In this document: positions 1 through 64,000 of the stretch, piece by piece
Layout: every line of letters begins with the position of its first letter
Position numbering within the stretch: the stretch's first letter is position 1
Assembly (NCBI GenBank): GCA_017626395.1
Contig: JAGAIU010000042.1
Span: forward strand, 1 to 64,000
Direction of reading: 5' to 3'
Origin: Clostridia bacterium
GTDB lineage: Bacteria > Bacillota > Clostridia > TANB77 > CAG-465
DNA: 64,000 bases
Notes under the pieces: generated by a model
What the model was told of the DNA's origin: nothing
Seen by the model: the letters and a program-made list of their open reading frames with translations, nothing else
The model's database searches: none
Position numbers and translations under genes: made by a program

Positions 1-116
1 ATTGGTGACTATGAAGTAAGGGGTACACCTGTTCCCATGCCGAACACAGCAGTTAAGCCTTACGTTGCGGAAGATACTTCAGAATAAAGTCTGTGGGAAA
101 ATACGAAGTTGCCAAT
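1..116 (+). rRNA. rrf: 5S ribosomal RNA
   Basis: The sequence matches the 5S consensus: it contains CCCATGCCGAACACAG followed by AGTTAAGCC, and the terminal bases ATTGG (start) and CCAAT (111-116) pair to form helix I. It lies 10 bases before a tRNA gene, so it is the end of an rRNA operon whose 16S and 23S genes lie left of the window. A base or two of the 5' end could be outside the window. Confidence 0.95.
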
Positions 117-126
117 TTTTTTATAT

Positions 127-201
127 TCCTCAATAGCTCAGTGGTAGAGCATTCGGCTGTTAACCGAAGGGTCGTAGGTTCGAGCCCTACTTGAGGAGCC
201 A
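127..201 (+). tRNA. tRNA-Asn (anticodon GTT)
   Basis: A complete cloverleaf can be drawn. The acceptor arm TCCTCAA pairs with TTGAGGA (191-197), and the CCA end is encoded at 199-201. The anticodon stem TTCGG/CCGAA encloses the loop CTGTTAA, giving anticodon GTT. The T-loop is GGTTCGAGCC. It is co-transcribed with the 5S gene and followed by a strong terminator. tRNA ends are common integration targets, but this gene is intact and no direct repeat of its 3' end was found at the far side of the island. Confidence 0.96.
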
Positions 202-277
202 TAGACGATTTTCGTCGAACCACTTTGAAAGACTTGATATAAAAGGATTTCAAAATTTCGACAAAATTAAAAAGAGA

Positions 278-317
278 AAGAAGATGATTTGATTCTATTC
301 AGATTATCTTCTTTTTT
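278..317 (+). terminator. Terminator of the rRNA/tRNA operon
   Basis: A 15-bp stem (278-292 with 299-313, two G-U pairs) with a six-base loop runs into a T tract. It closes the rRNA-tRNA operon. The remaining bases 318-471 hold no gene; they contain an imperfect inverted repeat (ATTCGTTATTT near 381 with AAATAGCGAAT near 424) and may include the left end of the mobile element. Confidence 0.85.
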
Positions 318-471
318 GTTTCAAAAAACAAAAATCTCTAATAATTTATAAGTATTTTATGATGATTCTCGAAATCATGAAATTCGTTATTTAAATTTAT
401 ATTTTTATAAATTTATTTTCCTCAAATAGCGAATCTTTGTGAAATGCTTGTAAAAAGGAGGTTTTTGTGAT

Positions 472-738
472 ATGATAGACATCGTAAAAAGAAAAATTAA
501 TATGACTGATGAATTACGTTCAAAAATTAAATGGGCTTGCACTTTTAATAATTGTGTACCAATGATAAAGAACGGTAGTCTAAAAATTATTGAGCATACT
601 AATTTAGCTTATGTAGAGCCTCATAGAGTTATTATTAAAGAAAAATTATTTCTATTCTTTAATAATCATGAGTATTTCTATATAGGTAATTTAGAGAATA
701 AGTATCCAATTGCTAGACTGCAAGATATGGTAAACTAG
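472..738 (+). CDS. Small protein of unknown function at the left edge of the mobile element
   Basis: An 88-residue protein with a good ribosome site (AAAAAGGAGG, 9-10 bases before ATG). It has no signal peptide or membrane segment. It is lysine-rich, with a central hydrophobic and aromatic stretch that includes FLFFNN and EYFYIG, suggesting a small globular fold. I do not recognise the family. It sits just upstream of the recombinase gene, where mobile elements often carry small regulators such as excisionase-like proteins, but no helix-turn-helix is evident, so that role is only a possibility. A terminator-like hairpin separates it from the recombinase. Confidence 0.6.
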   Translation: MIDIVKRKINMTDELRSKIKWACTFNNCVPMIKNGSLKIIEHTNLAYVEPHRVIIKEKLFLFFNNHEYFYIGNLENKYPIARLQDMVN

Positions 739-797
739 TATTTTAAGTGTATTTAATTTTTTCTACTAACATCACAAAATAACATATAAATATATTT

Positions 798-838
798 AGA
801 GTGTTAGTTTAGCATATAAATGCTTCTAATACTCTTTT
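798..838 (+). terminator. Hairpin ahead of the recombinase gene
   Basis: AGAGTGTTAG pairs with CTAATACTCT (one G-U), and an inner stem AGCAT/ATGCT closes around ATAA; TTTTGTG follows. It could end transcription of the small upstream gene or attenuate the recombinase gene, whose ATG is about 30 bases downstream. Confidence 0.6.
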
Positions 839-866
839 GTGTTTTATGGGAAAGGAGACGATATAA

Positions 867-2807
<1,941 letters not shown>

Positions 2808-2847
2808 CTAAAGCTAAAGTAGCATTTCGAAGAAAGGCTACGAAGCA

Positions 2848-3058
2848 GGAATTTGACTATGTCAAAATTCCTAACCCCCTATGAGTTTTGACATTCTATC
2901 AAAACTCGGGGGCTCTGCGAGGCATCGAATTAGCTATCTTTTCATCAAAAACGAATGATTTTCTTAACAGAAAATCAAGTGTAAAATTTCATTTTACAAG
3001 TCGTTTTTATGAAAAAATATCTAAATAAAATTTGCATAAAGCATCGCAAATTTTATTT
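2848..3058 (+). other. Probable origin of transfer (oriT) region
   Basis: This non-coding stretch immediately before the relaxase gene is packed with inverted repeats: AGGAATTTGAC/GTCAAAATTCCT (2848-2872); CCCCC plus GAGTTTTGA with TCAAAACTC plus GGGGG (2875-2912); GATTTTC/GAAAATC (2957-2976); TGTAAAAT/ATTTTACA (2980-2998) enclosed by AAAAACGA/TCGTTTTT; and a perfect 13-bp pair AAATAAAATTTGC/GCAAATTTTATTT (3023-3058). MobV relaxases nick at sites next to such repeats upstream of their own gene. The exact nick site is inference; AGTGT followed by AAA near 2978-2985 resembles known MobV nick sequences. Confidence 0.6.
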
Positions 3059-3142
3059 ATCAATTCGCTAATTCTTAGTATATTCAAAGAAGCTTTTTTA
3101 GAAAATCCTACGAAGTATTTTCATAGAAAGGAGCAATTTTCG

Positions 3143-4558
3143 ATGCAAGAACTAGCATATTCTATTCATTTAGGTAGCGATAAAAATAGATCAAAACTTG
3201 GGAAAAGAGTAGCAAAAAATAATCCATCTGATACAACTTCATTAAGTAATAATGCTATTCAAAATAGTCAGCAATTATCCAAAGTTAATAAGCATAATTT
3301 AAGAGATTATGATAAAAAAATCGAAGATATTGAAGTTGTATATGGTACAAATAATTTGTATCAAGATGTAAAGAATGTGTATTTGCAAGAATTTCAAGAA
3401 GCACAAATTGAGTATGATAATAAAGTAAGAAAAGACAGACGAATAGGAGATTACTTTACACATATATCTAAAGATAGCAAACATGATTTGGCTTGTGAAC
3501 TTATAATAGAACTTGGTGATATGGACTTTTGGAATGATAAAACAATGGAATATAAAAAGCAAATGACAGAAGTTTATAAAGACCAGATTTATAAATTTGT
3601 GGAAGTTGTACCTGCATTTAAAGTAGCAAATGCAGTAGTACATTATGATGAAACATCACCGCATATGCATCTAGTTGGAGTACCTGTAAAAGATGGTTAT
3701 AAGAACGGGATGAAGAAACAAGTTGCTAAATCTCAAATATTTACAAAGACTTCATTGAAAGAAATTCAAGATAAAATGAGAAAATACTGCATTGAAAGAT
3801 TTAATGAAGTTTATGTGCAAAATGCAACGTTAAAGCAAAAGCAAAAAGGTAGAAATCGAGATATTAATGTTGATGATATGGGTGGATATAGAGAACTTAA
3901 AAGAGAGCAAGAGAAGAATACCAAAAAATTAAAAGAAGCTAATAGTAAAAGTGATAACTTAGATGTAAAAACTCAAGAAATAAAAGACATTCTTAATAAT
4001 CTAAAATCGCCATTACTTGATAAAAATAATAAGCTTATTTCAAACGAGAATATTGATAAAGTCTTAAATTATACAGAAGAAGTAAAAGATACTACTAAAA
4101 GTATAAAAGGTGTTAATGACTTAAATATTACTATTGATAAAGTTGAGAAAAATTATAAGAATTTAGAAGATGAGAGAGATAGACTTTATAATAGCAATAC
4201 TGAAAAGGACAAAACAATTGCTGATTTAAAGGAAAACATAGAGGCAAAGGATGAAAAAATCAATAAATTAGAAAGTGCTTTAAATAAAGTTAAAACTGAA
4301 TTAAGCAAGTTTAAAGAATTTTGGAGAAGATTAATTAAAAGATTTCAAATTAAGGTATTTGATGAAGATTTTGAAAAAGTACCAGAAGATAAAAGAAGTT
4401 ATACAATTGTTGCAGAAGATTTAGAAAGAAGCGGAATATTTGATGATAATGATTCTGATATAGTTCATAATCCAACAAGAAAAGTGCTAACTAATGAAGA
4501 ATTAGCTGAAAAACAAGCTAAAAAAGGAAAAAAGAAAAACGATTATAATTTAGGTTAG
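3143..4558 (+). CDS. MobV-family relaxase (Mob/Pre type, TnpZ-like)
   Basis: A 471-residue mobilization protein that should nick oriT and lead strand transfer. The Mob/Pre domain occupies about the first 250 residues and carries the metal-binding motif HYDETSPHMH (residues 167-176; His167, Asp169, Glu170, His174 and His176 are typical of MobV). Residues 250-400 are strongly coiled-coil, followed by a charged tail. The start at 3143 is preferred because it has GAAAGGAG 7 bases upstream and gives a normal MobV N-terminus. The frame is open 37 codons further up, through the oriT palindrome, where coding is unlikely. It would use a conjugation machine supplied by another element, since no coupling protein or pilus genes are present. 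Confidence 0.9.
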   Translation: MQELAYSIHLGSDKNRSKLGKRVAKNNPSDTTSLSNNAIQNSQQLSKVNKHNLRDYDKKIEDIEVVYGTNNLYQDVKNVYLQEFQEAQIEYDNKVRKDRRIGDYFTHISKDSKHDLACELIIELGDMDFWNDKTMEYKKQMTEVYKDQIYKFVEVVPAFKVANAVVHYDETSPHMHLVGVPVKDGYKNGMKKQVAKSQIFTKTSLKEIQDKMRKYCIERFNEVYVQNATLKQKQKGRNRDINVDDMGGYRELKREQEKNTKKLKEANSKSDNLDVKTQEIKDILNNLKSPLLDKNNKLISNENIDKVLNYTEEVKDTTKSIKGVNDLNITIDKVEKNYKNLEDERDRLYNSNTEKDKTIADLKENIEAKDEKINKLESALNKVKTELSKFKEFWRRLIKRFQIKVFDEDFEKVPEDKRSYTIVAEDLERSGIFDDNDSDIVHNPTRKVLTNEELAEKQAKKGKKKNDYNLG

Positions 4559-4572
4559 GAGGTATTTAGTAT

Positions 4573-4884
4573 ATGTCAAACCATGATAAAATTTATTTTA
4601 GTAGAGAAGAATACAATAAATTAATGCAAATAATTAATGATAATCTAAAGTGCAAAGATGATGATATTAAATATATAGCAACAAGATTAAAGGAAAAATT
4701 TGATAATTATGTTCATTTGTATGAAAGAGAAACTAAGGGAAAATTAGAGGAAGGTGTTATATATCTAGCTTATACAAATGAATTAAAATGGCTTGTGCAA
4801 GAATGTTTGTATTTAATAAAGAAGAAAGCAAAGAAGGATTATTACGAAGAATTAAAAATAAAAGAAAACCAAGGAGATAAATAG
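4573..4884 (+). CDS. Hypothetical protein in the mobilization operon
   Basis: A 103-residue, lysine- and glutamate-rich, mainly helical protein with no membrane segment. It starts 14 bases after the relaxase stop with ribosome site TAGGAGG, and ends two bases before the tnpV-like gene, so it belongs to the same transcript. I do not recognise a family. Its position among relaxase and TnpV genes suggests an accessory role in mobilization or in control of the element. Confidence 0.65.
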   Translation: MSNHDKIYFSREEYNKLMQIINDNLKCKDDDIKYIATRLKEKFDNYVHLYERETKGKLEEGVIYLAYTNELKWLVQECLYLIKKKAKKDYYEELKIKENQGDK

Positions 4885-4886
4885 TT

Positions 4887-5276
4887 ATGAATAATGAATT
4901 ACCAAAAACAAAAATAGATGAAAGAACTGGAATTGAATATCATTTGGAAGGAGATTATTATATTCCAAATCTTGTAATGCCAAAACAAGAAAAGATTACT
5001 TTAAATAAATATGGCAGAATGAGATTAAATTATCTAAAAGAAAATAAAAAAGCAGAATATTCAATAATGTTAATGGATGGAACTTTAAATAATCATCTAA
5101 AAGAGATTCAAGAAACTGCAAACACAAGAGTAGAACAAACAATAAAACAATTAAAAGAAAAAAGCAATTTAACTGAAGATATGAAAAATACAGATATGCT
5201 TTATTGGGTTGGGATGATGAATAATTATAAGAACCAAGCAGAAGAGATAGTATTTAATGAATTAATATATGTATAG
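4887..5276 (+). CDS. tnpV: TnpV-family transposon protein
   Basis: A 129-residue protein recognised as TnpV by its conserved layout: an N-terminal DYYIPNL segment, then GRMRLNYLKENKKAEY, then a helical centre, and a C-terminal WVGMMNN ... A-E-E-I-V motif ending in ELIYV. TnpV is found in Tn4451-type mobilizable transposons and many clostridial elements; its biochemical function is not established. It follows the previous gene by two bases and its stop overlaps the ribosome site of the next, a compact operon. Confidence 0.85.
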   Translation: MNNELPKTKIDERTGIEYHLEGDYYIPNLVMPKQEKITLNKYGRMRLNYLKENKKAEYSIMLMDGTLNNHLKEIQETANTRVEQTIKQLKEKSNLTEDMKNTDMLYWVGMMNNYKNQAEEIVFNELIYV

Positions 5277-5288
5277 GAGATGATGCAA

Positions 5289-5570
5289 ATGAAGAATTTA
5301 AGAGAAGTAAAAAATGATTTATTAAAAGAATGGATAGAATTTAGAGAAGAAACAGCATTTTGTGAGATGACTCCTCAAGACAAAAAGTATTGTATTTACT
5401 TTGATGAGATTGCAGAGAAAATACTTAAAAATGTTCCAGAACAGAATAAGAAATATGTTCAAAAGCAATTAGATCAACTTGATAAAAATTTTATGGATTA
5501 CTTATATTACTGGAATGAAAAGTATTATAGAAATGGATTTGCAGATGTAATTGAGTTGTTTGGAGTTTAG
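5289..5570 (+). CDS. Small helical protein at the end of the mobilization operon
   Basis: A 93-residue acidic helical protein. Three in-frame ATG codons lie at 5280, 5283 and 5289; the last is chosen because AGGAG (5275-5279) is then nine bases away. The C-terminus (NEKYYRNGFADVIEL) resembles small DUF6809-like helical proteins common on clostridial mobile elements, but the match is weak. A terminator follows at once, so this is the last gene of the mobilization operon. Confidence 0.65.
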   Translation: MKNLREVKNDLLKEWIEFREETAFCEMTPQDKKYCIYFDEIAEKILKNVPEQNKKYVQKQLDQLDKNFMDYLYYWNEKYYRNGFADVIELFGV

Positions 5571-5577
5571 TATAATG

Positions 5578-5618
5578 GGCTGTATAGGATAAATTATGTT
5601 TTATATAGCCTATTTTTT
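5578..5618 (+). terminator. Terminator of the mobilization operon
   Basis: GGCTGTATA pairs with TATATAGCC (one G-U), and seven T residues follow. It lies directly after the last mobilization gene and separates it from the cargo genes. Confidence 0.85.
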
Positions 5619-5764
5619 TATTTATATGATATAATATTATTCAGAGATGATTACTAACTTGTTCGCAAGATTGTAATATTGTTAACAGGTTGGATAAAGA
5701 TAAATAGTAATATCTAGGCTATCTAAAAGACTATTTGAAAGAAGCTTTGAAAGAAGGAAAAAAT

Positions 5765-6613
5765 ATGAATTTTAAGGAATACGGAGATATTAAAAATAAT
5801 ACTATAATGCTATTACATGGAGGAGGGCTTTCTTGGTGGAATTATAGAGATGAAGCAGAAAAACTACAAAATGATTTTCATGTAATTATTCCTATATTAG
5901 ATGGACATTCGGAAAGCGATAGAGATTTTACAAGTATTGAAGATAATGCTCAGGAAATCATAGAATATATAGCTAATAATTTTAATGGACATATTCATTT
6001 AATAGGAGGTTTATCATTAGGAGGACAAATCCTTTTAGAAATATTAGCAAAAAAAAATGATATTTGTGATTTTGCAATTATAGAAAGTGCATTAGCAATG
6101 CCTATGAAAGTTACACAAAAAATGATTAAACCTGCATTTTCAATGAGTTATGGACTAATATCAAAGAAATGGTTTTCAAAAATGCAATTTAATTCTTTAG
6201 GAATAAAAAAAGAATTATTTGATGATTATTATACAGATACCTGCAAAATTACAAAAGAAAATATGATTGCTTTTATGGAAGCAAATTCAAAATATGAAAT
6301 AAAAGATACTTTACAAGATACAAAAGTAAGAGTATTAGTTATTGTTGGAGAAAAAGAAAGACCAATAATGAAAAAATCAGCTGATAAAATTAACGAAAAA
6401 ATAGGAACAAGTAGTATTGAAGTAATACCTAATTATTTTCATGGAGAATTAAGTATAAATAATCCAGATCGTTATATTAGCATAATGAATGAGCTAATTG
6501 CAGAAAAAGAAACTAAGTTAAATGAAGTTGTAGTTAATAATAGAAATACAACTACTTTGAGTTCTGAAAATAATGTGGAAAAGTCAAAAGGTATAAGATT
6601 AGAAGAAAGATAG
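5765..6613 (+). CDS. Alpha/beta hydrolase
   Basis: A 282-residue cytoplasmic hydrolase of the alpha/beta fold. It has an oxyanion segment LLHGGG, the nucleophile elbow GLSLGG with Ser84, and a C-terminal His226 in NYFHGEL; the acid is probably within GEKE near residue 196. No lid domain or signal peptide is seen. The substrate cannot be inferred. The ATG at 5765 (AAGGAA upstream) is preferred to an upstream in-frame TTG. The tail beyond residue 245 is low-complexity and polar. It sits in the cargo part of the element, preceded by a roughly 120-base leader and followed by the GIY-YIG gene. Confidence 0.8.
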   Translation: MNFKEYGDIKNNTIMLLHGGGLSWWNYRDEAEKLQNDFHVIIPILDGHSESDRDFTSIEDNAQEIIEYIANNFNGHIHLIGGLSLGGQILLEILAKKNDICDFAIIESALAMPMKVTQKMIKPAFSMSYGLISKKWFSKMQFNSLGIKKELFDDYYTDTCKITKENMIAFMEANSKYEIKDTLQDTKVRVLVIVGEKERPIMKKSADKINEKIGTSSIEVIPNYFHGELSINNPDRYISIMNELIAEKETKLNEVVVNNRNTTTLSSENNVEKSKGIRLEER

Positions 6614-6684
6614 ATAGTAAGTTGTAGGGTAGATTATAAGTAAAATTAAAAAAGACTATGAAAATGTAATTTGAGGTGAATATT

Positions 6685-7494
6685 TTGATTAGTGAAAGAG
6701 ATTTTAATTATTTATATGATAATATACATGTATTATATTTTGGAATTTTGTTGGATAAAACAAAAGTAAGATTAAATTTGACAAGAGATAATTTTGCCCA
6801 AATTGATAAAGAAAGTTATACAAAAGTACCAGCACATAAGGAAATTTTAGAAAACTGGGATGATTGGAAGAAACAAAAAGAAACATTAAAATTTAACGAA
6901 TTTTATACTAGAATATGTCCGCCAGGACTTAAATTTGAAAAAGAAGGTAATAAACTAATATTATCAGATGAATACTGCAAAAGGTATCAAGATATGTGTT
7001 TACAAAACTATGATTTAAATATGAAGTTTATTAGTAAATTAGACAAGAATGAGTTTAATAAAGCTATCGATAAAGCTGTAAAAAAATATAATATGATAGA
7101 AATAAAAAATTTAAATGAATGTCAAAAACAAACAGGACTTTATATGACTGTGCTAGATAACTTTAAACAAGTATATATAGGACAAACTACAAGGGATTTA
7201 AAAGAAAGAATTTTAAGACATTGGAAAGTAAAACCTAAATTTGATAGAATATTATTTGGAGGAGTAAACCAATCTGTTATTTCATATGATTCTTATGGTG
7301 TATTAGATACTACTAGAATATTTATTATTTATGAAACAGATAAAAACAAAATTGATAAAATTGAAGAGAGGTTAGTAAAAGAGATACCAACGGAATATCA
7401 AGCGAATAGAATTGGAGGTGGCATTCATTTAGACTCATTAAAAGATTTATTAGATGCTGTTGATACAATGAATTTAAGAAATTTAGAAAATTAA
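6685..7494 (+). CDS. GIY-YIG nuclease-domain protein
   Basis: A protein of about 269 residues. The C-terminal half contains a GIY-YIG signature: GLYMTVLD, then VYIGQTTRDLKERILRHW, the usual G-L-Y ... Y-I-G spacing followed by the helix carrying Arg. The N-terminal 135 residues match nothing I recognise. The TTG start at 6685 is chosen because GAGGTG lies six bases upstream; the in-frame GTG at 6676 is inside that ribosome site. GIY-YIG domains occur in homing, repair and restriction nucleases. Here it lies between a hydrolase and a restriction system, followed by its own terminator, so a defence role is possible but unproven. Confidence 0.75.
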   Translation: MISERDFNYLYDNIHVLYFGILLDKTKVRLNLTRDNFAQIDKESYTKVPAHKEILENWDDWKKQKETLKFNEFYTRICPPGLKFEKEGNKLILSDEYCKRYQDMCLQNYDLNMKFISKLDKNEFNKAIDKAVKKYNMIEIKNLNECQKQTGLYMTVLDNFKQVYIGQTTRDLKERILRHWKVKPKFDRILFGGVNQSVISYDSYGVLDTTRIFIIYETDKNKIDKIEERLVKEIPTEYQANRIGGGIHLDSLKDLLDAVDTMNLRNLEN

Positions 7495-7577
7495 AACTAT
7501 ACAAAAGAATAAAAAATTACAAGTTATCGAGATGTTTATAATATTTTGGTATTGTAAACAAATTATATTTTAAAAGC

Positions 7578-7602
7578 GTAGAGAGAAATCTCTACTTTTT
7601 TT
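7578..7602 (+). terminator. Terminator after the GIY-YIG gene
   Basis: Perfect stem GTAGAGA/TCTCTAC around a GAAA tetraloop, followed by seven T residues. Confidence 0.92.
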
Positions 7603-7653
7603 GCATAATTATTATAATTAGATAGAAGAATGAAAAATGATGTTGTAAAATTG

Positions 7654-7682
7654 TTGTAAATTAGCCAATATTTTGATATAAT
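7654..7682 (+). promoter_or_regulatory. Promoter of the restriction gene
   Basis: TTGTAA (7654-7659), 17-base spacer, TATAAT (7677-7682). The restriction gene starts 40 bases downstream with AAGGAG. Confidence 0.8.
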
Positions 7683-7721
7683 AGCGAATGAAGAACGTTA
7701 AATATAAGGAGTGATTGCTTT

Positions 7722-9728
7722 ATGTTAGAAGATATTAAATTTCAAAGTTATTGTTGGAGTTTAGGTACTACTAGCTTTAGAGTAAAAGACTTAAATTTTA
7801 AAATTGAAAGACAACTTCAAATATTAAAAGAATTATGGGATGAAAATCCTGAAATAAATTGGAATGGTAATGATTCTATTCAAGAAGAATATTATAATAA
7901 GATGTTGCAAAAAGAGTTTATTACAGGAGAAGCTAATAATAAACCTAAGGATGCTAGACAAAAAACATCTGGATTAGTACAAATAGGTGTAATAGATGAT
8001 AATAGGCATATATCTAATATTGGACAAAAAATTATTGATATTGTAGAACAAGATGATTTTAAGGGAGATAATATATTCAATATAAATAAGGATAGTTATA
8101 TTTATTTAAAACAATTATTAAAGCTTCAAGTTACTGATAATGGAATTAATGTAAAACCATTTGCAGTATTATTATATTTCTTAGCAGAATTAAAACATCT
8201 ATCAAAAGATGAATTTACTTATATATTACCTTTAGCCACTAATCAAGAATATACAGAGTTAATGTTAGAAAATATAAAAATGCATAGAGATAATAAGAAA
8301 ACGATAGAAGATATTATTCAAGATAAGATGAATAATATGACTAATTATAAGTCTGCTGTTCAATTTATAAAAGAAAATGGAATAAATAGTATTGAAGAAT
8401 TTTCTATTATAGATATGGGAAGAAAAGGAACAAAGTATGTAGAGCCAATGTATAAATTCTTTAATGATTTATATGAAATATCACAAAGAGAATTTGATGA
8501 AAATGCATTAGATACTATTATGACATTTATAAGAGAACAAACAAAGAAAAATTCAAAGGTAGCTAAATACTGGAAAGACTACCTTAGATATTCTTCAAGA
8601 ATGCTAACAGAAGAATATTTAGAAGAAATTAAAGAAATACCTTTGTTCAATTTTAATGATAAGAAGCAATATGCAGTAGAATTTTTTAAGGTAATGCATA
8701 CTGCAAAATGGAAAGCTACATTGGAAGATTATGCAGATTTGAATAAAAGATATATTTCATTATCTGATATTGTTATTTTTGATGATGATAAGATTGAATT
8801 AGATGTATTTCCTAAATATTTCTTTTTAAATATATCAAAAGAAATAGTAAATACACCAATTCTAAGTAAAGAAGAATATAATAATTTTATTCTAGAAGAT
8901 ATAGAATTTAACAAGATATATGATTGTCTTGATATAAATGTTGATGATGTTATAACTCAAATCCAAGTTGATTATCCAGATAAAGTCGTAAGTAGAGATA
9001 GTATTAAGACTTTTATTGAAGATGAAAAACTAAGAAGATTTAATGAACTAATTGATACTAAATTTAGCGAAAATCAACTTATTAAATTGTTTAATGATAT
9101 TGAAAGAAATGATAGAACAGCAATTAACGAATATGCTGATTGGAATTCTGATATACCAACAATTTTTGAATATATTTTAGGAATAACATGGTATAGATTT
9201 AGTAATAGAAGCGGTAATATTTTAGAATACATGAAACTAAGTTTAGATGCAAATTTACTACCAAAGACTCATGCTGCTGGAGGAACTGCTGATATTGTAT
9301 ATGAATATAATAGAAGTGACGAATATCCAGAGCATAAAGTTTTATTAGAAGCAACATTAACAGAATCAACATCTCAAAGAAAAAATGAAATGGAACCTGT
9401 ATCTAGACATTTAATGAGAGAAATTCAAGAAAATGATAATGATGATACATATGCAGTTTTCGTAGCTAATATATTACAAGAAGAAGTACTAAGTGATTTT
9501 AGGTCAAGAAAGAATTATCAATTTAGAGGTAAAAGCTCTGTAAAGACAGGATTAAAGATAATTTCTCTTTCTATTCAAGATATAATAAAACTAATTAATG
9601 TAAAAGTACAATACTCAAAGTTGTATGGAATATTTGAAAATGCTTATAAAGATACAGAAATCAACGATTTAGAGTGGTATGAAAAACTGATAAAAAATAA
9701 AGTTAATAATTTATATAAAAAGAGTTGA
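7722..9728 (+). CDS. AlwI-family type IIS restriction endonuclease
   Basis: A 668-residue protein. The N-terminus (SYCWSLGTTSFRVKDLN) is the hallmark of the AlwI family, whose founding member recognises GGATC and cuts a few bases outside the site. A catalytic core of PD-(D/E)xK type is likely near the C-terminus: Asp524 in GTADIVYEY and Glu543 in LLEATL; the usual Lys two residues after Glu is not present, so catalytic residues need testing. It has its own promoter and a terminator overlapping its stop codon. The adjacent double adenine methyltransferase fits an asymmetric site. The actual recognition sequence is not known. Confidence 0.88.
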   Translation: MLEDIKFQSYCWSLGTTSFRVKDLNFKIERQLQILKELWDENPEINWNGNDSIQEEYYNKMLQKEFITGEANNKPKDARQKTSGLVQIGVIDDNRHISNIGQKIIDIVEQDDFKGDNIFNINKDSYIYLKQLLKLQVTDNGINVKPFAVLLYFLAELKHLSKDEFTYILPLATNQEYTELMLENIKMHRDNKKTIEDIIQDKMNNMTNYKSAVQFIKENGINSIEEFSIIDMGRKGTKYVEPMYKFFNDLYEISQREFDENALDTIMTFIREQTKKNSKVAKYWKDYLRYSSRMLTEEYLEEIKEIPLFNFNDKKQYAVEFFKVMHTAKWKATLEDYADLNKRYISLSDIVIFDDDKIELDVFPKYFFLNISKEIVNTPILSKEEYNNFILEDIEFNKIYDCLDINVDDVITQIQVDYPDKVVSRDSIKTFIEDEKLRRFNELIDTKFSENQLIKLFNDIERNDRTAINEYADWNSDIPTIFEYILGITWYRFSNRSGNILEYMKLSLDANLLPKTHAAGGTADIVYEYNRSDEYPEHKVLLEATLTESTSQRKNEMEPVSRHLMREIQENDNDDTYAVFVANILQEEVLSDFRSRKNYQFRGKSSVKTGLKIISLSIQDIIKLINVKVQYSKLYGIFENAYKDTEINDLEWYEKLIKNKVNNLYKKS

Positions 9729-9743
9729 AAAACTCTTTTTTTA
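9717..9743 (+). terminator. Terminator overlapping the stop of the restriction gene
   Basis: AAAGAGTT pairs with AACTCTTT around a short GAAA loop, followed by T residues. The TGA stop codon of the restriction gene lies inside the hairpin. Confidence 0.85.
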
Positions 9744-9753
9744 TTGTTATAAT
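9725..9753 (+). promoter_or_regulatory. Promoter of the methyltransferase gene, embedded in the preceding terminator
   Basis: TTGAAA (9725-9730) is formed by the stem and loop of the terminator. A 17-base spacer leads to TATAAT (9748-9753). The methyltransferase ATG is 41 bases downstream. This would express the methyltransferase independently of the nuclease. Confidence 0.65.
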
Positions 9754-9793
9754 TTCAGTGTGCATTAGATGCCTTGAAAGGAAATGATATAAA

Positions 9794-11755
9794 ATGAGAA
9801 AACTAGAGATAAATAATAGAAGATTTTTAGGTAGTAAGTATAAATTATTAAATTTTATAGAAGATACAGTAAATGAGCATTGTAAAGATGTAAAATCAGT
9901 AGTAGATGTGTTTGCTGGAACAGGTGTAGTAGGTAGCTTGTTTTTAAAAAATGGTAAAGAGGTCTATTTTAATGATTATTTAAAATCAAATTGCTATAGT
10001 TATAAAGCATTTTATGAGCCTACAAAGGTCGATATAAAAAAGCTTGAAAAAATAATTAATAATTATAATGATATGGAAATAAATGAAGAAAATTATTTTT
10101 CAGAAAATTTTAGTAATACATATTTCAGTAGTAGGGATTGTAAAAAAATTGGATATATCAGGGAAGACATTGAAGAAAAATTCAAAAAGAAAGAGATAAA
10201 TGAAAGAGAAAAATGTATATTGATTGCTAGCCTTATATATTCAATGGATAGAGTAGCAAATACTGTAGGGCATTATGACGCATATCGAAAAATAAAAAAT
10301 ATAGAAGACAAGTTTTTTATGTATATGCTTGATGTTTCTGAAAAAGGTGAAAAAAAATCACATATTAGTAATTTAGATGCAAATGAATTTATAAAAAGTG
10401 TAAAAGCTGATTTAGTATATATAGACCCACCATATAACTCAAGGCAATATTGTGATGCATATCATCTATTAGAAAATGTTGCTGTATGGAATAAACCTAA
10501 AGTTTATGGCGTTGCGAAAAAAATGGATAGATCAAAATTGAAAAGTAGATATTGCACCAATAAAGCTGTTGAAGCGTTTGATGAATTAATAAAAAATTGT
10601 AATTGCAAATACATTTTAGTTTCTTATAATAATACAGGAGATAAATCTAATAGTCGTAGTAATGCAAAAATTTCAGATTTACAAATTAAACAGATATTAG
10701 AGAAAAAAGGTAAAGTTCAAGTTTTTGAACAAGCATTTAATAATTTTACAACAGGAAAAAGTGTATCCGTTGACCATAAAGAAAGGTTATTCCTATGCGA
10801 AACAGCAGAAATTTGTGAAGAAAGTCAAATTGAATTAAAAGACACTAACAGTTTTGCTAAATCTCCTTTAAATTATACAGGTGGGAAATTTAAACTATTA
10901 CCTCAGTTTGATAGTATATTTCCAAAAGAAATTGATACTTTTGTTGATTTCTTTTGTGGAGGAGCCAATGTTGCTGTTAATAGTAATGCAAAAAAAATAA
11001 TTGCAATAGATAAAGAAACTAACTTAATTAGAATACTAGAGTTATTCAAGAGTTACGATTATATGGAGATTGTAAATAAATTAGATTCTATTATAGAAAA
11101 ATATAATCTAAGTAATACATATAAAAATGGCTATGAGTTTTATGGAGAAGATAGTTCCTCAGGACTAGGAAAATATAATAAACAATACTATTTGAAATTG
11201 AGAAAAGACTACAATAATATGAAAGACTCTACTGAAAGAGATTTTATGTTTTTAACCTTAGTAATTTATGCATTTAATCATCAAATTAGATTTAATAGTA
11301 ATGGCGAATATAATATGCCTGTTGGAAAGAGGGATTTTAATAGTTCTATTAGAAAAAACTTATTAGAATTTTGTAGAAAACTTGTTGTTAAAAATATTTC
11401 TTTTGTTAATACAGATTATAAAAAGTTTGAGTTGGAGTCTTTAACAAGCAATGATTTCTGCTATTTTGATCCACCATATTATTTAGGAGATGCAAGTTAT
11501 AATGAGAATGATGGTTGGAACGAAAATAAAGAAAAAGAATTATTGGAGTATTTAAACAAAGTAAATAAACATGGGATAAAATTTGCACTTTCAAATGTTA
11601 CAGAACATAAAGGACTAAAGAATGAGATATTAATTGATTGGGCTATAGAAAATCAATATAACATACATAACTTGAATTATAACTATAGCAACTCAAATTA
11701 TCATTTGAAAGATAAAAATCAGATTACCAAAGAAGTATTAATAACGAATTATTAG
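9794..11755 (+). CDS. Fused double N6-adenine DNA methyltransferase
   Basis: A 653-residue protein built of two methyltransferases. Domain 1 (about 1-340) has FLGSKYKLL, motif I FAGTG (after Asp38) and motif IV DPPYNSRQY (211-219). Domain 2 (about 355-653) is of the Dam/D12 class: NYTGGKFKLL, motif I FFCGG (386-390) and DPPYY (559-563). The arrangement matches M.FokI, where two fused domains methylate adenine on each strand of an asymmetric type IIS site. It should protect host DNA from the adjacent AlwI-like nuclease, one domain per strand. The ribosome site is AAAGGAA; the next gene starts 22 bases after the stop, so the two are probably co-transcribed. Confidence 0.9.
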   Translation: MRKLEINNRRFLGSKYKLLNFIEDTVNEHCKDVKSVVDVFAGTGVVGSLFLKNGKEVYFNDYLKSNCYSYKAFYEPTKVDIKKLEKIINNYNDMEINEENYFSENFSNTYFSSRDCKKIGYIREDIEEKFKKKEINEREKCILIASLIYSMDRVANTVGHYDAYRKIKNIEDKFFMYMLDVSEKGEKKSHISNLDANEFIKSVKADLVYIDPPYNSRQYCDAYHLLENVAVWNKPKVYGVAKKMDRSKLKSRYCTNKAVEAFDELIKNCNCKYILVSYNNTGDKSNSRSNAKISDLQIKQILEKKGKVQVFEQAFNNFTTGKSVSVDHKERLFLCETAEICEESQIELKDTNSFAKSPLNYTGGKFKLLPQFDSIFPKEIDTFVDFFCGGANVAVNSNAKKIIAIDKETNLIRILELFKSYDYMEIVNKLDSIIEKYNLSNTYKNGYEFYGEDSSSGLGKYNKQYYLKLRKDYNNMKDSTERDFMFLTLVIYAFNHQIRFNSNGEYNMPVGKRDFNSSIRKNLLEFCRKLVVKNISFVNTDYKKFELESLTSNDFCYFDPPYYLGDASYNENDGWNENKEKELLEYLNKVNKHGIKFALSNVTEHKGLKNEILIDWAIENQYNIHNLNYNYSNSNYHLKDKNQITKEVLITNY

Positions 11756-11777
11756 CAATGGAAAGTAGGAATGTATA

Positions 11778-14144
11778 ATGAATTTTGGTAATATTAATAA
11801 AATACAAGTAGATGGCAATATTTTTCAAAATAGCGAATTGCAAGTATTCCCTATTCAAAAAAATGTGACCTGTAGAATATCTAATATTTATGGTAAAAAT
11901 GGAAGTGGGAAAACTACAATTTCAAAAGCTATAAAAGGTAATTCTTTAGAAAAATTAAATATAAAGTTTATAGATTCTGAAAACAACGAAATCATCTGTG
12001 ATACACGAGAAAAGATATATGTTTATGATGAAGAATTTATAGATACTAATGTAAAAACATCTGAAGATGGAATAAAAACAGTTATTATGCTTGGAGAACA
12101 AAAAGAATTAGACGATAAGATTATAAAACTTAAAGAAGAAAGAGATGATTTAAAGAAAAAAGAAACAAAACTAAAATCTGAAGTCGAAAAATTCCAGAAT
12201 TCTAATAACAATATTAGTCCTTTGTATTTTAAAAATTTAATAGAGCAAAAATTAAAAGATGGATGGGCTGTTAGAGACAAAGAAATTAAAGGTAATAAAA
12301 GAAATTCATCTTTTCAGTATAATGAACTAATCGGAAGGATAAATAAGGTAAAAGGCGAAAACAACAATAAAAAAGAATTGTTAGAAGAATATTATAAATT
12401 GTTAAATACACACCAAAAAGTTACTACAGGAACTAGCAAATTAGTAAAATCATTAGATAAAATAACATTCTTATCTGAAAACTATGAATCTACTAATAAA
12501 CTATTAAAGAAAAAAGTTGAAATTCCTGAATTTACAGAAAGAGAAAAAATTATATTAGAAAAAATAGAAGATGGAGAACAAAAATTTTATGAGGCAGTTA
12601 GAGAGGAATTTAAGAAAGATGAAGTTAATATATGTCCATATTGTTTTCAAAGTATCTCTAATATAAAAGATGAAATAGTAGCAAGTATAAATAAGGTTTT
12701 AAATAAAGATGTTGAGCAACATAAAGAAGAGTTGGAAATAATAAAGCAAAAATATATGATATTACCAGAATTAGATGATGATTTCAAAATCTTAGATGAG
12801 AAGTTATTTTTAGAAATGAATAATTTACAAACTAAAATTAATAATCAAGTTAAAGAAATCCAAATAGCACTAGATTATAAAATAAATAATGTATATACTC
12901 CAAGTGAATATAAGAATAATAATATTTTAGATTTAGAAAAAGAATATAATACACTTATAGATGTATTGGAAAACAAAAGAAGAGAGTTTAATTTGGCAAT
13001 TGATGATAAAGAAAAAAATAATATATTATTAAATAAGCTAAATTTGCAGATTTCATGGTGTGATATTGAAGATAATTATAAATTGTACGAAATACAAGAA
13101 AAGCAATTTGAACAGATTAAAGTTGATTCAAAGCAAAATGATGAAAAAATAAAAGAAACTAAAGAAAAGATTACTAAATTAGAGAGTGAGAAGCAAAATG
13201 TAAAAATAGCAAATGATAAGATTAATATTTTTTTGGAATATATTTTTATGTCAAAAAATAGATTAAGAATTGAATATGATGTAAATAAAAAAATATATTT
13301 AGTTAAATCACATAATAAGGATATAAGACCTAAAGATTTATCAACAGGAGAGAGAAATATTATTGCATTATGTTATTTCTTTGTGAAAATATTGGAAAAT
13401 ACCAGTGAAATAAATGAATTTAAAGAAGAAATATTTATTGTATTAGATGATCCTATATCTAGTTTTGATATGGAAAACAAAGTTGGGCTTTTTACTTTTC
13501 TTAGAATGATGTTTAATAAAATCATGAATAATAATGAAGGAAGTAAGATAATAAGTTTTACCCATAGTTTAGAAACAATGTTTAATCTTGAAAAAATATG
13601 TTCTGATATAAAAATAAATCTTAATATAACATATTGCCTTTTAGAATTAAAAAATTCTAAATTAGAAGATTTTGCATATAAAAGAAGAAACGATTATAAA
13701 AAGATGTTAGAAGATATATATAAATATGCAAAAATAGAGGATGATAAAATAGAAAATGAGTTAGACGATACGATAGGCAATACAATGAGAAAATTACTAG
13801 AAGCATATTCTACTTTCAATTATAATAAAGGAATAGAAGAAGTTACAAGGAATAAAAATATTTTAGAGAAAGTTGAAAACGAAGATATTAAGCAGTATTT
13901 TGAGAATTTTATGTATAGACTAATTTTAAATAATGAGAGTCATACATTTGATGAAACAAGAAGTTTGGATTTCTATGATTTTATTTCTCGTGATGAAAAA
14001 ATAAAGACAGCTAGAAGTATTATAATACTACTTAATATATTGGATAATACCCATTTGAAAGCCTATCTTGATGGTGAAGATTATATTAAAGAGTTAAAAA
14101 TATGGGAAAATGAAATTATTCCTAAAAAAACTATTGCAAATTAA
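11778..14144 (+). CDS. RloC/PrrC-like zinc-hook ATPase, candidate anticodon nuclease
   Basis: A 788-residue SMC/Rad50-like ATPase. Walker A is GKNGSGKT (39-46). Long coiled coils flank a CPYC zinc hook (286-289). The ABC signature LSTGE is at 521-525, Walker B VLDD ends at Asp557-Asp558, and the H-loop His is 596. The C-terminal 170 residues hold Arg671-x3-Glu675 and His722, resembling the Arg/Glu/His triad of the PrrC and RloC anticodon nucleases. In RloC the ATPase senses DNA damage or restriction alleviation and the nuclease excises the wobble nucleotide of tRNA. Here it follows the methyltransferase by 22 bases. ATPase and hook are clear; nuclease activity is inference. Confidence 0.82.
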   Translation: MNFGNINKIQVDGNIFQNSELQVFPIQKNVTCRISNIYGKNGSGKTTISKAIKGNSLEKLNIKFIDSENNEIICDTREKIYVYDEEFIDTNVKTSEDGIKTVIMLGEQKELDDKIIKLKEERDDLKKKETKLKSEVEKFQNSNNNISPLYFKNLIEQKLKDGWAVRDKEIKGNKRNSSFQYNELIGRINKVKGENNNKKELLEEYYKLLNTHQKVTTGTSKLVKSLDKITFLSENYESTNKLLKKKVEIPEFTEREKIILEKIEDGEQKFYEAVREEFKKDEVNICPYCFQSISNIKDEIVASINKVLNKDVEQHKEELEIIKQKYMILPELDDDFKILDEKLFLEMNNLQTKINNQVKEIQIALDYKINNVYTPSEYKNNNILDLEKEYNTLIDVLENKRREFNLAIDDKEKNNILLNKLNLQISWCDIEDNYKLYEIQEKQFEQIKVDSKQNDEKIKETKEKITKLESEKQNVKIANDKINIFLEYIFMSKNRLRIEYDVNKKIYLVKSHNKDIRPKDLSTGERNIIALCYFFVKILENTSEINEFKEEIFIVLDDPISSFDMENKVGLFTFLRMMFNKIMNNNEGSKIISFTHSLETMFNLEKICSDIKINLNITYCLLELKNSKLEDFAYKRRNDYKKMLEDIYKYAKIEDDKIENELDDTIGNTMRKLLEAYSTFNYNKGIEEVTRNKNILEKVENEDIKQYFENFMYRLILNNESHTFDETRSLDFYDFISRDEKIKTARSIIILLNILDNTHLKAYLDGEDYIKELKIWENEIIPKKTIAN

Positions 14145-14246
14145 TTAAAGTTATGTTAAATTATAACCATAGAATCAAACATAAAATATAATTATAAATA
14201 AGAGCTTGTATTTTTCGCACACGGAAGTGCTAAACGAGCCATAAAT

Positions 14247-14272
14247 AGCTAGGAGAAATCCTAGCTTTTTTG
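14247..14272 (+). terminator. Terminator after the defence operon
   Basis: Perfect 8-bp stem AGCTAGGA/TCCTAGCT around a GAAA loop, then T residues. The stretch 14145-14246 before it has no gene; it contains a short relatively GC-rich patch (14202-14240) and may include the right end of the mobile element. Confidence 0.92.
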
Positions 14273-14335
14273 CGTTTATTTTACTTTACTAATTTAATTA
14301 TTGCTTGTATAATTTATATATAACGAGGTGAATAT

Positions 14336-14629
14336 ATGAAAAGAAAAATATTATTAGTTATATTACCATTAATTTCATTTTATTGTATATATGGTGCTTT
14401 ATACTTCTTTCCTCAGATAGATTTTAATTACACATCTGGTGGTCCAGCATTACCTGGATTTAGCTCAGAGGTTAATTTAAAAAGAATGATTTTAGGATTT
14501 CCACCCACATATTATTCAGGTGTTGGAGAACCACCATATATGCTAATACCAGTTATATTACGTGTGGTAATTGCTGTTGTTTTAATGGTAATATGGCTTA
14601 AAATGCTAAAAAAGAAAGTGGTAAATTAA
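14336..14629 (+). CDS. Small membrane protein
   Basis: A 97-residue protein with an N-terminal membrane segment (about 5-25) and a C-terminal one (about 70-90), separated by a roughly 45-residue, probably extracytoplasmic loop rich in Pro, Gly and Tyr. The C-terminus is positively charged. Family not recognised. GAGGTG lies seven bases before the ATG. The next ATG follows the stop codon directly, which suggests coupled translation with the 47-residue frame downstream. Confidence 0.6.
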   Translation: MKRKILLVILPLISFYCIYGALYFFPQIDFNYTSGGPALPGFSSEVNLKRMILGFPPTYYSGVGEPPYMLIPVILRVVIAVVLMVIWLKMLKKKVVN

Positions 14630-14773
14630 ATGAATTTTAATTTTGAAAATAAAAATATTACTGCAGATGAAAATGCGAAGAGTAATTTTCTTAAAAATTT
14701 AGAAGCACAAGTTAAAAATAAAAGTGAAACTTATGAACATTATAAAGAAATAATTAAGGGCAAGAATACATAA
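14630..14773 (+). CDS. Short protein coupled to the small membrane protein
   Basis: A 47-codon reading frame whose ATG abuts the preceding TAA. The product is polar, Lys/Glu/Asn-rich and predicted helical. Its stop codon lies in the loop of a terminator hairpin, a tight fit between frame and transcript end that supports real coding. It has no ribosome site of its own beyond AAGAAAGTGG, so coupling is expected. Function unknown. Confidence 0.5.
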   Translation: MNFNFENKNITADENAKSNFLKNLEAQVKNKSETYEHYKEIIKGKNT

Positions 14774-14786
14774 TTCTTGCTTTTTA
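14760..14786 (+). terminator. Terminator overlapping the stop of the short coupled gene
   Basis: GCAAGAAT pairs perfectly with ATTCTTGC around ACATA, followed by five T residues. Confidence 0.88.
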
Positions 14787-14805
14787 TCTTATTCTAATGT
14801 ATAAT
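14777..14805 (+). promoter_or_regulatory. Promoter of the HAD-family gene
   Basis: TTGCTT (14777-14782), 17-base spacer, TATAAT (14800-14805). The -35 element reuses the end of the preceding terminator, as at the restriction/methyltransferase junction. Confidence 0.55.
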
Positions 14806-14836
14806 ATCTCATATATTAATTTTGGAGGGAAAATAT

Positions 14837-15292
14837 ATGAATATTATATTTTTGGATGTAGACGGAGTATTAAACTCTGGCGAATTTAGAGAAGAAAGGT
14901 ATAAGATTCTAAAAAGAGCTGTAAGGACAGAAGAATTTTTTGATCCTACCTGTATGGAATGTTTAAGAGAAATTGTTGAAGCAACCGATGCTAAAATTGT
15001 TATTACATCGTCTATGTTAATTAACGATATGGAGCTATTAAAGAATAAACTAGGCGAATATAACATTAAATTATATGACAAAACTAAATATTACGGTGAT
15101 ATGCGAGGTGCTCAAATTCGTGAATGGTTAGCTGAACATGATAATGTTAAAAACTATATAATATTGGATGATGACTATTTTATAGATTATCCGGGCTTAG
15201 ATGAGCATATTGTTAAAACTTCATTTTATTCTGGTAAAGGTCTTAACAAAAGTCATGTACCTAAAGCAATAAAACTACTTAAAAGAAGCTAA
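14837..15292 (+). CDS. HAD-family phosphatase, Swiss Army Knife RNA-repair type
   Basis: A 151-residue single-domain protein starting FLDVDGVLN, with the HAD nucleophile Asp7 and acid Asp9. Motif II is ITSSM near residue 60, and the acidic motif IV is ILDDD near 112-116. The LFGD-less compact form fits the HAD domain described in Swiss Army Knife RNA-repair proteins, which remove phosphates from RNA ends. The ATG at 14837 has GGAGGG upstream; an in-frame TTG further up lies inside that site. It stands near the anticodon-nuclease-like gene, but in a separate transcription unit. The substrate is not known. Confidence 0.75.
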   Translation: MNIIFLDVDGVLNSGEFREERYKILKRAVRTEEFFDPTCMECLREIVEATDAKIVITSSMLINDMELLKNKLGEYNIKLYDKTKYYGDMRGAQIREWLAEHDNVKNYIILDDDYFIDYPGLDEHIVKTSFYSGKGLNKSHVPKAIKLLKRS

Positions 15293-15310
15293 ATATTTAG
15301 CTTCTTTTTT
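15283..15310 (+). terminator. Terminator after the HAD gene
   Basis: AAGAAGCTAAA pairs with TTTAGCTTCTT, followed by T residues; the stop codon is inside the stem. Confidence 0.88.
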
Positions 15311-15330
15311 ATATATTATTACATATTAAA

Positions 15331-15359
15331 TTGACATAAATGTCAAAAAGTGGTATAAT
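15331..15359 (+). promoter_or_regulatory. Consensus SigA-type promoter
   Basis: Exact TTGACA (15331-15336), 17-base spacer, exact TATAAT (15354-15359). It drives a leader of about 115 bases before the next gene. Confidence 0.92.
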
Positions 15360-15398
15360 ACTTGTAGATATGATTTTTAGAAGCCGTATCTTAATAGT

Positions 15399-15425
15399 GA
15401 GGCTGAAACAACCCATACCAGCCTC
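15399..15425 (+). promoter_or_regulatory. Leader hairpin upstream of the Lys/Ala-rich protein gene
   Basis: Perfect 7-bp stem GAGGCTG/CAGCCTC with a 13-base loop, followed by TTGGTTTCTTTT. It is preceded by a small hairpin-forming stretch (GATATG ... CGTATC). It could be an attenuator or a structural leader. No known riboswitch class was recognised. Confidence 0.5.
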
Positions 15426-15481
15426 TTGGTTTCTTTTAAATTATATGAAAAAAATTATTAAAATTGAGGAGGAGAAAAAAT

Positions 15482-16054
15482 ATGGGAAAAATTAATCAAA
15501 TGGTTTTAGGAGCTACAGAAGGAGTAGCAAATTTTGTTTTCGAGGGGGATTACAAAGCAGCAGCACATCAAAAGATTGCTGCAAAAAGAGCAAAAATCGA
15601 AGAGAAAGATGCTCTAAAAGCTCAAGTTAAAGCTGAAAAAGCTGAAGCTAAGGCTTTAAAGAAAGCCAGCAAAGTTCCATTAAAGGAAAAAGTTGGCAGT
15701 GCTTTAACTTTCTTGAAATCTGAAAGTAAAGAAGTTATCTGTGATGAAGAAGATATTTATAGCATCTTTTTTGATAAAGATGATAATGAATATAGTGCAA
15801 TCATCATTGAAAAAAATCTTCTTTTAGATGACAGAAAGGAGCCTTTGAAGCAAGAAGGTTTAAAGGGACAAAATCTTTTAAGAAGAAACTTGAAAACAAG
15901 TTCGCTATTCATCAATGATGATGGTAACTTTATTAAAGTTAATTCTTTACAAAGAGTTTATCCTGAATTAGACGATGCTGAAACAGCTTATATATTATTG
16001 GAAACAAAGTATGAAAACTTTGTAATTGAATTTCCAATGATACAAAGCTTCTAA
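15482..16054 (+). CDS. Lys/Ala-rich protein of unknown function
   Basis: A 190-residue cytoplasmic protein. Residues 25-75 form an Ala/Lys/Glu-rich charged helix with repeated KAEKAEAKA-type units. The remaining 110 residues look like a mixed alpha/beta domain. Family not recognised. The ATG at 15482 has GAGGAGG 10 bases upstream; an in-frame TTG upstream overlaps that site. A perfect consensus promoter and a structured leader suggest high, possibly regulated expression. Confidence 0.65.
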   Translation: MGKINQMVLGATEGVANFVFEGDYKAAAHQKIAAKRAKIEEKDALKAQVKAEKAEAKALKKASKVPLKEKVGSALTFLKSESKEVICDEEDIYSIFFDKDDNEYSAIIIEKNLLLDDRKEPLKQEGLKGQNLLRRNLKTSSLFINDDGNFIKVNSLQRVYPELDDAETAYILLETKYENFVIEFPMIQSF

Positions 16055-16062
16055 ATAAAAAA

Positions 16063-16095
16063 GACGGGTTACATATTTGTAGCTCGCTTTTTTTA
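16063..16095 (+). terminator. Terminator after the Lys/Ala-rich protein gene
   Basis: GGGTTAC pairs with GTAGCTC (two G-U pairs) across ATATTT, followed by seven T residues. Confidence 0.7.
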
Positions 16096-16121
16096 ACAAA
16101 AAAATTTAAGAATAATATAAT
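16093..16121 (+). promoter_or_regulatory. Promoter of the small membrane protein gene
   Basis: TTAACA (16093-16098), 17-base spacer, TATAAT (16116-16121), 15 bases before the ATG. Confidence 0.6.
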
Positions 16122-16136
16122 ACAATAGGTGATACT

Positions 16137-16364
16137 ATGGATTATATTATTTTTTGTATATCAGTAATTGGTATATTGTGTATATGCTATATTATGGATA
16201 ATAATTGTTTTTTATATAGTGAAATGAAAAATAAAAGTGATTTAAAAATAATTCTTACTAAAGAAAATGTAGATTATTCTCAAAAAAAGGAAATAATAAA
16301 TAAAGTAATGACAGGAGATTATGATAATATTCTAGATATTGTGGATAATATGAGAATAAATTGA
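16137..16364 (+). CDS. Small N-terminally anchored membrane protein
   Basis: A 75-residue protein with one N-terminal membrane segment (about residues 3-20, rich in Ile, Cys and Val) and a charged cytoplasmic or extracytoplasmic remainder. It has AGGTG six bases before ATG. Family not recognised. Its stop codon overlaps the -35 element of the ruvA promoter. Confidence 0.55.
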   Translation: MDYIIFCISVIGILCICYIMDNNCFLYSEMKNKSDLKIILTKENVDYSQKKEIINKVMTGDYDNILDIVDNMRIN

Positions 16365-16389
16365 CTTTAATTTCTCTTTTGTGTAAAAT
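16361..16389 (+). promoter_or_regulatory. Promoter of ruvA
   Basis: TTGACT (16361-16366), 17-base spacer, TAAAAT (16384-16389). The expected transcription start near 16396 leaves a leader of only about 15 bases. Confidence 0.7.
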
Positions 16390-16410
16390 ATAGCAGAGGT
16401 GAAGTTAACA

Positions 16411-17001
16411 ATGTATGCTTTTTTTAAAGGAAAAATAGATAACATTTTTAAAGATAGAATAATAATAGATGTAAATGATATAGGGTATGAAATATATATG
16501 CCAGAATCAGAATTACTTACATTAAATGCAGGTGAGAATATAAAAATATATACATATTTACATGTTAGAGAAGATGATATGAGATTATTTGGTTTTAGCT
16601 CAAATGAGAGTTTAGAGTTCTTCAAAAAGCTAATTACAGTTAGTGGTGTAGGACCTAAAGTAGCTCTTGGTATAATCTCTAATGTAGATACAGAAAGCTT
16701 ATGTGTAGCAATTGCTACTGAAAATATAGCAGCATTAAAGAGTGTTCCTGGAATAGGACCTAAAATGGCACAAAAAATTATATTTGAGCTTAAAGATAAA
16801 GTAGTTAAAGAGCAAATAGATAATATTAAAGTTAAGACTAAAGAAACAAACTCTAAAAATATTGAAGAAGCAACTACAGCTCTTGAAGTTTTAGGATATA
16901 CACATAAACAAATAAAAGAAGTTACATCAAGATTAGAGTTAAGTGAAGATAGTGTTGAAACAATAATTCGTAAAGTACTTAAAGAAATGCAAAATATGTA
17001 G
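16411..17001 (+). CDS. ruvA: Holliday junction branch migration protein RuvA
   Basis: A 196-residue RuvA. It binds Holliday junctions as a tetramer and loads the RuvB motor. The N-terminal OB fold begins MYAFFKGKID, with GYEIYMP. Two helix-hairpin-helix motifs follow (VSGVGPKVAL and VPGIGPKMAQ). The C-terminal RuvB-binding three-helix domain ends the protein. The ATG at 16411 gives the family's usual N-terminus; a GTG four codons up lies in the ribosome site. ruvB is not adjacent: the next genes are ftsE and ftsX, so ruvB must lie elsewhere. Confidence 0.97.
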   Translation: MYAFFKGKIDNIFKDRIIIDVNDIGYEIYMPESELLTLNAGENIKIYTYLHVREDDMRLFGFSSNESLEFFKKLITVSGVGPKVALGIISNVDTESLCVAIATENIAALKSVPGIGPKMAQKIIFELKDKVVKEQIDNIKVKTKETNSKNIEEATTALEVLGYTHKQIKEVTSRLELSEDSVETIIRKVLKEMQNM

Positions 17002-17008
17002 AACAAAC

Positions 17009-17037
17009 TAGACAAAAAAAATCTTTTATGATACTAT
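17009..17037 (+). promoter_or_regulatory. Possible promoter of ftsE
   Basis: TAGACA (17009-17014), 17-base spacer, TACTAT (17032-17037). Both boxes are one or two bases from consensus. Confidence 0.45.
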
Positions 17038-17080
17038 TTAATTGGAAGAGTGTATTTAGATATATGAAAGGAAAAGACGA

Positions 17081-17755
17081 ATGATAGAATTTGTAAATGT
17101 TGTAAAAAAATATGACCATGGAGTATGTGCCATGGATAATGTTAATTTAAGAATAGACAAAGGAGAATTTGTTTTTTTGGTAGGTCCATCTGGATCAGGA
17201 AAATCTACTTTTTTAAAGCTAATGATTAAAGAAGAAGAACCAACTTCAGGAAAGATTTTAATTGACGGAAAAGATATAACTAGATTAAAGAAAAAAGAGA
17301 TACCTTTTCTAAGAAGAAAAATAGGTTTTGTATTCCAAGATTTTAGACTATTATATGATAGAACAGTAGAAGAAAATATAGTATTTGCATTAAGAATTAT
17401 TGAAGCATCTGAAAAAGAGATAAAAACACAATTAAAAACTGTTCTTCAAATGGTTGGACTTACAGGAAAAGAAAAATATTATCCTAACCAATTATCTGGT
17501 GGTGAACAACAAAGAGTAGCACTTGCACGTGCACTTGCAACAAAGCCACCAATATTAATAGCAGACGAACCAACAGGAAACTTAGACCCTAAAACTGCAG
17601 ATGAAATTTTTAAAACTTTACTAGAAATAAATGCAAGAGGAACAACAATACTTGTAGTTACTCATGCTAAAGATATAGTTAATGAACTAAATAAAAGAGT
17701 TGTTGCTCTTGATCATGGTAAAGTAGTAAAAGACGATGCGAGAGGGGTGTACTAA
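17081..17755 (+). CDS. ftsE: Cell division ATP-binding protein FtsE
   Basis: A 224-residue ABC ATPase that pairs with FtsX to activate peptidoglycan hydrolases at the septum. Walker A is GPSGSGKST, the Q-loop lies in VFQDFRLL, the signature is LSGGEQQRVALA, and Walker B is ILIADEPTGNLD, all typical of FtsE. The ftsX gene begins two bases after the stop, an arrangement conserved across bacteria. The ribosome site is GAAAGGAAAAG. Confidence 0.97.
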   Translation: MIEFVNVVKKYDHGVCAMDNVNLRIDKGEFVFLVGPSGSGKSTFLKLMIKEEEPTSGKILIDGKDITRLKKKEIPFLRRKIGFVFQDFRLLYDRTVEENIVFALRIIEASEKEIKTQLKTVLQMVGLTGKEKYYPNQLSGGEQQRVALARALATKPPILIADEPTGNLDPKTADEIFKTLLEINARGTTILVVTHAKDIVNELNKRVVALDHGKVVKDDARGVY

Positions 17756-17757
17756 AG

Positions 17758-18645
17758 ATGACAACAAATACATATTTAATTAAAGAAGGTTATGATAATT
17801 TAAATAAACATGGTTCTAAAACTGTTTCTACAATGCTAATAATTTGTGCAACTATGTTAATTTTAGGTATATTTATAATAATACTTCAAAATGTAAATAA
17901 AAATGTAGAGACTTTAAGATTAGAACAAGGGCTACAAGCTTTTATTGAAGATAAAGCGACAGATGAAGATATAGCATATATGGAAGATGAGATTAGATTA
18001 ATTGACGGTGTGTCTCAAATTGAATATATGACAAAAGCTGAAGCATACGAAGATGCAAAAAGCCAATTTAAAGATCAAGAATATTTTCTTGATGGATTAG
18101 AAAATTTAGATATATTTCCTGCATCATTTATTGTTAAATTTACTAACATAGAAGAGGCAGAAAGAATAACAGCAGAAGTAGAAAAAATAGATGGTATATA
18201 TAAAGTAAAATATAATGCAGATACTATTGAAGCAGTAATATCAATATCTAAAGTAGCAAATTATTTCTTATTAGGTGTTGGAATAGTATTACTTGTAGTA
18301 AGTGTATTTATCATATCTAATACAATAAAATTAGCAGTATATTCAAATAAAAGAGAAATTTTTATAATGAGATATATAGGTGCTACAAATAGCTTTATTG
18401 TTAAACCTTTCATTGTAGAAGGTGCAATAATGGGAATAGTTTCAGCATTAATATCATTTATAGTTATATCTATTGTATATATATATATTTATAGTGCGAT
18501 GAACTCTAGTTTTGCATTAGGTGTATTTAAATTCATACCATATTCAACAATTTGGTATCAAATACTAATAGCATATGTTGCATTAGGATTATTTATAGGA
18601 ATATTTGGTAGTGGTATCTCACTAAAAAAATACTTAAAAGTTTAG
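17758..18645 (+). CDS. ftsX: Cell division permease FtsX
   Basis: A 295-residue membrane protein with the FtsX layout: an N-terminal cytoplasmic stretch, first membrane helix at about 23-43, an extracellular domain (about 45-165), then three membrane helices in the C-terminal half. It transmits ATP hydrolysis by FtsE to extracytoplasmic hydrolase regulators. Two genes for such M23 proteins follow directly. Confidence 0.96.
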   Translation: MTTNTYLIKEGYDNLNKHGSKTVSTMLIICATMLILGIFIIILQNVNKNVETLRLEQGLQAFIEDKATDEDIAYMEDEIRLIDGVSQIEYMTKAEAYEDAKSQFKDQEYFLDGLENLDIFPASFIVKFTNIEEAERITAEVEKIDGIYKVKYNADTIEAVISISKVANYFLLGVGIVLLVVSVFIISNTIKLAVYSNKREIFIMRYIGATNSFIVKPFIVEGAIMGIVSALISFIVISIVYIYIYSAMNSSFALGVFKFIPYSTIWYQILIAYVALGLFIGIFGSGISLKKYLKV

Positions 18646-18655
18646 GAGGAATATA

Positions 18656-19879
18656 ATGTTAAAAAAGATAAAAAGAAATATTATAGTAATGATAAGTATA
18701 TTATTTTTATCTATGACTCCTATAGTATGTGCAGCAGACACTATTTCTAAATATGAGCAACAATTAGAAGCTGTAAAACAAGAACAACAAGAAAATGCTG
18801 AGAAATTAACAGGTGTTGAAAAGGAGCTTGCTTTATATGCATATGATGTTGCTCAAATAGATGGAGAAGTTATAGCATATGCTAAAGATTTAGCCGGTCT
18901 AGAAGAAAGTATTACAGAAGTTGAAGATAGATTAGACGGGCTAGAGGATGATTTAGCAAATGCTAACGAAAATTATAGTGTATTAAATAGTACATATGCT
19001 AAAAGATTAAGATCTATTTATGAAAATGGAATACCAAGTATATTTGAACTAATAATGACATCTAATGGTTTTACAGATTTAATGATTAAATTAAATATAT
19101 ATAGTATGATTTTAGAGCATGATAAAACTTTAATGAATACTTATCAAGATAAACAGAATTATATAAACTATATCAAAGGAGATATAGAATTAGATAAAAA
19201 ACAATTAGAAGCATTAAAAGAGAGTTTAACAGAAGTTAAATCAGACTTAGAAACTAAAAGACAAGAAAAAGTAAATAAAATGGCAGAGCTTGAGAAAAAA
19301 GAAACTGAACTAGAAAATGCAGCCACTTTACTTGCAGAAAAAAGAAAACAAGCTATAACAGATATAGATAATGAAATGGCTAAAGTAATTGATGAGGTTG
19401 CTGAACAAATGAGAAATGGTACAGCTTCAACATTTACAGGCACAGATTTTGCATATCCAACACCAGGATTTACAATTATTACTACAAATTTTGGAGAAGT
19501 ATATAATTTAGTTGATCCAAATGGAAGTGCACATACTGGTACAGATATTGCAGGTGTAGATATAAACTGTACACCAATATATGCAATTCAAGATGGACTA
19601 GTTACTACATCAGGATATAGCAACTATGGATATGGAAACTATATAATAATTAATCATGGTGAATGTACAAATGATAACTCATCATACATTTCACTATATG
19701 GCCACTGCAGTTCTTTAGCTGTAGAAGAAGGACAAAATGTAAAAAAAGGGCAATTAATAGGTTATGTAGGTACAACAGGTAACTCTACAGGACCACACTT
19801 ACATTTAGAAGTACGAGTAAATGGAACAAGGGTAGATCCATTAATGTTCTTCCCAGAAATATCATTTACAGTACTATAA
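18656..19879 (+). CDS. EnvC-like M23 peptidase, first copy
   Basis: A 407-residue secreted protein. A signal peptide covers about 1-26. A long coiled coil follows (about 28-245), containing the segment RLRSIYENGIPSIFELI typical of EnvC/PcsB-like proteins that dock onto FtsX. The C-terminal LytM/M23 domain (about 285-400) keeps the zinc-site motifs HTGTD and HLHLE, so it can be an active endopeptidase rather than only an activator. It lies ten bases after ftsX in one operon, which supports an FtsEX partner role. Confidence 0.93.
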   Translation: MLKKIKRNIIVMISILFLSMTPIVCAADTISKYEQQLEAVKQEQQENAEKLTGVEKELALYAYDVAQIDGEVIAYAKDLAGLEESITEVEDRLDGLEDDLANANENYSVLNSTYAKRLRSIYENGIPSIFELIMTSNGFTDLMIKLNIYSMILEHDKTLMNTYQDKQNYINYIKGDIELDKKQLEALKESLTEVKSDLETKRQEKVNKMAELEKKETELENAATLLAEKRKQAITDIDNEMAKVIDEVAEQMRNGTASTFTGTDFAYPTPGFTIITTNFGEVYNLVDPNGSAHTGTDIAGVDINCTPIYAIQDGLVTTSGYSNYGYGNYIIINHGECTNDNSSYISLYGHCSSLAVEEGQNVKKGQLIGYVGTTGNSTGPHLHLEVRVNGTRVDPLMFFPEISFTVL

Positions 19880-19895
19880 AGAGAGGGGATAGAAA

Positions 19896-21134
19896 TTGAA
19901 AAAGAAGGGGAGATTTGGACGAGCACTACTTACAATTGGTGCTGTTGCAGTTAGTTGCAATATTAGAAACTTATGCTTTGCGGATGCGGTTACTGATGCT
20001 CGCAATGAGTTAAATAGTATAAAGAATCAAATTTCAGCTAATGAAAGTGCAATTAGTGCAGTTGAAGATGAAGTTCAAGGATACGTAGATGAAATTAGTA
20101 TATTAGATTCAGATATTGCTACATATACAGAAAAATTAAATAATCTTCAATCACAAGTAGATACTATCAATCAGCAAGTAGAAAAGTATCAAAGTGATTT
20201 ACAAAATTCAGCTCAACTATATAATAGTGCTGAAGATGTATATACTACAAGGTTAAGAGCAATATATGAAAATGGAATACCAAGTGTTTTTGAAATACTT
20301 GTTTCTTCAGATGGTATTGGAGACTTCTTTTCAAGACTTAATGTATATGCAAGTATACTAGAATATGACCAATCTTTAATTGGAAATATGAAAAGTCAAA
20401 AAGAATATGTAGATTATCTAAAAACAAATATAGAAGAAGGAAAATTATCACTTGACCAACTTAGTTATGATGTTGAAAAATCTACTAATGAACTACAAGC
20501 AGTAAAAAATCAAAAACAAGCTAAGGTAAATAGTTTAAGTACATCAAAAGCTAAACTACTTGCAGCATCAAAACTTCTTTTAGAAGAACAAGAAGCTGCT
20601 GAAGCAAATTTACAAGCAGAAATTGCTAAAGCTGCAGCTGCTTCAGGAAGTAATAATAAGTATTTCTCTGGAATGTTTTCATGGCCTACAACAAGTTCAT
20701 ATATAACTGCAAACTTTGGCTGGTATAGTCCTGGTGGATATAGTGCATGGCATTCTGGTACAGATATTGGTGTAGCAAGAGGTACACAAGTAATGGCTGC
20801 TGCATCTGGAAAAGTAATAAGAGCAGTTACAGTAACAAATGATCCTAATGGACCGTATACAGCTGCTGGATATAAAGACCATTCGTTTTCAGCTGCTAAT
20901 GGATACGGATATGGTAACTATATAATGTTAGATAATGGCTTAGATTCAAATGGAAATAGAATCTATACACTTTATGGACATTTATCTACAGTTAGTGTAA
21001 GTCAAGGACAAAACGTAGCAGAAGGACAAGTTATTGGATATAGTGGAAATACAGGAAACTCATATGGTGCACATTTACACTTTGAAATAAGAGTTAATGG
21101 AACAGCGGTTGATCCAATGTCATATTTTAATTAA
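19896..21134 (+). CDS. EnvC-like M23 peptidase, second copy
   Basis: A 412-residue paralogue of the preceding gene with the same plan: signal peptide (about 1-30), coiled coil with ENGIPSVFEIL, and C-terminal M23 domain with HSGTD and HLHFE. The coiled coil is more Gln/Asn/Ser-rich and the M23 domain has an insertion of about 20 residues (NDPNGPYTAAGYKDH region). It starts with TTG, placed seven bases after GAGGGG; no ATG gives a signal peptide. Tandem duplication after ftsEX suggests two hydrolases served by one transporter-like switch. Confidence 0.92.
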   Translation: MKKKGRFGRALLTIGAVAVSCNIRNLCFADAVTDARNELNSIKNQISANESAISAVEDEVQGYVDEISILDSDIATYTEKLNNLQSQVDTINQQVEKYQSDLQNSAQLYNSAEDVYTTRLRAIYENGIPSVFEILVSSDGIGDFFSRLNVYASILEYDQSLIGNMKSQKEYVDYLKTNIEEGKLSLDQLSYDVEKSTNELQAVKNQKQAKVNSLSTSKAKLLAASKLLLEEQEAAEANLQAEIAKAAAASGSNNKYFSGMFSWPTTSSYITANFGWYSPGGYSAWHSGTDIGVARGTQVMAAASGKVIRAVTVTNDPNGPYTAAGYKDHSFSAANGYGYGNYIMLDNGLDSNGNRIYTLYGHLSTVSVSQGQNVAEGQVIGYSGNTGNSYGAHLHFEIRVNGTAVDPMSYFN

Positions 21135-21160
21135 AAAAATGTTACAATTATGTTAAATTG

Positions 21161-21189
21161 TAGACAAACATATATATTTGTGATAAAGT
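21161..21189 (+). promoter_or_regulatory. Possible promoter of sepF
   Basis: TAGACA (21161-21166), 17-base spacer, TAAAGT (21184-21189). Confidence 0.4.
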
Positions 21190-21251
21190 TTTAAACGAAG
21201 ATATTAACGACTTTTTTAGTAAAGACAAAATATCGTAGGGGGTTAATTTAT

Positions 21252-21788
21252 ATGGGAGCAGAAATTATGAATAAATTCTTAAAAGTAATCGGAATTGGCG
21301 GAAACGCTGAGGAAGCTTATGATGATAACTATGCAGATAACTATGAAGAAGAAGGATATACAGAAGAATATGATGAGGAAGATATGTACAGTCAACAAGG
21401 TGGTGCACGTAGCAGAGCTAGAGCTTCAGTTAGAGAAGTAGAAGAAGCTAGTAAACCAACTAAAGTTATATCTGTAAATAACGGAATGTCATCATCTAAG
21501 ATGGTTATTACACAACCAACTTGCTATAATGACGTTGAAGAAGTTGGAACATACTTAAAAAACAAAAAATCAGTTATTATTAACTTAGAAAATGTAGGAA
21601 AAGAAGATGCAAGACGTGTTCTAGATTTCCTAAGCGGTGCTACATTTATGATTGAAGGAAACATTCAAAAGGTATCTAGTTTAATATACCTAATGACTCC
21701 AAGAACTGTAGAAATCCAAAATGATTTAGAAAATGCACAAGCAAATAAACAACAAGAACAAAGACAATCTTTTTCTTGGCTTAAGTAA
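21252..21788 (+). CDS. sepF: Cell division protein SepF
   Basis: A 178-residue SepF, which links FtsZ filaments to the membrane. The N-terminus holds an amphipathic helix (MNKFLKVIGIGG, from residue 7), then an acidic linker rich in Glu/Asp/Tyr. The core domain (about 75-160) has SVIINLE and DARRVLDFLSGATFMIEG, the hallmark of the family. The ATG at 21252 is ten bases after AGGGGG; a second ATG at 21270 would start exactly at the amphipathic helix but is poorly spaced from the ribosome site. A terminator follows. Confidence 0.95.
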   Translation: MGAEIMNKFLKVIGIGGNAEEAYDDNYADNYEEEGYTEEYDEEDMYSQQGGARSRARASVREVEEASKPTKVISVNNGMSSSKMVITQPTCYNDVEEVGTYLKNKKSVIINLENVGKEDARRVLDFLSGATFMIEGNIQKVSSLIYLMTPRTVEIQNDLENAQANKQQEQRQSFSWLK

Positions 21789-21800
21789 TTTAGTGAAGTA

Positions 21801-21826
21801 AAAAACAGGTCTTTGGCCTGTTTTTT
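21801..21826 (+). terminator. Terminator after sepF
   Basis: AAAACAGG pairs with CCTGTTTT around TCTTTGG, followed by T residues. Confidence 0.9.
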
Positions 21827-21852
21827 GAATTTTAGTTAGGGGGTTAATTATT

Positions 21853-22299
21853 ATGCTAACACCAATAGATATTGATAATAAAGTATTTAAAAAAGCGAAG
21901 ATCGGTGGTTATGATATTAAAGACGTTGAAGATTTTCTAGTCTTAGTTATGAGCGATTATGAAAAACTATATAAAGAGAATAACGAGTTAAGAGGAAAAG
22001 TGCAAACATTACAAGATTCTGTTGATCATTTTAGTTCTTTAGAAGCGGGAATAGATAAGACTGTTGAAAATGCACAAACAGAAGCAGATAGTATAAAACT
22101 CGAAGCACAAAAGCAAGCAGAAAGTATAAAAACTAGTGCAGAACTTGATGCTAAACAAAGATTAGAAGATTTACAAAGACAAATAATAAAAGCTGAGGTA
22201 GATATTGAAACCAAGAAAAATCAAATGAGAATATATAAAATCAAAGTTCAATCTATGCTTGAAGCTCAACTTAAAATATTAAATGATGAAGAGGTGTAA
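21853..22299 (+). CDS. divIVA: DivIVA-domain protein
   Basis: A 148-residue DivIVA-type protein. The N-terminal lipid-binding region reads MLTPIDIDNKVFKK with GYDIKDVEDFL, and parallel coiled coils occupy residues 35-148. Such proteins mark curved membrane at septa and poles and recruit division or wall-synthesis factors. The leader (TAGGGGGTTAATT before the ATG) is almost the same as that of sepF. It lacks the long C-terminal tail of larger DivIVA proteins, so GpsB-like use is also possible. Confidence 0.9.
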   Translation: MLTPIDIDNKVFKKAKIGGYDIKDVEDFLVLVMSDYEKLYKENNELRGKVQTLQDSVDHFSSLEAGIDKTVENAQTEADSIKLEAQKQAESIKTSAELDAKQRLEDLQRQIIKAEVDIETKKNQMRIYKIKVQSMLEAQLKILNDEEV

Positions 22300-22311
22300 A
22301 CCTCTTTTTTT
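22290..22311 (+). terminator. Terminator overlapping the divIVA stop
   Basis: Perfect stem AGAGGT/ACCTCT around GTAA, seven T residues; the TAA stop is in the loop. Confidence 0.88.
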
Positions 22312-22342
22312 ATGTAAAATTAACAAAGAGTAGTAGCTAATA

Positions 22343-22371
22343 TTGAAAAAATACCTAAAATATGTTAAAAT
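22343..22371 (+). promoter_or_regulatory. Promoter of prfA
   Basis: TTGAAA (22343-22348), 17-base spacer, TAAAAT (22366-22371), 31 bases before the ATG. Confidence 0.65.
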
Positions 22372-22402
22372 TATATAGAAATTTTTAGAATGGAGATAAA
22401 AG

Positions 22403-23464
22403 ATGTTTGAAAAATTAGAAGAATTATATAAAAAATACTTAGAATTAACAGAACTTGTTTCAGATCCTGCTGTAATTGCTGATCAAGATTCTTGGAGAAA
22501 ATATGTAAAAGAACAATCTAACATGAAAGATGTAGTAGATAAATATTTAGAATATAAAGAAGTAGTAAAGACAATGGATGATGCAAAAGAAATGATGGAT
22601 GATCCAGAGCTTAAAGATATGGCTGCAGAAGAATATTATGCTGCTAAAGAAAAACTACCAGGATTAGAAGAAGAACTTAAAATATTATTATTACCAAAAG
22701 ATGAAAATGATGACAGCAACGTTATCATTGAAATCAGAGGTGGTGCAGGTGGAGAAGAAGCTGCACTATTTGCATATAACTTATATAGAATGTATACAAT
22801 GTATGCTGAATTAAAAAGATGGCAAGTAGAAGTAATAGATTTAAACGAAACTGAAATTGGTGGTATAAAAGAAATATCATTCATGATTAAAGGTAAAGGT
22901 GCATATAGTAGATTAAAATTCGAAAGTGGTGTACATAGAGTACAACGTGTTCCTGAAACAGAAGCAAGTGGAAGAATACATACATCTACTGCAACAGTTG
23001 CCGTGTTACCAGAAGTTGAAGATGTAGAAATTGAAATTAACCCTAACGATTTAAGAATAGATACATATAGAGCAAGTGGTGCAGGTGGACAACACGTAAA
23101 CAAAACATCATCTGCTATAAGAATAACACATGAACCAACAGGTATAGTTGTAGCATGTCAAAACGAAAGATCACAGTTACAAAACAAAGAAACAGCTATG
23201 AAAATGTTACGTGCTAAATTATATGAAAAACAACTTGAAGAAAGAGATAGCCAAATAACTAATACAAGAAGACTACAAGTTGGAAGTGGTGCAAGAAGTG
23301 AAAAAATAAGAACATATAACTATCCACAAAGTAGAGTAACAGATCATAGAATAAATGTTACTATATATCAATTAGAGACATTTTTAAATGGTGCTATCGA
23401 TGAAATGATAGAATCATTAATTGCAGCTGATAGAGCAGACAGATTAAAAGAAGGAAATGTATAA
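22403..23464 (+). CDS. prfA: Peptide chain release factor 1
   Basis: A 353-residue RF1, which ends translation at UAA and UAG. The stop-recognition tripeptide is Pro184-Glu185-Thr186, the PxT form that identifies RF1 rather than RF2. The catalytic GGQ is at 228-230 in [10 protein letters not shown]. Length and the N-terminal helical domain are normal. It is a single-gene transcript: its own promoter precedes it and a strong terminator follows. No prmC gene is adjacent. Confidence 0.97.
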
Positions 23465-23474
23465 AAAAAGCTAA

Positions 23475-23503
23475 AAAGTATGTCAAAAATGACATACTTT
23501 TTT
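23475..23503 (+). terminator. Terminator after prfA
   Basis: AAAAGTATGTCA pairs with TGACATACTTTT around AAAA, then T residues. A perfect 12-bp stem. Confidence 0.93.
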
Positions 23504-23539
23504 AACGTTTTAAAAATTTTAAAAAAAGTATATTTTTGG

Positions 23540-23568
23540 TTGACACTAAAATTTTTATGTGATATAAT
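23540..23568 (+). promoter_or_regulatory. rpoBC promoter
   Basis: Exact TTGACA (23540-23545), 17-base spacer, exact TATAAT (23563-23568). It leaves an rpoB leader of about 190 bases. Confidence 0.93.
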
Positions 23569-23574
23569 AAGACA

Positions 23575-23759
23575 AATGTTATTTCTAATTGAAATTACTA
23601 TGTAAACTAGAATGTAAAGGATGGTTGAAATAGTTGAGAAAAATCATAAAAATTAGTTAAAGAAAAAAGGATATATAAAGAATCAAATTAGTTGAGAATT
23701 TTTAAATTATGTAAACTAGTTTGACTTTTTGTTGCCTTTTTTTAGTTGCAGTTGGGGGT
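23575..23759 (+). promoter_or_regulatory. Long rpoB leader with a repeated 12-base motif
   Basis: A non-coding leader of about 190 bases. TATGTAAACTAG occurs twice, at 23599-23610 and 23708-23719; GTTGA-containing motifs (GGTTGAAATAGTTGAGAAA near 23622 and TAGTTGAGAATTTT near 23690) also recur. No known ribosomal-protein or riboswitch fold was recognised. It may regulate rpoBC expression. Confidence 0.45.
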
Positions 23760-23765
23760 ATGGAA

Positions 23766-26700
23766 ATGAGTCGTATTCATGAAGTAAAAAATGGAAAAGC
23801 TACAAGAATGAGCTTTTCAAGTATCAAAGAAGTCGTAGATATGCCAGACTTAATTGATATTCAAAAGAACTCTTATGATTGGTTTTTAAAATCAGGACTT
23901 AAAGATGTATTAGCAGATGCTTCTCCTATAAGTGACTTTTCTGGTAATTTATTACTAGAATTTGTTGATTATAGATTAGAAGAAGAAACTAAGTACACAA
24001 TTGAAGAAGCTAAAGCTAGAAACACTAGTTATTCTTCAAGATTACAAGTACAAGTTCGTTTAATCAATCGTGAAACTGGTGAAATTAAAGAACAAGAAAT
24101 TTTCTTATGTGATTTACCAGTTATGACAGATAGTGGTACTTTCTTAATCAATGGTGCAGAAAGAGTTGTAATCTCACAACTTGTTAGATCACCAGGTGTA
24201 TATTTTGATGCACAAAGAGATAAAACAGGTAAGTTCCTATATTCTGGTACAATAATGCCTATACGTGGTACATGGATTGAACTTGAATCTGATTCTTCAG
24301 ATGTATATTCTGCAAGAGTAGATAGAACAAGAAAAGTTCCACTTACTACATTAGTTAGAGCATTAGGTATTGAAACAGACCAACAAATTATGGATTTATT
24401 TGAAGATGATTTAATTAATGCTAACTTATATAAAGATCTTGCTAAAACACAAGATGAAGCATTACTTGAAATCTACAAAAAAATAAGACCAAATGAACCA
24501 TTACATGTTGATGCAGCAAAATCATTATTATTTGGTTTATTATTCGAACCAAGAAGATATGACTTAGCTAGAGTTGGTAGATACAAATACAACAAAAAAC
24601 TAAGTATTGCTGAAAGAACAGTTGGTGAAGTTGCAGCTGAAAACGTAATAACTGAAGATGGAGAAATTTTAGTTTCTGCTGGAGAAGTTATTTCAGAAGA
24701 AGTTGCTCAAAAAATTAAAGATTCAGGTATAAACGTTGTTTATATCACAAGAGAAGATAAAAGAATAAAAATAATTGGAAATAACACAGTAGATATATCT
24801 AGATACCTAGGTAAAGAAATAGATAAAGAAGTAATTAAAGAAGATGTATATTTACCTGCATTAAAAGAATTACTAGAAAGAATTGGAGAAGTTGACGATA
24901 AAGAGTTAAGAAAACAAATAAAACTAAATAGAGAAAAATTAGTTGTTAAATGTGCTACTCTTGATGATATTATTTCATCAGTTAACTATTTCATGAACTT
25001 AAGATTTGGTTTAGGTTATACAGATGACATTGACCACTTAGGAAACAGACGTGTAAGATGCGTTGGTGAATTATTACAAAATCAATTTAGAATTGGTCTT
25101 GCAAGACTTGAAAGAGTTGTTCGTGAAAGAATGGCTACTCAAGATTTAGATGTTGCAACTCCACAAACATTAATAAATATAAAACCAGTTGTTGGTGCAT
25201 TAAGAGAATTTTTTGGAAGCTCTCAATTATCTCAATTCATGGATCAAATTAATCCACTTGCAGAATTAACTCACAAAAGAAGAATTTCTGCATTAGGACC
25301 AGGTGGTCTATCTAGAGAAAGAGCTGGATTCGAAGTGCGTGACGTTCACCATACACACTATGGAAGACTATGTCCTATCGAATCTCCTGAAGGACCAAAC
25401 ATCGGTCTTATATCTTCATTATCTACATTTGCTAAAATAAACAGATATGGATTTATTGAAACTCCATATAGACTAGTAGATAAAGCTACAGGTGTTGTTA
25501 CTGATGAAATCAAATACATGACAGCTGACGAAGAAGATAAATATATCGTTGCACAAGCAAACGAACCACTTGATAGTGAAAGAAAATTCATTAACAAGAG
25601 AGTTAAAGTTAGATTTAAAGATTTAATTGAAGAAATCGAAAGAGAAAAAGTTGATTTAATGGACGTTTCTCCAAAACAACTTGTTTCTGTTGCGACTGCT
25701 ATGATTCCTTTCTTAGAAAGCGATGACGCCCACAGAGCACTGATGGGAGCAAACATGCAACGTCAAGCAGTTCCACTAATTCAAACAGATAGTCCAATAG
25801 TTGGAACAGGAATTGAATATAAAGCAGCTGTTGACTCAGGTATAGTTTTAGTTGCTAAAAATGACGGTGTTGTTTCTTACGTAAGTGGTGACAAAATTGT
25901 TATTGATACTAAAACAGGAAAAGATGAATACCCATTAATAAAATATCAAAGATCAAATGCTGGTACTTGTATAATGCAAAAGCCAATTGTGTTAAAAGGT
26001 GAAAAAGTTAAAAAAGGAACAGTTATAGCTGACGGACCTTCTACACAAAATGGTGAATTAGCCCTTGGTAAAAACCTACTTATTGGTTTCATGACTTGGG
26101 AGGGATACAACTACGAGGATGCCATCTTAATTTCTGAAGACTTAGTTAAAGATGACGTTTTAACTTCTATTCATATTGAAGATTATGACTGTGAAGCTAG
26201 AGATACAAAACTAGGACCAGAAGAAATTACAAGAGATATTCCAAACGTTGGACCTGCTGCATTAAAAGACTTAGACGAAAACGGAATTATTCGTATTGGT
26301 GCTGAAGTTGTACCAGGAGATATCCTGGTAGGTAAAGTAACACCTAAAGGTGAAACTGAACTTACAGCAGAAGAAAAATTATTAAGAGCAATATTTGGAG
26401 AAAAAGCAAGAGAAGTTAGAGATACTTCTTTAAGAGTTCCACATGGTGAAGCTGGTACAATTGTTGATGTAAAAATATTTACAAGAGAAAATTGTGATGA
26501 GTTAGCTGCTGGAGTTCATAAAGTAGTTAGAATATATATAGCTCAAAAGAGAAAAATATCAGTTGGTGATAAAATGGCTGGACGTCACGGAAACAAAGGA
26601 TGTATATCTCGTATATTACCAAGAGAAGATATGCCATTCTTACCTGATGGTACTCCATTACAAGTTCTATTAAACCCACTAGGTATTCCTTCACGTATGA

Positions 26701-27440
26701 ACGTTGGGCAAGTGTTAGAAGTTCACTTAGGATATATAGCTAGTTTATATGGATGGAAGATTGCTACACCAGTATTTGATGGTGCTAAAGAATCTGAAAT
26801 CAGAGAACTATTTGAACAAAAAGGACTTGATCCAGATGGTAAATTCATAGTTCGTGATGGTAGAACAGGTGAACCATTTGATAGAAAAGTTACAGTTGGA
26901 TACATGTACATGCTTAAACTATATCATATGGTTGAAGATAAGATACATGCTCGTTCAATTGGACCATACTCATTAGTTACTCAACAACCACTTGGAGGTA
27001 AAGCTCAATTCGGTGGTCAAAGATTTGGTGAGATGGAAGTTTGGGCACTTGAAGCTTATGGTGCATCATACATACTACAAGAAATTTTAACAGTAAAATC
27101 TGATGATATCGTAGGACGTTTAAAAACATATGAAGCTATCGTTAAAGGTGAAAGTATTCCTAAACCAGGAATTCCAGAATCATTTAGAGTTTTAACAAAA
27201 GAACTACAAAGTTTAGCTTTAGACTTAAAACTATATAAACAAGATGAACAAATCGAAATAAAAGAGTCTGTTGAAGAAGATAATGATTCAATAACTCCAA
27301 ACTTTGATGCTGCATCTAGTTTAGTTACAGAAGAAGACTTTAGCGGTATGTCTGTAGAGGAAGATGGAGAACTTACAAATGAAGAATTAGATACTGGAAT
27401 CGATTTCGATTCAGAAGATAGCTATTCAGATGATGAATAA
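23766..27440 (+). CDS. rpoB: RNA polymerase beta subunit
   Basis: A 1224-residue beta subunit, the catalytic partner of RpoC. The rifampicin pocket reads [12 protein letters not shown] then [20 protein letters not shown], with the C-terminal landmarks [12 protein letters not shown] and [11 protein letters not shown]. The ATG at 23766 (MSRIHEV) is chosen because GGGGG is then seven bases upstream; an ATG six bases earlier touches the ribosome site, and an upstream in-frame TTG lies in the leader. rplJ and rplL, the usual upstream neighbours, are absent: prfA precedes it. The acidic C-terminal tail is normal for Firmicutes. Confidence 0.98.
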
Positions 27441-27466
27441 TATATAGGTGTAAGGGGGATTATAAA

Positions 27467-30400
27467 ATGCAAGATATGGATAATTTTGATAGAATAAGTA
27501 TAGGTCTTGCTTCTCCAGAAAAGATCAGAGAATGGTCTAAAGGTGAAGTAAAAAAACCAGAAACTATCAATTATAGAACACTTAAACCAGAAAGAGACGG
27601 ACTATTTTGTGAAAAGATTTTTGGACCAACTAAAGATTGGGAATGTTACTGTGGTAAATATAAAAAAGTAAGATATAAAGGAATAATTTGTGATAGATGT
27701 GGCGTTGAAGTTACTAAGAAAAAAGTAAGACGTGAGAGAATGGGACATATTGAACTTGCATGTCCCGTATCACACATCTGGTTCTTCAAAGGTATTCCTG
27801 GAAGAATGAGTACAATTCTTGATATATCACCTAAAGCATTAGAAAAAGTTTTATATTATGCATCTTACATCGTTCTTGATGCTAAAGATACAGGATTTAA
27901 AGCTTGCGATATTTTAAGTGAAAAAGAATACAGAGAAGCACTAGAAAAATACGGACCAGATTCAATAAAAGTTGGAATGGGTGCAGAAGCTGTTAAAGAA
28001 CTTCTTTCAAAAATTGATCTTAAAAAATTAGAGAAAGAATTAAGAAAAGAATTAGAAAAAACAAACGGAGCAAAAAGACAAAAAATAATAAAAAGATTAG
28101 ATACAGTTGAAGCTTTCTTAAATTCTGGAAATAAACCAGAATGGATGATTCTTGAAGCTTTACCTGTTATCCCACCAGATTTAAGACCTATGGTTCAACT
28201 TGATGGTGGTAGATTCGCTACTTCTGATTTAAATGACTTATATAGAAGAGTTATTAATAGAAATAACAGATTAAAAAGACTATTAGAATTAGAAGCACCA
28301 GATATCATTGTAAGAAACGAAAAAAGAATGTTACAAGAAGCTGTAGATGCTTTAATAGATAATGGTAGACGTGGTAGACCTTTAACAGGTGCAGGTGGAA
28401 GAGCATTAAAATCTTTATCTGATATGTTAAAAGGAAAACAAGGTAGATTTAGACAAAACTTACTAGGTAAGAGAGTTGATTATTCTGGACGTTCAGTTAT
28501 CGTTGTTGGACCAGAATTAAAAATACATCAATGTGGTCTTCCTAGAGAGATGGCTCTAGAACTATTTAAACCTTTCGTTATGAAAGAATTAGTTGCAAGA
28601 GGAATTGCAAATAACATAAAAAATGCTAAAACTATAGTTGAAAGAACTAAAGTTGAAGTATGGGATGTATTAGAGGAAGTTATAAAAGACAGACCTGTAA
28701 TGCTTAACCGTGCTCCTACACTACATAGACTTGGTATTCAAGCATTTGAACCAGTTCTTGTTGAAGGTAGAGCAATCAAACTTCACCCATTAGTTTGTAC
28801 AGCATTCAACGCTGACTTCGACGGTGACCAAATGGCTGTTCACGTTCCATTATCACCAGAAGCTGTTGCAGAAGCAAAACTATTAATGCTTGCTTCAAAC
28901 AACTTATTAAAACTACAAGACGGTAAACCAGTTGCAGTACCTTCTCAAGATATGATTCTTGGAAGTTACTACTTAACAGTAGATGTTGATGGTGAACCAG
29001 GTGAAGGAAAAATATTTGCAAGTGAAGATGAAGCTTTAATGGCTTATGACCAAGGTGTAATTGGAATTCATGCTGCAATTAAAGTTAGAGTAACAAGAAA
29101 TGTTGATGGAGAAGAAGTAACAGGAATAATTGATGCTACTCCAGGTAGATTAATATTCAATAGCTTCATTCCTCAAGATTTAGGATTTGTTGATAGAACA
29201 GTTCCAGAAAATAAATTAAAACTAGAAATAGATTTCCCAATTAGAAAGAAAGAATTAGGAAATATTATAGACAAATGTATTTCAAAACATGGTATTTCAG
29301 ATACAGCTGTAGTACTAGATGATATTAAAGCTAACGGATACAAATACTCTACAAGAGCTGCTGTAACAGTTTCTGTAGCAGATATGGAAGTTCCTGCAGC
29401 TAAAGCTGGTATTCTTGCAGATGCTGAAGCTAAAGTTGAAGGAATACGTAAAAACTTCAAACGTGGTCTTATCACTGATGAAGAAAGATACAATGAAACA
29501 ATCAAAGTTTGGTCAAAAGCTACTGATGATATACAAGCTGCAGTTATGAGCAATCCAAACAAATTAAATCCAATTCAAATGATGGCTCATACTGGTGCCA
29601 GAGGTAACCCAACACAAATTAGACAGCTTACTGGTATCCGTGGACTTATGGCAGATACAGAAGGTAAAACAGTTGAAATACCTATCAAATCTTGCTTTAA
29701 AGATGGTCTAGATGTTCTAGAATTCTTTATTTCATCTCACGGTGCTAGAAAAGGTCTAGCAGATACAGCGTTAAGAACAGCTGACTCTGGTTACTTAACA
29801 AGAAGACTTGTTGACGTTAACCAAGATGTTATCGTTATGGAAGATGACTGTGGAACTCACGAAGGATTAATGGTTCAAACTATTAAAGAATCTGGAGAAC
29901 CTATCGAAAAACTTGAAGAAAGAATTGAAGGTAGATTCTTAGCTCAAGATATCTTTGATGAAAATGGAGATATCATAGTTCCAAACGGTACTTACGTAAC
30001 AGATAAAATTGCTAAAATTGTTGTTGATACTGGTATAGAATCAGTTAAAATAAGATCAGCTCTTACATGTGAATCTGTAAGAGGTGTATGTGCTAAATGT
30101 TATGGTAAAAACTTAGCAACCGGAGATCCAATCTCTGTTGGTGAAGCAATTGGTATCATAGCTGCACAATCTATCGGTGAACCTGGTACTCAGTTAACAA
30201 TGAGAACATTCCACTCTGGTGGTGTTGCCGGTGGAGATATCACTCAAGGTCTTCCTAGGGTTGAAGAATTATTCGAAGCTAGAAAACCTAAAGGTGTTGC
30301 TATGGTTTCTGAAATTGATGGTTTAGTATCAATTGGAGATCATGGAAATAACAAAGAAGTAACTGTTGTTAAAGACGATAAAACAGCTGAAAAATACTTA

Positions 30401-31075
30401 ATACCATATGGTGCAAGATTAACAGTTGTTGATGGACAAAATATACAAGCTGGTGATAGATTAACAGAAGGTTCTCTAGACCCACACGACATTATACGTA
30501 TTAAAGGCGAAGTTGCTGTTCAAAACTACTTAATTGAAGAAGTTCAAAAAGTATATAGAACACAAGGTGTTAACATTGATGATAAACACATTGAAATTGT
30601 TGCTCGTCAAATGTTAAGAAAAGTATATGTTGAAGATGCTGGAGATACAGATTTAATCGCTGCTTCTACAATAGATATGACTGAATTTAATAAAGCAAAT
30701 AAAGATGCTAAAGCAGAAGGCAAGAAACCTGCTACAGGAAGAAAAGTTCTACTTGGTATTACAAAAGTTGCATTATTAACAGATTCATTCTTATCTGCTG
30801 CATCATTCCAAGAAACAGCTAGAGTATTAACTGATGCTGCTATCAAAGGAAAAGTAGATAAACTACAAGGATTAAAAGAAAATGTTATCATTGGACGTTT
30901 AATTCCTGCTGGTACAGGTATTGTTAATGCAAACGATATTGAAATCGTTACAGAAGAACAATTAAATAAAGCTAATGAACCAGTTATAGATGCAGAAGTA
31001 TTAAAAAAATCTATTATAAGTGATATAGTAGACGATATTGTTGCTAAACCAACAGCTTCTGATATAGTTGAATAA
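27467..31075 (+). CDS. rpoC: RNA polymerase beta-prime subunit
   Basis: A 1202-residue beta-prime subunit. The N-terminal zinc site has Cys60, Cys62, Cys75 and Cys78. The active-site motif NADFDGDQ supplies Mg-binding Asp450, Asp452 and Asp454. The bridge and trigger regions contain [20 protein letters not shown] second zinc site is near [13 protein letters not shown]. It lies 26 bases after rpoB with ribosome site AAGGGGGA. A strong terminator follows, so rpoBC is a two-gene unit, unlinked in transcription from rpsL. Confidence 0.98.
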
Positions 31076-31084
31076 AAAATTAAG

Positions 31085-31118
31085 ATAGATACATAGCGAT
31101 ATGTATCTATTTTTTTTT
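31085..31118 (+). terminator. rpoBC terminator
   Basis: ATAGATACATA pairs perfectly with TATGTATCTAT around GCGA, followed by nine T residues. Confidence 0.95.
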
Positions 31119-31124
31119 GCTATA

Positions 31125-31153
31125 TTGAAAAAATAATATATTTATAATAAAAT
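31125..31153 (+). promoter_or_regulatory. Promoter of the transglutaminase-like gene
   Basis: TTGAAA (31125-31130), 17-base spacer, TAAAAT (31148-31153). Confidence 0.55.
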
Positions 31154-31182
31154 AATATTATTAAAATAGAGAGGAAATATTG

Positions 31183-32376
31183 ATGAGAAAGACTATAAAA
31201 GCATATTGTAATTTTTTTGTAATGATAATTTCTGTAATATTAGTGATATATGTAGCTTTTTTTACTGATATACCAACAAAAACAGGAAATATAATTAGGC
31301 TAAAAATAGAAGAAACTCGTGATGTACATGAAACATATAGTAAAGATTTTTATATTAATGATTTAGGAATTAGTATGAATACTTATTACTATGATAGGTT
31401 AAATGATGAACAGAAAAAGATATATTCTGCTATCGCTAATTCGGTAAAAACTTTTAAAAATGAATTTGCAATAAGAGACTATGTTGCAGGAGATAAAGAT
31501 GTGTTTGCAACTGAAGTTTCAATTGCAATAGAAGCATTTATTAACGATCACCCAGAAGTGTTCTATCTTCAATCTCAATATTCGTCTTACGTAGTTTCAA
31601 ATTTTGAAGGAAATATTGGATATGTTAAGCTTAACTATACTGAGGAAGATACAAATGTAATAAATCAAAAAATTGAATTGATGAAAGAAAAAATTCAAGA
31701 ATATCTTAAAGAAGTAGAAGGAATGAGTGACTATGAAAAGGAAGTGGCTATTCATGATAAACTTGCTTATACTGTTACTTATTCAGATTTAGTTGAGCTG
31801 CCAAGAAAATATCATACGGTAGAGGGAACTTTACTTGAAGGAATTGGTGTTTGTGATGGATTTACTAAATCTCTACAACTAATATATGATGCAGTAGGTA
31901 TAGACAGTATAATAGTTCTAGGCACTTTAGATAATAATCCTCACGCTTGGAATTTGGTGAAGTTAGATAATGAATGGTACAACGTAGATATAACTTCATC
32001 AAGATCAATATATGGAGAAACTGGAATAATAAATCATGCATATTTTAATTTAACTACAGAAAAAATGAAAAGAGTTGCTACTTTTGATAATGAAGATATA
32101 ATTCCAGAAGCTAATTCTACAAAATATGATTATTATGAACATAATGGATATATATTAGATGAGACACAAGATATATATGACCAATTAAATAGTGTATATC
32201 AAAATTTTAAAGATAAAGAATATATGGAATTTTACTTTAAAGGTAATGTGTCAGATAATATTTCAACTATGCTTAGAGCTTTAAGAAATATAGATACTAG
32301 TTTTTTAGATGGCACAAAAATGTATTATTATAACATAGAAAATGCCATAATAATACCAAAAAATAAGTTGAATTAA
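31183..32376 (+). CDS. Membrane-anchored transglutaminase-like protein
   Basis: A 397-residue protein with an N-terminal membrane anchor (about 8-30) and an extracytoplasmic transglutaminase-like domain. The Cys/His/Asp triad is visible: Cys224 in GVCDGF, His254 in PHAWN and Asp269 in NVDIT. The ATG at 31183 is preferred to the TTG directly before it (GAGAGGAAA upstream). Related proteins act as cysteine proteases or cross-linking enzymes at the cell surface; the substrate is unknown. It lies between rpoC and a VWA-domain gene, with which it may act. Confidence 0.85.
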   Translation: MRKTIKAYCNFFVMIISVILVIYVAFFTDIPTKTGNIIRLKIEETRDVHETYSKDFYINDLGISMNTYYYDRLNDEQKKIYSAIANSVKTFKNEFAIRDYVAGDKDVFATEVSIAIEAFINDHPEVFYLQSQYSSYVVSNFEGNIGYVKLNYTEEDTNVINQKIELMKEKIQEYLKEVEGMSDYEKEVAIHDKLAYTVTYSDLVELPRKYHTVEGTLLEGIGVCDGFTKSLQLIYDAVGIDSIIVLGTLDNNPHAWNLVKLDNEWYNVDITSSRSIYGETGIINHAYFNLTTEKMKRVATFDNEDIIPEANSTKYDYYEHNGYILDETQDIYDQLNSVYQNFKDKEYMEFYFKGNVSDNISTMLRALRNIDTSFLDGTKMYYYNIENAIIIPKNKLN

Positions 32377-32430
32377 TTTTTTATATAATATATAATAATT
32401 ATGTATATAAAACTAAGGAGAAATGGGTAT

Positions 32431-34941
32431 ATGAATAATTTTAAAGAAACTTTATTAGATTTTAGAGATGATACTTTGGATTTTATTGACGAGCATAGAT
32501 TGCCGATTATTATAATAAGTATTTTGCTTGTTATTTTAATTGTTGGTGGAATAATTTTAAAAGTAGTGTTATCACCTGTAAAGGTTGTAATATCTAATGC
32601 TAATACTGAAATGGGAAATATAATAGGTACGAAAGCTAAAACATTAGAATTTACTGCTGTAGCAAAGAAAAATAGCAAAGTTTTAGAAGCAGCATTTGAG
32701 TGGGAAGTTTCAGGCGGAAAAATCCAATTAAATGAAGACGGTTCTGTAATTTGGGAGCTACCAGTAGATGAGGGAACTTACACAATAACTGCTAAATCAG
32801 GAGAGTATGTAGGCTCTAAAAATATAACAGTAATAGGAAATGAATTATCAGGGTTATATAAAAATGCAAATTATCAAATTTTAGTGCAAGATACAGATGG
32901 TGATGGGCTTCCAGACTTATACGAGGGATCAACAAGTAGAACAAGTCAAACAAGTGTTGATACAGATAACGATGGGTTATACGATGGAGATGAAATAATA
33001 ATGGGACTTGATCCTTTAACAGCAGATAGTAAAGGAGATGGCCTAAAAGATGGAGAAAGAAAACTAGAGTATACATTTACATCAGATAATATATCAATGG
33101 AAATGGTAGGTAAAGGAAACTTTACTCAAACATCTGTAGATATATATCCAACAGAAACATTAGATAATGTTAGTTCGGTTATAGAAGGAGTATATTCTTT
33201 TTATACAGAAGTTGCCTTAGATAGTGCGGAAATTACAATAAAATATAATCCAGATATTGTCGCTAAAAAAGGTGCTAATGAAGATAATTTAGCTGTTTAT
33301 GAATTAAATGAAGAAGAAAACTCATTTAAAAAATTAAAATCTACAATTGATGCAAGTAATAATATAGTTACTTTTAATCCAGAAAATAGTACTTTAGGCA
33401 AGTATTTTATAGCGGATTCTTCAGTTTTAACATCAAACTTGGCTACAGAACTTGTATTTGTAATAGATAACTCTGGTTCGATGTATTCTAAAGCTGAATT
33501 CGGTAATAGTGAAGAAAACGATCCGGAATTTAAAAGAGTAGATGCAGTGAATGCATTGGTAGATAAACTACAAGGAAATTATAGATTTGGTGTTGGAAAA
33601 TTTACATTTGAATATAAAGATTTAGTAACTCTATCTTCGGATAAAACAACTATAAAAAATAGAACTTCAAGTATAAAAACAGATCCAGAAAACTTCTCAG
33701 GAACATATATTGGTGCTGGCTTAGAAGGTGGCTTAAAGCAATTTAGCAATGAAAATAATCAAAATAGAAGATATATAATACTTCTAAGTGATGGTAAAGA
33801 CGATACTGGTGGAAAGGAATATAATAATGGATTAGTAGAAGAGCAAATTCTTGTTGCAAAAAATAAAGGTGTAAAAGTTTACACGGTTGGACTAGGAAAA
33901 TCTATTGATGAGTCTAATTTAAGAAATATAGCAGAGCAAACTAAAGGAAAATATTACTTCGCAGCTACTGCTGAAGATTTAAATGAAGTTTTTGAAAAAA
34001 TAGCTGCTGATTTAAATTACAATTTATATGATTCAAATAATGATGATATAGATGATACAGTAATTATTGCAGACTCTGGATTTGTAGTAAGAAGAAATGG
34101 ATTTGCCTTCTCTAACTTTTCAAATAGCCAAGTACCATATGGTTATGGTTACGGTATGGTATTATATGCTAAATTGTTCTATGAGAACAATTTACCAGGT
34201 TCTTTAAGTGCTAAAACAATAACAACAAATGAAGGGGTAACAGTAACGGCTCCGGATGCTGATACAAAAAGTATAAGTAGTAATACCACAACAGCATTAG
34301 CTACATATATGCCTAAAACTTTAAGTCTTTTAGCGGAATTACCAGAAAACTTCTGGTCATCTTCTACAACGGGTAGTACATTAGCAATAAATTCTGGATA
34401 TAAGAATTCTTTAAAATCATTAGGATTTTCAATTTATACTGCTGAAACTAGTGACGAAAATGCGGGATTTAAAAAATATGAATCTATCCAATTTAACATT
34501 GATCAGTTCTTAACAGGAGAAGATGTTGCTACAACAATAGATGGTGCTGACATAGAAATGTTAAGAACATTAGCTAGATTAGATATAACTAAATATAGAG
34601 ATGACAAATTTAACTTCTTTGACAATAATGATACAGCATTTAATAATTTAAAAACAGAATTATTAGCTGGAAGAACAGTTATGTTAAGATTAAATGATGA
34701 CTATACAGTACTTGCTACTAAGTTGTTAGCAGATTCAAAAAATATGAATAAATATAAAATAGAAGTATACGATCCAAACTATGCTGGAATTCCAAAATAC
34801 ATAGAAGTGGAAAGAAATAGATATTCAGATATAACTGAAATTTCTAAACTAATAATAGACAAATATGAATATAAATTCAAATATCAAGGCACAGATGTTG
34901 GTGTTTGTATAAGTATTCCAAATGTTGAAGAAAAACTATAA
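32431..34941 (+). CDS. Membrane-anchored VWA-domain protein with calcium-type repeats
   Basis: An 836-residue surface protein. A cytoplasmic N-terminus is followed by a membrane helix (about 26-50) and an Ig-like stretch. Next come Asp-rich thrombospondin-type-3-like repeats (DTDGDGLPD, DTDNDGLYDGDE) expected to bind calcium. A von Willebrand A domain follows, with MIDAS motif VIDNSGSM and LLSDGKDD. A C-terminal domain of about 150 residues is unidentified; a degenerate papain-like fold is conceivable, but no catalytic Cys/His pair is seen. The ATG at 32431 has AAGGAG ten bases upstream. Likely an adhesion or surface-scaffold protein. Confidence 0.85.
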   Translation: MNNFKETLLDFRDDTLDFIDEHRLPIIIISILLVILIVGGIILKVVLSPVKVVISNANTEMGNIIGTKAKTLEFTAVAKKNSKVLEAAFEWEVSGGKIQLNEDGSVIWELPVDEGTYTITAKSGEYVGSKNITVIGNELSGLYKNANYQILVQDTDGDGLPDLYEGSTSRTSQTSVDTDNDGLYDGDEIIMGLDPLTADSKGDGLKDGERKLEYTFTSDNISMEMVGKGNFTQTSVDIYPTETLDNVSSVIEGVYSFYTEVALDSAEITIKYNPDIVAKKGANEDNLAVYELNEEENSFKKLKSTIDASNNIVTFNPENSTLGKYFIADSSVLTSNLATELVFVIDNSGSMYSKAEFGNSEENDPEFKRVDAVNALVDKLQGNYRFGVGKFTFEYKDLVTLSSDKTTIKNRTSSIKTDPENFSGTYIGAGLEGGLKQFSNENNQNRRYIILLSDGKDDTGGKEYNNGLVEEQILVAKNKGVKVYTVGLGKSIDESNLRNIAEQTKGKYYFAATAEDLNEVFEKIAADLNYNLYDSNNDDIDDTVIIADSGFVVRRNGFAFSNFSNSQVPYGYGYGMVLYAKLFYENNLPGSLSAKTITTNEGVTVTAPDADTKSISSNTTTALATYMPKTLSLLAELPENFWSSSTTGSTLAINSGYKNSLKSLGFSIYTAETSDENAGFKKYESIQFNIDQFLTGEDVATTIDGADIEMLRTLARLDITKYRDDKFNFFDNNDTAFNNLKTELLAGRTVMLRLNDDYTVLATKLLADSKNMNKYKIEVYDPNYAGIPKYIEVERNRYSDITEISKLIIDKYEYKFKYQGTDVGVCISIPNVEEKL

Positions 34942-34951
34942 AAAGCAAAGT

Positions 34952-34985
34952 GACCTTTTAAGTATATCTTAGGAGGTCTTTTTTT
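34952..34985 (+). terminator. Terminator after the VWA gene
   Basis: GACCTTTTAAG pairs with CTTAGGAGGTC (two G-U pairs), followed by seven T residues. Confidence 0.9.
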
Positions 34986-35018
34986 ATCAAAAAAGTTATG
35001 TAACATTTTTATAAATTA

Positions 35019-35047
35019 TTGACTTTTATTATCAATTTTAGTATAAT
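35019..35047 (+). promoter_or_regulatory. Promoter of the rpsL-rpsG-fusA-tuf operon
   Basis: TTGACT (35019-35024), 17-base spacer, TATAAT (35042-35047), 56 bases before rpsL. Confidence 0.88.
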
Positions 35048-35102
35048 ATTAGACGTATTAATGTAACTAATACAACATAGAAAGAAAGAGGGGTGAATTT
35101 AA

Positions 35103-35519
35103 GTGCCTACATTTAACCAATTAGTTAGAAAAGGAAGAGAGAACAAAACAACTAAATCAAAATCTCCTGCTTTACAAAGAGGATACAACTCAAGAAAAAA
35201 AGCTAGTACTAATCAATCTTCTCCACAAAAGAGAGGTGTTTGTACAGTTGTTAAAACTCAAACTCCAAAAAAACCAAACTCTGCTTTAAGAAAAGTAGCC
35301 AGAGTAAGACTAACAAACACAATGGAAGTAACAGCTTACATTCCAGGTATTGGTCACAACCTACAAGAACACAGTGTTGTTTTAATTAGAGGTGGAAGAG
35401 TAAAAGACCTACCAGGTGTACGTTATCACATTGTTAGAGGTGTACTTGATACTGCAGGTGTTGCAAACAGAGTACAAGCCAAATCAAAATATGGTGCAAA
35501 AAGAGCAAAGAAAAAATAA
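35103..35519 (+). CDS. rpsL: 30S ribosomal protein S12
   Basis: A 138-residue S12, part of the decoding centre. Conserved [11 protein letters not shown] and [13 protein letters not shown] loops are wild-type at the streptomycin-linked Lys positions. It starts with GTG (MPTFNQLVR is the family N-terminus) after GAGGGGTG. First gene of the streptomycin operon. In many bacteria rpsL follows rpoC directly; here two envelope genes intervene. Confidence 0.98.
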
Positions 35520-35585
35520 TAATTAAGTTAGGCGCTTAAGTTTAAGATATTAAACCGAGCACTTACAAGAATTAAAAATTTTTGA

Positions 35586-36107
<522 letters not shown>

Positions 36108-36140
36108 TATTATAATTAATGGAAGGGAGGCTAATTTTTC

Positions 36141-38225
36141 ATGGCTGGAAGAGAATATCCTCTTGAGAGGACAAGAAATATCGGTATCATGGCTCACATC
36201 GATGCTGGTAAAACAACAACTACTGAAAGAATACTATTTTATACTGGTAAAACACATAAAATAGGTGAAACTCATGACGGTGCAGCAACAATGGACTGGA
36301 TGGCTCAAGAACAAGAAAGAGGTATCACAATTACATCTGCTGCTACTACATGTTTCTGGAATAACAATAGAATAAATATCATTGACACTCCAGGACACGT
36401 TGACTTCACAATTGAAGTTGAAAGATCTCTAAGAGTTTTAGATGGTTCTGTAACTGTACTTTGTGCAAAAGGTGGAGTTCAACCACAATCTGAAACAGTT
36501 TGGAGACAAGCAAACAAATATAGTGTACCAAGAATGGTATACGTTAACAAAATGGACATAACAGGTGCTGATTTCTACAATTGCGTAAGACAATTAAGAG
36601 ATAGATTAAAAGCAAATGCTGTTCCAATCGCACTTCCAATTGGAAAAGAAGATGATTTCAAAGGAATCGTTGATTTAGTAAAAATGGAAGCATTAGTTCA
36701 CTATGATGATTTAGGAAAAGACGTTAGACACGAAGCTATTCCTGAAGATATGGTTGAACTTGCAGAAAAATATAGAACTGAACTATTAGAACACGTTGCT
36801 GAAACAGACGACGAACTAATGGAAAAATATTTAATGGGTGAAGAATTCACTGTTGAAGAAATCAAAGCAGCTATAAGAAAATCTACAATAGCTAACACTA
36901 TGGTTCCTGTAACATGCGGAAGTTCATACAAGAACAAAGGTGTTCAAGAATTACTAGATGATATAGTTGACTACATGCCAGCTCCAACTGATATACCAGA
37001 TATCAAAGGTGTATTAGAAGATGGAACAGAAGCTGAAAGAAAATCTTCTGATGAAGAACCATTCGCAGCTTTAGCATTCAAAATTATGACTGATCCATAT
37101 GTTGGTAAATTAACATTCTTCAGAGTTTATTCTGGAACATTAGAAAAAGGTTCATATGTTTTAAATGCAAACAAAGATAAAAAAGAAAGAATAGGAAGAC
37201 TTATTCAAATGCATGCTAACGCAAGACAAGATATAGATAAAGTTTACGCTGGAGATATAGCTTGTGCTGTTGGTTTAAAAGATGTTGTAACAGGAGATTC
37301 AATCTGTGATGAAAATCACCCAATTATACTTGAATCTATTGAGTTCCCAGAACCAGTTATCGATATCTCAATCGAACCAAAAACTAAAGCAGACCAAGAA
37401 AAAATGGCAGTTGCTTTACAAAAACTTGCAGAAGAAGATCCTTCTTTCAAAACATATACAAACCAAGAAACTGGTCAAACAATTATTGCTGGTATGGGAG
37501 AACTACACCTAGATATCATTGTTGACAGATTAAAAAGAGAATTCCACGTTGATGCTAATGTTGGTAAACCTCAAGTTGCTTACAAAGAAACAATTAAAAA
37601 ACCTGTAAGAGTTGAAGGTAAATTCATTAGACAATCAGGTGGTAAAGGTCAATATGGTCATGTATGGCTAGAAGTTGAACCTAACGAACAAGGTAAAGGA
37701 TATGCATTCGAATCTAAAATCGTTGGTGGTGTTGTTCCTAAAGAATACGTTAAACCAGTTGATGAAGGTGTTCAAGATGCAATGAAAGCTGGTATACTAG
37801 CTGGATATCCTGTTGTTGACGTTAAAGTTGCTTTAGTAGATGGATCATACCACGAAGTTGACTCATCTGAAGCAGCATTCCACATTGCTGGATCTATGGC
37901 GTTCAAAGAAGCTTGCCGTCAAGGTGGAGCTATGTTACTTGAACCTATAATGAAAGTTGATATAACTGTTCCTGAAGAATACATGGGAGACGTTATAGGA
38001 GACGTAAATGCTAGACGTGGAAGAATGGAAGGAATGGATACAGATCAAGGAACTACAACAATCCACTCTTACATTCCACTTTCTGAAATGTTTGGATACG
38101 CTACTGATTTAAGATCTAAAACTCAAGGTAGAGGTGTTTACTCTATGGAACCATCTCACTATGAAGAAGTACCTAAATCAGTACTTGAAACTATAGTTGC
38201 ACAAAGAACTAGAAAAGAAGACTAG
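36141..38225 (+). CDS. fusA: Elongation factor G
   Basis: A 694-residue GTPase that drives ribosomal translocation. G1 is [10 protein letters not shown]3 is DTPGHVDF and G4 is NKMD. Domains II-V follow with family landmarks such as [12 protein letters not shown]. Normal length. It begins 33 bases after rpsG with ribosome site GGAAGGGAGG. Confidence 0.98.
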
Positions 38226-38251
38226 TGCAATTTCACAAAAAATGTTAATTA

Positions 38252-38283
38252 CGCTTTTCCTATTGCAAAAATAGGAAAAGTGT
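38252..38283 (+). promoter_or_regulatory. Hairpin between fusA and tuf
   Basis: CGCTTTTCCTAT pairs with ATAGGAAAAGTG around TGCAAAA, a 12-bp stem with G-U closure. No T tract follows, so it is not a standard terminator; an mRNA-processing or stabilising element, or an S7/EF-Tu control site, is possible. Confidence 0.5.
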
Positions 38284-38351
38284 AGTAAAATAACTATAAT
38301 TGATGCACTATGCGTGCACATTAGTTGAAAAATTTAAGGAGGAATATTAAA

Positions 38352-39554
38352 ATGGCAAAAGCTAAGTTTGAAAGAACTAAACCACACGTTAACATTGGAA
38401 CAATCGGACATGTTGACCACGGTAAAACTACTTTAACAGCTGCAATCACTAAATTTTGTAGCTTAACAGGTGGAGCAGAATTCAGAGCTTACGATCAAAT
38501 CGATGGAGCTCCAGAAGAAAGACAAAGAGGTATCACTATCTCTACAGCTCACGTTGAATACGAAACAGAAAACAGACACTATGCACACGTTGACTGCCCA
38601 GGACACGCTGACTATGTTAAAAACATGATCACAGGTGCTGCACAAATGGATGGTGCTATACTTGTTGTTTCTGCTGCTGATGGCCCTATGCCACAAACAA
38701 GAGAACACATCTTATTATCTAGACAAGTAGGTGTTCCTTACATCGTAGTATTCATGAACAAATGTGATATGGTAGACGATCCTGAACTATTAGAATTAGT
38801 TGAAATGGATATCAGAGATTTATTATCTAAATATGATTTCCCAGGAGACACTACTCCAATAATCAAAGGATCTGCATTAAAAGTATTAGAATCTACATCT
38901 ACAGATCCAAATGCACCAGAATATGCTTGCATGAAAGAATTATTAGATACAATAGATTCTTATATTCCAAATCCAGAAAGAGATTCAGATAAACCTTTCT
39001 TAATGCCAGTTGAAGACGTATTCACTATCACAGGTAGAGGAACAGTTGCAACAGGAAGAATTGAAAGAGGATCTTTAAAAGTTGGTGAAGAAGTTGAAAT
39101 CGTTGGATTATCTGACGAAAAGAGAAAAACAGTTGTAACTGGTATCGAAATGTTCAGAAAATCATTAGATACTGCTGAAGCTGGAGACAACGCTGGTGTA
39201 CTTCTAAGAGGTATTCAAAGAAGTGAAATTGAAAGAGGTCAAGTTATCTCTAAACCAGGTTCAATCCACCCACACACTGAATTCTCAGCTGAAGTTTATA
39301 TCCTAACTAAAGAAGAAGGTGGAAGACATACTCCATTCTTTAACGGATACAGACCACAATTCTACTTCAGAACAACTGACGTTACTGGTGTTATTGAATT
39401 ACCAGCAGGTACAGAAATGGTAATGCCTGGAGATAACGTAACTATGGAAATCAAACTTATCACTCCAATAGCTATCGAAAAAGGATTAAAATTCGCTATT
39501 CGTGAAGGTGGTAAAACAGTTGGTGCTGGTTCAGTTGCTGACATCAGAGCTTAA
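38352..39554 (+). CDS. tuf: Elongation factor Tu
   Basis: A 400-residue EF-Tu that delivers aminoacyl-tRNA. G1 is GHVDHGKT, G3 is DCPGHADY and G4 is NKCD. The ATG at 38352 has AAGGAGGA upstream and gives [14 protein letters not shown], the family N-terminus. It is the last gene of the operon; a terminator follows. The S10 ribosomal-protein operon, the usual next neighbour, is absent. Confidence 0.98.
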
Positions 39555-39571
39555 TTTAATTAAGATATATA

Positions 39572-39600
39572 AAAGATAGGATTTCTCCTATCTTTTTTTT
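39572..39600 (+). terminator. Terminator after tuf
   Basis: AAAGATAGGA pairs perfectly with TCCTATCTTT around TTTC, followed by T residues. Confidence 0.95.
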
Positions 39601-39632
39601 ATGCCTTTTTATTAAAAAACATATAAATTTCC

Positions 39633-39661
39633 TTGACAATATTAAATAAATATTAGATAAT
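39633..39661 (+). promoter_or_regulatory. Promoter of acpP
   Basis: TTGACA (39633-39638), 17-base spacer, GATAAT (39656-39661). Confidence 0.82.
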
Positions 39662-39734
39662 AAAGTTATGTTTAGAATATTTTTGTTTAGATATTCATAT
39701 AAAGTTTAAAAGAGATCTCGAGGAGGTGTAAAAG

Positions 39735-39971
39735 ATGGATACAGTTTTAGAAAAAGTAAAAGAAGTAATAAGCGAACAATTAGGAATTGATGATACAGAT
39801 ACAATTACTACTGAAACTACTTTTATCGATGACTTAGGAGCTGATTCACTTGACATTGTTGAGTTAATAATGGCTTTAGAAGAAGAATTTGATATGGAAA
39901 TTCCAGAAGAGGAAGCAGAAAAAATAACATCTGTAGGAGATGTAGTAACATATATCGAAAATAATCAATAA
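39735..39971 (+). CDS. acpP: Acyl carrier protein
   Basis: A 78-residue acidic protein that carries acyl chains on a phosphopantetheine arm attached to Ser38 in [10 protein letters not shown]. The ribosome site is GAGGAGGTG. No other fatty-acid genes are adjacent (no fabD, fabG, plsX). The acpP-rnc order is common in bacteria. A terminator separates it from rnc. Confidence 0.97.
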
Positions 39972-39978
39972 TTATAAA

Positions 39979-40009
39979 AAGGTACCTTAGCATATAAGGT
40001 GCTTTTTTT
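39979..40009 (+). terminator. Terminator after acpP
   Basis: AGGTACCTTA pairs with TAAGGTGCTT (G-U tolerant), followed by seven T residues. Confidence 0.82.
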
Positions 40010-40063
40010 CGCTTGAAATCTAAGGAAAAATTATATATAATATTAGATGAAGGAGAATACAAA

Positions 40064-40780
40064 ATGAACGAAAACGACAAGTTATTAAGATTACAATCTA
40101 AATTAAAATATATATTTAATGATACTAAATTATTAAAGATGGCACTTACACATAAATCATATGCATATGAACAAGCTAATCCAACTTATGATATGTATAA
40201 TGAAAGAATAGAGTTCTTAGGAGATGCTATATTAGAACATATAATATCAGACTTGTTATTTGCTCAAAAGCCAGAAATGGCAGAAGGTGAAATGACTAAA
40301 AAAAGAGCTGCTATAGTTTGCGAAGCATCTTTAAGTAGTGCTTTTAAAAGAATAGGTGGACAAGAATATATTTATCTTGGAAAATGTGAACAAAATTCAA
40401 ATGGTAAATTAAAAGATGCAATTGTAGCAGATGCTTTTGAAGCAACACTTGGTGCAATTTATCTTGATGGTGGTTATGATATTGCAAGAGATATTTGCCT
40501 AGAATTACTAGATAAAGAAATTAAAACTGTACTTAATGGTGGAACTTTAAATACAGATTATAAAACACAATTACAAGAAATACTACAAAGACATGGTAAT
40601 GTAAAAATAGAGTATATACTTCAAAAAGAAGAAGGACCAGAGCATGATAAATCATTTACTATAGATTTATTCTTTAATGGAACAAAGATTGGAGAAGGTA
40701 CAGGAAAAAGTAAAAAACAAGCAGAACAAGAAGCTGCTCATCAAGCAATATTAAATGGGGGAGAAAATCTTGGAAATTAA
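40064..40780 (+). CDS. rnc: Ribonuclease III
   Basis: A 239-residue double-strand RNA endonuclease for rRNA and mRNA processing. The signature NERIEFLGDAIL carries Glu50 and Asp54; the second metal pair lies in VADAFEATLGAIYLDGG. A dsRNA-binding domain fills the last 70 residues. The ATG at 40064 follows GAAGGAG by eight bases. Its end overlaps the following gene, so the two are coupled. Confidence 0.97.
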   Translation: MNENDKLLRLQSKLKYIFNDTKLLKMALTHKSYAYEQANPTYDMYNERIEFLGDAILEHIISDLLFAQKPEMAEGEMTKKRAAIVCEASLSSAFKRIGGQEYIYLGKCEQNSNGKLKDAIVADAFEATLGAIYLDGGYDIARDICLELLDKEIKTVLNGGTLNTDYKTQLQEILQRHGNVKIEYILQKEEGPEHDKSFTIDLFFNGTKIGEGTGKSKKQAEQEAAHQAILNGGENLGN

Positions 40781-41795
40781 ACTAGATTTATCACAAGAAT
40801 TAAAAAACTTTGCTAATAAAGATAATCAATATACTATTCCAATATTTATACCACATAAAGGTTGTCCAAATAATTGTGTGTTTTGCAATCAAAAGAAAAT
40901 TAGTGGACAAATAGAAGATGTTACTATTGAAGATGTAGATAATAAAATAAAAGAATATCTTGAATATTATAAAGATTCTTCTAAAAAAATAGAAATAGCT
41001 TTTTTTGGCGGTAGTTTTACAGGAATAGATATAGAATTACAGATAAGTTATTTAGAAGTAGCAAATAAGTATATAAAAGAAGGTAGAGTAGATAGTATTC
41101 GCATATCTACACGTCCAGATTATATTAATGAAGATATACTTGCTATGTTAAAAAAATATAATGTAAAAACTATCGAACTTGGAGTTCAATCTATGGATGA
41201 AAAAGTTCTAGAAGTGTCTCAAAGAGGTCATACTTCACAAGATGTAATAACTGCTTCTAATTTAATTAGAAAATACGGTATTAGACTAGGACATCAAATA
41301 ATGATTGGACTTCCAGAAAGTACAATTGAAACTGAGCTTTATACGATTAGAGAATGTTTAAAATTAGAGCCAAAACAACTTAGAATATATCCTGTATACG
41401 TTATAGAAGATAGTGAATTATATGCAATGTATAAAAATAGTGTATATAAACCATTATCTATCTCTGAAGCTGTATCTAGATGTAGTAAAGTAATTAAAGA
41501 ATGTACAAAAACAGATGTGGCAATAATTAGACTAGGGTTACAATCTACAGAAGATATTACAATAGCTAATACTAACATATATGGTCCGGTTAGCGATAAT
41601 TTAGCAGAATATGTAATGGCTGAAATAGTAAGAAATAAGATAGAAAAAATTTTAGATAATAATTTAATTAATGATGATATAATAATATATGTTCAAAAGA
41701 GATATGTTTCAATTTGTGTTGGCCCAAAGAAAATTAATAAAATTTACTTTGAGCAAAAATACAATGTAAAATATATCGTCAAAGGAGAGATTTAA
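40770..41795 (+). CDS. Radical SAM protein, Elp3-like family
   Basis: A 341-residue (from TTG) radical SAM enzyme. The cluster motif is Cys32-x3-Cys36-x2-Cys39 in GCPNNCVFC; glycine-rich FFGGSF follows. It resembles the Elp3/coproporphyrinogen-oxidase-like proteins that lie after rnc in many clostridia; the reaction is not established. The TTG at 40770 is chosen because GGGGGAG ends seven bases upstream; an ATG at 40755 overlaps that ribosome site. It overlaps rnc by 11 bases and its TAA overlaps the next ATG (TAATG). Confidence 0.88.
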   Translation: MEIKLDLSQELKNFANKDNQYTIPIFIPHKGCPNNCVFCNQKKISGQIEDVTIEDVDNKIKEYLEYYKDSSKKIEIAFFGGSFTGIDIELQISYLEVANKYIKEGRVDSIRISTRPDYINEDILAMLKKYNVKTIELGVQSMDEKVLEVSQRGHTSQDVITASNLIRKYGIRLGHQIMIGLPESTIETELYTIRECLKLEPKQLRIYPVYVIEDSELYAMYKNSVYKPLSISEAVSRCSKVIKECTKTDVAIIRLGLQSTEDITIANTNIYGPVSDNLAEYVMAEIVRNKIEKILDNNLINDDIIIYVQKRYVSICVGPKKINKIYFEQKYNVKYIVKGEI

Positions 41796-42259
41796 TGAAA
41801 AGAGTAATGTTTGCTGCAAGTTCAGGTGGACATTTAACAGAACTACTAAAACTTGAAGAATTATTTAACGAATATGACTATGTACTTGTAACAGAAAAAA
41901 CTGAAGTTACAGAACCTTTAAAAGACAAATATAATATAGAATTCATAAAGTATGGTCCTTGCAAAAATAAATTTAAATATATATTAACTATAATTCAAAA
42001 TTTATTTTCAGCAATAAGATTAGTACTTAAATATAAACCGGAAACTGTAATTTCAACAGGAGCACAAGTAGGCGGATTTTTCTGTTATGTAGGAAAATTT
42101 TTTGGTGCTAAAGTTATATATATTGAAACTATGGCAAAGATAAAAGAATTATCTGGAACAGGGAATAATGTATATAAAATAGCGGATAAATTTTATGTAC
42201 AATGGGAAGGCTTAGCTGAAAAATACGAAAAAGCTGAATATTTAGGAAGGTTGATATAA
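41795..42259 (+). CDS. PssD/Alg14-like glycosyltransferase subunit
   Basis: A 154-residue protein with the N-terminal FAASSGGHLTELLKL motif of the Alg14/PssD/EpsE family, a central hydrophobic stretch (about 62-80) and STGAQVGGFF. In this family the subunit anchors a catalytic Alg13-like partner to the membrane; that partner is the next gene, whose ATG follows the stop directly. Together they probably add a sugar to a lipid-linked intermediate of a surface polysaccharide. It is unusual to find this pair in the rnc operon. Confidence 0.9.
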   Translation: MKRVMFAASSGGHLTELLKLEELFNEYDYVLVTEKTEVTEPLKDKYNIEFIKYGPCKNKFKYILTIIQNLFSAIRLVLKYKPETVISTGAQVGGFFCYVGKFFGAKVIYIETMAKIKELSGTGNNVYKIADKFYVQWEGLAEKYEKAEYLGRLI

Positions 42260-42724
42260 ATGGTATTAATTAGTGTAGGTACACAGAAACAACAATTCAC
42301 AAGAATATTTGATATTGTAAAGAGAAGTAAAAGGTTATATAAAGAGAAAATAATTGCTCAAGCTGGGTATACTAAATATGATAGTAAAAGAATAGAAATG
42401 TTTGAATTTATTTCACTAGATGAAATGGAAAAGTATATTTCTGAGGCAGACTTAATTATATCTCATGGTGGAGTTGGAACAATATTTTCTGCATTGAAAA
42501 AGGGAAAAAAAGTTATAGCAGTTCCAAGACTTGAAAAATATGGTGAACATATTAATGATCATCAAATAGAGATATGCGAAGAACTTGAAAAAGAAGGTTA
42601 TATCTTATATTATAAAGATGGTATAGATACATTAGATAAATTAATAGAAGAAGTAAGAAAAAAAGAATTTAAAAAATATGATTCAGATAATAATTATTTG
42701 GATATTTTAAGAAAAGAAATATAG
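42260..42724 (+). CDS. PssE/Alg13-like glycosyltransferase subunit
   Basis: A 154-residue GT28 C-terminal-type protein: ISVGTQKQQFTR at the N-terminus and the UDP-sugar-binding region ISHGGVGTIFSALKKGKKVIAVPR with GEHINDHQ. It is the expected catalytic partner of the preceding PssD-like subunit and lies immediately after it. The sugar donor and acceptor are unknown. Confidence 0.92.
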   Translation: MVLISVGTQKQQFTRIFDIVKRSKRLYKEKIIAQAGYTKYDSKRIEMFEFISLDEMEKYISEADLIISHGGVGTIFSALKKGKKVIAVPRLEKYGEHINDHQIEICEELEKEGYILYYKDGIDTLDKLIEEVRKKEFKKYDSDNNYLDILRKEI

Positions 42725-42733
42725 GAGGTATAT

Positions 42734-43537
42734 ATGAGTGTTGATAGTTTAAAAGAAGTGGCTAAAAAGGTCAGAATGGACATTGTAAACATGATATATA
42801 ATGCTAAATCTGGTCATCCAGGTGGTTCATTATCTTGTACAGATATTTTAGTTGCATTATATCATGAAAAAATGAATTTAAATTTAGATGAAAATGGTAA
42901 TAGAATAGATAAATTTGTTTTATCTAAAGGGCATGCTGCTCCTGCATATTATGCTGTTTTATCTAGTAAAGGTTTTATACCTCATGAAGATTTAAAGACT
43001 TTAAGAAAAATAGATAGTTATCTTGAAGGACATCCTTCAAATAAAATAAATGGAGTAGATGTATCAAGTGGCTCTTTAGGTCAAGGATTATCTATTGCAA
43101 ATGGTATGGCTTTAGCGAAAAAGTTAGATAATATCGAAGGTAAAGTATATTGTGTATTAGGTGATGGCGAAATACAAGAAGGACAAATATGGGAAGCTTG
43201 TATGACAGCTAATAAATATAAACTAAATAATTTGGTGACATTTTTAGATTATAATGGATTACAAATTGATGGAAACATTATGGATGTTAAAAGTGTGAAT
43301 AACTTAAAAGAAAAATTTGAGTCTTTTGGATGGAATGTACAAGAAATAGATGGACATGATTTTGAACAAATTTTAGTTGCTATAGATAATACAGAAAATT
43401 CCTTAAAACCTAATATGATTATAGCAAAAACTATAAAAGGAAAAGGTGTTTCTTTTATGGAAAATAAAGCTGGGTGGCATGGTAAAGCACCTAATGAAGA
43501 AGAATACAAACTAGCAATAGAAGAACTATCTAAATAG
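42734..43537 (+). CDS. Transketolase, N-terminal subunit
   Basis: A 267-residue half-transketolase containing the thiamine-diphosphate domain: SKGHAAPAYYA, GSLGQGLSIANG and the GDGEIQEGQIWEA ... N motif. Transketolase moves two-carbon units in the pentose phosphate pathway. In many clostridia and archaea the enzyme is split into two proteins. The C-terminal half is encoded 0.9 kb downstream, after an unrelated coiled-coil gene. Confidence 0.95.
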   Translation: MSVDSLKEVAKKVRMDIVNMIYNAKSGHPGGSLSCTDILVALYHEKMNLNLDENGNRIDKFVLSKGHAAPAYYAVLSSKGFIPHEDLKTLRKIDSYLEGHPSNKINGVDVSSGSLGQGLSIANGMALAKKLDNIEGKVYCVLGDGEIQEGQIWEACMTANKYKLNNLVTFLDYNGLQIDGNIMDVKSVNNLKEKFESFGWNVQEIDGHDFEQILVAIDNTENSLKPNMIIAKTIKGKGVSFMENKAGWHGKAPNEEEYKLAIEELSK

Positions 43538-43548
43538 TGGTGGTGAAA

Positions 43549-44451
43549 ATGGAAAATATATCTAAAAAAGACATTACTTTCAGAATAAATAATTTAAAAA
43601 AGAGAGTATCTGAAATTAATGATAAAATAATAAAAAATAATGAAGAAATGGATTCTAGATATAATTTTGCCAAAAAATTGGGAATAAAAGTAGATAATAT
43701 AAGTAGCACAAATGATGAAATAATAGAAGGACTAAAAGTATATATAGATAAAACAGACGAGATAATATCTAAAATACAAGATGTGCAAGACGAAGATGTC
43801 GAGCAAGAATGTAAAATATTAAATAACATGTTATATTTAGATGATATGAAATTAAAAAATATCAGTCAATTAATACAAGAAAATAAAGAATTAAATATAA
43901 GAGAATATATAAATAGAATAGCAGATAGAGCTAATGATTTAATACGTGATGAGGAAGTCAAAAGTATAGATGATAATATAAAGAAACTATCTAAAAAAAG
44001 TAATTTAATAGAAAAAATCATAGGGAAAGATAAAGTAAAAAAAGCTTTATTAGAAAATTATAATCTTAAGAGAGTAGAAACATTAAATAAAAAATATATT
44101 CCGTATAATAAAAGTATATTAGAGATAGTTAATATAACTAGAAATTGTGGATATAAATCTAGTAAAATAGAAGATTTTATAACAAAACTTTCAAAAGAAT
44201 ATGAATTTGAAAATTTGGTAGAAAATGCACTAATTACTTTAGAAAAAGAAGTAAAAATTCCTTTTTTCTATAATAAAGAATTTGTTAATAAATTAAACAC
44301 TGAAAATACAATAATGTTAGATAGAATTAATGATAAGAAAAATGTAAAGCCTAAAGTTTCAGAATATCAAATGTATAATGATATGTTGAAAAATGATATA
44401 ACAACTTTAGAACTTTTAAATTTTAATAATATTTTAGATGAGGTGATATAA
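43549..44451 (+). CDS. Coiled-coil protein between the transketolase halves
   Basis: A 300-residue, very Lys/Asn/Ile-rich protein, largely helical with coiled-coil segments in the first 160 residues. No signal peptide, membrane helix or known motif is seen. The ATG at 43549 follows GGTGGTG closely; a GTG 12 bases up overlaps the previous stop. Its TAA overlaps the ATG of the next transketolase subunit (TAATG), so translation is coupled and its position inside the pair is fixed. Function unknown; a partner or regulator of transketolase is only a guess. Confidence 0.7.
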   Translation: MENISKKDITFRINNLKKRVSEINDKIIKNNEEMDSRYNFAKKLGIKVDNISSTNDEIIEGLKVYIDKTDEIISKIQDVQDEDVEQECKILNNMLYLDDMKLKNISQLIQENKELNIREYINRIADRANDLIRDEEVKSIDDNIKKLSKKSNLIEKIIGKDKVKKALLENYNLKRVETLNKKYIPYNKSILEIVNITRNCGYKSSKIEDFITKLSKEYEFENLVENALITLEKEVKIPFFYNKEFVNKLNTENTIMLDRINDKKNVKPKVSEYQMYNDMLKNDITTLELLNFNNILDEVI

Positions 44452-45356
44452 TGAAATCAACAAGAAAAGCTTATGGAGAATTTTTATCACAATTAGGAGA
44501 AGATAAAAATGTAGTAGTTTTAGATGCAGATTTAGCTACTGCGACTAAAACAGATATGTTTATGAAGGAATATCCTGAAAGACATATTGATGTGGGAATA
44601 GCAGAACAAGATTTAGTAGGAACTGCTTGTGGATTAGCATTAAGTGGAAAAACTGTTTTTGCTTCTACCTTTGCAATTTTTATGGCTGGAAGGGCATATG
44701 ATCAAGTAAGAAATACTGCTGCATATTCACATGTTAATGTAAATTTATGTGCTACTCATGCGGGAGTTATGGTAGGGGAAGATGGACCTACACATCAATG
44801 TATAGAAGATATTGCATTGATGAATGTAGTACCAACTATGAAAGTTTTATCTCCTGCGGATGATGTTAGTACTAAAAAAATCCTAAAATTCTGTTTAAAT
44901 GAAGAAGGCCCAAAATATATTAGACTTGGAAGAAGTGATCTTGAAGATATTTATACAGAAGATGCGGAATTTAAATTAGGCGGCTCTAATACTTTTGGTG
45001 ATGGTACAGATGGTACAGTATTTGCATATGGACCAACTGTAAGTATTGCTCTAAATGCCCAAAAAGAATTAAAAGAAAAGGGTATTAATATTAGAGTAGT
45101 AGATCTTTATAGCATAAAACCAGTAGATAGAGATATAATTATAAAATGTGCTAAAGAAACAGATAAATTAATATCTATTGAAGATCATAGTGTTATAGGT
45201 GGTATTGGAAGTATCATATCTAATGTTCTATGTGAAGAATATCCTAAAAAATTAGAAAAAATAGGGATTAAAGATACTTTTGGTAAGTCTGGAAACTGGA
45301 AGGTTGTATACGAATACTTTGGACTTACAAAAGATAATATAATAAATAAATTCTAA
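44451..45356 (+). CDS. Transketolase, C-terminal subunit
   Basis: A 301-residue half-transketolase with the pyrimidine-binding and C-terminal domains: VLDADLATATKTD, DVGIAEQDLVGTACGLA (the Glu contacting the cofactor) and FAYGPTVSIAL. It should form a heterotetramer with the N-terminal subunit. A bidirectional terminator closes the operon. Confidence 0.95.
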   Translation: MKSTRKAYGEFLSQLGEDKNVVVLDADLATATKTDMFMKEYPERHIDVGIAEQDLVGTACGLALSGKTVFASTFAIFMAGRAYDQVRNTAAYSHVNVNLCATHAGVMVGEDGPTHQCIEDIALMNVVPTMKVLSPADDVSTKKILKFCLNEEGPKYIRLGRSDLEDIYTEDAEFKLGGSNTFGDGTDGTVFAYGPTVSIALNAQKELKEKGINIRVVDLYSIKPVDRDIIIKCAKETDKLISIEDHSVIGGIGSIISNVLCEEYPKKLEKIGIKDTFGKSGNWKVVYEYFGLTKDNIINKF

Positions 45357-45357
45357 A

Positions 45358-45396
45358 AAAAAGTAGTTACTATTAAATGTGGTAACTACTTTTTTA
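45358..45396 (+). terminator. Bidirectional terminator between the tkt operon and the XRE gene
   Basis: AAGTAGTTAC pairs with GTAACTACTT across an 11-12-base loop, with A residues on one side and T residues on the other. It serves the plus-strand operon and the minus-strand regulator that ends at 45394. Confidence 0.88.
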
Positions 45397-45633
45397 TATG
45401 TTTAAATCTATATCATTAAATATATTATCTGCAAAAAATTCTTCAAGAGTAATGTTTAATCCATAACATACTCTGGAGATAGTTAGGAGTTTAGGATTAT
45501 TACTATCTCCAATAACTATAGATTGCAAAGTAGATTGAGTCAAAAAACTTACATTAGCTAATTTGTTTATGCTAATGTTCTTTTCTTTGCACAAATTCAA
45601 TATTCTTGTAGATATTGCTTTTGAGATAGTCAT
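45394..45633 (-). CDS. XRE-family helix-turn-helix regulator
   Basis: A 79-residue single-domain regulator. The helix-turn-helix covers about residues 16-60: INKLANVSFLTQSTLQSI then LLTISRVCYGLNITLEEFF, the Cro/C1 type. The ribosome site AAGGAGGG precedes the ATG. It is divergent from a zinc-ribbon membrane protein gene, and a perfect 16-bp palindrome lies between them, a likely operator for this protein and its own autoregulation. Confidence 0.9.
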   Translation of the reverse strand: MTISKAISTRILNLCKEKNISINKLANVSFLTQSTLQSIVIGDSNNPKLLTISRVCYGLNITLEEFFADNIFNDIDLNI

Positions 45634-45680
45634 AATTCCCTCCTTTTTGACAATTATATCAAGTAATTGTTTTATAGTAT

Positions 45681-45696
45681 TAACGTTGCAACGTTA
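45681..45696. promoter_or_regulatory. 16-bp palindromic operator
   Basis: TAACGTTGCAACGTTA is a perfect dyad in the divergent region. It lies 48 bases upstream of the XRE start, and its right edge touches the probable -35 region of the zinc-ribbon gene (the -10 TATAAT is at 45719-45724). Its size fits one XRE dimer. Confidence 0.7.
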
Positions 45697-45755
45697 CAAT
45701 GATTATGACAAAATAAGCTATAATATTTGTATAAAAGACAAATAGGAGGAGTTTT

Positions 45756-46445
45756 ATGGATAACAATACAAAGAAATGTAAATATTGTGGCACTGATATG
45801 GATAAATCAGTGAAATTTTGTCCAACTTGTAAAAGAAGACAAAAACTTGCTTGGTGGCAAATGCTATTAATTGTATTAGGTGTAATTTTATTATTGAATA
45901 TATTCACTACACAAAGTAACAATGAGAATAGCAGTAATAATGCTACAAATACTAACAATGGCATGAATACAAGTACCTCAGTTAATCACTCAACTACTAA
46001 TAATAGTACAACTAATAATTCTAACAAAACAGAAAATAAGGTATATAAATTGGGTGAAACTTGGACTGTAGATGGACAATGGAATTTAACTGTAAATTCT
46101 GTAACAACTACAACCGAAAGAAATCAATTTTCGGATAAAACACCTGCACAAGTATTAATTGTAGATTATAGTTATGAAAATTTAGGTTATGAAGATGATA
46201 TAATGGACGGGTTATTTATAAGTTTAGAGATAGAAACAATAATAGATGCTAATGGGGAGGTTGGATATTCATATCCTAATTCTGTTGCAAATTATCCTCA
46301 GGAAATTCCGGTTGGAGCTAAATGTTCAAATGCTCAAGCTTGTATAGCTGTAGATAATACTAGCGATAAAATTAAAATAATTGTTACAGAGTATGACAGC
46401 AATGATAAAAAGCAAAAAGCAACATTTGAATTAGAAGTTCAATAA
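45756..46445 (+). CDS. Zinc-ribbon membrane protein with DUF4352-like domain
   Basis: A 229-residue protein. A four-Cys zinc ribbon (CKYCG ... CPTC, residues 8-28) faces the cytoplasm. One membrane helix follows (about 36-54), then a Ser/Thr/Asn-rich linker and an extracytoplasmic immunoglobulin-like domain of DUF4352 type (about 95-229). The ribosome site is AGGAGG. The layout suggests a surface or signalling protein; its function is not known. It is divergent from the XRE regulator, which probably controls it. Confidence 0.82.
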   Translation: MDNNTKKCKYCGTDMDKSVKFCPTCKRRQKLAWWQMLLIVLGVILLLNIFTTQSNNENSSNNATNTNNGMNTSTSVNHSTTNNSTTNNSNKTENKVYKLGETWTVDGQWNLTVNSVTTTTERNQFSDKTPAQVLIVDYSYENLGYEDDIMDGLFISLEIETIIDANGEVGYSYPNSVANYPQEIPVGAKCSNAQACIAVDNTSDKIKIIVTEYDSNDKKQKATFELEVQ

Positions 46446-46455
46446 GTAGTAGAAA

Positions 46456-46489
46456 TAAAAGGTTTACTGTGTAAACCTTTTATTTTTTT
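46456..46489 (+). terminator. Terminator after the zinc-ribbon gene
   Basis: ATAAAAGGTTTAC pairs with GTAAACCTTTTAT around TGT, followed by T residues. Confidence 0.92.
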
Positions 46490-46518
46490 GCATATTATTG
46501 TCTTATGTAAAATTATCC

Positions 46519-46547
46519 TTGATAATGAGCAAATTTTATTATATAAT
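46519..46547 (+). promoter_or_regulatory. Promoter of the rarA operon
   Basis: TTGATA (46519-46524), 17-base spacer, TATAAT (46542-46547). Confidence 0.75.
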
Positions 46548-46580
46548 TATTGAGAAAAAGAAGGAGTTAAGAGGTGTTAT

Positions 46581-47840
46581 ATGGAACCACTTGCATATAG
46601 AATGAAGCCTACTAAATTAGAAGATTTTTTTGGACAAGAAGATATAGTAGGAAAAGAAAAATTATTATATAGACTAATAAAAGCAGATAAATTAACATCA
46701 GCGATTTTTTGGGGACCACCAGGATGTGGTAAAACATCTCTTGCAAGAGTAATAGCTAGTACTACAAAGAATAAGTTTGTTACTTTAAATGCTACTACAG
46801 CTGGTGTTGGAGATATAAAAAGTGTTGTAGAAGAAGCACAAAATATATTTACTAATCCAACAGGAAAAGTAATACTTTTTATAGATGAGATTCATAGATT
46901 TAACAAGCTGCAACAAGATGCATTACTGCCACATGTAGAAAAAGGTACAGTTATTCTAATAGGTGCTACTACTGAAAATCCATATTTTTCTGTTAATAAA
47001 GCCTTAATTTCAAGATCTACAGTTTTTAAATTTAAAGAATTAGGTGAAGCTGATGTTCTTAAAATACTAAAAAATTGTATTAATAATAAAGAACACGGAC
47101 TTGGAAATTATAATCTAGAAATAACTGACGATGCACTAGGATATATAGCTATGTGTTCTAACGGAGATGTAAGAACCGCATTAAATGCTTTAGAGCTTGC
47201 TGTTATTACTACCGAAATGAATGAAGAAGGTAAAATAATAATTACAAAAGATATAGCTATAAATTGTGTACAACAAAAGAAATCAGTTTATGATAAAACT
47301 AATGATTCACATTATGATGTAATTTCAGCATTTATAAAATCAATGAGAGGATCAGATCCGGATGCAACATTACATTATTTAGCAAGAATGCTAGATGCAG
47401 GCGAAGATCCTATGTTTATAGCACGTAGGATTGTTATCCAATCTTCTGAAGATGTTGGACTTGCTAATAGTGATGCTTTAAAAGTTGCAGTAGCTGCAAT
47501 GAATGCAGTACATCAAATAGGAATGCCGGAATCGAGAATAATACTTGCACAAGCAGCTTTAACAGTAGCATTAAGTCCTAAATCTAATACATCTTATAGA
47601 GGGATAAATAAAGCTATGGAAGATGTAAGAACTAAAGATGTTGGACAAGTGCCAATGCACATTAGAAATGCTGCAGCACAAGGAATGGAAGAATTTGGAT
47701 ATGGTGAAGGATATAAATATCCTCATGACTATAAATATGGTAAAGTTGAACAACAATACTTACCAGACAAGTTAATAAATGAAAAATACTTTGAACCAAG
47801 AGAGTGGGAGAATTTTTATGAAAAAGAGGAAGAAGAATAA
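46581..47840 (+). CDS. rarA: Replication-associated recombination protein A (MgsA/RarA)
   Basis: A 419-residue AAA+ ATPase acting at stalled replication forks. It opens with YRMKPTKLEDFFGQE. Walker A is GPPGCGKT (45-52), and the family-specific Walker B is FIDEIHRFNKLQQD. The C-terminal tetramerisation domain has AARRIVIQSSEDVGLA-like and YRGINKAMEDV segments. Full length. It overlaps the next gene by 23 bases. Confidence 0.95.
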   Translation: MEPLAYRMKPTKLEDFFGQEDIVGKEKLLYRLIKADKLTSAIFWGPPGCGKTSLARVIASTTKNKFVTLNATTAGVGDIKSVVEEAQNIFTNPTGKVILFIDEIHRFNKLQQDALLPHVEKGTVILIGATTENPYFSVNKALISRSTVFKFKELGEADVLKILKNCINNKEHGLGNYNLEITDDALGYIAMCSNGDVRTALNALELAVITTEMNEEGKIIITKDIAINCVQQKKSVYDKTNDSHYDVISAFIKSMRGSDPDATLHYLARMLDAGEDPMFIARRIVIQSSEDVGLANSDALKVAVAAMNAVHQIGMPESRIILAQAALTVALSPKSNTSYRGINKAMEDVRTKDVGQVPMHIRNAAAQGMEEFGYGEGYKYPHDYKYGKVEQQYLPDKLINEKYFEPREWENFYEKEEEE

Positions 47841-49125
47841 AAATTCATCTGTATTTTTAGAAGAAGTAGAAACAACTTTAGAAAAAGACATAGAGCAAGG
47901 TATAGACATAGTAAATAGAAATAGAGAAGAATTAAATAATGAAAGAAATCAGAGAATAAATAAATTTGAAAGAAATGCTAATGGTCAAATTATAGAAAGA
48001 CCGAAAATAAGATATAAAATTAGTACAAGAACTATTATATTTATTGTAGCATTTATAATATTAGTTACATGGCTTTTAAATGATTATGGACCAATATTTG
48101 GAATACATATAAGTAGAAATGTATCTACTTCTTTAGAAGAAAGCAAAATAGAGCTTGTAACTAAAGATAGTGATATATATGGAATGTACAATGAAGAACT
48201 TTTTGTATACTCAAATAATACTATAACTACATATAATGAAAAATGCGAAGTAACATGGGTACATGTTTTTTCAGATAGCTTTACACCAAGTATATATGTA
48301 GAAGGTAAGTATATGCTTGTAACTAATGACTCGACAGGTACATTATATTTGTTTGAAAGTAATAATGAAATATTAAATAAAAAGATAGATGGTACAATTA
48401 AAAATGCTTTTTTAGATAAATATGGTAATATGGCTATTGAATATTCAAATGAATCTGGTTTTAACAATATAATAAGTGTATACGATAAAAGAGGTAGAAA
48501 TAAGTATGATGCATACTTAACTCAAGAAAATATTATTTCTATGAAAATGTTAGATAATGCTGAGAGAATCATTTTTTCGGAAGCTGTTACTAATTCTTCA
48601 AACATAGGAATAAAATTTAGAGAGATAGACATTTCTAAAAATGAGAATGAACAAATAAGAGATATTATTTCTTTAGATAATCAGTTTGTTTACGATTTTA
48701 ATGTACAAGGAAAAAATATATATGCTCTATTGGATGATAAGATTGTACAGATAGATATTGAAACTGGAAATTCTACAACTCTCAAAGAGTTTGATAGTAC
48801 ACAAATGATATTTGTTGCTTTAAATAATAATTATTATACTTATTTAGAAAGAAATCTTCAAGAAAATAAATATGTAATAGAAAATGTAAATTATGATGGT
48901 ACAAAAATCAGTACAACAAGTATTGATTCTGTTCCTAAAACAATGATAAACAGCGATTTTGTAAATTATTATATTTATCAAGATCATGTATATATTTTAA
49001 ATAAATGGGGGATTGAGTTACAATCTCGCGAAACAAACTTTACACCTAAACAATGTATAGTTTTCAATAATAATAAAAGTTTAGCTTTAATTTATACAAA
49101 TAAAATATATGTTGTAAATTTATAA
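47818..49125 (+). CDS. DUF5711-like membrane protein with predicted beta-propeller
   Basis: A 435-residue protein. A Lys-rich cytoplasmic N-terminus of about 75 residues precedes one membrane helix (about 77-95). The extracytoplasmic part has repeated four-strand blades (for example YGMYNEELFVYSNNTITTYN, about 45-residue period) that suggest a propeller. It resembles the clostridial DUF5711 family. The ATG at 47818, inside the end of rarA, has GGGAG upstream. It lies with cvpA in one operon; function unknown. Confidence 0.75.
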   Translation: MKKRKKNKNSSVFLEEVETTLEKDIEQGIDIVNRNREELNNERNQRINKFERNANGQIIERPKIRYKISTRTIIFIVAFIILVTWLLNDYGPIFGIHISRNVSTSLEESKIELVTKDSDIYGMYNEELFVYSNNTITTYNEKCEVTWVHVFSDSFTPSIYVEGKYMLVTNDSTGTLYLFESNNEILNKKIDGTIKNAFLDKYGNMAIEYSNESGFNNIISVYDKRGRNKYDAYLTQENIISMKMLDNAERIIFSEAVTNSSNIGIKFREIDISKNENEQIRDIISLDNQFVYDFNVQGKNIYALLDDKIVQIDIETGNSTTLKEFDSTQMIFVALNNNYYTYLERNLQENKYVIENVNYDGTKISTTSIDSVPKTMINSDFVNYYIYQDHVYILNKWGIELQSRETNFTPKQCIVFNNNKSLALIYTNKIYVVNL

Positions 49126-49137
49126 GGAGGTAGTTGT

Positions 49138-49767
49138 ATGTTAATATTAGACATAGTATTAATTGCTTTAATCGCTCTTGGTGCTTGGTCAGGTAAAAAG
49201 AAGGGATTAGTTGGAATTGTAGTTAGCTTTGCTTCATTAATATTATCTATAGTTTTAGCTTTTGCATTCCAATCAGTTGTTGCTGATGCTATTTATGATA
49301 TAGGACTAGGAGAAACTGTTAAAGATATGGCACAAGAAAGTATACAAAAGCAAATAGATGCTGGAAAGACAGAAGATGCATCTTTCTATGGACAAATAAT
49401 TTCAAATGTTGCAGATGAAACTCAAATAGAGCAAACTGCTGAAAGTGTTTCAAGATTTGTTATGAAAGGATTGAGCTTTATAGCAATATTCTTAATAGTA
49501 AATCTAATATGCTATATTTTACAAATGGTATTAAATGTAGTGTTTAATTTACCAATATTAAGTGCTATTAACGGTACAGGTGGAATAGTAGTTGGTGCTT
49601 TATCTGTATTAATTAAAATATGGATAGTACTTGCATTATTATCATTTGTTGCACCATTGCCAATGTTTGCATCAGTAATGAACTATATAGATCAAACTAT
49701 ACTTACTAAATTGCTATATAACAATAATTTACTTGTTGCGGCAATTAAGCTTGGCTTAAATTTATAA
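49138..49767 (+). CDS. cvpA: CvpA family membrane protein
   Basis: A 209-residue protein with four predicted membrane helices (about 2-20, 26-48, 105-125 and 145-170) and the CvpA signature GAWSGKKKGLVGIV near the N-terminus. CvpA proteins are linked to envelope homeostasis and, in enterobacteria, colicin V production; the Firmicute role is not clear. Ribosome site AAGGAGG. A terminator follows. Confidence 0.85.
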   Translation: MLILDIVLIALIALGAWSGKKKGLVGIVVSFASLILSIVLAFAFQSVVADAIYDIGLGETVKDMAQESIQKQIDAGKTEDASFYGQIISNVADETQIEQTAESVSRFVMKGLSFIAIFLIVNLICYILQMVLNVVFNLPILSAINGTGGIVVGALSVLIKIWIVLALLSFVAPLPMFASVMNYIDQTILTKLLYNNNLLVAAIKLGLNL

Positions 49768-49788
49768 AATATAATTAAATTTAACTAT

Positions 49789-49827
49789 AATTAGGAGCTA
49801 TATACATAGCTCCTAATTTATTTTTTT
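49789..49827 (+). terminator. Terminator after cvpA
   Basis: AATTAGGAGCTAT pairs perfectly with ATAGCTCCTAATT around ATAC, followed by a T-rich run. Confidence 0.92.
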
Positions 49828-49844
49828 GAAAGGAGAAATGTTTT

Positions 49845-50438
49845 ATTCTAAAATTTTTTAATTCGATTAATTTTTTTATCCAAAAATATAAATCATATAT
49901 TATTATAATTTTAATTCTAATAATTTCTTTTATATCAATTTTTATTCAAAGAAATAATGAAGAGAGTAAAATAAATATTAATAACGAAACAATAGAGAAA
50001 AATCAGTATGATGGAAAAATAGCTGTGTATATTACAGGGGAAGTTGCCAATCCAGGAGTATATTATATACCAGAAGAATCTAGACTTGATGATTTAATAC
50101 AGATATGTGGTGGATTTACTCAAAACGCGGATATAAGCGAATTAAATTTGGCGGAAAGATTGAGTGATTCAGATAAAGTTGAAGTGCCTAAAATTGTCAA
50201 TGAAGAGAAAATAGAATACGAAGAATTGCAACAAGAGGAAGATAGTAATTTAATTAATATAAATAATGCTACTAAAGAAGAACTTAAAACATTAAATGGA
50301 ATAGGAGATACACTTGCAGATAATATAATAAACTATAGGAAAATAAATAAATTTGAAACTATTGAAGATTTATTAAATGTTAATGGTATTGGAAAATCAA
50401 AATTTAACTCTATAAAAGAATATATTTGTGTAAATTAA
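49845..50438 (+). CDS. comEA: ComEA-like DNA-binding competence protein with a non-standard start
   Basis: A DNA receptor of the competence machinery, here about 197 residues. A membrane anchor covers about 12-35, an SLBB domain about 60-110 (YITGEVANPGVYYI), and a helix-hairpin-helix pair about 130-197 (NNATKEELKTLNGIGDTLADNIINYR, NVNGIGKSKFNSIKEYI). The anchor is read from an uninterrupted frame upstream of the first standard codon (GTG, 50025), but that frame has no ATG, GTG or TTG. Candidate starts are ATT at 49845 (AAAGGAG nine bases upstream), or ATG at 49838 plus a one-base change in the T6 run at 49854-49859. Starting at GTG 50025 would lose the anchor. Confidence 0.75.
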   Translation: MLKFFNSINFFIQKYKSYIIIILILIISFISIFIQRNNEESKININNETIEKNQYDGKIAVYITGEVANPGVYYIPEESRLDDLIQICGGFTQNADISELNLAERLSDSDKVEVPKIVNEEKIEYEELQQEEDSNLININNATKEELKTLNGIGDTLADNIINYRKINKFETIEDLLNVNGIGKSKFNSIKEYICVN

Positions 50439-50451
50439 ATAAAATTATTAT

Positions 50452-51003
50452 ATGAGTATGAGATTATATATTTATTTAAATAGAGATATAATAAAATGTG
50501 TAGCAGCAAGAATTTCAGATATATCATTTGATATTGATTTTTTTGAATATTCAGAAAAAAGAGGATATTCAAAAAATTGCAATACAAGTGTGAGACCTGG
50601 ATTTGAAAATAATAAAAAATATGACTGTAATAAGGTAGAAAATTTTGATAAATCAAGAATAGATATATTGGGAGAAAAGGGAACACTTTGCAATGTACAA
50701 ATAGAAAAAAGATTTATAAATATAGAAGATGTATCAGCAATAAAAAATAATAACTTTTATTACAACATTATAGATAAATTACCTATAGATGATAGGATAA
50801 AGAAAATAGAAGGTAGAATAAGTGAACTGACGCAAAGATATTTTATGATGGGTACGAATAGATTTTTAATTAATGAAGAAATTTATCAAGACTTAGTAGA
50901 AATATTTGAAAATGGTTGTGATATTTGCATTATAGGATATAAAATAAATTGTCTAAATGCAGAAAATGATGTGTTTAGAACGATAGCTATCTATATAGAA
51001 TAA
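50452..51003 (+). CDS. Hypothetical protein downstream of comEA
   Basis: A 183-residue protein beginning MSMRLYIYLN. It looks like a mixed alpha/beta cytoplasmic protein with no membrane segment; an internal Asn/Lys/Cys-rich region (about 40-75) may be disordered. No clear ribosome site precedes either ATG (50452 or 50458), 13 bases after the comEA stop, so translation may be coupled. Family not recognised. The convergent minus-strand gene ends 34 bases further on. Confidence 0.6.
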   Translation: MSMRLYIYLNRDIIKCVAARISDISFDIDFFEYSEKRGYSKNCNTSVRPGFENNKKYDCNKVENFDKSRIDILGEKGTLCNVQIEKRFINIEDVSAIKNNNFYYNIIDKLPIDDRIKKIEGRISELTQRYFMMGTNRFLINEEIYQDLVEIFENGCDICIIGYKINCLNAENDVFRTIAIYIE

Positions 51004-51038
51004 AAAATAACCTTAAACGTCTAATTACATTTAAGGTT
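51003..51038 (-). terminator. Terminator of the HD-GYP gene
   Basis: On the minus strand TTAACCTTAAA pairs with TTTAAGGTTA and six T residues follow. On the plus strand it could also help end the transcript of the gene at 50452. Confidence 0.78.
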
Positions 51039-52053
51039 AAAAGGTTGTAAATATTTTTTCTATATATTCAATATTATTTTCTACCATTTTAATAAATTTT
51101 GGTGCTAGTTCTGGATCGAACTGAGTACCTGCACCTTTTTCAATTTCAGATAAAGCGAATTCAATTGTTGCCCCTTCTTTATATGTTCTTTTAGATACTA
51201 TTGCATCAAATGAATCACATATAGAAAGAATTCTTGCAAGTAGTGGAATTTGTTTACCTTTCATTCCTGTTGGATATCCTTTTCCGTCATATCTTTCATG
51301 ATGATAATACATTATTGGATAGATATCTTTATATATGTCTGATACAGAGAATATATTTGCAGCAATAACAGGATGTGTTTTTATTACTTGATATTCATCA
51401 TCTGTAAGACGAGTTGTCTTTAGAAGGATGTTATCTGGTATTCCTATTTTTCCAATATCATGGAAAGCAGCTGCAATTTGTAAATCAGATATTTGTCTGT
51501 TGTCTAATTTTAAATATTTAGAAAATACATCAGCAAGTAGAGTAACTCTACGAGAGTGTTCTTCTGTATAATGATCTTTTGCTCCAACTGTTTGTAGCAA
51601 AATTTTAGCAAAATCTACTAAATAGTGTTCAAGTTGGGAATTCATACTTTTAATTTTTGCAATTTGCTCAATGTATTTGATACCGCTTTGAACTAACATT
51701 ATTAAATTATCAAATCTATTACTTTTTTCATAATAAGCTTGTATATCTAACTGTTGCATTACTTCTATAGATGGTGCTAAATCTTTATGAATAGACATTA
51801 GAATTATATATATTTCTTTATTAAATTCTCTGACTGTTTCTACAATTTTATCGCCTTTTACTGGAGTCATCAAATAATTGACAATTAGTATATCATAGTT
51901 GCTTTTTCTCAACTCTTCAATAGCAGATAAAGGTTCAGTGTATGTTTTTACAAAGTGCCCGTATCTTCTTAATACGACAGATAAAACATCCATCATATTT
52001 ATATCGTCATCGATAACTAGTATTCTAGCGTTAACTAATTTATCGTTATTCAT
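51037..52053 (-). CDS. HD-GYP response regulator with an altered receiver
   Basis: A 338-residue protein. Residues 9-120 form a CheY-like receiver with the acidic pocket IDDD (14-17), but the expected phosphoacceptor Asp is Asn59 in LIVNYLM. Residues 155-330 form an HD-GYP domain with FHDIGKIGIPD and HHERYDGKGYPTG, the hallmark of c-di-GMP phosphodiesterases. It probably degrades c-di-GMP, but control by phosphorylation is doubtful. It starts at the ATG at 52053 after AGGTG and has its own promoter. Confidence 0.92.
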   Translation of the reverse strand: MNNDKLVNARILVIDDDINMMDVLSVVLRRYGHFVKTYTEPLSAIEELRKSNYDILIVNYLMTPVKGDKIVETVREFNKEIYIILMSIHKDLAPSIEVMQQLDIQAYYEKSNRFDNLIMLVQSGIKYIEQIAKIKSMNSQLEHYLVDFAKILLQTVGAKDHYTEEHSRRVTLLADVFSKYLKLDNRQISDLQIAAAFHDIGKIGIPDNILLKTTRLTDDEYQVIKTHPVIAANIFSVSDIYKDIYPIMYYHHERYDGKGYPTGMKGKQIPLLARILSICDSFDAIVSKRTYKEGATIEFALSEIEKGAGTQFDPELAPKFIKMVENNIEYIEKIFTTF

Positions 52054-52074
52054 ACATTTTTCACCTATGGTAAT

Positions 52075-52103
52075 AGTATATCAAAATATGTAGAAATAAT
52101 CAA
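52075..52103 (-). promoter_or_regulatory. Promoter of the HD-GYP gene
   Basis: On the minus strand: TTGATT (52103-52098), 17-base spacer, TATACT (52080-52075), 22 bases before the ATG. Confidence 0.72.
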
Positions 52104-52151
52104 GAAAAACAATTTGCAGAAAAAATAATATAAAATTTGAAAAGTGTACAC

Positions 52152-52180
52152 TTGACAAACAAACTAAAAATCATTATACT
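52152..52180 (+). promoter_or_regulatory. Orphan plus-strand promoter
   Basis: TTGACA (52152-52157), 17-base spacer, TATACT (52175-52180). No plus-strand reading frame of size follows; it would drive a transcript into the structured gap and towards the 3' end of mecA. Confidence 0.75.
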
Positions 52181-52186
52181 GAATAT

Positions 52187-52335
52187 GCTTTTTGTATGAA
52201 GCTAGTGAAATAACCTTATTTTTCGTATTGAGTTTAATCTAAATCAGACTTTTTAAATTCAAAATAGTTTCAATCTAAATTTTATTCTTGTTAGATATAA
52301 TCATAAAATTCTTTTGTCTGAAATATCTAACATTT
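52187..52335 (+). ncRNA. Candidate structured non-coding RNA
   Basis: Predicted from the orphan promoter. The region has no reading frame on this strand but contains GTTAGATAT (52290-52298) paired with ATATCTAAC (52323-52331), followed by ATTTT. A competing ATCTAA (52273-52278) could pair with the same TTAGAT, and CAGAC (52245-52249) pairs with GTCTG (52316-52320). No known RNA family was recognised. Confidence 0.4.
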
Positions 52336-52383
52336 TAATCAATATTATTTTGTTTATATTAATATCTGTATTTATGAATTCAA

Positions 52384-52405
52384 AAAAAATCAGGCGTTAA
52401 CCTGA
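52384..52405 (-). terminator. Terminator of mecA
   Basis: On the minus strand AATCAGG pairs with CCTGATT around TTAACG, followed by seven to eight T residues. Confidence 0.88.
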
Positions 52406-52996
52406 TTAGATTTTCATGAGCTTTTGTATAGCTCTATTAGCAATTACTTCAAGACCTTTTTCTTTAATAGTGGTGTAAAATAAGTCGTAAGAAAAATATC
52501 TTGAGCAGTATTCGCTAAGCATAACATATGTTTTAATAAATTTTTTGTTTTTAACAGCTGTTTCACTAAATAGAATAAAATATTTATCGTTATATTTATA
52601 TAGAGTATTCTTTCCAAAGAATAAATTTTCTTCTTTTGCTATTTTACAGAAATCTAAAATTACATCAAGAGAAGAAAACTCAAAAAGATGTGAGTCTATC
52701 TTATAAAGCACCTTTGGATTTTTTCTCGAATATTTATTGATATCTGGTAAATCTTCTATTTTAGTTATAGTTAAAATAAAAGTATTATTATTATCTGCAC
52801 TAGCTTCTATAAAAAGTTGTGAATTTTCAAATTGAAAATCTTCATCTAGATTAGTTTCTTCAATTAAACTGGTAAATAAATTCTTTGCTGCCGCATTGTT
52901 TTTTTCTATGTCACTTAATGTTATATTTCTCATTTCTAGTTCTTCAAAAGAAAGAGTTATTTTTACTTTGTTATCATCTACTTTTTCTATTTTCAT
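52406..52996 (-). CDS. mecA: Adaptor protein MecA
   Basis: A 196-residue MecA-family adaptor that presents substrates to the ClpC-ClpP protease and restrains competence in related Firmicutes. The N-terminus MKIEKVDDNKVKITLSFEEL and the two-domain layout (acidic linker at about 60-90, C-terminal alpha/beta domain) fit the family; identity is by pattern, not by catalytic residues. AGGAGG precedes the ATG at 52996. A comEA gene lies nearby, which would fit a competence role. Confidence 0.85.
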   Translation of the reverse strand: MKIEKVDDNKVKITLSFEELEMRNITLSDIEKNNAAAKNLFTSLIEETNLDEDFQFENSQLFIEASADNNNTFILTITKIEDLPDINKYSRKNPKVLYKIDSHLFEFSSLDVILDFCKIAKEENLFFGKNTLYKYNDKYFILFSETAVKNKKFIKTYVMLSEYCSRYFSYDLFYTTIKEKGLEVIANRAIQKLMKI

Positions 52997-53043
52997 ATTA
53001 TCAGTCCTCCTAAAAAAGAGAATTTCCTATTTTAATAATATGT

Positions 53044-53072
53044 ATTATATAATCAATAAGTGACAAAGTCAA
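53044..53072 (-). promoter_or_regulatory. Promoter of mecA
   Basis: On the minus strand: TTGACT (53072-53067), 17-base spacer, TATAAT (53049-53044). It is divergent from the rpsF promoter. Confidence 0.82.
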
Positions 53073-53126
53073 CAAGAAATAAAAGCTCAAAAAAATATTT
53101 TTTGTTAGATAAATAGAAGATAAAAG

Positions 53127-53155
53127 TTGCAAATTACATAATAATGTGGTATAAT
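53127..53155 (+). promoter_or_regulatory. Promoter of rpsF-ssb-rpsR
   Basis: TTGCAA (53127-53132), 17-base spacer, TATAAT (53150-53155). Confidence 0.82.
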
Positions 53156-53175
53156 ACCACTAGTTAATTTTCCTT

Positions 53176-53193
53176 ACTATGCCTGTGCATAGT
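53176..53193 (+). promoter_or_regulatory. Hairpin in the rpsF leader
   Basis: ACTATGC pairs perfectly with GCATAGT around CTGT, about 14 bases before the ribosome site GAGGAGGTG. rpsF leaders often carry a binding site for the S6:S18 complex, which this may be; the CCG feature of that motif was not identified. Confidence 0.5.
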
Positions 53194-53222
53194 CAGAAGT
53201 CCATGAGGAGGTGAGTTAAGTC

Positions 53223-53507
53223 ATGAATAAATATGAATCAGTTATAATCCTTTCAGCTAATGCATCTGAAGAAGCTATGGCTGCTTTTGGTGAAAGAATG
53301 AAAGAATTAGTTTCAGCTAATGGCCAACTTACAAATGTAGAAGAATGGGGTAAAAAAACATTCGCATATGAAATAAAAAAACAAACAGAAGGTTTTTATA
53401 CTTTATTCACATTTGAAGCAAAACCAGAATTCGTTGCTGAACTTGATAGAGTTCTAAGACTAGATGAAATAGTTCTAAAACACATGATTGTTAAATTAGA
53501 AGACTAA
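53223..53507 (+). CDS. rpsF: 30S ribosomal protein S6
   Basis: A 94-residue S6 that binds 16S rRNA with S18. Start MNKYESVIIL and the ferredoxin-like fold pattern are typical. First gene of the conserved rpsF-ssb-rpsR operon; ribosome site GAGGAGGTG. Confidence 0.97.
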   Translation: MNKYESVIILSANASEEAMAAFGERMKELVSANGQLTNVEEWGKKTFAYEIKKQTEGFYTLFTFEAKPEFVAELDRVLRLDEIVLKHMIVKLED

Positions 53508-53524
53508 TATTAGGGGGTAAGAAC

Positions 53525-53932
53525 ATGAATAAATTTCAATTTATGGGGAGATTAACAAGAGACCCTGAAGCAAGAGTAACACCAAACACTAATACACCAG
53601 TAACTACATTTTCTGTTGCTGTAAACAGAAGATTTGCTGATGCTAACGGTGAAAGAAAAGCAGATTTCTTTAATCTAACTGCTTATGGAAAACTTGCAGA
53701 TTTTTGTGCAAAATATTATAGAAAAGGACAACAAGTATTAGTCGAAGGAAGAATTCAAAACAGAACTTGGGACGATGCTAATGGTCAAAGAAGATATGCT
53801 ACAGACTTTATTGTTGAAAATGCATATTTCGCAGACTCTAGAAGAGAAGCAGGGGCTGTTGACGAAGTACCTTCATCTAGTATGGATGGTGAATTTATCA
53901 CTGTAGATGATACAGATGATTTACCATTTTAA
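53525..53932 (+). CDS. ssb: Single-stranded DNA-binding protein
   Basis: A 135-residue SSB. The OB fold occupies about residues 1-105 (MNKFQFMGRLTRDPE ... FFNLTAYGKLADFCAKYYRKGQQVLVEGR). A short linker ends in the acidic tip DDLPF that recruits partner proteins. Ribosome site AGGGGG. Located between rpsF and rpsR as in most Firmicutes. Confidence 0.97.
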   Translation: MNKFQFMGRLTRDPEARVTPNTNTPVTTFSVAVNRRFADANGERKADFFNLTAYGKLADFCAKYYRKGQQVLVEGRIQNRTWDDANGQRRYATDFIVENAYFADSRREAGAVDEVPSSSMDGEFITVDDTDDLPF

Positions 53933-53963
53933 TTAAATATCGTTGATAGGAGGAAAAAATAAA

Positions 53964-54221
53964 ATGGCTGATAATAAAAGAAGAAACGCTAAAAACGACA
54001 AATCTTTTAGAAGACCAAGAAAAAAAGTTTGCGTTTTCTGCGCTGAAAAAATTGATGAAATCGATTATAAAGATGTAGAAAAATTAAAAAAATACGTAAG
54101 CGATAAAGGTAAAATATTACCAAGAAGAGTAACTGGAGCTTGCGCTAAACATCAAAGAAAAATAACAGAAGCTGTTAAAAGAGCTAGAACAATAGCACTT
54201 TTACCATACACTGTAAAATAA
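53964..54221 (+). CDS. rpsR: 30S ribosomal protein S18, zinc-binding form
   Basis: An 85-residue S18. It keeps a Cys pair (VCVFC) and a later Cys and His (GACAKHQ), the zinc-binding variant. The ATG at 53964 follows AGGAGG; an in-frame TTG seven codons up lies before that site. Last gene of the operon. Confidence 0.96.
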
Positions 54222-54230
54222 TAAAACACA

Positions 54231-54261
54231 AAAAACAACTGGTTTTTTCCAGTTGTTTTTT
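54231..54261 (+). terminator. Terminator after rpsR
   Basis: AAACAACTGG pairs perfectly with CCAGTTGTTT around TTTTTT, with a T tract. Confidence 0.93.
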
Positions 54262-54334
54262 CTACAAAGGGAAATTTAACAAAAAATCATAAAATAGCAT
54301 GTTTAAATAGAAGAATTTAGTATTTTTTACTAAG

Positions 54335-54363
54335 TTGAATATTGTTTTGGAATGTGCTAATAT
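54335..54363 (+). promoter_or_regulatory. Promoter of the riboswitch-glycosyltransferase operon
   Basis: TTGAAT (54335-54340), 17-base spacer, TAATAT (54358-54363). Confidence 0.6.
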
Positions 54364-54380
54364 ATGAGCGGAATAAGAAA

Positions 54381-54500
54381 TTGACGTTGAATCTGAAAAG
54401 AGCCGAGGAACCACTTTTTTGGGGTGTATTATTTGTATAAATAAGGGAAACCTTTATTCCTAACCCGTCAGCTAACTTGGTAAACATATAAGGGAAATTA
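54381..54500 (+). promoter_or_regulatory. c-di-AMP riboswitch (ydaO/yuaA class)
   Basis: The conserved blocks of this class occur in order: GAATCTGAAAAGAGCCGAGG, then AACCA, GGGGTGTATT, GGGAAACC and CCTAACCCGTCAGCTAACTT. In known members c-di-AMP binding lowers expression. Between it and the first gene, CTTACAAT (54516-54523) can pair with ATTGTGAG (54538-54545), which includes the ribosome site GAGGG, and an upstream stem GAAATTAT/ATAATTTTC precedes a T-rich run; either could be the expression platform. Confidence 0.92.
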
Positions 54501-54553
54501 TGATGCTATAATTTTCTTACAATTTTTTATTTATTAGATTGTGAGGGATAATT

Positions 54554-55621
54554 ATGATTGAAAAAGATAAAATAAGTATAATAGTTCCTGTGTACAATGT
54601 TGAAAAATTTTTAGTACAATGTGTGGAATCTATTACTAATCAGACATATAAAAATATAGAAATAATTTTAGTAGATGATGGATCTACAGATAACTCTGGA
54701 AAAATTTGTGATGAGTTAGCAACTAAAGATGAAAGAATCAAAGTTATACATAAAGAAAATGCAGGGGTATCATGTGCCAGAAATGTTGGTATGGATGCTG
54801 CTACAGGAGAATACTTAATGTTTCCTGATTCAGATGATTTTTTATTTGAAAATTCATGTGAAGTTTTAGTAAATAAAATAAAATCTGAAAAAGCAGATTT
54901 TGTTATCGGAAATTATTCAAACTGTAATGAAGATGGAACTTTATGGGAGAAGCCTGTTTTTAATAAAGAAAAATATAAAGAATTTAGACTTAGTATAAAA
55001 GATTGCAGAGATTCTTTCTTTGTTATGAATTCTGCTGCTTGGAATAAGATTTTTAATCATGAATTTATATTAAAAATTGGAGCAAGATTTGCAGAAGGAT
55101 ATACTATAGCAGAAGATGCTATGTTTACAACATATTGCTTTATAAAATCTAAAAAGGTATTTTATTTACCGGATATAATTTATGCATATAGAAGAAGAGC
55201 AGCTACAACTTCTGCTTCTGTTAACTGCACAAGTGGTTACTTCTATGCTATCAATAAATCTTATTTAAGAATTTATGAAAATTTTAGAGATAATGATGAA
55301 ATAGAATTTTATAGATGCTTTTATGCAAAAAGTATGACATATATGCTTTATAAATTTATTGATTCTACACTTTTATCATATGATGAAAGATTAGATGTAC
55401 TAATGGAGATGAGATGGTTTTATAAGTTAAGTGTTGACTTAGAGGTTCCTGCATGTCAAGAATCATTATCAGTAATTATAAATAAAATAATTAGTGGTGA
55501 TTATAAAGATGTAATTGATATTTGTAGTGTGGTAGCAGATATACGTAAAACACTTCCAAAAGACATTAAAGAAAATATGTCAAAACCAGACTCTGAAATG
55601 TATGAGAAGATTTTAAGATAG
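54554..55621 (+). CDS. Family 2 glycosyltransferase, first of three
   Basis: A 355-residue GT-A-fold enzyme. It starts ISIIVPVYNVEKFLVQCVESI, with LVDDGSTDNSG and the metal-binding DSDD. The C-terminal 150 residues are helical without clear membrane segments. It likely adds a sugar to a surface glycan; donor and acceptor are unknown. It is the first gene behind the c-di-AMP riboswitch. Confidence 0.9.
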   Translation: MIEKDKISIIVPVYNVEKFLVQCVESITNQTYKNIEIILVDDGSTDNSGKICDELATKDERIKVIHKENAGVSCARNVGMDAATGEYLMFPDSDDFLFENSCEVLVNKIKSEKADFVIGNYSNCNEDGTLWEKPVFNKEKYKEFRLSIKDCRDSFFVMNSAAWNKIFNHEFILKIGARFAEGYTIAEDAMFTTYCFIKSKKVFYLPDIIYAYRRRAATTSASVNCTSGYFYAINKSYLRIYENFRDNDEIEFYRCFYAKSMTYMLYKFIDSTLLSYDERLDVLMEMRWFYKLSVDLEVPACQESLSVIINKIISGDYKDVIDICSVVADIRKTLPKDIKENMSKPDSEMYEKILR

Positions 55622-55633
55622 AGGTGGCTAGAT

Positions 55634-56650
55634 ATGGAAGAATTAATTAGTGTAATAGTACCAATTTATAAAGTTGAAAAATATCTTAGAAGATGTATAG
55701 ATAGTATATTAAATCAAACATATTCTAATTTAGAAGTTATTTTAGTAGATGATGGTTCTCCAGATAACTGTCCTGCTATTGTTGATGAATATGCAAAATC
55801 AGACAAAAGAATAAAAGTTATACATAAAGAAAATGGTGGGATTTCTAGTAGTAGAAATGCTGGATTAAAAATTGCAACTGGAGAATACGTGGCTTTTGTA
55901 GATAGTGATGATAGTATTGATAAAATGAAATATGAAGTGTTATATAAATTGATAAAAAAATATGATGCTGATATTTCAATTGATGAATTAGTAAGAGTAA
56001 AGGAAGACGAATTAGGTGATTTGATAATTCCAAATCTTGACGTTGATAATATCGAAGAAAAAGAAATCACAAAAAGTGAAGCTTTAAAAATGATATTGAT
56101 GAATAACGATGTAGGTAATTATTCTTTTACTAAACTATTTAAAAGAAAACTATTTGAGAAAGTTTGCTTTCCTGAAGGAAAAGTTTATGAAGACGTTGCT
56201 ACTCTTTATAAAGTAGTGGATAAAGCTGAAAAAATTGCTTATACAAATCAAAAATTATATTATTATTTGTACGGAAGACTTGATGCAATAACTTCAAGTT
56301 TCTCTGAAAAGAAAATAATAGATAGTTTAGAAGCATATTATAACCAATGTGAATTTATAGTAAAAAACTATTCTGATATAAAAGAATATGCACAAATTAT
56401 ATGGATAAAGATGTATACTAGTGCTATGGAAAAAATATTAATGAATAACTATGAAGAACTTTGGAATAGTAGCAATGTAGAAGAAAAATATCAATATTTT
56501 AAAAATACTATAGAGCAAATTGATGAAAAAGAGTTATTTAAAAATTTAGAACCATATCGTTTTGTTAGTGCTGTATTACTAAAAAATAGTAGAGATTCGT
56601 ACAAGTATATGTTTCCTAGTATTTTTAAAAATCTAAAAAATAAAAATTAA
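55634..56650 (+). CDS. Family 2 glycosyltransferase, second of three
   Basis: A 338-residue paralogue: ISVIVPIYKVEKYLRRCIDSI, LVDDGSPDNCP and VDSDDS. It lies 12 bases after the first gene with ribosome site GAGGTGG. Its closeness to the first and the shared architecture suggest duplication within one glycan pathway. Confidence 0.9.
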   Translation: MEELISVIVPIYKVEKYLRRCIDSILNQTYSNLEVILVDDGSPDNCPAIVDEYAKSDKRIKVIHKENGGISSSRNAGLKIATGEYVAFVDSDDSIDKMKYEVLYKLIKKYDADISIDELVRVKEDELGDLIIPNLDVDNIEEKEITKSEALKMILMNNDVGNYSFTKLFKRKLFEKVCFPEGKVYEDVATLYKVVDKAEKIAYTNQKLYYYLYGRLDAITSSFSEKKIIDSLEAYYNQCEFIVKNYSDIKEYAQIIWIKMYTSAMEKILMNNYEELWNSSNVEEKYQYFKNTIEQIDEKELFKNLEPYRFVSAVLLKNSRDSYKYMFPSIFKNLKNKN

Positions 56651-56676
56651 AACTAGGAAAGGAGAGAAAAAAGAAT

Positions 56677-57471
56677 ATGAAAGATAAATTAAAATTTTCT
56701 ATTATTATTCCAAATTATAACAAAGGGGCTTATGTTGAAGAATGCTTAAATAGTATTTTTAATCAAACATATAAAAACTTTGAAGTACTTGTAATCGATG
56801 ACGGAAGTACAGATAATAGTTTAGAAGAAATAAATAAATTTCAAATAAACAAACTACTAAAAACTGAAAGAAAACAAGCTGGTGGAGCTAGAAATTTAGG
56901 ACTAAAATATGCTACTGGAGATTATATTGTTTTTCTAGATAGCGATGATTACTTAACAAGTGATGATGTTTTAGAGAAACTAGCTGATTTTATAGATGAT
57001 GAAGATATTATATTTTTAAACTATACAAAAGATAAATTTGGTGTTGTTTCAGAATCAATAGAGCAAGAAGAAACTATTGGACAAAAAATTGAAACTACTA
57101 ATTTAGGTTGTCCTACAAAATGTTTTAAAAGAACTTTGCTAGATGGAATTTCTTTTCCAGAGTGCAAACGTTTTGAGGATATAGCATTTACATTAGAAGC
57201 TGTATGTAAAAGTAAAAGCTATAAATGTTTTAATACTTCATTTTTTACATATCGTAAAGTTCAAAATAGTAACTTTACTTCTACTATGAATGAACAAGCT
57301 ATAATAGATATGTTAGAAGAACAAATTAAAATGTATAGAATGTGTATGAAATATCCCGAGCATAAACAATATTTAATGAATAGGATAACAAGAGATAGAT
57401 TACCAGTAAAAATAGAAGTGCTAAATCATTTCCTTGTAACTGGTGAAAATGAATATCATAAATATTTTTAA
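56677..57471 (+). CDS. Family 2 glycosyltransferase, third of three
   Basis: A 264-residue enzyme, shorter than its neighbours: FSIIIPNYNKGAYVEECLNSI, VIDDGSTDNS, GGARNLGLKYATGDYIVFLDSDD. The C-terminal helical part is reduced. Ribosome site AAAGGAGAG. Last gene of the riboswitch-controlled operon. Confidence 0.9.
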   Translation: MKDKLKFSIIIPNYNKGAYVEECLNSIFNQTYKNFEVLVIDDGSTDNSLEEINKFQINKLLKTERKQAGGARNLGLKYATGDYIVFLDSDDYLTSDDVLEKLADFIDDEDIIFLNYTKDKFGVVSESIEQEETIGQKIETTNLGCPTKCFKRTLLDGISFPECKRFEDIAFTLEAVCKSKSYKCFNTSFFTYRKVQNSNFTSTMNEQAIIDMLEEQIKMYRMCMKYPEHKQYLMNRITRDRLPVKIEVLNHFLVTGENEYHKYF

Positions 57472-57483
57472 ATATAAAAAGCA

Positions 57484-57510
57484 AGCAATAGAAAAAGTAA
57501 ATTCTATTGC
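57484..57510 (+). terminator. Terminator after the glycosyltransferase operon
   Basis: AAGCAATAGAA pairs perfectly with TTCTATTGCTT around AAAGT-type loop bases, followed by ATTTT. The rest of the gap up to yabG has a TATAAT-like box near 57533-57538 without a convincing -35, and no gene. Confidence 0.75.
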
Positions 57511-57690
57511 TTATTTTGGTATATTTATATGATATAATACTCTGGAGTCAACATTATGAAATAAAAAAATTAGAAATTGATGGTACAAAAGATAGGACGA
57601 GTTACACAAACAATTGCTAAAAAAAAGAAAATTACATAATATAGATTATAAATAAAAATAGACTAGATTGTATTATCACTAAAATATTAA

Positions 57691-57714
57691 CACCTCATAT
57701 AATATTATGAGGTG
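57691..57714 (+). promoter_or_regulatory. Hairpin that masks the yabG ribosome site
   Basis: CACCTCAT (57691-57698) pairs perfectly with ATGAGGTG (57707-57714), an 8-bp stem with an 8-base loop. The right arm contains the ribosome site GAGGTG used for the TTG start six bases later, so it can limit translation. Confidence 0.7.
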
Positions 57715-57720
57715 ATTAGT

Positions 57721-58590
57721 TTGCCAAAATTTAAAATAGGAGACATAGTAGCAAGGAAATCGTATAATTATGATGTGTTATTTAGAATAACAAATATACA
57801 ACCTAATGGTATAGTAGATTTAGTGGGAATAACTGTAAGAATAATAGCAGATGCACACGAATATGATTTAAAATTAATAGGAAAAGAAGAATTAGAAATT
57901 AAACTTAGAAATATAGAAATGTCAAGAAGAGCTAGATTAAATAGATCTTTTAATAATATGAGTAATAAGAAATTTAAAATGAATTATATTAGGGAAAAGG
58001 AACCTAATTATTTTATTTATCAAAAAGATAAAACATATAAAAAACCTGGTAGAATATTACATATAGACGGTGATCCAGAATACACAGAGAAATGTAGAGA
58101 GATGTATAAAAAATTTGGAATAACAGCAACTGTCTTAAATATAGAGGAGAAAGAGCAATATAAACAGATATATGCTCTTCTTCAAAGATATAAACCTGAA
58201 ATATTAATTTTAACAGGTCATGATGCCTTTATTAAAAGAAGAAATGATATATACAATATAGATAATTATAAAAATTCAAAATATTATATACAAGCTGTCC
58301 TAGAAGCGAGAAAGTATGAACATAATTTAGATAATTTAGTTATATTTGCTGGTGCATGTCAAAGTTATTATGAAGCAATAATATCTGCAGGAGCAAATTT
58401 TGCTAGTGCACCAAAACGTGTACTAATAGATATGATGGATCCATTAATAGTTGCAGAGACTGTAGCTTATACACCAGTAAATGAATTTGTGCCACTTGAG
58501 ATTATTATCTCTAATACAAGAGAGGGAATAGATGGAATAGGTGGACTTCAAACAAGAGGACAATATAGAGTAGGAATGCCAGGATTATAG
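57721..58590 (+). CDS. yabG: Sporulation-specific protease YabG
   Basis: A 289-residue YabG, which processes spore coat and morphogenetic proteins, and in Clostridioides difficile the germination protease precursor. The N-terminus KFKIGDIVARKSYNYDVLF, the central ILTGHDAF and FAGACQSYYEAIISAGANFASAP are family landmarks. The TTG at 57721 is chosen because GAGGTG ends six bases upstream and it restores the normal N-terminus. Its presence indicates endospore formation. Its ribosome site lies in a hairpin. Confidence 0.93.
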   Translation: MPKFKIGDIVARKSYNYDVLFRITNIQPNGIVDLVGITVRIIADAHEYDLKLIGKEELEIKLRNIEMSRRARLNRSFNNMSNKKFKMNYIREKEPNYFIYQKDKTYKKPGRILHIDGDPEYTEKCREMYKKFGITATVLNIEEKEQYKQIYALLQRYKPEILILTGHDAFIKRRNDIYNIDNYKNSKYYIQAVLEARKYEHNLDNLVIFAGACQSYYEAIISAGANFASAPKRVLIDMMDPLIVAETVAYTPVNEFVPLEIIISNTREGIDGIGGLQTRGQYRVGMPGL

Positions 58591-58631
58591 TAAATAATTC
58601 TGGTGTTTTTTATTTTGAAAATTATGTATTG

Positions 58632-58660
58632 TTGACTTTTTTTTTTTTTTAGTGTATTCT
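58632..58660 (+). promoter_or_regulatory. Promoter with a poly-T spacer
   Basis: TTGACT (58632-58637), 17-base spacer, TATTCT (58655-58660). Thirteen of the 17 spacer bases, with the last -35 base, form an unbroken run of 14 T (58637-58650), so spacer length may vary by replication slippage. Confidence 0.65.
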
Positions 58661-58695
58661 TTACTTGTAAATTTAGAGTGTTAGGGGATGTTAAT

Positions 58696-60303
58696 ATGAA
58701 TTTATATAGATGTGCAGCGTGCGGAAGCACACGTGTAATGCCTGATAGTAAAAAAGAGGGATACGATATTAAAAAAGGAGTTGCAGGAACTGTTTTGTTT
58801 GGTGCAGCGGGTGCCGTTATGGGAGTAAATGGCAACGAAAAAACATATTATCATTGTATGGAATGTGGACAAACTTTATCATATACTATGTCAGAAAGTA
58901 CTAAAAAAATGATAGATAGCTATCTATTAAATCCAGATGAGTATAAAGAAATGATTGAAATGCAGAAAAAAATATATCCTAATATAGAGGATAGAGATAT
59001 AAGAAACATTCAAATAGATAAAAAAGAAAAGTTCAATAGTAATGAAGAATTAGCAGATGCAATTTGGGAATATTATAATAAAACTAAAATTCCATATATT
59101 GCGGATGATATGCTTGAAGAAGGTGTATTAGGAAAAGATTGCTATAGAAAAATAGAATATCCTGTAAGTATTTATAATGCTATGGATATTTTAATAGAGA
59201 AAGGGTTAGCTACTTTAGAAGTTAAAGGAAAATCGGGAGACAGAAAAATTTATTATACGTTTTATAGCAATGCTGAAGATATTAAAAGAAATTTAAATAA
59301 TCTTATTGTCGAAAAAGAGTATAAGAAAATATTTGATACCAATAGAGAAGAGTTAATAAATATATTTTTAAAATTAATAGAAGAAAATAAAAAAATAATT
59401 TGTAATCAAGCTGTTGAAAGACTAAGTGATATTTTAAAAGAAAAAGGATATTCAAAAGATGATTTAGTTATAGAAAAACTCTCTATAGGTACGATAAAAA
59501 GTGCAAAAAAACTTGATTTGATTGGATTTGAAGAAAAAGAAAATTTTGAACAAAGTGTAATAATATTTTTAAGCGAAGAAATATATTTAAAAAAGCAAAA
59601 AGATAAGGAACAAGAAAATAATGAGATAGAAAAAAAAATACTTGAAAGTTTAAAAAATGGCAGTAAAAAAACTATTGAAGAAATACAAGATTCAAATGAG
59701 AGTTTAAAAGAAATAAGTAATCAGAGAATATTACGTTGTTTGATAAAATTTAAAGATGATGGATTGGTAATAAAAGAAGCTATAAACAACCAAACTTATT
59801 TTTCATTGACCAAAATACATGAAAATGTTAAAGAAAAAAATAGAGAGCAAGAACTCAAGGATATAGAAGAAAATGTACTTGAGAGTCTAAAAGGTTCGTA
59901 TAGAAAAACTATTCCGGATATTCAAAACTCAAACGAAAAATTAAAAGATGTAAGCTATCAAATGATATCTATGCGCTTAAGACTACTTATGGAAAGAGGA
60001 TTAGTAATACGAAAAATTATAGATAAAACAAGTTATTTTTCATTACCTGAAACGTATAAAAAACTTAAAGAAAAGGAAGAAAAAGAAATAGAAGGAATTA
60101 ACAAAAAAAATGAAGAATTTAATAGTAATTTAAATTTAAAGATAAATAAATTAATCCAAGAAAAAGAAATGCTGCTTAAGATAGTAGCCGAAAACAGATT
60201 TAAATTATTTGGTGCGGGAGCTAAAATGAGAAGAGAGGCAGAAGAAAAAATAGTGGAAATAGATATAGCTGTTTTTAAGCTTAAGAATCAATTAAAAAAA
60301 TAG
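58696..60303 (+). CDS. Zinc-ribbon protein with repeated winged-helix-like domains
   Basis: A 535-residue protein of unknown function. A four-Cys zinc ribbon (CAACGS near residue 6 and CMECG near 54) encloses a Gly/Ala-rich loop. After a helical part with a winged-helix-like stretch (about 120-200), two homologous units of about 75 residues follow (around 315-385 and 390-465). Both read LESLK, then KKTI or RKTI, then S-N-E-x-L-K, and end DGLVIKEA / RGLVIRKI ... SYFSL, a winged-helix pattern. A coiled-coil tail closes it. A DNA- or RNA-binding regulator is likely. The ATG at 58696 follows AGGGGATG. Confidence 0.7.
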   Translation: MNLYRCAACGSTRVMPDSKKEGYDIKKGVAGTVLFGAAGAVMGVNGNEKTYYHCMECGQTLSYTMSESTKKMIDSYLLNPDEYKEMIEMQKKIYPNIEDRDIRNIQIDKKEKFNSNEELADAIWEYYNKTKIPYIADDMLEEGVLGKDCYRKIEYPVSIYNAMDILIEKGLATLEVKGKSGDRKIYYTFYSNAEDIKRNLNNLIVEKEYKKIFDTNREELINIFLKLIEENKKIICNQAVERLSDILKEKGYSKDDLVIEKLSIGTIKSAKKLDLIGFEEKENFEQSVIIFLSEEIYLKKQKDKEQENNEIEKKILESLKNGSKKTIEEIQDSNESLKEISNQRILRCLIKFKDDGLVIKEAINNQTYFSLTKIHENVKEKNREQELKDIEENVLESLKGSYRKTIPDIQNSNEKLKDVSYQMISMRLRLLMERGLVIRKIIDKTSYFSLPETYKKLKEKEEKEIEGINKKNEEFNSNLNLKINKLIQEKEMLLKIVAENRFKLFGAGAKMRREAEEKIVEIDIAVFKLKNQLKK

Positions 60304-60421
60304 TGAGTAAGAAAATTTTTAACAAATGATAATCTTTTAGCTGTGAGAGTAGATTTAAAGAAATTAACAGTGGATATTAAAAATGCAGATTTAAAAAATA
60401 GTCTGTAGTTAAGTATTAATA

Positions 60422-60447
60422 AAGGCCGTTCAAATGAACGGCTTTTA
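60422..60447 (+). terminator. Terminator in the gap before the zeta toxin gene
   Basis: Perfect stem GCCGTTC/GAACGGC around AAAT, followed by TTTTA. Confidence 0.88.
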
Positions 60448-60539
60448 TCTTTTAGTTTACAATATTTTTATCAATTTGTTGTATAAATAAAAATAATTAT
60501 ATATAATAAGTTTAGTATTAGAATTATAAAGAGGGTATA

Positions 60540-61370
60540 ATGGATAAGGATAAATTTAAATTAACAAATGAAGAACATGAGCAAATATATAAGTATATTG
60601 AAGAACAAACTTTTTTAAATAAAGTTTGTTCAGAAAAGCCAGTAGCAATAATTTTAGGCGGACAACCAGGAGCTGGAAAATCTTTTTTAATAAAAGAAGC
60701 TAAAAAAGATTTTTTAGATAAAGATATAGTAGTTATTAATGGTGATGAATATAGAAGATGGCATCCAAGATCAAAAGAGATTTTGAATAGTGATGAAGAA
60801 AAATATGCTTTTTATACAGATCCAGATGTTAGAGAATGGACATCTAATTTATTTGAGAAAGCCATAAAAAATAAATATAATATTATATTTGAAGGTACAA
60901 TGAGAACTAATAGAATATGTGATACAATAAAGAGATTAAAAGAAGAAGGATTTATTGTAAAAATTAAAGTTCTAGCTGTGCATGAAATAGATAGTCGTAT
61001 ATCTACAATAGAAAGATATGAATCACAATTAAATTATGAAGGACATGGTAGAAAAACACCAGTAGATTCGCATATTAATGCATACAATGGTATGATAAAC
61101 ACTTTAGAAGATATAGAAGCAGAAAGAATGTTTGATACATTAGAAATTTTAACACGTAAAGGTGAGTGCGTATATTCTAATGATAATGTGCTAAAGAAAG
61201 TATACAGTAAGTATGACTCAAATATTCAAGATACATTAGTAAAGAGTAGAAATGAGCAAAAGCCTCCTTTAGTAGAGGTTAAAGAAAGAATTGAAGCTAT
61301 TTCAAAGTATATGTTAAAAAATGGAGAGTCAATTATTGAATTAGAAAAAATACTTAAAGAATACACTTAA
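60540..61370 (+). CDS. Zeta-toxin-family kinase
   Basis: A 276-residue zeta/PezT-like protein. The P-loop is GGQPGAGKS (40-48); NGDEYRRWHP follows and supplies the acidic residue and basic pocket of the family; FEGTMR and the helix with HEIDSR come next. Zeta toxins phosphorylate UDP-N-acetylglucosamine and block wall synthesis, or act as related kinases. No epsilon or PezA antitoxin is upstream; a 76-residue gene follows 22 bases downstream. GAGGGT precedes the ATG. Confidence 0.88.
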   Translation: MDKDKFKLTNEEHEQIYKYIEEQTFLNKVCSEKPVAIILGGQPGAGKSFLIKEAKKDFLDKDIVVINGDEYRRWHPRSKEILNSDEEKYAFYTDPDVREWTSNLFEKAIKNKYNIIFEGTMRTNRICDTIKRLKEEGFIVKIKVLAVHEIDSRISTIERYESQLNYEGHGRKTPVDSHINAYNGMINTLEDIEAERMFDTLEILTRKGECVYSNDNVLKKVYSKYDSNIQDTLVKSRNEQKPPLVEVKERIEAISKYMLKNGESIIELEKILKEYT

Positions 61371-61392
61371 TATAAAAATACAAGGAGGGAAT

Positions 61393-61623
61393 ATGTTTAA
61401 CAACGGATTAATGAATGCAGATGTAGCAATAGAAATAATAGCAGAAATGTTAGCAAATTGTGTTTTTGCTTTGAAAAGCGAAAAAGATGAAAATAAAATT
61501 AAAGAACTAGAAGAAAAGAAAAAACTTTATACCATACAAAGAGAAAAGATTTATTCAGGAGATATAGAAACTATAAATTATGTGATAGAAAATTATGGTA
61601 AAAAATTAAAAGAACAAAGATAA
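61393..61623 (+). CDS. Small helical protein downstream of the zeta gene, candidate antitoxin
   Basis: A 76-residue, mainly helical, charged protein with a central coiled-coil-like stretch (KELEEKKKLYTIQREKIYSG). It lies 22 bases after the zeta gene with ribosome site AAGGAGGG, and a terminator follows, so the two form a closed unit. Size and helical character fit an epsilon-like neutralising partner, although the order is toxin first. No family match by eye. Confidence 0.6.
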   Translation: MFNNGLMNADVAIEIIAEMLANCVFALKSEKDENKIKELEEKKKLYTIQREKIYSGDIETINYVIENYGKKLKEQR

Positions 61624-61663
61624 ATATGCAGAGGTTTTTGATAATAGCCTCTGCATATTTTAT
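61624..61663 (+). terminator. Terminator after the zeta unit
   Basis: ATATGCAGAGG pairs perfectly with CCTCTGCATAT across a 13-base loop, followed by TTTTA. Confidence 0.82.
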
Positions 61664-61671
61664 GTAAAGTG

Positions 61672-61700
61672 TTGAAAAATTAGTCATAATTTTATATAAT
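61672..61700 (+). promoter_or_regulatory. Promoter of the HExxH cluster
   Basis: TTGAAA (61672-61677), 17-base spacer, TATAAT (61695-61700), 24 bases before the first gene. Confidence 0.7.
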
Positions 61701-61723
61701 ATTAATATAGGTTGGTGAATAAT

Positions 61724-61942
61724 ATGGACAAGTATGTAACAGATGAACAATTAAATGATTTACAAGACTGTTTAAGTGATAAAGAAAAAGCTAAAATTGA
61801 TGGAAAAGGCCTTTTTGGTAAATTGTTTAAAAAGATAAGAGATAAAAAACAAGCAGAGTATATTGAAGAATATGATGCTATGATTAAAAATATAGAAGAA
61901 GACGACATATCAAATATAATACCAGAGGAGTATAAAAAGTAG
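61724..61942 (+). CDS. Small charged protein in the HExxH cluster
   Basis: A 72-residue (from ATG 61724) Asp/Glu/Lys-rich helical protein with no membrane segment. GGTTGG-type ribosome site precedes; a GTG four codons up is possible. It begins a three-gene unit with the HExxH protein 14 bases downstream. Function unknown. Confidence 0.6.
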   Translation: MDKYVTDEQLNDLQDCLSDKEKAKIDGKGLFGKLFKKIRDKKQAEYIEEYDAMIKNIEEDDISNIIPEEYKK

Positions 61943-61956
61943 TAGAAGGTGGTTTT

Positions 61957-63519
61957 ATGAGTAGATTTGAAAAAAGAAGTGAAAAAATAGATGGTAAAAA
62001 AGCACAACTTACTAGAGAAAATATGAACCTGTTATGTTTAAATAATGCTAATATGTCTAAAAAAGAATATAAAAAAATATTAGAAGCATATGCTAAAAAG
62101 GTTGCAAAATTAGAACTAAATAAATATGGTGTGCATAGAGCAGTCACTTTCAGAGAGATTAATACACCAAGAGTATATGGTAGTCTTTCTTATGGTAAAG
62201 GATTAAGATTTTATAAAGAAGGTAATAAATATAAAATTGGTATGGGCTCAATTTTATCTATAAATTATGATACCGTTATAAAAAGTTTAAGGTCAGATGA
62301 TTTAACTACTAGAACTACGGGGTATACAAAATTTATAGAAACAGTTCATCATGAAGTATGGCATAAATTACAACATATTGTTGCTGAAAATAAAAAGAAA
62401 ATTAAAGAGATACCTAAAGAGTATGCTTTTAAATATGCTATGGAATTTGTTGCGATAGAAGAAGATAGAGCAAATTATTATAAAAAAGGTGATAACTATC
62501 GTAAAATGCTAATCGAACAAAGTGCCAGAGAAAAAGGCATAACATCTACTATGGATATTTTAAATAAATCCTACAAAAAAAGTTTTATAAGAAAAATTTT
62601 CAATAATCAAAAAATTAGTGATGTACTTGAAGATTCATATGTTGAACTAGAAAATCTTGAAGGTAGTGAAGGGATAAGAAATAGATTTTCTGTAACTTCA
62701 GATATTGTAGATAAAGCAATTAAAAGGAATCTTAAATATCTAAAAAGAATGCCTATATTACAAGAAGCTTATACATTAGATGGTAATAGAAAGCCTATAT
62801 ACCAAGTTATAAGACAAAATGCTAAAGCTACAAGAAAACTACAAATGAACCCATTCATACCTCAAAAGGCAAAAAGACAAAAAATTCAAGAAGTACAAGA
62901 TTTGTATAGCGAGATATTTACTGAAACATTAAAGCAATGTGATGAGGATGATTTAATATTCGCTAAAAAAGTTGTAGGAAATAAAACTTTTAGAAGTATG
63001 ATAGATATATCTAGAGATCATTATTCCAGAAAATATAATGAAGTAGAAAAAAATGCTAAAGATGAAGCAAGCATTAGAGAACATATAAGTGGAACAACAA
63101 GACTAAACAGAAGTATATATAAAGAAAGAATGGAAAACAATTTAAATAGATATGGCCCATATGTAAATTTCTTAAACGAAGTAGACGAAGTTATGAGAAA
63201 AGTAAAAGTCGAAAAAATGTCTCCAAGTCAAGTAAAAGAACAATTAAAAAATGACGAGAAAAAAGTTAAAGCTAATATACGAAAAAGAAAAAATAGAACA
63301 CATACTACAAATACAAGAACTAAAGCTCGATATGGTGATTTTGCAATAGCAGATGAACAACTAGATGTTAATTTAGATGAAATGAGAGATTTAAAAGAAG
63401 GTTATGAAGAACTTAGAGATATTAATATGGTAAATCTTGAACAAACTAAAGAACAATATTATGCTAAGTTAGATCAAACAAAATTAAAAGAGATAGATAT
63501 GAATACAAAAGAAAAGTAG
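61957..63519 (+). CDS. HExxH-motif protein, putative zinc metallopeptidase
   Basis: A 520-residue protein without a signal peptide. HHEVWH places His132-Glu133-x2-His136, a zincin motif, on a predicted helix. Glu168/Glu169 and Asp170 (IEEDRANYY) about 32 residues later could supply the third zinc ligand, as in gluzincins. The N-terminal 60 residues and residues 190-520 are highly basic and helical, ending in a Lys/Arg/Thr patch (RKRKNRTHTTNTRTKAR) and a coiled coil. The chain could be an intracellular protease or a structural, phage-like protein. AAGGTGG precedes the ATG. Confidence 0.65.
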   Translation: MSRFEKRSEKIDGKKAQLTRENMNLLCLNNANMSKKEYKKILEAYAKKVAKLELNKYGVHRAVTFREINTPRVYGSLSYGKGLRFYKEGNKYKIGMGSILSINYDTVIKSLRSDDLTTRTTGYTKFIETVHHEVWHKLQHIVAENKKKIKEIPKEYAFKYAMEFVAIEEDRANYYKKGDNYRKMLIEQSAREKGITSTMDILNKSYKKSFIRKIFNNQKISDVLEDSYVELENLEGSEGIRNRFSVTSDIVDKAIKRNLKYLKRMPILQEAYTLDGNRKPIYQVIRQNAKATRKLQMNPFIPQKAKRQKIQEVQDLYSEIFTETLKQCDEDDLIFAKKVVGNKTFRSMIDISRDHYSRKYNEVEKNAKDEASIREHISGTTRLNRSIYKERMENNLNRYGPYVNFLNEVDEVMRKVKVEKMSPSQVKEQLKNDEKKVKANIRKRKNRTHTTNTRTKARYGDFAIADEQLDVNLDEMRDLKEGYEELRDINMVNLEQTKEQYYAKLDQTKLKEIDMNTKEK

Positions 63520-63526
63520 GTGTCTG

Positions 63527-63718
63527 ATGAAAGATATAAATGAAATTAAAAAGCAATTTGACGAGCATAAGATTAATAGTGCTGAAATTGAGTATCAAGA
63601 TAAAGTAGAAATTGCTAAAATGTATGAAAAAGAAATTGAACAAATGAGAGAAGAAATAGCTGATATCAAAAAAAGAATAAAAGAGTATAAAAATAAGATT
63701 AAAAATCTTGATGAATAA
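63527..63718 (+). CDS. Small coiled-coil protein in the HExxH cluster
   Basis: A 63-residue Lys/Glu-rich single coiled coil. It starts eight bases after the HExxH gene with TAGGTG as ribosome site and ends at a terminator, so it belongs to that unit and may bind its product. Family not recognised. Confidence 0.6.
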   Translation: MKDINEIKKQFDEHKINSAEIEYQDKVEIAKMYEKEIEQMREEIADIKKRIKEYKNKIKNLDE

Positions 63719-63724
63719 AAAAAT

Positions 63725-63748
63725 AAAAGCCCCGTTTGGGGCTTTTTA
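63725..63748 (+). terminator. Bidirectional terminator between the HExxH cluster and rpsT
   Basis: AAAAGCCCC pairs perfectly with GGGGCTTTT around GTTT, with A residues before and T residues after, so it works for both converging units. Confidence 0.92.
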
Positions 63749-63757
63749 TTTATCTAA

Positions 63758-64000
63758 TTACTTGTTTAATAATTTAGCTAAAGCTGATTTTTTTCTAGAA
63801 GCAGTATTTTTAGCTAATACTCCTTTAGACCAAGCTTTATCTACTAAACTGATAGCTTTATTATATAATTCTTCTTTGTTTTCTGCATTTTCTTTAACAG
63901 CAGCTTCGAAAGCTTTAACTGCTTCTTTATATGCTTTTTTAGTAGCTCTGTTTTGTAGAGTTTTTGTTTCGATAACTTTTACTCTTTTTTTAGCTGATTT
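63758..64000 (-). CDS. rpsT: 30S ribosomal protein S20, partial
   Basis: The minus strand encodes the last 80 residues of S20, ending ALAKLLNK before TAA (63760-63758). The reading includes KSAKKRVKV, NRATKKAYKEAVKAF and GVLAKNTASRKKSALA, all typical of S20. The N-terminus lies beyond the right edge of the window. S20 binds the 16S 5' and 3' minor domains. Confidence 0.95.
   Translation of the reverse strand, partial: KSAKKRVKVIETKTLQNRATKKAYKEAVKAFEAAVKENAENKEELYNKAISLVDKAWSKGVLAKNTASRKKSALAKLLNK

Follow-up and report, generated by a model that had tools for sequence, protein, structure and literature searches.

A poly-T promoter spacer ahead of an accessory gene: a candidate slippage switch in a genus of Clostridia

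What is an uninterrupted run of 14 T residues doing inside an apparent promoter, directly upstream of a gene for a putative regulator? Here, we explored this question for a 64,000-nucleotide stretch of DNA from a Clostridia bacterium, hereafter the window (assembly GCA_017626395.1, contig JAGAIU010000042.1, positions 1 to 64,000), which is taken from contig C21 of a draft genome of 78 contigs and 1.99 Mb (G000 in our comparisons). An initial annotation had proposed that gain or loss of T residues could shift the spacing of this promoter and thereby cause phase variation. We find that slippage altering promoter spacing best explains the tract, with a probability of roughly 0.55, and that an on/off switch is plausible. 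The features on which the argument turns are the following.

57712-58590, plus strand: yabG (peptidase U57; Pfam PF05582, E 4.6e-103), a conserved gene and the left border of the accessory island described below
58575-58611, plus strand: intrinsic terminator of yabG, a hairpin overlapping the stop codon, then a T-rich tail
58622-58626, plus strand: TTATG element, with constant spacing to the cassette TTG that follows it, and common to the congeners G022 (30 copies) and G015
58632-58637, plus strand: -35 hexamer TTGACT, from the sequence and a promoter scan
58637-58650, plus strand: T14 homopolymer
58638-58654, plus strand: spacer of 17 nt, T13 plus AGTG
58651-58660, plus strand: AGTGTATTCT, the spacer end AGTG plus the -10 hexamer TATTCT (58655-58660)
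58683-58688, plus strand: ribosome-binding site AGGGGA, 7 bases before the ATG
58696-60303, plus strand: 535-aa protein with an N-terminal zinc ribbon, two repeats and a C-terminal helical region
60419-60448, plus strand: intrinsic terminator downstream of the 535-aa gene

The run is intergenic, between yabG and the 535-aa open reading frame, whose ATG at 58696 is well placed, 45 nt further on. The nearly all-T spacer of 17 bases between TTGACT and TATTCT described in the initial annotation indeed lies at these coordinates; the run of 14 T, its length read from a single draft assembly, is likewise present, but only 13 of its residues belong to the spacer, as the first one doubles as the final T of the -35 hexamer. 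The homopolymer is long enough to be mutable and is placed between -35-like and -10-like hexamers, where its length could affect transcription. A spacing of 17 nt is the mode among the TTGAC-type promoter candidates of the genome (41 of 79). The other TTGACA/TTGACT candidates have mixed spacers, with a mean longest T run of 2.5, so that T-rich spacers are rejected as a general trait of promoters in this genome; the impression, gained by eye, that several T10 runs also form 17-nt spacers was not confirmed by a scan that began only close to the tract. The hexamers themselves carry little weight: TTGACT and TATTCT match the sigma-70 consensus at 9 of 12 positions (the -10 alone at 4 of 6), and comparable 9/12 sites occur 34 times in 4.5 kb, as against 33.1 in shuffled sequences, which is chance level. 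We therefore dropped the plain consensus match as evidence, and the chance-level hexamers, together with the poor -10, count against a switch.

Chance-level hexamers are also what would be seen if the run were incidental, either a neutral run that arose in AT-rich intergenic sequence or a miscounted length in a draft assembled into as many as 78 contigs. The distribution of run lengths, however, argues otherwise. Within the window, no other homopolymer exceeds 9, and across all 1.99 Mb of the genome A/T runs of 10 occur 11 times and those of 11 once, followed by none of 12 or 13 and then two of 14. Against a Markov background computed on 840 kb of genome stretches, simulation at order 6 produced no run longer than 11; models of order 2 and 4 do permit some runs of at least 12, to the benefit of the incidental reading, but the real runs above 7 drop faster than expected at any order from 2 to 6, and far faster than the low orders predict, before the two runs of 14 appear beyond the empty gap. 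The T14 is a strong length outlier. Furthermore, a chance origin is unlikely because the tract sits inside a cassette that recurs in two congeners, with both flanks matching. Altogether, we regard an incidental run as distinctly improbable.

Another possibility is that the T14 is the tail of the yabG intrinsic terminator, with TTGACT forming part of its hairpin. Long T tracts do follow hairpins at several places in the genus, and the second T14 of the genome (C68:28509) sits directly behind a strong one (-13.0 kcal/mol, z -3.6), downstream of a gene that, from its protein read by eye, is deoC-like. That second tract is probably the terminator tail of this upstream gene and therefore not a second promoter of the type found in the window. 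A surface protein of 1241 aa with 12 MucBP repeats begins 70 nt after it. At the locus in question, by contrast, yabG has a separate terminator hairpin just upstream, at 58575-58611 (-13.6 kcal/mol, z -4.8), whose stem sequence is also present in congeners that lack the inserted genes described below, and there is no hairpin directly before the T14: the segment 58604-58655 folds no better than shuffled sequences (z +0.8). Folding thus leaves the terminator-tail reading hardly tenable.

Related promoters also occur in congeners. A long T run followed by AGTGTATKCT is found in 3 of the 28 genomes of the genus, namely G000, G015 and G022, and, among 84,980 species genomes, T11AGTGTATKCT matched only CANRGL01 (G022) and CANQUF01 (G015), the isolate labels of which start with ‘Lapin’, suggesting a rabbit gut origin. 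The extended pattern TTATG-N5-TTG-NN-T6-N(0-12)-AGTGTAT, searched over 385 genomes of the order, captures the cassette TTATG-N5-TTG-NN-Tn-AGTGTAT once in G000 and 30 times in G022, with zero matches in the remaining genomes and zero for reversed-pattern controls; the cassette was also absent from the viral contigs searched. G015 carries two close variants, TTATGAAAACTTGACA-T12-AGTGTATGCTATAAT and TTATGGAAACTTGACA-T11-AGTGTATTAT. The promoter in the window departs from the family at 4 of the 5 bases between TTATG and TTG, as well as in the -10; judging from the sequence, it is very likely a relative of the G015/G022 cassettes.

In the multiple copies of G022, the tract is the part that varies. 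In 28 aligned copies, the tract is T12 in 4, T13 in 21 and T14 in 3, so that 7 differ from T13, whereas the flanks, 19 bases on its upstream side and 13 on its downstream side, show a single substitution in about 896 sites, if an A/T difference at their outer end is disregarded. A further copy (C4:35728) has T7 and an altered -10 region, and the paralogue downstream of it carries an early stop codon. Hence, length variation exceeds flank variation among these paralogous copies (T7, T12-T14). The differences support slippage but fall short of proof, because recombination may homogenise copies and a draft assembly can misjudge homopolymers. Where the downstream gene is readable, most G022 copies precede proteins that begin with MKNNKRGISLIVLIVTIIVIIILAA or a similar sequence and, by inspection, resemble type IV pilins; a few precede other proteins, including soluble ones. 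The pilin-like family of G022 is large, with almost identical N-termini, and many contigs of this genome end at cassette copies. Two candidate -10 elements are present in both G022 and G015: TATGCT at about 16 nt and TATAAG/TATAAT at 21 nt from the -35 (the latter found by the scan in G015). The true spacing in these genomes is therefore ambiguous, which counts against a switch, and the direction of any effect of tract length cannot be stated for them.

The same copies bear on a different reading, in which a class of regulated promoters has the T tract as a fixed structural component, tolerates one-base differences in its length and switches nothing, the tract acting either as a rigid, bent A/T stretch or within a site where a dedicated regulator or sigma factor reads TTATGAAAAC-TTG-Tn-AGTGTAT. 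Indeed, about 18 bases of the upstream block do not vary among the 28 copies of G022, a longer conserved stretch than a -35 element alone calls for, and three species share the layout. Tract lengths in these copies cluster narrowly at 12 to 14, as expected of a fixed element, which counts against a switch. Conversely, rigidity does not call for a pure homopolymer, and the mixed spacers of the other TTGACA/TTGACT candidates, like the near absence of homopolymers of at least 12 elsewhere in the genome, sit poorly with a fixed structural role; moreover, the T7 copy keeps the upstream block and yet precedes a broken gene. We consider a fixed element unlikely, although it deserves to be taken seriously.

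T runs of at least 12 are present in 22 of the 28 members of the genus. For intergenic T12+ tracts outside G022 that are followed, within 260 nt and on the same strand, by the start of a gene encoding 100 aa or more, the downstream protein has a strongly hydrophobic N-terminus in 16 of 23 cases, compared with 81 of 429 genes (19%) of the window's genome, which alone provides the baseline (Fisher p 4.5e-7, a guide only, given that the pattern was noticed before testing, that the baseline is a single genome and that some of the tracts, as noted below, may be terminators). The gene in the window is outside the 23, since a spurious antisense frame misclassed its tract; with it, the count is 16 of 24. 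The proteins behind the tracts include SpaA/thioester-domain, MucBP, leucine-rich-repeat and antigen I/II-type proteins. Long T tracts in this genus are enriched upstream of genes for surface proteins, both adhesins and pilin-like proteins. Two considerations weigh against a switch: at least a third of the tracts lie behind hairpins and are possible terminator tails, and the 535-aa protein, in contrast to the majority of gene products in the set, does not belong to the surface proteins.

A second layout also recurs. In further congeners, TTGAAA(C)..AATGTCA or AATGTA is followed by T12-T17 and then by a TGTAA.A-like element, upstream of SpaA/thioester-type and other surface proteins. Genomes G012, G020 and G024 contain A/T homopolymers of 13-18, mostly within predicted coding sequences (glycosyltransferase-like, transporter-like and others), and these intragenic runs could be either contingency tracts or the result of draft-assembly trouble.

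The promoter in the window is part of an accessory island downstream of yabG, a gene present in 25 of the 28 genomes of the genus. The island and its surroundings comprise the following features.

58604-61658, no strand: accessory island of about 3.05 kb, with approximate borders set by comparison with G003 and G025
60540-61370, plus strand: zeta-toxin-like P-loop kinase (PF06414, E 1.9e-44)
61393-61623, plus strand: small open reading frame of 76 aa, directly after the zeta-toxin-like gene
61724-61942, plus strand: conserved small open reading frame, the right border, directly behind yabG in G003 and G025

The island is missing at the same place in G003 and G025, comparison with which places the insertion after the yabG terminator and ahead of the promoter that belongs to the next conserved small open reading frame. 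It contains the gene behind the T14, the gene for the kinase and the 76-aa frame. The kinase assignment derives from a Zeta_toxin domain match of 152 bits, above the curated cut-off of 22.3, and the 76-aa frame could encode a partner of this predicted protein, although no antitoxin family was recognised in the pair (60540-61623). None of the island genes matched anti-phage defence families. The site downstream of yabG looks like a hotspot of gene gain, because congeners carry different genes there. In the favoured reading, the promoter cassette arrived with, or was captured by, the island and its zinc-ribbon/winged-helix-like and zeta-toxin-like genes. Upstream of yabG, three consecutive genes similar to glycosyltransferase family 2 occupy 54554-57471, one of them recognised by Pfam and the others by sequence likeness on reading.

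The product of the gene behind the tract was originally described as a zinc-ribbon protein with repeated winged-helix-like units. Profile matches bear out the zinc ribbon, with CxxC pairs at residues 6/9 and 54/57. The repeats are real as well, with a period of 79 residues, and two tandem winged-helix-like units occupy approximately residues 300-456; four tandem units were considered and rejected, just two aligning well. Their winged-helix nature, however, is less certain. The repeats match phrog_2440, a phage ‘transcriptional regulator’, in two stretches at 2e-5, whereas matches to HxlR, Penicillinase_R and TrmB fall below the Pfam cut-offs; structure predictions are of low confidence (pLDDT 41 and pTM 0.25 at full length, pLDDT 72 and pTM 0.36 for the repeats), and a search for relatives in solved structures returned only weak matches, with E values of 0.08 or worse. 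Searches of the 27 other members of the genus did not find the protein, and those of 385 order genomes, of phages, of viral contigs and of the species-genome collection gave no full-length relative; the best partial one, G246, has the N-terminal zinc-ribbon region in common (34% over 115 aa). Given these weak winged-helix matches and low-confidence structures, we infer only tentatively that the protein might be a regulator whose switching would affect other genes.

Under the slippage reading, we propose that the site is a promoter in which a slippage-prone T tract serves as the spacer between the -35 and -10 elements, transcription presumably starting there. Replication would add or remove T residues, so that the spacing between TTGACT and TATTCT leaves 17 nt (16 with T13, 18 with T15), and departure from the optimum would lower transcription of the 535-aa gene. 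Clonal cells would then differ in expression and could revert. With T14 and the optimal 17 nt, the assembled genome probably represents the ON state. The phase variation envisaged in the initial annotation thus gains from the outlier length of the T14, the variable tracts of G022 and the tracts before surface genes across the genus, and at the locus in the window it is still putative.

Homopolymer-driven phase variation is best known in pathogens, such as Neisseria, Helicobacter, Campylobacter and mycoplasmas. In Mycoplasma hyorhinis, the vlp genes form a surface-protein family, each member of which has a promoter with a homopolymeric poly-A spacer tract. In its layout, this family is the nearest analogue of the 30-copy G022 cassette, from which it differs in encoding lipoproteins, in using poly-A and in belonging to a mollicute. 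The poly-T promoter tract of Helicobacter pylori sabA lies upstream of the -35 rather than within the spacer, and the pilus switch of Bifidobacterium breve uses a poly-G tract. The mechanism proposed for the T14 resembles the former, an adhesin gene whose promoter region contains a repeat tract subject to slippage (PMC2715451), albeit in another phylum; B. breve is a gut commensal, again from a different phylum than the species studied here, in which replication slippage switches surface appendages (PMC9187656).

A precedent for the proposed mechanism is the Spy1336/R28-Spy1337 locus of Streptococcus pyogenes, where a variable T tract lies upstream of surface-protein and regulator genes and every single T alters both the spacing and the transcript level (PMC7098570), a comparison that rests on the described layout rather than on sequence alignment. 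Among 2,095 S. pyogenes isolates, R28 alleles with 8 to 13 T were found; expression is almost absent with 9 T but strong with 10 T (PMC7098570). By analogy with R28, the promoter in the window would be switchable and likely ON. The systems differ in that the streptococcal tract of 8-13 T separates a divergent gene pair and was studied in isolates and isogenic strains, whereas the window contains a T14 before a single gene. In a literature search that reached few of the subscription papers, we came across no description of promoters switched by poly-T tracts in gut-type Clostridia.

Tentatively, and at somewhat less than even odds, these observations could be combined into the picture of an uncultured genus with a poly-T ‘phasome’, in which a dedicated, movable cassette with a hypermutable T spacer occupies about 30 loci in one species and long T tracts precede adhesin genes in many of its species, whereas in the window the cassette stands before an accessory putative regulator, so that one switch might serve several genes. 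If the tracts vary in populations, the genus would possess a simple, countable surface-protein switch that could be read from existing metagenome reads, and the multi-copy cassette would then allow slippage rate and expression to be compared over about 30 near-identical sites in one genome.
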